From positions 1-27,932 of the IMG/VR virus record IMGVR_UViG_3300032524_000350: a stretch of 27,932 bases of DNA. One strand, 5' to 3'. Both the position numbers and the translations under genes were made by a program. The notes under the pieces are model-generated. The model saw only the letters and a program-made list of their open reading frames with translations, searched no databases and was not told the origin of the DNA. The DNA comes from a virus. Shown one piece after another: positions 1-27,932 of the stretch. Numbering within the stretch: position 1 is the first letter of the stretch; each line of letters opens with the position of its first letter.

Positions 1-4
1 CAAA

Positions 5-451
5 ATGGGCGACGAAGAAAATGCCAATGAGTTGGTGGACACCCACTATGTCTATGGCTTGTTGCTCGACGAAGACGGCCTCAGCTCGAACGGCTTTGCC
101 GTGATCAGCTTCAACTCGACGAAGATCAAACCCTGCCGGGATTGGTTTACCGCGATGTACACCATCAAGGGCAAACCTCCGATCTTCGCCAACCGTGCGC
201 GTATCAACACGGTGAAGCAGAAAAACAAGAAAGGCTCGTTCTTCAATTTCCAGATCAACCCGCTCGAGGCGACCTGGAAAGAAAGTCTTATCGACCCCAC
301 AGTCAATGCGGCCTTGCTTGAAGAAGCCCGTGCTTTCCGTGAACTGGTGACGTCTGGCATGGCCAAGGCGGCATTTGATACGGAACGTGCTGGCGGCGAC
401 GGCGAAGGCGGCGACGGCGGTGAAGGCAGCGGTGAAGAAATACCGTTCTAA
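5..451 (+). CDS. ssDNA-binding-like phage protein with SSB-type C-terminal tail (possibly 5'-partial)
   Basis: The protein has a compact N-terminal globular part (about residues 15-115), then a Gly/Asp/Glu-rich linker (about 128-144) ending in EEIPF. Bacterial SSB proteins end the same way (acidic stretch plus IPF) and use that tip to recruit replication and repair partners. I therefore infer a phage single-stranded-DNA-binding protein; the core resembles phage ssDNA-binding proteins from memory, but I cannot confirm a fold. The next gene is a helicase, which fits. Only four bases precede this ATG and the reading frame is open at the window edge, so the true start may lie upstream and the 148 residues may be only the C-terminal part. 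Confidence 0.6.
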   Translation: MGDEENANELVDTHYVYGLLLDEDGLSSNGFAVISFNSTKIKPCRDWFTAMYTIKGKPPIFANRARINTVKQKNKKGSFFNFQINPLEATWKESLIDPTVNAALLEEARAFRELVTSGMAKAAFDTERAGGDGEGGDGGEGSGEEIPF

Positions 452-454
452 GAT

Positions 455-474
455 CGACTGATTAAAACCAGTCG
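455..474 (+). other. short inverted repeat downstream of the SSB-like gene
   Basis: CGACTG (455-460) and CAGTCG (469-474) can pair as a perfect 6-bp stem with an 8-base A/T-rich loop, starting four bases after the stop codon. There is no T-run after it. It may be a small transcript-end or mRNA-stability hairpin next to the larger hairpin at 484-521. Confidence 0.35.
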
Positions 475-483
475 TAAGTGATA

Positions 484-521
484 GGCACTCCCGGTTTACC
501 CCCCCCCAAACCGGGGGTGCC
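484..521 (+). terminator. strong GC-rich hairpin, possible terminator or mRNA processing element
   Basis: Bases 484-497 pair with 508-521 over 14 positions with a single G-T wobble. The loop is an A followed by nine Cs. The following sequence (522-533) is pyrimidine-rich but is not a clean T-run, so intrinsic termination would be partial. It sits between the SSB-like gene and the helicase gene, where it could lower downstream expression relative to an abundant ssDNA-binding protein. The stem is visible directly; its role is inferred. Confidence 0.55.
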
Positions 522-550
522 TTGACCTTCCTCAGAAAAGGAGTACTTGC

Positions 551-1783
551 GTGAAGTGGTCACCCAAACAGGAAAAAGCCTTAATAAATGTCAAAAGATG
601 GCTTGACAATAAAGGTGGTCCGCAGGTATACCGGGTATTCGGATTTGCGGGTGTCGGTAAAACAACACTAGCTAAACACTTTGCAGAAGGGGTTGAGGGC
701 ATGGTATTGGCGGCAGCCTATACTGGCAAGTCAGCTCATGTTTTGCATCAGAAAGGTTTCCCCGGTGCCACCACCATACATAGCTTAATCTACCATTCCC
801 GCGACAAGTCCCGTGCTCGCTTGAAAGAGCTTGAAGCCGACCTGGGTGAATTGCGCCATGAATTAATATCCGAGGGGTATACCCCTGAGCAGGTCAGTAG
901 TCACCAGCGGGTGATAGACCTAACCTTATTAGTCTCCCAAGAAAATAACAATGCGGCACGTCCCTTCTTCACACTAAACACGGACAGTGCAGTGAGGGAT
1001 GCGGCACTGGTTATCATTGATGAATGTACAATGGTTGATGAGCCAATGGGTTTGAACCTTTTGAGTTTTGGTACCAAGGTTCTTGTCTTGGGCGATCCTG
1101 CCCAATTAGGTCCAATTAGGGGAGCCGGTTACTTCACCGAAAATGTTACCCCAGATATTATGCTAGACGAAATTCACCGTCAGGCTGCCGACAACCCGAT
1201 CATAGCCATGGCCACCAAGGTGCGCCTGGGAGAAAACCTAGACTATGGGAACTACGGCTCCAGCAGGGTAATTCGGATGAACGAGCTAACTGCGGATATT
1301 GCATTGGGAGCCGAACAAATTATTGTTGGCTGTAACGCCACCCGATACGCTTATAACAGCAGGCTTCGTGAATTGCATGGCCGCACGATAAAGCTGCCGG
1401 AACCTGGCGACCGTCTTGTTTGCCTCCGCAATAATCATGATTTGGGTATATTGAACGGTGCCCTATATAATACGGACGAGTTATTGGTGGACGATGATGA
1501 CAAAGTTGCTTTGCGTATTTCCCCAGAAGAGGGGGGTAACCCTTTAGATGTAGAAGCCCATTCTCATTATTTCTATGGCAAGGGTGCCGACCTGCAGTGG
1601 TGGGAACGTAAAGCTGCCGAGGAATTTGATTACGGGTATGCACTGACCGGCCATAAATCCCAGGGCAGCCAGTGGGACAGTACGTTGGTGGTTGATGAGA
1701 GCTACTGCTTCCGCAATGAGAGAAACAGATGGCTATACACAGTAGTGACACGTGCGGCGGAACAAGTGATTGTCGCCAAGTAA
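551..1783 (+). CDS. RecD/Dda-like SF1 DNA helicase
   Basis: This is a 410-residue superfamily 1B helicase. The Walker A motif GFAGVGKT begins near residue 31. Walker B is IIDE with D157-E158. Motif III is GDPAQLGPI. Motif V is TGHKSQGSQWDS and motif VI is LYTVVTRAAEQ, both near the C-terminus. This order is typical of RecD2/T4 Dda enzymes, which unwind DNA 5' to 3' at forks. The size is close to Dda (about 440 residues). The start is GTG at 551, placed by the AAAAGGAG ribosome-binding site eight bases upstream. It lies between an SSB-like gene and ribonucleotide reductase, consistent with a replication or recombination role. Confidence 0.9.
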   Translation: MKWSPKQEKALINVKRWLDNKGGPQVYRVFGFAGVGKTTLAKHFAEGVEGMVLAAAYTGKSAHVLHQKGFPGATTIHSLIYHSRDKSRARLKELEADLGELRHELISEGYTPEQVSSHQRVIDLTLLVSQENNNAARPFFTLNTDSAVRDAALVIIDECTMVDEPMGLNLLSFGTKVLVLGDPAQLGPIRGAGYFTENVTPDIMLDEIHRQAADNPIIAMATKVRLGENLDYGNYGSSRVIRMNELTADIALGAEQIIVGCNATRYAYNSRLRELHGRTIKLPEPGDRLVCLRNNHDLGILNGALYNTDELLVDDDDKVALRISPEEGGNPLDVEAHSHYFYGKGADLQWWERKAAEEFDYGYALTGHKSQGSQWDSTLVVDESYCFRNERNRWLYTVVTRAAEQVIVAK

Positions 1784-1796
1784 TTTGGAGTTTAAG

Positions 1797-3539
1797 ATGA
1801 GTAATTCAACACAGGAGAAGATAATGAAGATTGGACCTCAAGTACCGGAATGTGATGCAGTTCACGCAGAAAAACACCGGGGTGAAAACGAACAATTCCG
1901 CGAAGCCATGAACCGAATAGCAGCAGCCCTTCAAGACAACCACGAACATTATAAAGCCTTCAGGGATATTCTCCTTGGTATGTTCTTTTTACCAGCTGGC
2001 CGTGTTCAAAAAGCCACTGGTAGTCTTCTCAACATTACTCCCTACAATTGCTTTGTTTCGCCGACCATTGAAGACAGTTTTGTCTCTGGTATAAACAGCA
2101 TCATGGACGTCGCCAAGCAGGCTGCCGCCACCATGCGTGAAGGCGGGGGAATTGGTTTCGACTTTTCCACCCTACGTCCCAAGGGAGATATGATCCTCGG
2201 GGTGGGCGCGCAGACGGACGGACCGTTGGCTTTTGCCCCAATCTTTAATGCGGTTTGCAAGGCCACATCTTCCTCCGGCAATCGTCGTGGGGCTATGATG
2301 GCGGTAATGCGCTGCGACCATCCGGACATCGAAGCCTTTATCCGCGCCAAGCAAAACGAAGACCAGTTGAATGGGTTTAATCTCTCAGTGGCAGTTACCG
2401 ATGAATTTATGGATTGCTTAGAAGCTAAGAAGCCATTCCCCCTCCAATTCAACGGTAAGGTATACCGCGAAGTTGATCCGGTTGCCCTTTGGGAATTGAT
2501 CATGCGCTCCAATTATGATTGGGGAGAGCCGGGTGTGCTTTTCATCGACGTCATCAACCGAATGAACAATCTCTGGTATTGCGAAAAGATTGCCGCCACC
2601 AACCCCTGCGGCGAGCAACCGCTACCCCCGTATGGTGCTTGCCTCCTGGGCTCAATCAACCTTGTTAAGTATCTCAAGAAGGATGCGGACGGTAATTACT
2701 ACATCGACGAGGAAGCCATGGCCGCCGATATTCCATGGATTGTGCGGAGCATGGATAACGTTATTGACCGTGCCCGTTACCCGTTGCCATACCAACGCAC
2801 AGAAGCCCAGAACAAGCGGCGTCTTGGCCTGGGCTTTACGGCGGTGGCCAACGCCATTGAGGCTTGTGGGCATCCTTATGGTTCACCGGGATATTTACTA
2901 ATGTGGGAAAGGATTGGTCGACGGTTTACCCGTGAATGCTATCTGGCCAGTGTTGCCTTGGCCCAGGAGAAAGGGTCGTTCCCGCTCTTCGACGCCGAAA
3001 AATATTGCCAGGGTAAATTCATCAAAACCCTGGACGCCGACGTTCAGGAATTGATTGGCCAATATGGCATTCGCAACAGCCACCTCACCAGCATAGCACC
3101 GACCGGCTCAATCAGTTTTGGTGCGGACAATGTTAGCTCTGGCACAGAGCCGGTGTTCGCGTACAAGGCCAAGCGTTCTGTCATCAAGGTTGGCGGCACG
3201 CAGATTGTTGAAGTTGAAGACTTCGGTGTTCGCTTCTTGGACGTAAGGGGCAAACAATCCGCAGACGTTACCCCAGAAGAACACGTGGACGTGTTGACAA
3301 CAACCCAATCGTTCATCGACAGCGCAGTATCCAAGACTTGCAATGTGGCAAATGATATTGAATGGGAAGCATTCAAGAATATTTACCTGAGGGCCTACGA
3401 GAACGGTGCCAAGGGCTGCACAACTTATCGTGCTGGGTGCTTGCGGGAAGGTATTATTGTTGCTATGAATGACGAGGAGCCAGATGGGGGTGCCTGCTTT
3501 ATTGACCCCGACACCAACACAAGGAGCTGTGAAGACTGA
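1797..3539 (+). CDS. nrdJ: Ribonucleoside-diphosphate/triphosphate reductase, class II (adenosylcobalamin)-like
   Basis: The enzyme reduces ribonucleotides to deoxyribonucleotides for phage DNA synthesis. The catalytic motif NPCGE is at residues 269-273, with C271 as the expected thiyl-radical cysteine and N269 and E273 as its partners. C85 (YNCF) and C282 (GACLLGSINL) match the redox pair of the family. Other family signatures are the FFLPAGR segment, a GGGIGFDFS segment and the SSSGNRRGAMM segment. No small radical subunit is adjacent, and the overall pattern looks like B12-dependent NrdJ. At 580 residues it is a short version. ATG 1797 follows GGAG with good spacing; ATG 1824 after AGGAG is a possible alternative, and TTG 1770 inside the helicase gene is less likely. 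Confidence 0.88.
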   Translation: MSNSTQEKIMKIGPQVPECDAVHAEKHRGENEQFREAMNRIAAALQDNHEHYKAFRDILLGMFFLPAGRVQKATGSLLNITPYNCFVSPTIEDSFVSGINSIMDVAKQAAATMREGGGIGFDFSTLRPKGDMILGVGAQTDGPLAFAPIFNAVCKATSSSGNRRGAMMAVMRCDHPDIEAFIRAKQNEDQLNGFNLSVAVTDEFMDCLEAKKPFPLQFNGKVYREVDPVALWELIMRSNYDWGEPGVLFIDVINRMNNLWYCEKIAATNPCGEQPLPPYGACLLGSINLVKYLKKDADGNYYIDEEAMAADIPWIVRSMDNVIDRARYPLPYQRTEAQNKRRLGLGFTAVANAIEACGHPYGSPGYLLMWERIGRRFTRECYLASVALAQEKGSFPLFDAEKYCQGKFIKTLDADVQELIGQYGIRNSHLTSIAPTGSISFGADNVSSGTEPVFAYKAKRSVIKVGGTQIVEVEDFGVRFLDVRGKQSADVTPEEHVDVLTTTQSFIDSAVSKTCNVANDIEWEAFKNIYLRAYENGAKGCTTYRAGCLREGIIVAMNDEEPDGGACFIDPDTNTRSCED

Positions 3540-3730
3540 TGACTGTTTTTGTAACACAAACTCACATGAGCTCGAGTGATGAAGATGAGCTGCACAAAAT
3601 GGCTCAACTAATTGGCATCCGCCGAAAGTTTATGGTTGGAAAACGTTATCCAATTGATGCCGAAAAACGGGAGATGGCAATCTCCGAAGGGGCGAAGGAA
3701 AAACAGCCACCTAAAAATAAATCAAAATAG
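3539..3730 (+). CDS. DUF4031-like small protein
   Basis: This 63-residue protein starts at an ATG overlapping the reductase stop codon (TGATG), so it is probably translated by coupling. It opens with VFVTQTHMSS, then a DEDELHKMAQLIGIRRKF helix and a segment ending in AISEGA. That pattern (Asp/Glu-rich then ELHxMA, IGIRR, then an AIxxGA end) resembles DUF4031 proteins common in phages and actinobacteria, whose function is unknown. It is shorter than usual and ends in a Lys-rich tail. Its TAG stop is also the first element of the promoter cassette that follows. Confidence 0.6.
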   Translation: MTVFVTQTHMSSSDEDELHKMAQLIGIRRKFMVGKRYPIDAEKREMAISEGAKEKQPPKNKSK

Positions 3731-3733
3731 GTG

Positions 3734-3762
3734 TTGCCTTTTGCGGGTAGAGGGAATAAGAT
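3734..3762 (+). promoter_or_regulatory. promoter cassette copy 1 (sigma70-like)
   Basis: TTGCCT (3734-3739) and TAAGAT (3757-3762) are separated by 17 bases, the ideal sigma70 spacing. The block GTTGCCTTTTGCGGGTA also occurs at 19051 and 24369, with a close variant at 27308. This copy lacks the extended -10 TG of the others but has the T that starts a consensus -10 hexamer. Transcription would begin near 3769 and lead to the AGAAAAGGAG ribosome-binding site (3811-3820) of the gene at 3827. Confidence 0.7.
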
Positions 3763-3826
3763 GATTGCAAGATGGGTGTTGTTAGGCATTCAATCTTGAA
3801 ATCAGTTTTTAGAAAAGGAGAATACC

Positions 3827-4366
3827 GTGACCAACTTCGTAAAATTCAAGGGCCTTCAGCACAACCTGGACAGCATGTCCACGGCTCACCTGGCCGACAT
3901 GCACAATGAAGCTGTCGAAGGAACGGACATCAAACCCGTTAAACGTTTTGCCGACAAGACATCCGCCATTCGCCGCACCAAGGCAGCGGTTGAAGCGTTG
4001 TCCAGCAAACCTGCAAAGGCTACGGTTGTCGAAACCGAAACAGCACCGGCTCCGGCCAAGGTTAAAAAGGTGCGCAAGATGCATTTTGAATTCAAGCCCG
4101 ACAACGACGGCATCCGTACGGTTAAGTCGCCGGAAAGCCTGCGTGGCCGTGCTGTTACGCTTTTGGCTAAAGACAAGGACGGTAATGGTGGGGCAACGCT
4201 GGGTCAAGTCAAATCCCTTATCGAGAAATTCGACTTGAAACGTGGCAAAGGCAATGCCGAAACCATCGACCGTCGCGCCTACGAACTGGTCCGGATCATG
4301 CACTACTACCTGGGCTACGGTATTACCAAAAATGAAGATGGCGTCATCACCATCTACACGAAGTAA
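3827..4366 (+). CDS. putative DNA-binding protein (helical N-terminus, winged-helix-like C-terminus)
   Basis: The start is GTG at 3827, seven bases after AAAAGGAG. In the 179 residues, the N-terminal part (about 15-60) carries a pattern of Met-Ser-Thr, then a short helix, then PVKRFADKTSAIRRT. This is the kind of basic helical motif seen at the start of DUF3489-like and related phage proteins. A Lys/Pro/Ala linker (about 65-90) follows. The C-terminal part (about 100-179) has alternating helices and a final beta-hairpin (DGVITIYTK) compatible with a winged helix. It has its own promoter and lies just before the modification gene train, so a regulatory role is possible. The function is not established. 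Confidence 0.6.
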   Translation: MTNFVKFKGLQHNLDSMSTAHLADMHNEAVEGTDIKPVKRFADKTSAIRRTKAAVEALSSKPAKATVVETETAPAPAKVKKVRKMHFEFKPDNDGIRTVKSPESLRGRAVTLLAKDKDGNGGATLGQVKSLIEKFDLKRGKGNAETIDRRAYELVRIMHYYLGYGITKNEDGVITIYTK

Positions 4367-4372
4367 GGAAGA

Positions 4373-4390
4373 GGGGTAACACCCCCTTTT
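4373..4390 (+). terminator. short rho-independent-like terminator
   Basis: GGGGT (4373-4377) pairs with ACCCC (4381-4385) around a three-base loop, followed by C and four Ts. It comes seven bases after the stop of the DNA-binding-like gene. The stem is short, so the strength is uncertain, but position and T-run fit a terminator for the transcript that starts near 3769. Confidence 0.5.
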
Positions 4391-4474
4391 CTGCCATGCA
4401 GGCCGGACGGTGTAAGCTTGACCCACCGAGTTATCCTGCCCAGGAGTGACAATGCTGACCTGCATGGCAGAGAA
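4387..4474 (+). ncRNA. structured intergenic element with long closing stem
   Basis: CTGCCATGCAGG (4391-4402) is exactly complementary to CCTGCATGGCAG (4459-4470). The pairing extends outward by four more positions (TTTT 4387-4390 with AGAA 4471-4474) with one wobble. Inside the 56-base interior, CGGTG (4408-4412) can pair with CACCG (4424-4428), and TCCT (4434-4437) with AGGA (4442-4445). The transcript could thus fold into a multibranched structure of about 88 bases ending just before the GAGGAG ribosome-binding site of the next gene. It could be a small RNA, a cis-acting leader or a DNA site for a dimeric protein. No known riboswitch class was recognised. Confidence 0.5.
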
Positions 4475-4491
4475 ACTCAGAGGAGCAAATA

Positions 4492-5361
4492 ATGTCCAAA
4501 CAAGATTACCCACGACTAGAAATCGAAGAATTTGGCCGCCACCTTATTACGCATGGTGACCTGGACCCGGTTTACATCGCATTGCCGGCTGCCGTCCCAG
4601 ACATCAATCATCGCCACCGTTGGCTCATCGCCTACTGGTGCTTTTATCATTGTGGGGTTGCCAGCTACATAAGCCAGTTTGATGGCACCGATTTTTGGTA
4701 TCGAATGGAACTAGCTGCCGCCAATAACACACCCTCCCCAATTGGTGGACGTTGGCCAAGGGCCAAGGAGCGTCGTCATTTCCGTGGTGTTGCTTCTATC
4801 AATGCTGTTGCCAAATTACGCAGTATGTATCGAGATGATCCTGCCAAGATGGTTCGGTACATTACTAGTGATTGTCCCAGCGACCGGCCAACCCCTTACG
4901 TCGCCATTGCAGATCGTGCTCAGGAGCATCCCCTCTTTGGGCCCTGGATCGCTTTCAAGGTTGCCGACATGGCGGAAACGGTTTTGGGCATTCCGGTCGA
5001 CTTCACCGAGGCCGAGGTCTTCATGTTTAAAGACCCGGTGCGCGCAACGGTTATGCTTTGGCGGCAGCGCCATAAGCTGCCGGATACTGCGGAACCCAAA
5101 GACCTGAACCACGTCATTCATGAAGTCGTGAAACACCTCACGTCGGTGTTCAGTGACCTCAAGGCACCGCCGAGTTATAACCGGCCAATTGGCCTGCAGG
5201 AAGTTGAGACGGTGTTGTGTAAATGGAAGTCGCACATGAACGGCCATTACCCATTGTTCAATGACATCGACGAAATCACTGAAGGATTGCGGGAATGGAA
5301 GGATGCCAGCTCGGTTGCCGCTTCCATGTTGTACTCCATGCCCAAGAGGCCCACGTCATGA
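4492..5361 (+). CDS. Amino-acid:DNA transferase-like enzyme (alpha-glutamyl/putrescinyl-thymine pyrophosphorylase family, clade 2-like)
   Basis: The 289-residue protein matches, from memory, the HhH-glycosylase-related family predicted to replace the pyrophosphate of activated 5-hydroxymethyl-uracil in DNA with an amino acid or polyamine. Visible signatures are the aromatic-rich YWCFYHCGVASYIS segment (residues 48-61) and FGPWIAFKVADMAE (149-162). In HhH enzymes the latter segment type packs against DNA and is followed by the acidic residues of the active site. GAGGAG upstream supports ATG 4492. It opens a train of overlapping genes holding a kinase, an FAD enzyme, a TS-family enzyme and an amidoligase, which strengthens the assignment. 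Which amine it transfers cannot be read from the sequence. Confidence 0.75.
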   Translation: MSKQDYPRLEIEEFGRHLITHGDLDPVYIALPAAVPDINHRHRWLIAYWCFYHCGVASYISQFDGTDFWYRMELAAANNTPSPIGGRWPRAKERRHFRGVASINAVAKLRSMYRDDPAKMVRYITSDCPSDRPTPYVAIADRAQEHPLFGPWIAFKVADMAETVLGIPVDFTEAEVFMFKDPVRATVMLWRQRHKLPDTAEPKDLNHVIHEVVKHLTSVFSDLKAPPSYNRPIGLQEVETVLCKWKSHMNGHYPLFNDIDEITEGLREWKDASSVAASMLYSMPKRPTS

Positions 5362-5549
5362 TGAAGGGTGTTTACGTAGGACCAGAACAAAAGCTGGTTG
5401 GTGAACGGGCAATCATTCAGCAATCTGGGGATGGTCAGGTAAAAGCCCAATTTAATAATACCCAGCTGGGGCATGAATATAGCCATGCGTGGCCAGAGTT
5501 TTCCGAGGATGAATTCGACATTGATCCTCCGGTTGATTGGGAGAATTGA
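5358..5549 (+). CDS. small acidic hypothetical protein
   Basis: This 63-residue protein overlaps the transferase stop (two ATGs in a row, at 5358 and 5361, span the TGA), with GAGG eight bases before the first. The sequence begins with MKGVYVGPEQ, suggesting a small beta-structure, and ends in an acidic stretch around SEDEFDIDPP. There is no membrane segment, cysteine pair or known domain. Its position inside the modification train suggests an accessory role there, but no function can be assigned. Confidence 0.6.
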   Translation: MMKGVYVGPEQKLVGERAIIQQSGDGQVKAQFNNTQLGHEYSHAWPEFSEDEFDIDPPVDWEN

Positions 5550-5550
5550 T

Positions 5551-5904
5551 ATGAAACTTCTTAAAGATGAAACTGATGCTTGGGTTGAACCCCCAATACA
5601 CGGGTGGTTTGGTCTCTCGTATTCGAATTATTTTGTTGCACCGCGAATGATGCTTCAGGCAATGCCCTTGGAGTGGCAACAGAAGTTCATCGCGTTGATG
5701 GACGAAGCTGCCGAGTTAGGAGTGGAAACACCAGTGTATCATGTTCTTCGGGATGATCCGGCATACACTTTTGTTGAAAAATATGACTCTGAGGACGATA
5801 CAAGTCCAGACCGCGAATTCACAATACTCCAACAAGACCCTTGGGGAAATTACCGTTACCCTGATTATAACCTTTTACCGGAGGCATTGAACCATGAAAC
5901 ATGA
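5551..5904 (+). CDS. hypothetical phage protein
   Basis: The ATG at 5551 directly follows the previous stop. The 117 residues include an aromatic-rich start (PPIHGWFGLSYSNYFVAP, about 18-35) and a helical segment MPLEWQQKFIALMDEAAEL (about 42-60). The C-terminal half is acidic and Tyr/Pro-rich. The N-terminal segment resembles widespread phage hypothetical proteins, from memory. Its end overlaps the FAD gene by 11 bases, so expression is probably coupled. No catalytic motif is evident. Confidence 0.6.
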   Translation: MKLLKDETDAWVEPPIHGWFGLSYSNYFVAPRMMLQAMPLEWQQKFIALMDEAAELGVETPVYHVLRDDPAYTFVEKYDSEDDTSPDREFTILQQDPWGNYRYPDYNLLPEALNHET

Positions 5905-6709
5905 CGCAATCATAGTCGGTGGTGGGTTGTTTGGCCAGGTTATTGCTCGTGCCCTCAGAGCAGAAGGTCGAGACGTCGCCGTGTATGACGACCGTCGCCC
6001 GGAAGCTGGTAGCAAACCTGCCGCTTGCCTTATGAAGCCGAGCTGGTTTTCCGGGTTGGGCAAGGACGTATACGAGCCAAGCCTAAAATTATTGGATGAC
6101 CTGTTCAGTGTGAAGGATATTGAATTCACCCTTCGTCCCAGAGTAGCCAAAACCACTGTACATTGGTGTAACCCGGCATCCATCCTGGGTGGCCCGGTTT
6201 GTCCTGCAAAAGTTATTCACGTGGAACCTGGAAGAATACGGACGGAGGGTAACGTAATAATCGAAGCAGACCTCATCGTCGTTTCTGCCGGTGTTTGGAC
6301 GGAAAAGCTGCTTCCACAATACAAGCAGACCGCGCAAAAGGGTGTTGCGTTCTTATGGCCTGAAGAGACCATTGCGGAGCCTTTCATCAACGTTTGGGCA
6401 CCCTACCGACAGCTGGTTGGTTTCAACCGGGGCGATGGCCTTTGGGTTGGCGACGGGACGGCCATTAAAAATGAGAATTGGACACATGAACGATTAGCCA
6501 AATCTTTTAAACGATGTGAAGATGCAATGGAATGTTCTATGGGAACTCCAATTGTTCTTCCTGGCCTCCGCCCATACGCCAAGGGCCATAAGCCCTGCCT
6601 GTTGGAAGAGGTTCGCCCTGGGCTTTGGGTGGCCTCTGGTGGGGCTAAAAACGGTACTGTGGCGGCAGGTTATTGCGCGCATGTTATTCGGGAGAGAACA
6701 AATGGATAA
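5894..6709 (+). CDS. FAD-dependent oxidoreductase/lyase (DAO / glycine-oxidase-like)
   Basis: A Rossmann dinucleotide-binding motif, IIVGGGLFGQVIARAL, starts at residue 6. The second strand ends in VYDDR, where an acidic residue would hold the ribose. A mid-protein VVSAGVWTEKL segment and a C-terminal GLWVASGGAKNGTVAAGY segment are typical of the D-amino-acid/glycine oxidase fold. At 271 residues it is shorter than ordinary family members (about 350-400), as expected for a phage enzyme with a reduced substrate domain. In thymidine hypermodification pathways, flavin-dependent lyases trim an amino acid attached to 5-methyl-uracil in DNA, leaving 5-aminomethyl-dU. The gene position next to the transferase and kinase supports that role. 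CCGGAGG precedes ATG 5894. Confidence 0.82.
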   Translation: MKHDAIIVGGGLFGQVIARALRAEGRDVAVYDDRRPEAGSKPAACLMKPSWFSGLGKDVYEPSLKLLDDLFSVKDIEFTLRPRVAKTTVHWCNPASILGGPVCPAKVIHVEPGRIRTEGNVIIEADLIVVSAGVWTEKLLPQYKQTAQKGVAFLWPEETIAEPFINVWAPYRQLVGFNRGDGLWVGDGTAIKNENWTHERLAKSFKRCEDAMECSMGTPIVLPGLRPYAKGHKPCLLEEVRPGLWVASGGAKNGTVAAGYCAHVIRERTNG

Positions 6710-7622
6710 GGGCTGGACGTACGGCGCGGAACACGAATGGGCCGATCATAACATAACGACCGAATTGCCCAAGGGGTACGCTCGGGACACGCACGATATC
6801 ACCATGGTCAATTCCAACGGCATCGCCAATGACCCTTCTGGGAAATTGTGGAAGATGGGCGGGGAAATTAACACACCCCCAACTGACAGTATCCAGGGGC
6901 AGATTGACTGCCTGCAGCAATTGAAGGAATTACTGCCGACAGCCACTGTGAACTACCGTTCCAACCTGCACTTACACATTCGCGTCCCTGGGCTCAAGGA
7001 CGACCTGGTACTGCTCAAAAGGTTCCAGGCCCATATTCATCGGTGGATGCCGGAAGTGCTGCCGGTGATTGAGCCTATTCCATTTCCCAATGAAGAAAAT
7101 GCAAAACGGGATGGTGATCCAAGAATACGGGAGGAGTATGTTGGTGCACGTCGCCGGTATCGACGGAGGAAGGTGAGCCATCAGACGCTGCTTACACCCA
7201 AGCGTCTTGGCCATCAACTTGAGGCAGACACGGTGGAGGAATTCTTCGCACGGGAAGTTCCCTGGTCGGGGAAGCTCGGCAAGCCGCAGTGGCAATGCCA
7301 GCCGAGGCTCTGCGTGAACCTTCGCCAGATGCGGGAAACGGATACAATTGAATTCCGCCATTTCCCGGGGACAATGAATGCGGATAAGTTGGAAGCTGCT
7401 TTTACATGGGTTCATATGTATGCCCACGCAGCTCTTAGAAATGAACCAATTGATGAAACATTTCTAAAACAACTTAGGGGTGTAATTTATTGGCTGCCCA
7501 AGTTCAAGCCATACGTTCATTGGCAGGAAGAACGTTATCGCATGACGTGCCATGATGGCTCGTTGACAAAGAAACAAATCGCAATTAACATTGCAAAAAT
7601 CCTGGAGGAAGATCATGTCTAA
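6702..7622 (+). CDS. Amidoligase-family enzyme (COOH-NH2 ligase)
   Basis: The 306 residues show the signature of the glutamine-synthetase-like amidoligase family: YGAEHEW (residues 7-13, metal-binding acidic residues), GGEINTPPT, SNLHLHIRVPG, and TIEFRHFPGT near the C-terminal third. These enzymes use ATP to join a carboxylate to an amine as an amide. The ATG at 6702 overlaps the FAD gene by eight bases and follows GGAG. Its own end overlaps the phosphatase gene, so it is translated inside the modification train. I infer that it acylates an amine on the modified base, or prepares the donor. A peptide or cell-wall substrate is the alternative. Confidence 0.82.
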   Translation: MDKGWTYGAEHEWADHNITTELPKGYARDTHDITMVNSNGIANDPSGKLWKMGGEINTPPTDSIQGQIDCLQQLKELLPTATVNYRSNLHLHIRVPGLKDDLVLLKRFQAHIHRWMPEVLPVIEPIPFPNEENAKRDGDPRIREEYVGARRRYRRRKVSHQTLLTPKRLGHQLEADTVEEFFAREVPWSGKLGKPQWQCQPRLCVNLRQMRETDTIEFRHFPGTMNADKLEAAFTWVHMYAHAALRNEPIDETFLKQLRGVIYWLPKFKPYVHWQEERYRMTCHDGSLTKKQIAINIAKILEEDHV

Positions 7623-8076
7623 AAAAGTACTCGTGCTGTGCCACGGCAACGTAAACCGTTCAGCACTTTGCCATTATATTTTAGCCGAGTATGAAGGGCT
7701 GGAAGTAAAATCGGCAGGTGTGAAGCCCGACCTTCGTCCAGGGAAGGCTGCCAAGAAGATGCGCGACGCCGCATTGGAACTCGGCGTCAACCTGGAAGAG
7801 CATCGCTCTCAACTTATTACCACGGACCTTTACCGTTGGGCCGACGTCATCATCTACATGGATGGGGGCAACCTTAAACGCCTACAGCATTTTTGGGAAG
7901 ATCGTTCCTGGACGCTTAAAAGTGATTGGCGGTGCCTTGGAGAATTTGCTGTACCTATACGCAACCGCATTCCGGACCCTGGCTTTATAAAGCGTGGTAC
8001 CCAGGAATTCCATGACGTGGTTTCTCTTATTCACGAAGCATCCCACAACTTGGCCAAGAAACTGATTGCCGAGTAG
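7615..8076 (+). CDS. Low-molecular-weight protein-tyrosine-phosphatase-fold phosphatase
   Basis: The P-loop CHGNVNRS spans residues 9-16 with nucleophile C9 and R15, the exact C-x5-R-S pattern of the family. The general acid is expected at D121 in IPDPGF. Length (153) matches LMW-PTP and arsenate reductase (about 150). All catalytic residues are present, so it is probably active. It overlaps the amidoligase gene by eight bases, with GGAGG just upstream. Within this train it might act on a phosphorylated base intermediate, on nucleotides, or on a host or phage phosphoprotein; the sequence does not decide. Confidence 0.85.
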   Translation: MSKKVLVLCHGNVNRSALCHYILAEYEGLEVKSAGVKPDLRPGKAAKKMRDAALELGVNLEEHRSQLITTDLYRWADVIIYMDGGNLKRLQHFWEDRSWTLKSDWRCLGEFAVPIRNRIPDPGFIKRGTQEFHDVVSLIHEASHNLAKKLIAE

Positions 8077-8119
8077 GGCAACAGAAGGCAACATTGCTTT
8101 TAAGAAAAGGAGCATCGTT

Positions 8120-8767
8120 ATGATCATCAATATTCGCGGCACATCCGGCTCTGGTAAAAGCACTTTGGTGCGGCGGGTTATGGAGCATCCTTCATATGGG
8201 GAAGCAACTAACCATTACATGAAGGGACGCAAGCAGCCGCTTGGCTATATTTTTCCACGCAAAGATGGACCGGACCTGGCCATTGTTGGTCATTATGAAA
8301 CAGCCTGTGGGGGATGCGATACCATCAATAAAATGGAAAACATTTTCCGTTTGGTACGTATTAGCCACATGGCGGGAAATGATGTTATCTTCGAAGGACT
8401 TCTCATTTCCGCCGACGTCAACCGCACCCAAGCCTTGCACGACGAAGGCCTACCTTTGGCCATCGTCGGGCTAGACAAGGTTCCATTGGACCTTTGCCTG
8501 GAAAGTGTTAATGGTCGACGGTTGGCGGCAGATGAAACTCGTCGCGCCAAGGTCATTAATGACAATATTGAGCTATTTGCCAAAGGTAGAAAAACAAAAC
8601 CAGTGCCCTCATATCGTGGCCATGTAGCTGTTGGTAACACCACGTCCAAGTTCAAAGGGGTACAGCAGTCCATGAAACGATTGGAAGATGCCAATGTGGC
8701 AACCTTCCATTGCGATCGTGAAGGGGCCTATGGCATCATTTGCAATGAGCTGGGGTTGAAACAATGA
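8120..8767 (+). CDS. 5-hydroxymethyl-dU DNA kinase-like P-loop kinase
   Basis: Walker A is GTSGSGKST (residues 7-15) in a 215-residue nucleotide-kinase fold. The central segment (GHYETACGGCDTI, then NVIFEGLL-like NDVIFEGLLIS) and the downstream NGRRLA stretch match, from memory, the 5-hmdU DNA kinases of phages with hypermodified thymidine. These enzymes phosphorylate 5-hydroxymethyl-uracil in DNA to activate it for displacement by an amine. A strong AAGAAAAGGAG site supports ATG 8120. The gap of 43 bases before it is the largest inside the train, so expression may be tuned separately. The end overlaps the next gene by four bases. Confidence 0.78.
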   Translation: MIINIRGTSGSGKSTLVRRVMEHPSYGEATNHYMKGRKQPLGYIFPRKDGPDLAIVGHYETACGGCDTINKMENIFRLVRISHMAGNDVIFEGLLISADVNRTQALHDEGLPLAIVGLDKVPLDLCLESVNGRRLAADETRRAKVINDNIELFAKGRKTKPVPSYRGHVAVGNTTSKFKGVQQSMKRLEDANVATFHCDREGAYGIICNELGLKQ

Positions 8768-9663
8768 ATAACATTGACGGTTTCTTCGCCTATGCTCGTG
8801 CCCGTTATCAGCTCATGCTGGACAAGGAGGCCGACTTCGAACGTCCATGGACGAATGATGAAATCTTGCAGACATATCGCTTTTGCAACGTCTTCCGCGA
8901 AGATGACACCACCACGAAGTGGATAGCGAATAATATACGTGAGCCATTGCGGGACAACCCACAAGACCTTGTACTCGCCCTGATCATAGCCCGGTGGTTT
9001 AATCGCATTGAAACCTTGAGCTTGCTCGGTGGGCATTGGGGTGAGGGTCACCCGATGAGTATGCGGTCTATGTTTGACAATTGGAACAGCGACGAAGTTC
9101 GTCGCCGATTGACAGGTATTTCTCCACTCGTGACCGGAGCCTACATAATCAAAACACCGGCCAAGATGAATAAGCTGGAAGGTCTCATCCAGTGCATTGA
9201 GCAATGCAAGTCATTTGGTTACCCAAAAGAAGCGACGATTGCTTGTGGATATTCGGCCAGCCTGCAAACAGTCACTGACATCTTATCCAAATCCCCCTAC
9301 CTGGGCCCATTCATGGCCTACGAAGTCGTCACCGACCTGCGGCACACCCCACTGCTCGATAAGGCCCCAGACATTATGACGTGGGCTAATCCTGGGCCAG
9401 GGTGTACCCGTGGGCTTTCCCGTGTTTATGGTGAGCCGTTGGATAGCCTCAATCGCCATAAGCCCAGCGACGTCGAGGTAATGCAGAGGCGGATGCAAAA
9501 ACTGCTCAAGCATAGTCAACGTGCTGCATATTGGCCGCACCGTTTCCCCAAATGGGACATGCGCACCGTCGAACATACCCTATGCGAATTTGATAAGTAC
9601 GAACGTACAAGGCTCGGCGAAGGTCGGCCGAAGCAGAAATACAAACCTCTTGAGGAGAAGTAA
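8764..9663 (+). CDS. DNA base hypermodification protein (5-hmdU-kinase helical-domain / HhH pyrophosphorylase-like)
   Basis: The 299 residues start with a helical region carrying RPWTNDEILQTYRFCNVFRED (signature around 27-47), followed by a helix ending in ARWFNRIETL. The C-terminal half has YLGPFMAYEVVTDL (179-192) and APDIMTWANPGPGCTRGL (201-218), which look like the helix-hairpin-helix and substrate pocket of glycosylase-derived enzymes. This architecture is associated with phage DNA base hypermodification, where the helical part is often fused to the 5-hmdU kinase. Here it is a separate gene joined by an ATGA overlap. It may be the kinase partner or a second transferase. Confidence 0.72.
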   Translation: MNNIDGFFAYARARYQLMLDKEADFERPWTNDEILQTYRFCNVFREDDTTTKWIANNIREPLRDNPQDLVLALIIARWFNRIETLSLLGGHWGEGHPMSMRSMFDNWNSDEVRRRLTGISPLVTGAYIIKTPAKMNKLEGLIQCIEQCKSFGYPKEATIACGYSASLQTVTDILSKSPYLGPFMAYEVVTDLRHTPLLDKAPDIMTWANPGPGCTRGLSRVYGEPLDSLNRHKPSDVEVMQRRMQKLLKHSQRAAYWPHRFPKWDMRTVEHTLCEFDKYERTRLGEGRPKQKYKPLEEK

Positions 9664-9664
9664 T

Positions 9665-10198
9665 ATGGAAAAATATGCACACTTTATCGCGGCTGGACGC
9701 TCCCTTGAGGCTATCCATTCAATCAATGAAAAACATCGTGAACAAACAGCAAAGACAAAAGTCTTAATTGAAGAACTTGGAGCGGTTCATTCGGTAACGC
9801 AGGCCGGTATCGCTGGCTTCACATTCAAAGATGACAAGCACCCAGAAGGGTGGCGCAAGGCCGGAAGGTGTGGTGGCAAGACCTACTTCTCCCCCTACAG
9901 ACGGTCCAAAGCCGATAAGGAACTATGGAAGCGTTTTGCTGACGCCAATCCGGTATCAAGCGGCGACATTGACAAGCTGTTTATTGGGGACAGTTGGGGT
10001 GTCATGACCGATGAAACAGGGTCGCAGGGTGGAATTGTTATCCGCCATTGCAGCCTAGAGCAGATTTTTGACACCTGGATCATCGGCATACCGTTGAAGG
10101 GTGGTAAGCCCTTTGCCAGCCCTGATGACGCCAAGCACCTTAAAAACTCTGAGTATTGGGCTTTGAAAGAAGCCCAAGATGAAACGAAGGACAAATAA
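9665..10198 (+). CDS. unknown protein of the modification gene train
   Basis: The ATG at 9665 follows GAGGAG and comes one base after the previous stop. The 177 residues begin with a helical, coiled-coil-prone segment (about 1-45), then a Gly/aromatic-rich part with GWRKAGRCGGKTYFSPYRRS (about 69-88), and a mixed alpha/beta C-terminal part. No recognised motif or membrane segment is present. It is fixed between the helical hypermodification protein and the TS-family enzyme, so it is a candidate for an undescribed step. That is inference from position only. Confidence 0.6.
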   Translation: MEKYAHFIAAGRSLEAIHSINEKHREQTAKTKVLIEELGAVHSVTQAGIAGFTFKDDKHPEGWRKAGRCGGKTYFSPYRRSKADKELWKRFADANPVSSGDIDKLFIGDSWGVMTDETGSQGGIVIRHCSLEQIFDTWIIGIPLKGGKPFASPDDAKHLKNSEYWALKEAQDETKDK

Positions 10199-10199
10199 A

Positions 10200-11219
10200 A
10201 TGCACGTTATCCGAGCACGCAACGCTCATGAAATGTTGCCAGAAGCTCTGTACCAATTGCAGCGCAACTTTGTTCTCAATGAAAGTCGCAACGGTGACGT
10301 GATGAAATTCACTGAACCCGTTACATTGGTTTATCGGGAGCCAATTGAGCGTGTCCTGTTTTGGCCGGAACGGGATGCCAACCCCTTCTTCCATCTTATG
10401 GAATGCTTGTGGATGATGGCGGGACGGAACGACGTTGAATTCCCGGCATACTTCGCCAAGCAGATCGCCCAATACAGCGACGACGGCCATATCCTCAATG
10501 GGGCATATGGTCATCGCTGGAGGCACCATTTCAATGGCATTGACCAAATATTATCCATTGTCTATGCCTTGAAGAATAACCCCGATTGTCGCCGACAGGT
10601 ATTGGCCATGTGGGATGCTGGACACGACCTGGGACGCCAGTCCAAAGACCTGCCTTGCAACACCCATGCCTACTTTTCCATCAACAAAGGCAAACTGGAT
10701 ATGATGGTTTGCAATCGTTCCAACGACCTGGTCTGGGGTGCTATCGGTGCCAATGCCGTACACTTCTCTTTCCTACAGGAATGGATGGCTGGTGCCATCC
10801 GTTGCCCTGTTGGGCAATATTGGCAGATGAGCAACAACATGCACCTTTACGTCGATCAGCATGCTGAGTTGCTTAGGGCAATGGAACCTTATGCGGCGGA
10901 TGGGGTTAGTGGTACCCGCCCGACTTCTCCCTACACCAGTGCGCGCCTTGGGCATTTCCCAATCATGAACGTTGAGCCCGATATCTGGCTACAAGACCTG
11001 CAGATGTACCTGGAGGAAGGCGTCGTCATGGGCCTCCGCGAACCGTTTTTCCGCAAGGTTGTTCATCCTATGGTGATAGCCCACAAGGCGTGGAAAGAAG
11101 GGGAGGGTGTTGCCAGGTTTGACACTGCTCTAGAAATTCTGAAGCAGTGCAAAGCAACGGATTGGCAACTGGCCGCCACCGAATGGATACAGCGCCGGAA
11201 GGAGAAGTTCCTTGCTTAA
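10200..11219 (+). CDS. Thymidylate-synthase-family enzyme, probable dUMP hydroxymethylase
   Basis: The protein (339 residues) has the catalytic cysteine C153 in KDLPCNTHAYFSI. The downstream nucleotide-binding segment CNRSNDLVWGAIGAN ends with N185. In this family an Asn here selects dUMP, while dCMP hydroxymethylases carry Asp, so a uracil substrate is expected. A standard TS would make dTMP; with a 5-hmdU kinase and transferase upstream, the likelier reaction is dUMP to 5-hydroxymethyl-dUMP. The spacing of the GAIGAN part differs by one residue from the E. coli enzyme. ATG 10200 after GAAGGA is preferred; ATG 10179 would overlap the gene before. Confidence 0.85.
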   Translation: MHVIRARNAHEMLPEALYQLQRNFVLNESRNGDVMKFTEPVTLVYREPIERVLFWPERDANPFFHLMECLWMMAGRNDVEFPAYFAKQIAQYSDDGHILNGAYGHRWRHHFNGIDQILSIVYALKNNPDCRRQVLAMWDAGHDLGRQSKDLPCNTHAYFSINKGKLDMMVCNRSNDLVWGAIGANAVHFSFLQEWMAGAIRCPVGQYWQMSNNMHLYVDQHAELLRAMEPYAADGVSGTRPTSPYTSARLGHFPIMNVEPDIWLQDLQMYLEEGVVMGLREPFFRKVVHPMVIAHKAWKEGEGVARFDTALEILKQCKATDWQLAATEWIQRRKEKFLA

Positions 11220-11772
11220 AGATATCATACAAGCTCGTGCCGGTGGGCGGGTGGAACGTCTACACATTATGCCCCACCGGCAGGGATATACCAACGCAGC
11301 GCACAGCTGGGGCGTCGGCATGATTATGCTGAAGTTGTGGCCGGAAGACTTCCCTCGGCTGGCTGAGGTTTGCCTCACCCACGACGTGCCAGAATATCTT
11401 GGCGGTGATATTCCAAGCCCTATCTTCCAGATATTGCCTGGTGTTAAGAAGCATTTTGATCGGCTGCATAATCGCATAAATTCCACCCTTGGGCTTGCCA
11501 GTGAGGGGGAATTAGATGAACTCGATCTTGCCAAATTAAAAGCATGCGACCTGATCGAATTCTATTTATTCTGCCGGGAAGAATATGCGTTCGGTAATGA
11601 CTATGTATACGAAACCATTAAAGCTATGGAAGCCAAATACCGCGATGGACGCTATGTCTTCCCTACGCCAGCGGACAAGTTGTTCGAAGAAATAAGGGTT
11701 GGCGATATTCTACCATCATGGCACAAGTTCATGGAGGAACACGCCAGTGAACTTGGAGAAATTGAAGAGTGA
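11212..11772 (+). CDS. HD-domain nucleotidase (YfbR-like)
   Basis: Metal ligands of an HD phosphohydrolase are visible: H31 in AAHSWGV, H57-D58 in LTHDVPEYLGGDI, and D113 in ACDLIEF. The RVERLHIMPHRQG segment before H31 matches the conserved start of YfbR-type 5'-deoxynucleotidases, so the TTG at 11212 (with AAGGAG eight bases upstream, overlapping the TS-family gene) fits better than the internal ATG at 11268. Such enzymes remove the phosphate from deoxynucleoside monophosphates. In a phage with altered thymidine it could lower dTMP or adjust pools. Length (186) is normal. Confidence 0.82.
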   Translation: MLKDIIQARAGGRVERLHIMPHRQGYTNAAHSWGVGMIMLKLWPEDFPRLAEVCLTHDVPEYLGGDIPSPIFQILPGVKKHFDRLHNRINSTLGLASEGELDELDLAKLKACDLIEFYLFCREEYAFGNDYVYETIKAMEAKYRDGRYVFPTPADKLFEEIRVGDILPSWHKFMEEHASELGEIEE

Positions 11773-11971
11773 TATTGAGGCGGGGCATCCGTGCCTGCGG
11801 TTTGTTACTTTTCCGAGCGTAACAGAGACTGCTGAACATATAAGAAATGTTCATCGGTCTCTGATGAGCGATCAAGGTGGGGTGGATGGCTACCTTTACC
11901 AGATACAAATTGAAAAAGTTAAACAGTTACGGAAGGAGCTAGAACAATGTCAGCTAACGACAAACAAATAG
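11747..11971 (+). CDS. small hypothetical protein
   Basis: A GTG at 11747 inside the end of the HD gene follows GGAGG and gives 74 residues. The N-terminal part is mixed, with a HPCLRFVTFPS strand; the C-terminal third is a charged helix (IEKVKQLRKELEQ). Its last 25 bases overlap the DUF3310 gene. No family was recognised. The tight overlaps on both sides argue that it is translated. Confidence 0.55.
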   Translation: MNLEKLKSDIEAGHPCLRFVTFPSVTETAEHIRNVHRSLMSDQGGVDGYLYQIQIEKVKQLRKELEQCQLTTNK

Positions 11972-12552
11972 GTGGGGACCACTATAAGACCACCATTGAA
12001 CACTGGGACATGATCGAAGATAACGGCATCGGGTACCTTGAAGCCGCTGCCACGAAGTACGTTACCCGGTGGTCCAAGAAAGATGGCTTGAAAGACCTTG
12101 GTAAAGCGCATCACTATACGGAGAAACTGCTCGAGAAGCATCTTGCCGGCATCCGCAATGCTCGCGGGGAAGTTCCCGCCGAGGAAATTGCCTTTTTCGC
12201 CGTCGCCAATGAACTTGGTGACGTGGAAACCGAAATTGTTTACCTCCTCACCAAGCACTGGACTGCGGCGGACCTGACTGCGGCCATGGTGCTTATTGAT
12301 AAGCTCATTGCCAGTGCGCCGAAGGAAGACCCGGTCATAACCATGGCCAATAAGGTTATCGACGCCTGCAACAACCAGGACTTGTCCACTTCCCTCACCG
12401 TCCTTACCAACGTGGTCGGGCAGGTGTTGGTCTCCCTGGGCAATGGGGTGCCGTCAGAAGTTACCGTTCAGGCCGACATGTTCGCCCATGCGGTTAAAGT
12501 CGCCGCCAACAACAAACTGCTGTTCGATGCAGAAGCTAAGGGGGAAGGCTGA
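11947..12552 (+). CDS. DUF3310 protein (T7 gp1.7-like N-terminus) with extra C-terminal domain
   Basis: The N-terminus has the DUF3310 pattern: QIGGDHYK at residues 7-14, EHWDMIEDNGIGYLEAAATKY with a conserved tryptophan, and a KKDGLKDLGKAHHY helix. T7 gene 1.7, which carries this domain, is a nucleotide kinase acting on dTMP and dGMP. In this gene the domain takes roughly residues 1-75. The rest (to 201) is a helical region without recognised motifs. A link to nucleotide supply fits the neighbours (TS-family enzyme, HD nucleotidase, DNA polymerase), but kinase activity is inference here. Confidence 0.75.
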   Translation: MSANDKQIGGDHYKTTIEHWDMIEDNGIGYLEAAATKYVTRWSKKDGLKDLGKAHHYTEKLLEKHLAGIRNARGEVPAEEIAFFAVANELGDVETEIVYLLTKHWTAADLTAAMVLIDKLIASAPKEDPVITMANKVIDACNNQDLSTSLTVLTNVVGQVLVSLGNGVPSEVTVQADMFAHAVKVAANNKLLFDAEAKGEG

Positions 12553-14552
12553 TGCCTCTTCAGCTTCCAATGTTTATGCCGGAATGCGATTGGCGGCCAC
12601 CTAGCATGGCCGATCTGCCATCGTGGAAGGACGCCAAGCGTATCGGCATAGACGTGGAAACCTGCGATCCCCAATTGAAGAAACTCGGTATCGGAACTCG
12701 GCGTGATGGCCGCATGGTTGGGGTGAGCTTCGCCATCGAAGACGGCCCCAAGCACTACCTCCCTTTTGGGCACCAGGGGGGTGATAATCTTGAAGAAGCT
12801 AGTGTCTTCCGTTACCTTAAAGAAAATGCAAAAGCATTCACCGGCCAACTCGTCGGTGCTCGGCTTTCCTATGATCTTGATTACCTTTGGGCGGCAGGCA
12901 TAGAAACCCCAAATGTTTCTTTCTATCGCGATATTCAAATCGCCGATCCCCTTATATATGAACTCCACCATTCTTTCAGCCTTGACAATATCGCCAAGCG
13001 ATATGGCTTCGAAGGCAAAAGTGAGGACATGCTCCTTGAAGCTGCCAATTCTTACGGGGTTCATCCCAAAGGTGGCCTCTGGCAGTTGCCGGCACGATAC
13101 GTCGGGGTGTACGGTGAAGACGACGCCGCACTGCCCTTGCAGATTTTAAAAGAGCAAGAAAAGTCAATTGAAAAAGACGACCTCTGGCAGATATGGAACC
13201 TGGAAAGCCAGGTGCTGCCGGTCCTCGTTAAAATGCGCCAACGTGGGGTGCGTATAGACCTGGATAAATTGGAGCAGGTTGAACAGTGGTCCATAGCCCA
13301 AGAGACGGAAGCCCTGGCCGTGGTGAAGCGCGACACCGGGGTGAACGTTGGGGTGGGTAACGTATGGAAGGCGGATGCGCTGGCACCAGCCTTGTTGGCC
13401 ATTGGGGTACGTCTTAATAAAACATCCCAGGGCAAACCCAACATCGACCAGGACGTCTTGAAAGCGATCGACCACCCGGTTGCCAAGGCCATTGCTTGGG
13501 CGCGGAAGACGAATAAACTACGCACGACTTTTGCGCAGTCTATCCGAACCCATATGGTCAAGGGTCGCATCCATTGCACCTTCAATCAAATCGCTCGTGA
13601 GGACGAGAAGGGCGACCAGAAGGGTGCTCGTTATGGACGGCTCAGTGCCGTGGACCCTAACCTTCAACAACAGCCCTTTCGCGACGAATTCGCGGCAATG
13701 TGGCGCTCTATTTACATACCCGAGGAAGGAGCCTTTTGGGGGTGCTGCGATTACTCCCAGCAGGAACCACGTTGGGCGACGCACTTCGCCGCGATGATGG
13801 ATTTACCCAAGGCTCGTGCTGCGGCAAAACAATACCGCGACGACCCCACCACCGATAACCATGACTTCATGACTCACCTTGTTCACGGAGCCAAGCGGGG
13901 TGAAGTTGAGGACAGCCAATTCGAAAAATGGCGCAAGTCCTGCAAGATCATTTACCTTGGGCTTTGTTACGGGGAAGGTGGCGCGAAGCTCTGCGGCGAC
14001 CTCGGCCTGTCCACCCGTTGGGCTTTATCTTACAAGGGGGCAAGAGGACGAAGAGTTGAGTACTTCGAAGCCCAACACGAGGCCATGGAACGACGTATGG
14101 AGTTGGATGGGGAGGGGTTTATGTGGAAGGCGGCTGGTGAAGAAGGTCAAGCCATCATCGACAAATTCAATACCGAGGCTCCTTTCATACGTAAATTGGC
14201 CCAGGAGGCCGAGAAGCGCGCAAAGGCTCGCGGTTATATCGTAACGGCCACAGGTCGTCGCCTGCACTTCCCTACACGACCTGACGGGTCATACGATTGG
14301 ACCTATAGGGCGCTTAATCGCTCAATCCAGGGTAATTCGGCCGATCAGATGAAAAAGGCCATGGTAGCGATCGACCAGGAAATGCCGGATACCTTTTTAC
14401 AGCTCCAAGTCCACGATGAAACTGACGGCTCCTTCGGCAGCGAAAAGGAATGCCGGATGGTGGCAGACCTTATGCAGAATGCCGTTTCCGATGCGTCGGT
14501 TCCCTTCCTAGTCGACGTAGAAGTTGGCCCAAGCTGGGGAGAGATTAAATGA
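12552..14552 (+). CDS. polA: Family A DNA polymerase with 3'-5' exonuclease domain
   Basis: The N-terminal proofreading domain has exo I at GIDVETCD (D34, E36), exo II around GARLSYDLDYLW and exo III with YGEDD. The polymerase domain has motif A DYSQQEPR (D400), motif B RKSCKIIYLGLCYG (R461, K465, Y473) and motif C VHDE (H621, D622, E623). All catalytic residues are present, and no 5'-nuclease domain precedes them, as usual for phage PolA. The residue matching E. coli F762 is Leu (L469), a variant that differs from the Phe/Tyr of many lytic phages. The ATG overlaps the previous stop (TGATG), and its stop overlaps the HNH gene. Confidence 0.97.
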   Translation: MPLQLPMFMPECDWRPPSMADLPSWKDAKRIGIDVETCDPQLKKLGIGTRRDGRMVGVSFAIEDGPKHYLPFGHQGGDNLEEASVFRYLKENAKAFTGQLVGARLSYDLDYLWAAGIETPNVSFYRDIQIADPLIYELHHSFSLDNIAKRYGFEGKSEDMLLEAANSYGVHPKGGLWQLPARYVGVYGEDDAALPLQILKEQEKSIEKDDLWQIWNLESQVLPVLVKMRQRGVRIDLDKLEQVEQWSIAQETEALAVVKRDTGVNVGVGNVWKADALAPALLAIGVRLNKTSQGKPNIDQDVLKAIDHPVAKAIAWARKTNKLRTTFAQSIRTHMVKGRIHCTFNQIAREDEKGDQKGARYGRLSAVDPNLQQQPFRDEFAAMWRSIYIPEEGAFWGCCDYSQQEPRWATHFAAMMDLPKARAAAKQYRDDPTTDNHDFMTHLVHGAKRGEVEDSQFEKWRKSCKIIYLGLCYGEGGAKLCGDLGLSTRWALSYKGARGRRVEYFEAQHEAMERRMELDGEGFMWKAAGEEGQAIIDKFNTEAPFIRKLAQEAEKRAKARGYIVTATGRRLHFPTRPDGSYDWTYRALNRSIQGNSADQMKKAMVAIDQEMPDTFLQLQVHDETDGSFGSEKECRMVADLMQNAVSDASVPFLVDVEVGPSWGEIK

Positions 14553-14851
14553 CCGACCGCTGGATGAAAATACTCGCCAAGATCATCAGCCGGGTTGAGA
14601 TTAAACTCGAGACTGACTGTTGGGAATGGCAGGGACCACATTCCGGCAACGGTCGAGGAGGTGGTTATGGCCGGATGAGCCTGGACGGAGCGACGGTGGC
14701 GGTTCATCGGGTTATGTATACGTTGTTCTTCGGCTACATCCCCCCGCGCAAGCACATTGATCATAAATGCCGTAATCGGATTTGTGTTAACCCGGAGCAT
14801 CTTGAAATGGTTACCCATAAAGAGAATATGGGGAGGCGGGATAATGGTTAA
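14549..14851 (+). CDS. HNH endonuclease, free-standing homing type
   Basis: The 100 residues follow the phage HNH pattern: CWEWQG (about 23-28), GYGRM, VHRVMY, then IDHKCRNRICVNPEHLEMVT, containing the His and Asn ligands and ending in a helix. Such enzymes nick or cut DNA and often move between phages. It starts at an ATG overlapping the polA stop (ATGA), so it depends on polA translation, and the adjacent polA is uninterrupted. It may target polA alleles lacking it, a common habit of free-standing HNH genes near polymerases. Confidence 0.9.
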   Translation: MTDRWMKILAKIISRVEIKLETDCWEWQGPHSGNGRGGGYGRMSLDGATVAVHRVMYTLFFGYIPPRKHIDHKCRNRICVNPEHLEMVTHKENMGRRDNG

Positions 14852-15104
14852 GACTTGTGAAATACCTACCAAAGATTTTGTTTGGGGCTTGGTTGATGAA
14901 TGGCACCTTGTTGGCCCTTATGCCATTGCGGAATATCGGCGAGGGGATGATACCTATTTCCATCCATACTTGGATGGCAAGGACACCAATCATTCGTATG
15001 ATTCATTGGAGGGTGCCCTCGCAGGTGTTATATCTATCCAACATGATGGGATTAACACCCGCGCCGACATTTATTTTATGCGAGCGATTGGGTTGAAAGA
15101 GTGA
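14844..15104 (+). CDS. small hypothetical phage protein
   Basis: The ATG at 14844 lies inside the end of the HNH gene after a GGAGGCGGG ribosome-binding stretch, giving 86 residues. The sequence is aromatic-rich at the start (FVWGLVDEWHLVGPYAI) and contains YLDGKDTNHSYDSLEGALA, suggesting a small alpha/beta domain. No known family or catalytic pattern was recognised. Confidence 0.55.
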   Translation: MVKTCEIPTKDFVWGLVDEWHLVGPYAIAEYRRGDDTYFHPYLDGKDTNHSYDSLEGALAGVISIQHDGINTRADIYFMRAIGLKE

Positions 15105-15105
15105 G

Positions 15106-15405
15106 ATGATGGCTGAGGAAAAGTGGAAAGGCATCTTCAAGGTGATGGAGGAGAAGGATGAGCTCGGCCAGATATTAGCCAAGCTCTGCGTATTCCCCGA
15201 GGGGCCTCATCCGGATGAAGAAGCTGGGGAGCAACCAATACAAGATCGATTGGAACAAGAGCTTGGTGACTTAACTGCAGCAATGCAATACTTCATTAAG
15301 GAAAATCTTGCCGGGGCGGCAACCGGACGCATTATTCTACGTGCCGAAAAGAAGCTCGCTCTCTTTAATGAGTGGGGCTTGACCGGGGTGCCAACAAATG
15401 AGTGA
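15106..15405 (+). CDS. MazG-like nucleotide pyrophosphohydrolase
   Basis: The 99 residues carry an ExxE helix (EEKDELGQ, about 15-22) and an ExxD helix (LEQELGDLTAAM), the metal-binding pattern of all-alpha NTP pyrophosphohydrolases. These enzymes hydrolyse nucleoside triphosphates to monophosphates and are frequent in phages. ATG at 15106 or 15109 is possible right after the previous stop. The end overlaps the nuclease gene by eight bases. The family is likely but the substrate is unknown. Confidence 0.6.
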   Translation: MMAEEKWKGIFKVMEEKDELGQILAKLCVFPEGPHPDEEAGEQPIQDRLEQELGDLTAAMQYFIKENLAGAATGRIILRAEKKLALFNEWGLTGVPTNE

Positions 15406-15793
15406 ACAAACTCAGAGACGTCGCGTCATCCTTGGGTTAAAGCCGCTGCACGGGGTGGCCGTGGAAAACCCTGCTGGGCCTGGCACACCGGATGTGAATT
15501 ACATTGACGGATGGATTGAGTTGAAGTGGCTTCGCCGGTGGAAGAGAAATGCTGAAACATCCCCGGTGCTAATTGACCACTATACCAACCAACAACGTCT
15601 CTGGATGCGCAGGCGGAGCCTGCGGGGTGGAAAGGCTTACCTACTATTACAGGTCGGCAAGGAGTGGCTGCTTTTCAAATATCCTGAATTGATGGAAGTT
15701 GGAAAAGTAACCAGATCGGAATTATACAAACTGTCGTATAAACATTGGCCCAATGGGTTGAAGAACGAGGAGCTGATCGATGCCATTACGTGA
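15398..15793 (+). CDS. PD-(D/E)XK nuclease (VRR-NUC / Holliday-junction-resolvase-like)
   Basis: The 131-residue protein shows the nuclease core: E23, then P-D at residues 31-32 (GTPDVNYIDG), and E41-L-K43 (WIELKWL). A following segment with Q and W (TNQQRLWMRR) and a strand pair (AYLLLQVGKEWLLF) complete the small PD-(D/E)XK fold. Phage proteins of this shape resolve branched DNA or degrade host DNA. It sits between replication genes, which suggests recombination or replication-intermediate processing. Confidence 0.78.
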   Translation: MSEQTQRRRVILGLKPLHGVAVENPAGPGTPDVNYIDGWIELKWLRRWKRNAETSPVLIDHYTNQQRLWMRRRSLRGGKAYLLLQVGKEWLLFKYPELMEVGKVTRSELYKLSYKHWPNGLKNEELIDAIT

Positions 15794-16109
15794 ACTTGAA
15801 CGCCTAACAAACGCGGAGACACTCGTTGTGTATCGCCGTCGGTTAGGTCTCACCCAGAAGGGAGCCGCCAAGCACTTTGGCGTTTGCCATGATATGTATT
15901 CCCGTTGGGAACGAGGACTTGACCCACGTGCCAAGCGGCAAAAGGTTCCAAACCTCAAGGACTATGAGGTTTGCCACCTTTATCGTCGCCGTAGCGGTAT
16001 GACGCAAAAGGCAGCCGCAGCGCAGATGGGTTGCTGCCGTCGGTGGTACAATCTTATGGAACGGGGGCTGGCACCAGTCGGAGACCTCATCGACAATTGG
16101 GAGGTCTAA
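15780..16109 (+). CDS. tandem helix-turn-helix DNA-binding protein
   Basis: The 109 residues contain two Cro/XRE-type helix-turn-helix units, residues 15-46 and 65-96. The units share 16 of 32 positions, including YRRR, GxTQK and ERG blocks. One polypeptide could therefore bind DNA as a built-in pseudo-dimer, giving an asymmetric or spaced operator. It starts inside the nuclease gene (ATG 15780) and ends at the stop just before the primase-helicase ATG. It is likely a transcription regulator or a replication-origin-binding factor; the operator is not identified. Confidence 0.8.
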   Translation: MPLRELERLTNAETLVVYRRRLGLTQKGAAKHFGVCHDMYSRWERGLDPRAKRQKVPNLKDYEVCHLYRRRSGMTQKAAAAQMGCCRRWYNLMERGLAPVGDLIDNWEV

Positions 16110-18476
16110 ATGTCCGCCATTAAGTTTCTTAAAAAGTGGGCACCAGAAGGCCCCTGGGTACTGACGTCCATACAAGTGGACAAGAAAGGTATCGACACCA
16201 AAACGTTTTACCCAAAGGATGAAGCGTCTTTGGTGGAGTGGCTCAAAGCATATAACAAAAAGCGCAATATTTACTTCCATGTCAACCCACCAATGCACGA
16301 TCTTAAAAAGAAGGCCAACCGCGAAGACATTAAGTCGGTTGACTTCTTACATGTAGATATCGACCCGGAACCCGACAGGGACTTGGATGAGGAACGGGAC
16401 CGTTGCCTGGGCCTTTTGACCACGGACTTGCCGAGGGGTGTACCCAAGCCTACCGTCATTATTTTCTCTGGTGGGGGATACCAAGGCTTTTGGAAATTGA
16501 AGCAGCCGATCCCGGTAAATGGCGACCTTGGGCTTGCGGAAGACGCCAAGCTCTACAACCAACAATTGGAATTGCTGTTCGGCGCTGATAACTGTCACAA
16601 CATCGACCGCATTATGCGCCTGCCCGGTACGATGAACATTCCCGATGCCCGTAAGTTAAAGAAGGGACGAAAAGAAGAACTGGCCAAGCTACTCTCATTC
16701 GAGGATAAGCATGTTTATGACCTAAAACAATTCACCAAGGCTGCCGCTGTGCAGATTGCTGGCGACGTTGGGTTCAGTGCGGGGGAAGAAATTAAGATCA
16801 GCGGTAACGTCGAACGCATCGCAGACCTGAGCGAGCTGGACCAGTGGGACGTGTCAGACAGAGTGAAGGTTATTATCGCCCAAGGGACGCACCCAGACCA
16901 GTTAAAGGAAGGCGACAATTCACGGTCGGCTTGGCTGTTCGATGCCGTGTGCCAATTGGTGCGGTCGGAAGTACCAGACGACGTTATCTTCTCAATTATT
17001 ACGGACCCCGAATTCGGCATTGCCGAAAGCGTGTTGGCCATGAAGTCCAATGCCGAGAAATATGCCATTCGCCAAATTGGCAAGGCCAAGGAGCATGCTA
17101 TCGATCCATGGCTGGTGAAGTTGAATGAGCAGCATGCTGTTATTGGTAACACCGGAGGTAAGTGCCGGGTGGTTGAAGAAACGATGGACCATGGCCTTAA
17201 CCGCACGACACTCACCCGGCAATCGTTCGAGGACTTCCGCAACCGCTATATGAACAAGACCATCCCTTGTGGGGAGGATGCACAAGGCAATCCAAAAATG
17301 ATGGCAGTGGGTAAGTGGTGGTTGTTGCATCCCAAGCGAAGGCAATTTGAGACCATCGTCTTTGCCCCAGGGAAAGAAATAAAGGGGGCATACAATTTAT
17401 GGAAAGGTTTTGCGTGTACAAGCCAACCGGGGGACTGTGGATTATTCCTCGACCATATTCATGATAATGTTTGCGCGGGCAACGAAGAAATATACAAGTA
17501 CCTTATGGGGTGGATGGCGAGATGCGTGCAAAAGCCGGACAACCCTGGGTACTCGGCGATCGTTCTTAAGGGTGGCAGGGGTATTGGTAAGTCATTTTTT
17601 GCCAAGGAATTTGGCAAGCTCTTTGGGCGGCATTTCCTGCAGGTTTCGAACAGCTCCCATCTTGTTGGTAATTTTAATGCCCACTTGCGCGATACATTGG
17701 TGGTATTTGCAGATGAAGCCTTTTATGCTAACGATAAAAAGCATGAAAGCGTTTTGAAAATGTTAATTTCTGAAGAAACAATCCCTATCGAAGCCAAGGG
17801 GGTTGACCTAGAAACAGCCCCTAATTACATACACCTAATCATGGCCTCTAATGATGACCATGTTATTCCTGCTGGGTTGGATGAGCGTCGGTTCCTGGTG
17901 TTGGAAGTTTTGACAACGAACAAAAAGGACACCAAGTATTTTAAAGCCATGACGGACCAGCTCGAAGGCGGTGGTCGGGAAGCATTGCTAAATTACTTAA
18001 TGGTATACGACCTGTCCGACTTCGACGTACGGACGGTGCCGGACACGGATGCGCTGCAAGAACAGAAATTGTTGAGCCTAAGCCCAGAGCAGGAATGGTG
18101 GTATCGCAAGTTGCAGGAGGGACGTTTAATCCAGCACCATACCACCTGGCAGGATGCCGTGTTGAAGGATGCGCTGGTTGATGACTACGTGGAAAACGCG
18201 CGACGGTTTAACATCAGCCGTCGTGGTACAGCTACCTCCTTGGGCAAATTCCTAAAGCGGGTTGTGCCCACCATAACGACGAAGCAACTCGTGGCCGAAT
18301 TCGAAGTTATGAGTGGGGATGGTTTCACGCGTATGGAAAAACGTCGCGCCTACCATTACCTCATCCCGACCTTAGAGCAGTGCCGAGCACGATGGGAAGA
18401 ATTATCCGGCAAGGAAAATTGGGATGCCCCAATTGAAACGCAAGAAGAACTTGGTAAGAATAAGGAGCCATTCTGA
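16110..18476 (+). CDS. Primase-helicase (AEP-like primase plus DUF5906/SF3-type helicase)
   Basis: The 788 residues combine two units. The N-terminal primase/polymerase part has FLHVDIDPE with D83 and D85 as metal ligands and NIDRIMRLPGTMN (about 163-175), a pattern of AEP-type RepB-like primases. The C-terminal part has Walker A GGRGIGKS (488-495), an acidic Walker B region (FADEAFY), and MASNDDHVIPAGLDERRFL, typical of DUF5906 phage helicases. It probably primes and unwinds at the phage replication fork. GGAGG sits just before ATG 16110. Confidence 0.88.
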   Translation: MSAIKFLKKWAPEGPWVLTSIQVDKKGIDTKTFYPKDEASLVEWLKAYNKKRNIYFHVNPPMHDLKKKANREDIKSVDFLHVDIDPEPDRDLDEERDRCLGLLTTDLPRGVPKPTVIIFSGGGYQGFWKLKQPIPVNGDLGLAEDAKLYNQQLELLFGADNCHNIDRIMRLPGTMNIPDARKLKKGRKEELAKLLSFEDKHVYDLKQFTKAAAVQIAGDVGFSAGEEIKISGNVERIADLSELDQWDVSDRVKVIIAQGTHPDQLKEGDNSRSAWLFDAVCQLVRSEVPDDVIFSIITDPEFGIAESVLAMKSNAEKYAIRQIGKAKEHAIDPWLVKLNEQHAVIGNTGGKCRVVEETMDHGLNRTTLTRQSFEDFRNRYMNKTIPCGEDAQGNPKMMAVGKWWLLHPKRRQFETIVFAPGKEIKGAYNLWKGFACTSQPGDCGLFLDHIHDNVCAGNEEIYKYLMGWMARCVQKPDNPGYSAIVLKGGRGIGKSFFAKEFGKLFGRHFLQVSNSSHLVGNFNAHLRDTLVVFADEAFYANDKKHESVLKMLISEETIPIEAKGVDLETAPNYIHLIMASNDDHVIPAGLDERRFLVLEVLTTNKKDTKYFKAMTDQLEGGGREALLNYLMVYDLSDFDVRTVPDTDALQEQKLLSLSPEQEWWYRKLQEGRLIQHHTTWQDAVLKDALVDDYVENARRFNISRRGTATSLGKFLKRVVPTITTKQLVAEFEVMSGDGFTRMEKRRAYHYLIPTLEQCRARWEELSGKENWDAPIETQEELGKNKEPF

Positions 18477-19048
18477 TGAGCACAGAAAAGGAGAAGTTGC
18501 TATTCAAGGGCAAGGTTTTGATGCAGCAGTTTTGCGAGATCAATAATATTGAAACCCCAAGACTTAATGTTTATAGCCGTGCAGAATGGCAGTTTGATAC
18601 ATGTGGGTATTACCGCCCTGGGAATATCCATATTTGCCCATCAAAGTGTGCTGCACCCGGCAGAGGCGGAAGGGCCTGGTCGTGGCCGGGATACTCGGTC
18701 GACCGGACGCCATATGGGGTTGTGCAGCATGAGCTGGGTCACCACGTGGATTGGTTGAAGGGTGATGACAAAGGAGCCTACTGGTCAAATTACAGCTCTG
18801 ATATGCGCAAGGAAACCGGGGAGCCAAAGCTCACAAACTATTGTCCCAACGATGCGGAATGGTTTGCAGAGATATTCCGGCTGTTCGTGACCAATCCCGG
18901 TATGTTACAGTTGATGCGACCACTAACCTACCAGAAACTTCTCGATGATGGGTTAGTGGCCCTCTTCTCCAATACCTGGGCTGAACGGTTAGGTGAAATG
19001 GAGGCTCCTGAACGCCACTTGAAGGCGGCATATAATAAAATAAAATAG
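18476..19048 (+). CDS. Zincin-type metallopeptidase-like protein
   Basis: The zinc-binding motif HELGHH spans residues 85-90. A downstream helix with E128 and E132 (AEWFAEIFRLF) could give the third ligand, as in gluzincin-type peptidases. The 190-residue protein has no signal peptide, so it would act in the cytoplasm. Cys residues around 43-58 may bind another metal. It starts in an ATG overlapping the primase stop. Its TAG stop belongs to the promoter cassette that follows. The substrate (host protein, toxin or phage protein) is unknown. Confidence 0.7.
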   Translation: MSTEKEKLLFKGKVLMQQFCEINNIETPRLNVYSRAEWQFDTCGYYRPGNIHICPSKCAAPGRGGRAWSWPGYSVDRTPYGVVQHELGHHVDWLKGDDKGAYWSNYSSDMRKETGEPKLTNYCPNDAEWFAEIFRLFVTNPGMLQLMRPLTYQKLLDDGLVALFSNTWAERLGEMEAPERHLKAAYNKIK

Positions 19049-19051
19049 GTG

Positions 19052-19080
19052 TTGCCTTTTGCGGGTAAATATGCGAGAAT
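19052..19080 (+). promoter_or_regulatory. promoter cassette copy 2 (sigma70-like, extended -10)
   Basis: TTGCCT (19052-19057) and GAGAAT (19075-19080) are 17 bases apart, with TGC directly before the -10 (extended -10). The following leader (19081-19109) contains TTAGAAAAGGAGAA, shared with copies 3 and 4. It begins right after a stop codon and drives the small gene at 19110. Confidence 0.75.
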
Positions 19081-19109
19081 GAGGTCTGGGTTAGAAAAGG
19101 AGAATTACG

Positions 19110-19319
19110 ATGTTGGACATGAAAATAAGTTTTTATCCAAAGGGTGATTTTAATTCCCCAATTTTTGTACACTCTTGTCAAGTAACAAACGATATACCCA
19201 GCGATGCTTTGGGTGAAAATGTTGTTGACGCAATGCATGAGTTTTGTAAATATCTAAACATTGACATATTTACTGCCATGAATTTAAATACCATAATTGA
19301 ATATGAAGAAGTAGAATAA
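19110..19319 (+). CDS. small hypothetical protein behind its own promoter
   Basis: The 69 residues start at ATG 19110, after TTAGAAAAGGAG. It is A+T-richer than its neighbours and encodes a protein with DALGENVVDAMHEFCKY, a helical middle, and an acidic C-terminus (IIEYEEVE). No family was recognised. Its stop TAA overlaps the ATG of the large unknown gene (TAATG). Low GC and its own promoter cassette suggest an accessory module. Confidence 0.6.
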   Translation: MLDMKISFYPKGDFNSPIFVHSCQVTNDIPSDALGENVVDAMHEFCKYLNIDIFTAMNLNTIIEYEEVE

Positions 19320-21367
19320 TGGCCCTCCCCTCAAAAATGACAACCGCTGAGCGCCCAAAGCAAGTTGATCACCTAGAAGTTGGGAATTGGTTTTGGGTGG
19401 CTGGGGATGAACCTAGCGACTACGGCCGCAAGAGCAATCCTTCTCCGGTTGATCCTCCTGCTAAAAAATATGCCTGGTTTGGGTGCATTACCCATGTTGG
19501 CTCGAACTATGTTAAAGTGCGCGAGCCAAAGAGTGATGGCGGGTATCACGAATGCCGTGTGCACTTCGACGACGTGGATGAGGAACTGCGGTACGAACCG
19601 GAACCAGAAATGGTTATTGACCGTACATTAATACATTACCAATGTGCTGTCAATAACCTCATGAACGAAGTCAAAGCTGTCACCGCTTCGCTTGGTGTTA
19701 GTAAGACTGCCATTACTGACCAGGTCGGTTCCGGTAATGGTACCGACCTGGCTGTGTTGTCGGAAACTGCTGACCCCAACATTCACAAGCAGGCTCTCAT
19801 TAAGGCCAAGGACGAAACCCTGCCGGAATTGTTCGAGAATATTAAACACGCCAACGTCGGCGTCGCCAAGTGGATGACCGCCGAAACCCTGCCAATGATG
19901 ATTGAGGCAGAGGGGCTGCAGGGTGCCATTGGGCAAATTGAAAAGCGCATCTTCAATATCTCGCTTTATGCTGGGCTGACCGAAGACGTTGTGCAGATAC
20001 GAGAAGGTGCCACCGGCTCCTACGAAGACCGGGTGCACCTCATGCAACGCAAAATGTATATGGACGAAGAATGCCTGGTGGATTATAAAGCTGGCGGTAT
20101 GGACATCCGCGATATTAAGGAATTCGACGAGTGGTTGTCCAAGCCAGAGAACATGGAACGCTGCCTGCCCTTCAATAAGTGCGCCGTCATATTCGAAGTG
20201 CGTCGCAACCGCAAGGAACGCAGCGCCGACAGCAATGCCCAGGCCTACATCAATATTCAACTGGCAGAGGCAGACAAACTTACCTTCCTTTATATTCGCA
20301 ACGGGGGAGCCTTATATCGCCTGTCCACGGATATCAAGTTCGAGGACAAGATGTTCCCAGACGTTGGAGCCTTTGATTTAACCAAGCCGATGATGGCCTC
20401 CACCTGGGGCAGAGGCGGTAAGAACTTCCTGATGCCCAAAGATGAATTCGACGAGATCACGAAGGAAAACAAAAAGAAGGAACGGCTGTGCAAGAAGTGG
20501 GAGAAGGACAATCCTTATCCAGTGTGGAAGAAGGAGAAGGTAAAGCAACCTGCCCCCGACACTGGTAAGTGGGATTTGAGTAAACATGGTTGGAATTATG
20601 CAAACCCTCATAGGGGTGGTGGTTTTGGTGGCAGGTCAAGTATTAATGGTTTCCGTGGGGATATGCACGATTACAAACCCTTCGACAGCACCAACGTTTA
20701 TTACGACGACGTGATGAAGGACATGGCCGAGGAAATGGAGAAGTTCAATCGCATTGCGCTGATCCTGCAGGGTGTGCTGGACCGTTCGCCGGTGCTGCAC
20801 CCGCATCCCAAAGCTGAAACCTGGAAACCGGAAGGCTTCGAACTCATCTTCAAGCTGGTGTACGATGCTAGCATGGTCCTCACCCACGGGGAAGCACCAT
20901 CGTTTGAAGAATATTGGGAGCGGGTAAATCTTCTTGCCGATAAGGACAGCGTGTTTATCGGGCAGCAGGATTATTGGGAAGAGAAAGAAGCTGTTAAGGA
21001 AAACAATCGACGCGACAACGATTATCGCGATCGCTCCGAGTATCGTGTTGAACGATATGCACCGTATGGTAATCCAGGCCCAGGCTTCGTCGCCAAACCG
21101 GCCAAGTGGCACCACCGGGTGAACAAGGCAACGTTCAGCTGGTTCCGGGAACGTCAGCGCCATCAGCGTTGGGGCGAAAGGGGCGACATCCAAACCCACA
21201 TTGTTATAAAACTAGAGCATCTGTTCAACGTGTCCGGTTATAAGAAGGGCGACTACAAACAATTCTTCCAAGACCCTCGCACCCGTTGCGATTACATCAA
21301 GTGGGCTCCGTTCCTGTTGGGCGCTGAGGATTATTTTGCTAGGTTGGAAAAGGAGAACCAGGACTAA
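19319..21367 (+). CDS. large uncharacterised phage protein
   Basis: The 682 residues have no motif I recognise. The N-terminal part (about 20-95) looks like a small beta domain with repeated aromatic and Gly-rich segments. Residues about 100-270 are mainly helical. Residues about 295-370 form a mixed alpha/beta core. A charged, Lys/Glu-rich helix follows (about 378-400), then a Gly-rich linker (about 431-445) and a Trp/Tyr/Arg-rich C-terminal domain. It shares the same TGATG/ATGA-style coupling with the genes around it. The neighbours, a sulfotransferase and a GHKL-like ATPase, do not reveal its function. Confidence 0.8.
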   Translation: MALPSKMTTAERPKQVDHLEVGNWFWVAGDEPSDYGRKSNPSPVDPPAKKYAWFGCITHVGSNYVKVREPKSDGGYHECRVHFDDVDEELRYEPEPEMVIDRTLIHYQCAVNNLMNEVKAVTASLGVSKTAITDQVGSGNGTDLAVLSETADPNIHKQALIKAKDETLPELFENIKHANVGVAKWMTAETLPMMIEAEGLQGAIGQIEKRIFNISLYAGLTEDVVQIREGATGSYEDRVHLMQRKMYMDEECLVDYKAGGMDIRDIKEFDEWLSKPENMERCLPFNKCAVIFEVRRNRKERSADSNAQAYINIQLAEADKLTFLYIRNGGALYRLSTDIKFEDKMFPDVGAFDLTKPMMASTWGRGGKNFLMPKDEFDEITKENKKKERLCKKWEKDNPYPVWKKEKVKQPAPDTGKWDLSKHGWNYANPHRGGGFGGRSSINGFRGDMHDYKPFDSTNVYYDDVMKDMAEEMEKFNRIALILQGVLDRSPVLHPHPKAETWKPEGFELIFKLVYDASMVLTHGEAPSFEEYWERVNLLADKDSVFIGQQDYWEEKEAVKENNRRDNDYRDRSEYRVERYAPYGNPGPGFVAKPAKWHHRVNKATFSWFRERQRHQRWGERGDIQTHIVIKLEHLFNVSGYKKGDYKQFFQDPRTRCDYIKWAPFLLGAEDYFARLEKENQD

Positions 21368-21627
21368 TGCTATTGATACCTGAAATTGAAACCGTCGTCA
21401 TCCTGGTACCAAGAGCCGGTTCTACCTCCATTAAACGGGCGGTGTTGGCAAAATACCCAGAAGCCATGATGATATATCGCCACATGGAGGCAGATGGGGT
21501 GCCGTTCGGATACGATAGATGGCGCAAAATTGGTGTGGTGCATAATCCGATTGATCGGCTATGCAGCCTCTATAAATACTTGAAAATTTTAATGGAAAAT
21601 ACGACCAAGCCTATATTGAGGCTATGA
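21367..21627 (+). pseudogene. N-terminal half of a frameshifted sulfotransferase-like gene
   Basis: The 86 residues contain a sulfotransferase PAPS-binding loop, PRAGSTS (15-21), and the second phosphate-binding region NPIDRLCSLY (60-69). The frame then runs into an out-of-frame stop at 21625-21627. A one-base shift near 21583-21591 (AAAATTTT tract) joins it to the next open frame, which reads NGKYDQAYIEAMRNS before the second gene's ATG. This matches how intact family members continue, from memory. It is therefore a single gene interrupted by a frameshift, unless the shift is programmed or a sequencing error. Translation could also restart at the ATGA overlap at 21624-21627. Confidence 0.65.
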
Positions 21628-21980
21628 GAAATAGTGTTCTAACTGATTTTTCAGAGTGGGTGCTGCATAACCAGATTGTCTTTACTAGTCCTTATGATCG
21701 AGCTGGGCTGGGTAGGTTCTTTCCTCGTTACACAAATAATCACCCAATGCCGGAAAACCAAAAAAGTCAATTTGTCTATTTACGTCCGGACCTCGGAACA
21801 AAGATTTTTAAATTTACCGAATTAGGTAAGATTGAAAAAGAATTGGGGATTAAATTACCCCACCATAATAAAAGTTCAGGTACCTTGTATTCTGGCCTAA
21901 CAGAAGAAGCAACTGAATATGTAAGACGGGTATTTAAATGGGATTTCGAAATTATGTTAGAAAAGGAGACCGAGAAATGA
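21624..21980 (+). pseudogene. C-terminal half of the frameshifted sulfotransferase-like gene
   Basis: The 118 residues include HNQIVFTSPYD and NQKSQFVYLRPDLGTKIFKF, segments usual in phage sulfotransferase-like proteins (a His/Gln-rich region followed by a RPDLG turn). It starts at ATG 21624, overlapping the stop of the upstream half. Without the upstream half it lacks the PAPS loop, so it cannot be an active sulfotransferase alone. It might work as a two-chain enzyme if both halves are made. Its end overlaps the GHKL gene. Confidence 0.65.
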
Positions 21981-23188
21981 TTACGTTTCAGAATGAAGGT
22001 TTGATCGACCTGCGAGCATTGAAGACCTTTGGCGTTTCGGCCAAGGACAATCCGTCGGCCATTGGGTACTTCGGCACCGGGCTCAAGTACGCCCTGGCGA
22101 TCCTTCTACGGGAAGGGTGCAAGGTGCACTTGTACCGTGGCAAGCGGAAATATACCTTCGCCGTGAAGCCTACCAAGATCAGGAACGATAAATTCCAAAT
22201 CATCACCATGAATGGGGAGGAGTTGGCATTTACCACCGCTCTCGGCAAGGACTGGGACTTGTGGCAAGCGTTCCGGGAACTGTGGTGTAACACCACCGAC
22301 GAACATGGTACGGTGGCCCAGGTGAAGTCCGTTGGTATGGCCGGTCATACCACCATCGTCGTGGAAGGGGAAGACTTCGAAGAGGTTTATGAAAACCGAG
22401 GCACAGTTATTCTTATCGATGAACCCCAACTCCGTCTTGACGGAGTAGAGGTTCGGTTTCGTCCCTCCGAATACCTGTACTATCGCGGTATCCGGGTGCA
22501 GAAGTTGCGGCAACCTAGCGTTGTGACCTACAACCTGACCCGATCAATTTCCCTCACCGAAGACCGTACCGTGAAATATTCGTGGGACCCTTTGAATATT
22601 CTCAAGAACGCCATCGTGCGTTGCACGGATGTTCGGTTCATCACCAAGGTGCTCACTGCCGACAAGGAAACCTACGAGCACAAGCTGGACTTCGAAGACC
22701 TTTCCCATCCTCCTGGCCCAATGTTCCTTTCGGCGGCTGAAGAACTTCGCGGTAAACGCAACATCAACGAAAGTGCCATGCGTATCTGCCGGGAAGCCAT
22801 GCGTAGAGAAATGGAAGAGCATCACTCCCAGGAACTGGAAGGGGTGCCGGCAACGCAGCTGGCTCGCGCCAAACAATTCTGCGAGGATATCAATATGTCG
22901 GTCAAGTCCTACACCCTCATCGTGGTGGATGGATTGGAAGGCACGGACAAATGGATTTGCGAAGACCGAAAGATATTCCTTACCCCGGAGCTGTTTGTTG
23001 AGGGAACGTACTCACTCACTACTGCCCTGATAAGAGCAGTATTGAGCTCGGACGGTTCAATGACCTCGGTCGACCGCTTGATCAAACGTCTTATGACCTT
23101 GGGCGAAAAGGTTAATGGCGAGCCGCTTGATGGCGAACGTAGCGTTGGCAAGCAACCGGCTGGCAATGGCGATGAAATTCCATTTTAA
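21977..23188 (+). CDS. GHKL-like ATPase with SSB-type C-terminal tail
   Basis: The N-terminal region has IGYFGTGLKYALAILLREG (G33-T34-G35-L36-K37), resembling the Gly-rich lid motif of GHKL ATPases (gyrase/MutL/histidine-kinase fold), after an NEGLIDLRALKTFGVS stretch seen in phage ATP-binding proteins. The 403 residues end in GNGDEIPF, an acidic IPF tail like that of SSB proteins and the protein at 5-451. ATG 21977 (after AAAAGGAG) overlaps the previous stop. The ATPase assignment is tentative; DNA or replisome contact through the tail is an inference. Confidence 0.6.
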   Translation: MITFQNEGLIDLRALKTFGVSAKDNPSAIGYFGTGLKYALAILLREGCKVHLYRGKRKYTFAVKPTKIRNDKFQIITMNGEELAFTTALGKDWDLWQAFRELWCNTTDEHGTVAQVKSVGMAGHTTIVVEGEDFEEVYENRGTVILIDEPQLRLDGVEVRFRPSEYLYYRGIRVQKLRQPSVVTYNLTRSISLTEDRTVKYSWDPLNILKNAIVRCTDVRFITKVLTADKETYEHKLDFEDLSHPPGPMFLSAAEELRGKRNINESAMRICREAMRREMEEHHSQELEGVPATQLARAKQFCEDINMSVKSYTLIVVDGLEGTDKWICEDRKIFLTPELFVEGTYSLTTALIRAVLSSDGSMTSVDRLIKRLMTLGEKVNGEPLDGERSVGKQPAGNGDEIPF

Positions 23189-23197
23189 GGAGCTATT

Positions 23198-23827
23198 ATG
23201 AAACACGAAATACTGAAGCCAGAAGATTGCGATTGTCATGAAAACCGTCCTTACGTGGGGCACACTTGCATGGTTTGCGAGGGTGGGTTAGCGGTTTGCA
23301 AGCACTGCGGTCATTATGAAAGCCAGTTGGATGATAACTCGGAATGTTATGGCCATCTTACTGCTACCATGGCCAACATCGGCGAATTCCACACCGCCTT
23401 CGGCATACCAAATGCGCCCAAGCCGAGCCTGCCAGGTTATCGGCGGGAAGTGCGGGACTGGCTGAGCTGGTACTTCGGGAAACTGCGGACCCTGGCCGCC
23501 ATCATGCACGGCGACGCCAAAGTGAAAGAAGGCGACAACACCCTGATCATCCGCATGCAACTTATGACCGAGGAACTGGCCGAGGTTTGTGAGGCAATGC
23601 GGGACGGCGATTTGCACGGCACCTTGCACGAGCTCACTGACCTTTCGTACGTCGTGGAAGGCACCTTCCTTTCCCTGGGCTTACAGGATCATTTCCTTCC
23701 CGCCCATAAGGCCATCCACGAAGCGAACATGTCCAAGCTGGTCGACGGCAAGCCGGTGGTGGACGAAGCGGGTCGAGTGCAAAAAGGCCCAGACTTCAAA
23801 AAGGCAGATATGGGAGAAGTGTTTTGA
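23198..23827 (+). CDS. zinc-ribbon plus MazG-like pyrophosphohydrolase
   Basis: The first 50 residues carry Cys pairs (C11/C13, C24/C27, C34/C37, C50) of a treble-clef or ribbon-like zinc site. Residues about 100-180 hold a MazG/PRA-PH pattern: TEELAEVCEA (ExxE), then LHELTDLSYV (ExxD), and a final HKAIHEANMSKL helix. These all-alpha enzymes hydrolyse nucleoside triphosphates to monophosphates. It is the second MazG-like gene in the window. AAGGAG precedes ATG 23198. A TTG at the end overlaps the next gene. Confidence 0.82.
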   Translation: MKHEILKPEDCDCHENRPYVGHTCMVCEGGLAVCKHCGHYESQLDDNSECYGHLTATMANIGEFHTAFGIPNAPKPSLPGYRREVRDWLSWYFGKLRTLAAIMHGDAKVKEGDNTLIIRMQLMTEELAEVCEAMRDGDLHGTLHELTDLSYVVEGTFLSLGLQDHFLPAHKAIHEANMSKLVDGKPVVDEAGRVQKGPDFKKADMGEVF

Positions 23828-24366
23828 CTGGAAGTATTCGGGTACCGTTGGAGCTTGCGCAATCCATTATTGCGGGTAGAGCGGTAGGCTTCGATATTGT
23901 TGAATGGTTTGAAGCCTACATGGGATGGAATTGCGATAACCCAGGTGTTCGAGATAAGTCTATGGCTATCTTACATGCACTAAATGAAACTACAAACATA
24001 GAAGCATTTGGTCAGGCCCGATGGGTTTGCGGATTGGTATTACCCGATTGGCGGATTTATGAAATACACGAGGTCTCCAATTGGGGAACGCAGGGTCCGT
24101 GCTTTCCGACCAATGTTTGTAAGGTGGTGCTCTACAACCTGGAACAAAGCTGCCTGGGTAAACCCTACCTTGTTGTTGGTAAGGCCGACAGCATCGCTGC
24201 TGCATTTGTTGTGGCTATCTTGAAGGCGGTCGGAGGAAGGGGTGAGGTGGTGGTTACAAGGCACCCCATTGACGAGTTGGTAAGGATGCTGCCCCCAGGG
24301 GACGTTGACCCGGACCAAGTGGAACGGTGGCGAGCATATTGCGACGAACAAGTCAAGGTAAAATAG
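23824..24366 (+). CDS. hypothetical protein
   Basis: The start is TTG at 23824, inside the end of the MazG gene, with GGAGAAG upstream. The 180 residues include several Trp/Cys-rich segments (GWNCDNPGV, RWVCGLVLPDW) and a C-terminal half with an AIAAAFVVAILKAVGG-like hydrophobic helix (about 125-140) that may pack internally. No family was recognised. Its TAG stop is also the first element of cassette copy 3. Confidence 0.55.
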   Translation: MTGSIRVPLELAQSIIAGRAVGFDIVEWFEAYMGWNCDNPGVRDKSMAILHALNETTNIEAFGQARWVCGLVLPDWRIYEIHEVSNWGTQGPCFPTNVCKVVLYNLEQSCLGKPYLVVGKADSIAAAFVVAILKAVGGRGEVVVTRHPIDELVRMLPPGDVDPDQVERWRAYCDEQVKVK

Positions 24367-24369
24367 TTG

Positions 24370-24398
24370 TTGCCTTTTGCGGGTAAGTATGGAAGAAT
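24370..24398 (+). promoter_or_regulatory. promoter cassette copy 3 (sigma70-like, extended -10)
   Basis: TTGCCT (24370-24375) and AAGAAT (24393-24398) are 17 bases apart, with TGG directly before the -10. The leader GAAGTCTGGATTAGAAAAGG is nearly the same as in copy 2. It begins after a TAG stop and serves the gene at 24427. Confidence 0.75.
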
Positions 24399-24426
24399 GA
24401 AGTCTGGATTAGAAAAGGAGAACACC

Positions 24427-24594
24427 GTGACAAAGTTCAAAGTTTATTACCGCGATCCCAAGACCGACGTGCGTGGCACGTGGAAAACGGATGGCCGTAA
24501 CCCAGGGGAAGTGCGCAAAGCCTTCTTCTCCGACCCGGTCTTCAAAGGTCGTCACATTTTCAAGGTAAAGAAAGTGAAAGTGAAGGTGAAGTGA
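24427..24594 (+). CDS. small basic hypothetical protein
   Basis: The start is GTG at 24427 (AAAAGGAGAACACCGTG). The 55 residues are basic and end in a Lys/Val repeat (FKVKKVKVKVK), giving a likely nucleic-acid- or surface-binding tail. No domain is recognised. The first codons (V-T-K-F) match those of the gene behind cassette copy 1 (V-T-N-F), so the repeat reaches past the start codon. Confidence 0.6.
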   Translation: MTKFKVYYRDPKTDVRGTWKTDGRNPGEVRKAFFSDPVFKGRHIFKVKKVKVKVK

Positions 24595-24803
24595 TGGTAT
24601 TACGTATCCTGAATTATGTCTATGTGGCCATACTCATCGCCTTTGTTGTTGGGGGTGCATGGCTCATTGCCAATGTGTGGGCATCATACCCGATTGTTAG
24701 TGTTTCCCAGACCACCGGCGAATGCGTCCGGGTAATCGGCGGGGATAAGCAATATGGCTGCGACAGCATGCCGGATCGTTACATGCATGTGTGGGTGAAG
24801 TGA
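24594..24803 (+). CDS. small single-pass membrane protein
   Basis: ATG 24594 overlaps the previous stop (TGATG). The 69 residues have one hydrophobic segment (about 5-30) followed by an outside domain with two cysteines in SQTTGECVRVIG and YGCDSMPDRY. The C-terminal part resembles a widespread family of tiny phage membrane proteins, from memory. The function is unknown. Confidence 0.65.
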   Translation: MVLRILNYVYVAILIAFVVGGAWLIANVWASYPIVSVSQTTGECVRVIGGDKQYGCDSMPDRYMHVWVK

Positions 24804-24804
24804 T

Positions 24805-25542
24805 ATGAACCAGATAGTACATGACAATTGCATTCTGCGGGGCGAAGTTGGCAGTGGAGCTCACGGGACCGGGCTGCCCGGTCAGGAAGATATTGACCAC
24901 ATGGGCATCTTCATAGAGCCAGCCGTCAACGTCTGCGGCCTCCATCCGCTTGATCACTATGTCTATAGAGATCAACCGGAGGGAGTGCGCAGCCAACCGG
25001 GAGACCTGGACCTCGTGATGTACAGCCTGCGCAAGTGGTGCCGGTTGGCGGTCAAAGGCAATCCAAGCGTCATCATGTTGCTGTGGTTGCCGGAATACAC
25101 TGTGCGTTCCGAACTAGGTTCTGCGTTGATTGGTATTCGGAAAGCATTTGTTGGTAAATCTGCTGGCCAAGCCTACCTTGGTTATCTCATCCAACAAGAA
25201 AAAGCCCTGCTCGGCTTGCGCTCCAAAAAGGTTACCCGACCGGAGCTTGTTGAGAAATTTGGGTACGATACCAAATTCGCCATGCATGCTCTCCGCCTTG
25301 GGCTTCAGGGAATTGAATACCTCACGGAAGGGCACTTGTCTATTCCCGTGCAGGAACCTTATCGGTCAATGCTGACCTCAATGCGCCGAGGAGAAATTGA
25401 TTTCGATGAAACAAAAGCCCTTATTGCTGGGGCGAAGGATCGTTTGCGGAAGGCCATTGATGCCTGCCCGTTTGTAATTGATATTGAAGCCGTGGAAAAG
25501 TTTATGGTCATGGCACACAAGGATCATTGGGATGACACCTGA
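24805..25542 (+). CDS. Predicted nucleotidyltransferase (RlaP-like, DNA polymerase beta superfamily)
   Basis: The 245 residues show the polymerase-beta core: GSGAHGTGLPGQEDIDHMG (residues 17-34), with D29 and D31 as metal ligands, and a third acidic site near GDLDLVMYSL (D67/D69). This is the arrangement of RlaP-type nucleotidyltransferases, which are linked to RNA repair and ligation but also occur alone in phages. No RNA ligase gene is visible in this window. ATG 24805 follows the previous stop. Confidence 0.82.
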   Translation: MNQIVHDNCILRGEVGSGAHGTGLPGQEDIDHMGIFIEPAVNVCGLHPLDHYVYRDQPEGVRSQPGDLDLVMYSLRKWCRLAVKGNPSVIMLLWLPEYTVRSELGSALIGIRKAFVGKSAGQAYLGYLIQQEKALLGLRSKKVTRPELVEKFGYDTKFAMHALRLGLQGIEYLTEGHLSIPVQEPYRSMLTSMRRGEIDFDETKALIAGAKDRLRKAIDACPFVIDIEAVEKFMVMAHKDHWDDT

Positions 25543-25876
25543 TCTTATCAATGGACTGTTCGAAATATGCGGTGGCTTTTTTATCCTATTGAGCATTCTA
25601 AAGCTCAATCGCGATAAGAAAGTTTCCGGGGTGAGCTACCTCACCGTGGGCTTTTGGACGGTGTGGGGATTATGGAACCTGTACTTCTACCCGCACCTGG
25701 GCCAAACATGGAGCTCATGGGGAGCGGTTGGGGTGGTCCTCACCAATTCAATTTATCTGTGGATGTTGGTTTATTATTCTGGGAAAAAGCCCAAAGGTGG
25801 GGTGGTGGCTTGGGACGATGCAAACATCACCAATCATGAAGAAGTCGCTGTATTGCGGGAAGGTGGAGAATTATGA
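25532..25876 (+). CDS. multi-pass membrane protein
   Basis: ATG 25532 overlaps the nucleotidyltransferase stop. The 114 residues have three predicted membrane segments (about 4-24, 33-53 and 60-80), with a charged loop NRDKKVSGVSY between the first two. The tail is hydrophilic and acidic. The pattern resembles a common phage membrane family and could relate to SemiSWEET-like transporters, but this is unproven. The end overlaps the next gene (ATGA). Confidence 0.65.
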   Translation: MTPDLINGLFEICGGFFILLSILKLNRDKKVSGVSYLTVGFWTVWGLWNLYFYPHLGQTWSSWGAVGVVLTNSIYLWMLVYYSGKKPKGGVVAWDDANITNHEEVAVLREGGEL

Positions 25877-26112
25877 CGGCCAAGGTAACAGCGTGGAAAC
25901 GGCATGGAGAACGTCACCTAACCCATTGCGGAATTGATGACGAGGAAGCAATTAAATTCGAAGTGTCCTATAGTGGTATGGTATACCAATGTTGCACTTT
26001 AGATTTTGATAATCTGTTTCAAGCACAGCGGGTGGTAAGTGCATTAAATAATTCATTTGAAGCTGGTAAGGTGGCAAAGCTGGCTGAATTACGTAACTTT
26101 TTGGGAGTGTGA
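25873..26112 (+). CDS. small hypothetical phage protein
   Basis: The 79 residues overlap the membrane gene stop. A beta-rich start (FEVSYSGMVYQCCTLDF) is followed by a helical end (QRVVSALNNSFEAGKVAKL), a pattern I recall from small phage proteins without a known function. No signal peptide or membrane segment is present. Confidence 0.6.
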   Translation: MTAKVTAWKRHGERHLTHCGIDDEEAIKFEVSYSGMVYQCCTLDFDNLFQAQRVVSALNNSFEAGKVAKLAELRNFLGV

Positions 26113-26116
26113 TTAA

Positions 26117-26362
26117 ATGTGTAACCTATTCCACGTGATTGACGAAGTGCAGTGCGTTACCCGGTGCGGCGGAGTATTTCGGCAAGTGGCCGTGTTTCGT
26201 CGTGGGGTGGAACTGTTTGCGCGCCACGGCAACGGGTTTATCCGCCTCGAGAGCCGGGGCGTAACCTCCGCTCCCAAAGTATCCTGGGACGGGATGGAAG
26301 ATCACGATGATATTGCTAAGGATGGTGGCCGCTTCAATGCCCCATATTGGAAGGAGAAGTGA
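26117..26362 (+). CDS. small hypothetical protein
   Basis: The 81 residues begin with MCNLFHVIDEVQCVTRCGG and contain a conserved-looking Arg/Gly strand part, then an acidic tail. No known domain. The ATG at 26117 comes just after the previous stop, without a strong ribosome-binding site, so coupling is likely. Confidence 0.5.
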   Translation: MCNLFHVIDEVQCVTRCGGVFRQVAVFRRGVELFARHGNGFIRLESRGVTSAPKVSWDGMEDHDDIAKDGGRFNAPYWKEK

Positions 26363-26363
26363 G

Positions 26364-26594
26364 ATGAAGAAATTGCTTTATGTTGTTGCACTGATTGTCG
26401 TTGGCTTGACTGCTGGGTGTGCATATCAACCGCTTGTGGACGTGAAGGCGTCCAAGCAACCGGCTGCCGTACAAGAAGATCAGATGTTCTGCGAATGGCT
26501 CATCGGAAAATCCGAAACCAAATGGTTTGGCTCTTCCGATGAAGAAATGATCCGGCGATGCCTTAAAGGCCGTGGGGTCAGTGTGATACGATGA
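26364..26594 (+). CDS. small lipoprotein
   Basis: ATG 26364 follows AAGGAG. The 76 residues begin with KK and a hydrophobic helix ending in LTAGC, a lipobox with C19 as the modified cysteine, so the mature protein is a periplasm-facing lipoprotein of about 58 residues. The mature part holds two further cysteines and a C-terminal CLKGRGVSVI. It overlaps the next gene and shares its termini with it. Confidence 0.75.
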   Translation: MKKLLYVVALIVVGLTAGCAYQPLVDVKASKQPAAVQEDQMFCEWLIGKSETKWFGSSDEEMIRRCLKGRGVSVIR

Positions 26595-27118
26595 ACAGGA
26601 CAATAACACTTCTTATTGGCCTGTTCATCGTTTCCGCCTGTGCTGTTCCCAGGCCGATGGTTGACGTGGCCAGCGTGGGCGACGCCCAGTTGTACCAGCG
26701 TGACCTTATCGAATGCTCGGCGTTGGCCAAGCACGGTGTAAGCACCACGGAGGTAATGAAAGATACCTTGGGTGAGGGGGTGGTGGTGTCCGGAGCATCG
26801 AACGCCATCCTCGGCAATGCTGCGGGAGCCTCGTTCACCGGTGCTGCTCTAAGTACAGGAATTGCCGGTGGTATACTCGGTGCATTTATCCGTTCTCCTC
26901 ATGACATCGAAAAAGCAGAAATGGACACAACGGCTCGGTGCTTGGTGCAACGGGGATACACCGTCATCAATGCCGACCAATTCGACATCTACACGTCCGA
27001 CTGCTTACAGGAACAATGGCAACGTACCCGCCAACCAATAATCATGTCCTGGTCGGGTGAAGTTCAGAATTGTATCAACCAACGTATGTTAATGGAGAAG
27101 AAAGATGACCCAAGCTGA
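26591..27118 (+). CDS. lipoprotein with glycine-zipper segment
   Basis: The 175 residues start with a signal peptide ending in VSAC (C17, clear lipobox). Residues about 62-100 form a Gly/Ala-rich, glycine-zipper-like hydrophobic stretch that could insert in or oligomerise on a membrane. The parts before and after resemble the 76-residue lipoprotein next to it (PMVDV near the start, ARCLVQRGYTVI after the zipper). Lysis, superinfection exclusion or envelope modification are all possible. ATG 26591 overlaps the previous stop. Confidence 0.75.
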   Translation: MNRTITLLIGLFIVSACAVPRPMVDVASVGDAQLYQRDLIECSALAKHGVSTTEVMKDTLGEGVVVSGASNAILGNAAGASFTGAALSTGIAGGILGAFIRSPHDIEKAEMDTTARCLVQRGYTVINADQFDIYTSDCLQEQWQRTRQPIIMSWSGEVQNCINQRMLMEKKDDPS

Positions 27119-27305
27119 AAAGTTCGAAGCCCACAACGCTGAGTTTGCAGTGGTGCAGGCGGAAGTCCTGACCAAGGACAAGAAGCGTATCTATAACGGA
27201 AAAGATCAGGCCAACATTGGCTTCACTCGGTACAAGTTCGAGGATGGTTCGGTGCGGACGGTGGCCTGTGGCTCATTAAAGAAAATGCCAAGGTGGCTAA
27301 TTTAG
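27105..27305 (+). CDS. small hypothetical protein
   Basis: The 66 residues overlap the lipoprotein end by 14 bases, with GGAG upstream. A charged helix (about 1-20) leads to a segment GFTRYKFEDGSVRTVACG of beta type. No family was recognised. Its TAG stop belongs to cassette copy 4. Confidence 0.55.
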   Translation: MTQAEKFEAHNAEFAVVQAEVLTKDKKRIYNGKDQANIGFTRYKFEDGSVRTVACGSLKKMPRWLI

Positions 27306-27308
27306 GTG

Positions 27309-27337
27309 TTGCCTTTTGCTGGGAAACGTGCGAGAAT
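27309..27337 (+). promoter_or_regulatory. promoter cassette copy 4 (sigma70-like, extended -10)
   Basis: TTGCCT (27309-27314) and GAGAAT (27332-27337) are 17 bases apart, with TGC before the -10. The core reads TTGCCTTTTGCTGGGAAA, the most divergent of the four copies. The leader again has GGATTAGAAAAGGAGAA before a GTG start at 27365. Confidence 0.72.
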
Positions 27338-27364
27338 ACGTCAGGATTAGAAAAGGAGAATACT

Positions 27365-27736
27365 GTGACCACCAAATATACCCTTCAGGACGGACTGGCG
27401 TTTGTGGTAATTACTGGCACCAAAAGGTTTCTTACCTGGCGCACCAGCGTGGCCATGATTGGTTACGAAGACTTGGACCTGGAAACGGTCCGCAACGTTG
27501 TCAATGAAGAAGGGATGGAGCTGGCTCGGCGTTCGCGGATTTGGAAAGCGCATGAGCACATGCTCTCCCTGGGCTTTACAGCTGATAGAGATCGTCGTCG
27601 CAATACTCCTCGTTTTATTTATTACAAAGCCGAAGACGGTCGCCATGGGTTTATTTCCAAAGGCTCTGTCTGGGTTTCTCCGGCCAATAAATGGTCGTCG
27701 GAAAAGGTTGCAACTTTTAAGAATGGGGAAGGGTGA
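27365..27736 (+). CDS. hypothetical protein behind cassette copy 4
   Basis: The start is GTG at 27365, eight bases after AAAAGGAG, and the first codons (V-T-T) resemble those behind copies 1 and 3. The 123 residues have a beta-rich start (FVVITGTKRFLTW), a helical middle (WKAHEHMLSLGF) and a beta C-terminal part. No motif or membrane segment was recognised. Confidence 0.6.
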   Translation: MTTKYTLQDGLAFVVITGTKRFLTWRTSVAMIGYEDLDLETVRNVVNEEGMELARRSRIWKAHEHMLSLGFTADRDRRRNTPRFIYYKAEDGRHGFISKGSVWVSPANKWSSEKVATFKNGEG

Positions 27737-27828
27737 TGGCCGACCGTGGGCTTATAGTGAAGAGGGGCAATGTGCCCGACCACAAAGGAACTTATCAACT
27801 TACAAAGAAGGGAGACGATTATGCATAG
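27736..27828 (+). CDS. very small ORF (30 residues)
   Basis: An ATG overlapping the previous stop (TGATG) opens a 30-residue frame, and its end overlaps the next ATG (27821). The peptide (GLIVKRG, then GTYQLTKKGDDYA) resembles the wing end of a winged helix but is too short for a domain. Coupling on both sides suggests translation, possibly as a leader for the gene after it. Weak evidence. Confidence 0.4.
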   Translation: MADRGLIVKRGNVPDHKGTYQLTKKGDDYA

Positions 27829-27932
27829 ACCAATGTTCAGTTTTAGCCGAGGAGTTGGGTTGGCAGCCGCAATGGCAGCCATGATGGCTGGGCCCATTCA
27901 TATGGGCGGTGGGGCCTTGAAGCCCAAAGGAC
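27821..27932 (+). CDS. 5' part of a gene cut by the window end
   Basis: ATG 27821 follows GGGAG. The visible 37 residues are Met/Ala/Gly-rich, with a hydrophobic LAAAMAAMMAG stretch, and the frame is open at the window edge. This could be a signal or membrane segment. No function can be given. Confidence 0.5.
   Translation, partial: MHRPMFSFSRGVGLAAAMAAMMAGPIHMGGGALKPKG

Follow-up and report, generated by a model that had tools for sequence, protein, structure and literature searches.

We analyzed the IMG/VR virus record IMGVR_UViG_3300032524_000350 (27,932 nt or 27.9 kb; hereafter the window) and found in it a thymidine-hypermodification operon at 4492–11772, whose genes are all co-directional and code for 10 proteins (Table 1). 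The genes that mark a thymidine hypermodification system occur together here: the amino acid:DNA transferase (AADT), the HMUDK_hel domain protein and the thymidylate-synthase (TS) homologue score above their Pfam cut-offs, and the kinase is recognized by synteny and by its homology to gp49 of phage PaMx11. The AADT matches PDB 8z2m ('Glycinyltransferase'), whose sequence is identical to PaMx11 gp46, with 270 bits, and is closer to PDB 25qc (337 bits), which corresponds to gp10 of phage YuA. When a 12-kb part of the window was compared with phage sequences by megablast, no match was returned.

Table 1. Genes of the thymidine-hypermodification operon in the window, with the matches on which each assignment is based.
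Feature	Position	Strand	Evidence
Amino acid:DNA transferase (AADT)	4492..5361	+	PF18724, 83.5 bits (cut-off 26.2)
Small ORF upstream of lyase	5551..5904	+	Partial PHROG matches; Pfam none
Flavin-dependent lyase (predicted)	5894..6709	+	PF01266, 56.8 bits (cut-off 27.9); 271 aa
Amidoligase, glutamine-synthetase-fold carboxylate-amine ligase (predicted)	6702..7622	+	PF12224, E 5e-4; 306 aa
Low-molecular-weight phosphatase-like protein	7615..8076	+	PF01451, 52.8 bits (cut-off 23.2)
P-loop kinase, probably 5-hmdU DNA kinase	8120..8767	+	PaMx11 gp49 homology and position; weak HMUD2 (PF18747), E 0.0095
HMUDK_hel domain protein	8764..9663	+	PF18723, 160.6 bits (cut-off 25)
ORF between HMUDK_hel and thymidylate-synthase homologue	9662..10198	+	Pfam and PHROG: none
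Thymidylate-synthase homologue, presumed dUMP hydroxymethylase	10197..11219	+	PF00303, 70.8 bits (cut-off 24.3); phrog_5131, 437 bits
HD-domain nucleotidase-like protein	11212..11772	+	PF12917, 33.0 bits (cut-off 25.9)

Two labels given to these genes in the original prediction proved apt. The first, FAD lyase-like, is correct in that the protein matches a solved flavin-dependent lyase: PDB 8z2o ('Flavin-dependent lyase') aligns with 261 bits over residues 1–265, i.e., the whole length, and PDB 8z79 with 258 bits, both entries having the sequence of PaMx11 gp47. The window lyase shows a FAD-binding N-terminus with a GxGxxG-type start (VGGGLFG) and shares about 49% sequence identity with phage proteins of the PaMx11 type. 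It is predicted to turn N-alpha-glycyl-thymidine into 5-aminomethyl-dU.

The second label, amidoligase, holds at the level of the superfamily. On its own, the window protein falls below the Pfam cut-off for PF12224 (20.4 versus 22 bits); 13 of its 23 relatives match this model (E up to 0.01; best 2e-8), and we claim membership as a superfamily fold and not as a Pfam member. A structure model with a pLDDT of 94.7 agrees with this placement, and its PDB matches listed comprise glutamine synthetase (GS), gamma-glutamylcysteine synthetase (gamma-GCS), YbdK, PafA and Dop. In absolute terms, these structural matches score low (TM 0.35–0.42, E ~1e-3), and a sequence profile of the ligase had no match among PDB chains, fold comparison alone finding the relatives. 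Across 25 aligned ligase sequences, E10, E12, E55, H92, R202, E217 and R219 are invariant, and in the model they lie mostly on the core strands 6–17, 52–57, 88–94 and 216–222. The modeled fold and the conserved residues together support a GS-type ligase, such that its membership in the superfamily appears nearly certain. In GS-type ligases, ATP phosphorylates a carboxylate, which is then attacked by an amine. The superfamily also includes hydrolases, and the presence of Dop among the fold matches listed might point to an enzyme that removes an amide, or to an inactive protein. We consider this very improbable, as the invariant set of acidic, His and Arg residues is kept in 25/25 aligned relatives, and an amidase in the place that an acetyltransferase occupies in related operons would leave the pathway unfinished.

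Relatives of the ligase numbered 110 in the viral scans, of which 80 were kept, and the genome contigs yielded just 4 loci, which makes the family look mainly viral. At 90% identity the analyzed ligase loci collapse to 56 clusters. In one of them (L112, 7986–9688), which is devoid of a recognized modification gene, two amidoligase paralogues scoring 248 and 208 bits lie side by side, and a third, weak match follows downstream.

The original prediction also called attention to an overlap of eight bases between the lyase and amidoligase genes. This is exact (6702–6709): the lyase ORF runs from an ATG at 5894 to a stop at 6709, and the amidoligase ORF from an ATG at 6702, a start favored by the homologues over the GTG at 6516 upstream, to a stop at 7622. 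Taken alone, we rejected the overlap as evidence and view it as ordinary operon packing, because neighboring gene pairs overlap alike: the amidoligase and phosphatase genes by 8 bases (7615–7622), the lyase gene and the preceding ORF by 11, and the kinase and HMUDK_hel genes by 4. What goes beyond chance is the conserved neighborhood. Among the 16 loci with both genes that were measured, the ligase lies immediately 3′ of the lyase or overlaps it in seven (gap −8 to +82 bases), and is found no more than 1.3 kb downstream of it in 14.

Among the closest known systems is the PaMx11 pathway, with its glycyltransferase gp46, flavin lyase gp47 and acetyltransferase gp48. The window shares its operon order and codes for a homologous transferase, lyase, kinase, HMUDK and TS, but has the amidoligase and the phosphatase-like protein in place of the acetyltransferase. 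Thus, PaMx11 displays the order AADT, FAD lyase, acetyltransferase, kinase and HMUDK, whereas the window, the sewage phage Simon (PQ683277) and the IMG/VR locus L007, which stops at the kinase, have AADT, FAD lyase, amidoligase, phosphatase, kinase and HMUDK, small inserted genes aside. A scan by the lyase alone gave 25 distinct contigs, with an amidoligase in 13, an acetyltransferase in six and neither in six. When all searches were pooled, the search for lyase–amidoligase neighbors in other clusters, as proposed in the original prediction, found them in 18 of 32 distinct lyase loci, with an acetyltransferase in six, neither gene in eight and both in none. Further, a GNAT acetyltransferase was found neither in the operon of the window nor among the genes of the 56 amidoligase clusters. 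In the lyase tree, the amidoligase- and acetyltransferase-linked classes are intermixed, and the best tree has five changes for each label, with the well-supported branches forcing one change only. Repeated swapping of the acetyltransferase and the amidoligase is hence likely rather than proven on these phylogenetic grounds.

The lyases of these loci also differ at Lys249 (PaMx11 numbering), the residue changed to Val in PDB 8z79. It is kept in the window lyase, in 12/18 amidoligase-linked lyases and in 6/6 acetyltransferase-linked ones, and is replaced in 6/18 of the amidoligase-linked lyases and in 7/8 of those with neither partner. This variation suggests functional diversity among the lyases. 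The loci L005, L047, L050 and L053 carry Rhizobium-type lyases with neither an acetyltransferase nor an amidoligase; in L005, the lyase gene is followed by one with a polynucleotide kinase/phosphatase annotation.

The phosphatase-like gene is a companion of the ligase that the earlier reading of this DNA had missed. Its product features a CX5R(S) P-loop and a DP motif, with C9, R15, S16, D121 and P122 invariant in 22 relatives, while the second Cys of the classical low-molecular-weight phosphatases (CX4CR) is replaced by Asn in the window protein (CHGNVNRS). It is present in 44/56 amidoligase clusters and in 0/14 lyase loci that lack the ligase. Because its distribution mirrors that of the ligase rather than that of the kinase, the simplest guess for its target is a phosphate carried by the donor or by the product, and our guess is that it serves the amide step. 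Three clusters (L045 at 4908–7813, L102 and L104) combine a flavin lyase, a radical SAM enzyme (with a SPASM domain in L045) and the amidoligase, and have no phosphatase. An apparent amidoligase–phosphatase fusion in L019 and a phosphatase–kinase fusion in L041 were rejected as frame overlaps.

We then sorted the 56 ligase clusters by context, using family HMMs that were built from the loci of this analysis and anchored by Pfam matches. The ligase co-occurs with the lyase in 15 clusters, with the lyase and a radical SAM enzyme in three, with both PLP and radical SAM enzymes in six, with a GATase in 20, with QueF in one, and with QueF and a GATase in one. The remaining 10/56 fall outside these contexts, several of them still carrying AADT, kinase or TS genes. 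The route to 5-aminoethyl-dU employs enzymes of the PLP and radical SAM classes. 5-NedU has been noted previously (PMC11946847). In total, about 50 of the 56 clusters sit among DNA-modification genes of several pathway types in distant phages, and we hold it highly probable that the ligase has a role in DNA base modification. Other phage amidoligases are most often proposed to function in the cell wall (cited in PMC10580990; PMC11945000), and the Amidoligase_2 (PF12224) phage proteins found with GATases, for which it was proposed, have the ligase superfamily and viral fold matches in common with the window protein. The subfamily of the window is distinct from these and embedded in DNA-modification operons, and the ten operon proteins of the window include no GATase, ATP-grasp or cyclotransferase, the neighbors expected in a cell-wall module. 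Given the range of pathways and phages in which this recurs, a ligase whose target is the host cell wall or a protein and whose presence here is due to chance is barely credible.

The QueF context extends the range of these pathways beyond thymidine. In the cluster L014, the ligase is 54% identical to that of the window, the phosphatase is present, and the ligase has as neighbors a QueE-like protein and the preQ1 synthase QueF-II, which scores 137 bits against TIGR03139 (cut-off 86.9). A DpdA homologue was recovered from the same 109-kb record with phage 9g DpdA as the query (E 1e-27), a Pfam TGT search not having detected it, and AADT was absent from the record in a search with a positive control. 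With QueF, QueE and a DpdA homologue and no AADT, the acceptor in L014 is expected to be 7-aminomethyl-7-deazaguanine; the lyase and L014 contexts should both yield a base with an aminomethyl group. In the ligase tree, L014 is nested in a set of nine rows, 8/9 of which are lyase-linked (SH-aLRT 99). A distant ligase from Vibrio phage 2.275.O also adjoins QueF; in this phage, no AADT was detectable by Pfam and no DpdA by the phage 9g DpdA query. dPreQ1 is an established constituent of viral DNA (PMC6884629, PMC12028318). L014 and Vibrio phage 2.275.O have QueF in common with dPreQ1 phages such as Streptococcus phage Dp-1 and Halovirus HVTV-1 (PMC6884629), which L014 additionally resembles in its QueE and DpdA homologue, but both differ from these in adding an amidoligase, from which an amide-capped dPreQ1 is predicted. 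The argument from the QueF context is tempered by a published caution that sequence distinguishes QueF poorly from QueF-L (PMC6884629).

An AADT gene lies within 8 kb of the ligase in 45/56 clusters, and for two others the record holds one farther away (~47/56). This prevalence might indicate that the ligase builds a small-molecule donor, e.g., a gamma-glutamyl-amine or a dipeptide, for transfer to DNA by the AADT or some other enzyme, the ligase itself leaving the base untouched. Free metabolites are indeed common substrates of GS-type ligases. Nevertheless, this appears quite unlikely, since the window AADT resembles known transferases of the thymidine pathway, and the QueF-bearing records of L014 and Vibrio phage 2.275.O are without a Pfam-detectable AADT.

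The GATase clusters (20) nearly always include an AADT and none includes a lyase. GATases were found in 0/24 amine-making clusters (those with the lyase or the PLP enzyme) versus 19/23 AADT-only clusters (Fisher 1e-9), an exclusion that does not amount to strong statistics, as no more than about two changes on the tree underlie it. In L022 (7293–8888), L028 (1598–4346) and 18 further clusters, the GATase, amidoligase, phosphatase and AADT genes occur together as another abundant architecture, mostly with no kinase or TS nearby, and GATase-type ligase clusters sometimes feature TET-associated-type glycosyltransferases. Where the lyase, QueF or PLP/radical-SAM enzymes are present, the ligase would naturally use the base amine as its nucleophile and a free carboxylate, probably that of an amino acid, as its donor; in clusters that have just a GATase and an AADT, its natural pair would be ammonia and the carboxylate that the DNA-bound amino acid carries. 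Since the GATase–AADT clusters without a lyase suit the latter pair, either polarity is thinkable: the ligase family may use both, and the window ligase could act likewise on glycyl-thymidine. It would then activate the carboxylate of DNA-bound glycine and couple it with either ammonia or some small amine, with the lyase and the ligase competing for N-alpha-glycyl-thymidine. Such a reaction would parallel both the 20-cluster architecture, which would supply ammonia and lacks an amine-making enzyme, and CmoY, which acts with the carboxylate on the base (PMC12783734). For the window we judge this polarity unlikely: a search of its ten operon proteins found no GATase, the lyase would remove the glycine carboxylate, and the ligase occupies the slot of the acetyltransferase, acetylation being targeted at an amine. 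Likewise, the QueF cluster L014 has no AADT-derived carboxylate to offer.

The pathway that we favor for the window starts with the TS homologue, which would supply 5-hydroxymethyl-dU. The kinase and the HMUDK_hel protein would activate this base in DNA, the AADT would install glycine on the activated base, and the flavin lyase would cut the glycyl-thymidine back to 5-aminomethyl-dU; the glycine-transfer and lyase steps draw on the literature and on solved homologues. In 2022, Lee et al. reportedly described the remodeling of 5-hmdU-linked amino acids by enzymes of the radical SAM, PLP, flavin-lyase and acetyltransferase types, the genes occurring in many permutations in metagenomes. The amidoligase would phosphorylate a free carboxylate with ATP, an amino acid being the likeliest donor, and link the activated carboxylate through an amide bond to the exocyclic aminomethyl group, with the phosphatase-like protein perhaps assisting, e.g., by removing a phosphate from the donor. 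It would thus stand in for the acetyltransferase of PaMx11-type phages, and the end product would be an amide-capped thymidine derivative. That the operon makes such a product, with the ligase acylating the base amine, is in our assessment reasonably probable. We know of no other ligase that uses a DNA-base amine as the nucleophile, and this one would be the first. The proposal in the original prediction that an amidoligase takes the place of the acetylation step is supported by the shared slot, the mutual exclusion, the 18 lyase loci and the jump to preQ1. The gene families, their order, the acetyltransferase swap, the pairing with the phosphatase and the recurrence alongside further routes that should leave an amine on a base come from sequence or fold comparisons; from them we infer the amide product, the donor, the base amine as acceptor and nucleophile, and the role of the phosphatase.

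None of the literature searched linked an amidoligase with thymidine hypermodification, and an earlier mention is possible. The statement in the original prediction that no described DNA base modification made by an amidoligase was known to it holds only in part: CmoY, an asparagine-synthetase homologue, forms a 5-carboxymethylcytosine-glycine amide in the DNA of Synechococcus phage S-B43 (PMC12783734). What stands is that CmoY differs in its fold and in having the carboxylate on the base. CmoY and, by prediction, the window ligase are both ATP-dependent amide ligases acting on a DNA base; CmoY is proposed to proceed by adenylation, with glycine as the amine, in a cytosine pathway with CmoA and CmoX (PMC12783734), whereas the window ligase has the GS fold, and none of the ten operon proteins had CmoA- or CmoX-like Pfam matches. 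The Mom family likewise places an acyl-type group on a phage DNA base (PMC7824862), but, unlike the window ligase, has a GNAT fold and uses acyl-CoA on adenine N6.

More generally, the amidoligase and phosphatase might constitute a mobile cassette that serves as a general amide tailoring module, acylating 5-aminomethyl-dU, 5-aminoethyl-dU and dPreQ1 and, with a GATase, amidating AADT-installed carboxylates—a tentative proposal to which we give slightly less than an even chance. If these proposals are true, DNA base modification would gain an enzyme class and DNA bearing amino acids a route of synthesis, a phage amidoligase subfamily otherwise viewed as cell-wall related would have a concrete function, and one tailoring cassette would be seen to move between the thymidine and 7-deazaguanine pathways.

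Outside the operon, the window contains a sulfotransferase-like protein that is apparently split by a stop or frameshift into two short consecutive ORFs (21367–21980) with a 4-base overlap, the Pfam search being negative for both halves. It also codes for an RlaP-like nucleotidyltransferase at 24805–25542 (PF10127, 79.8 bits).
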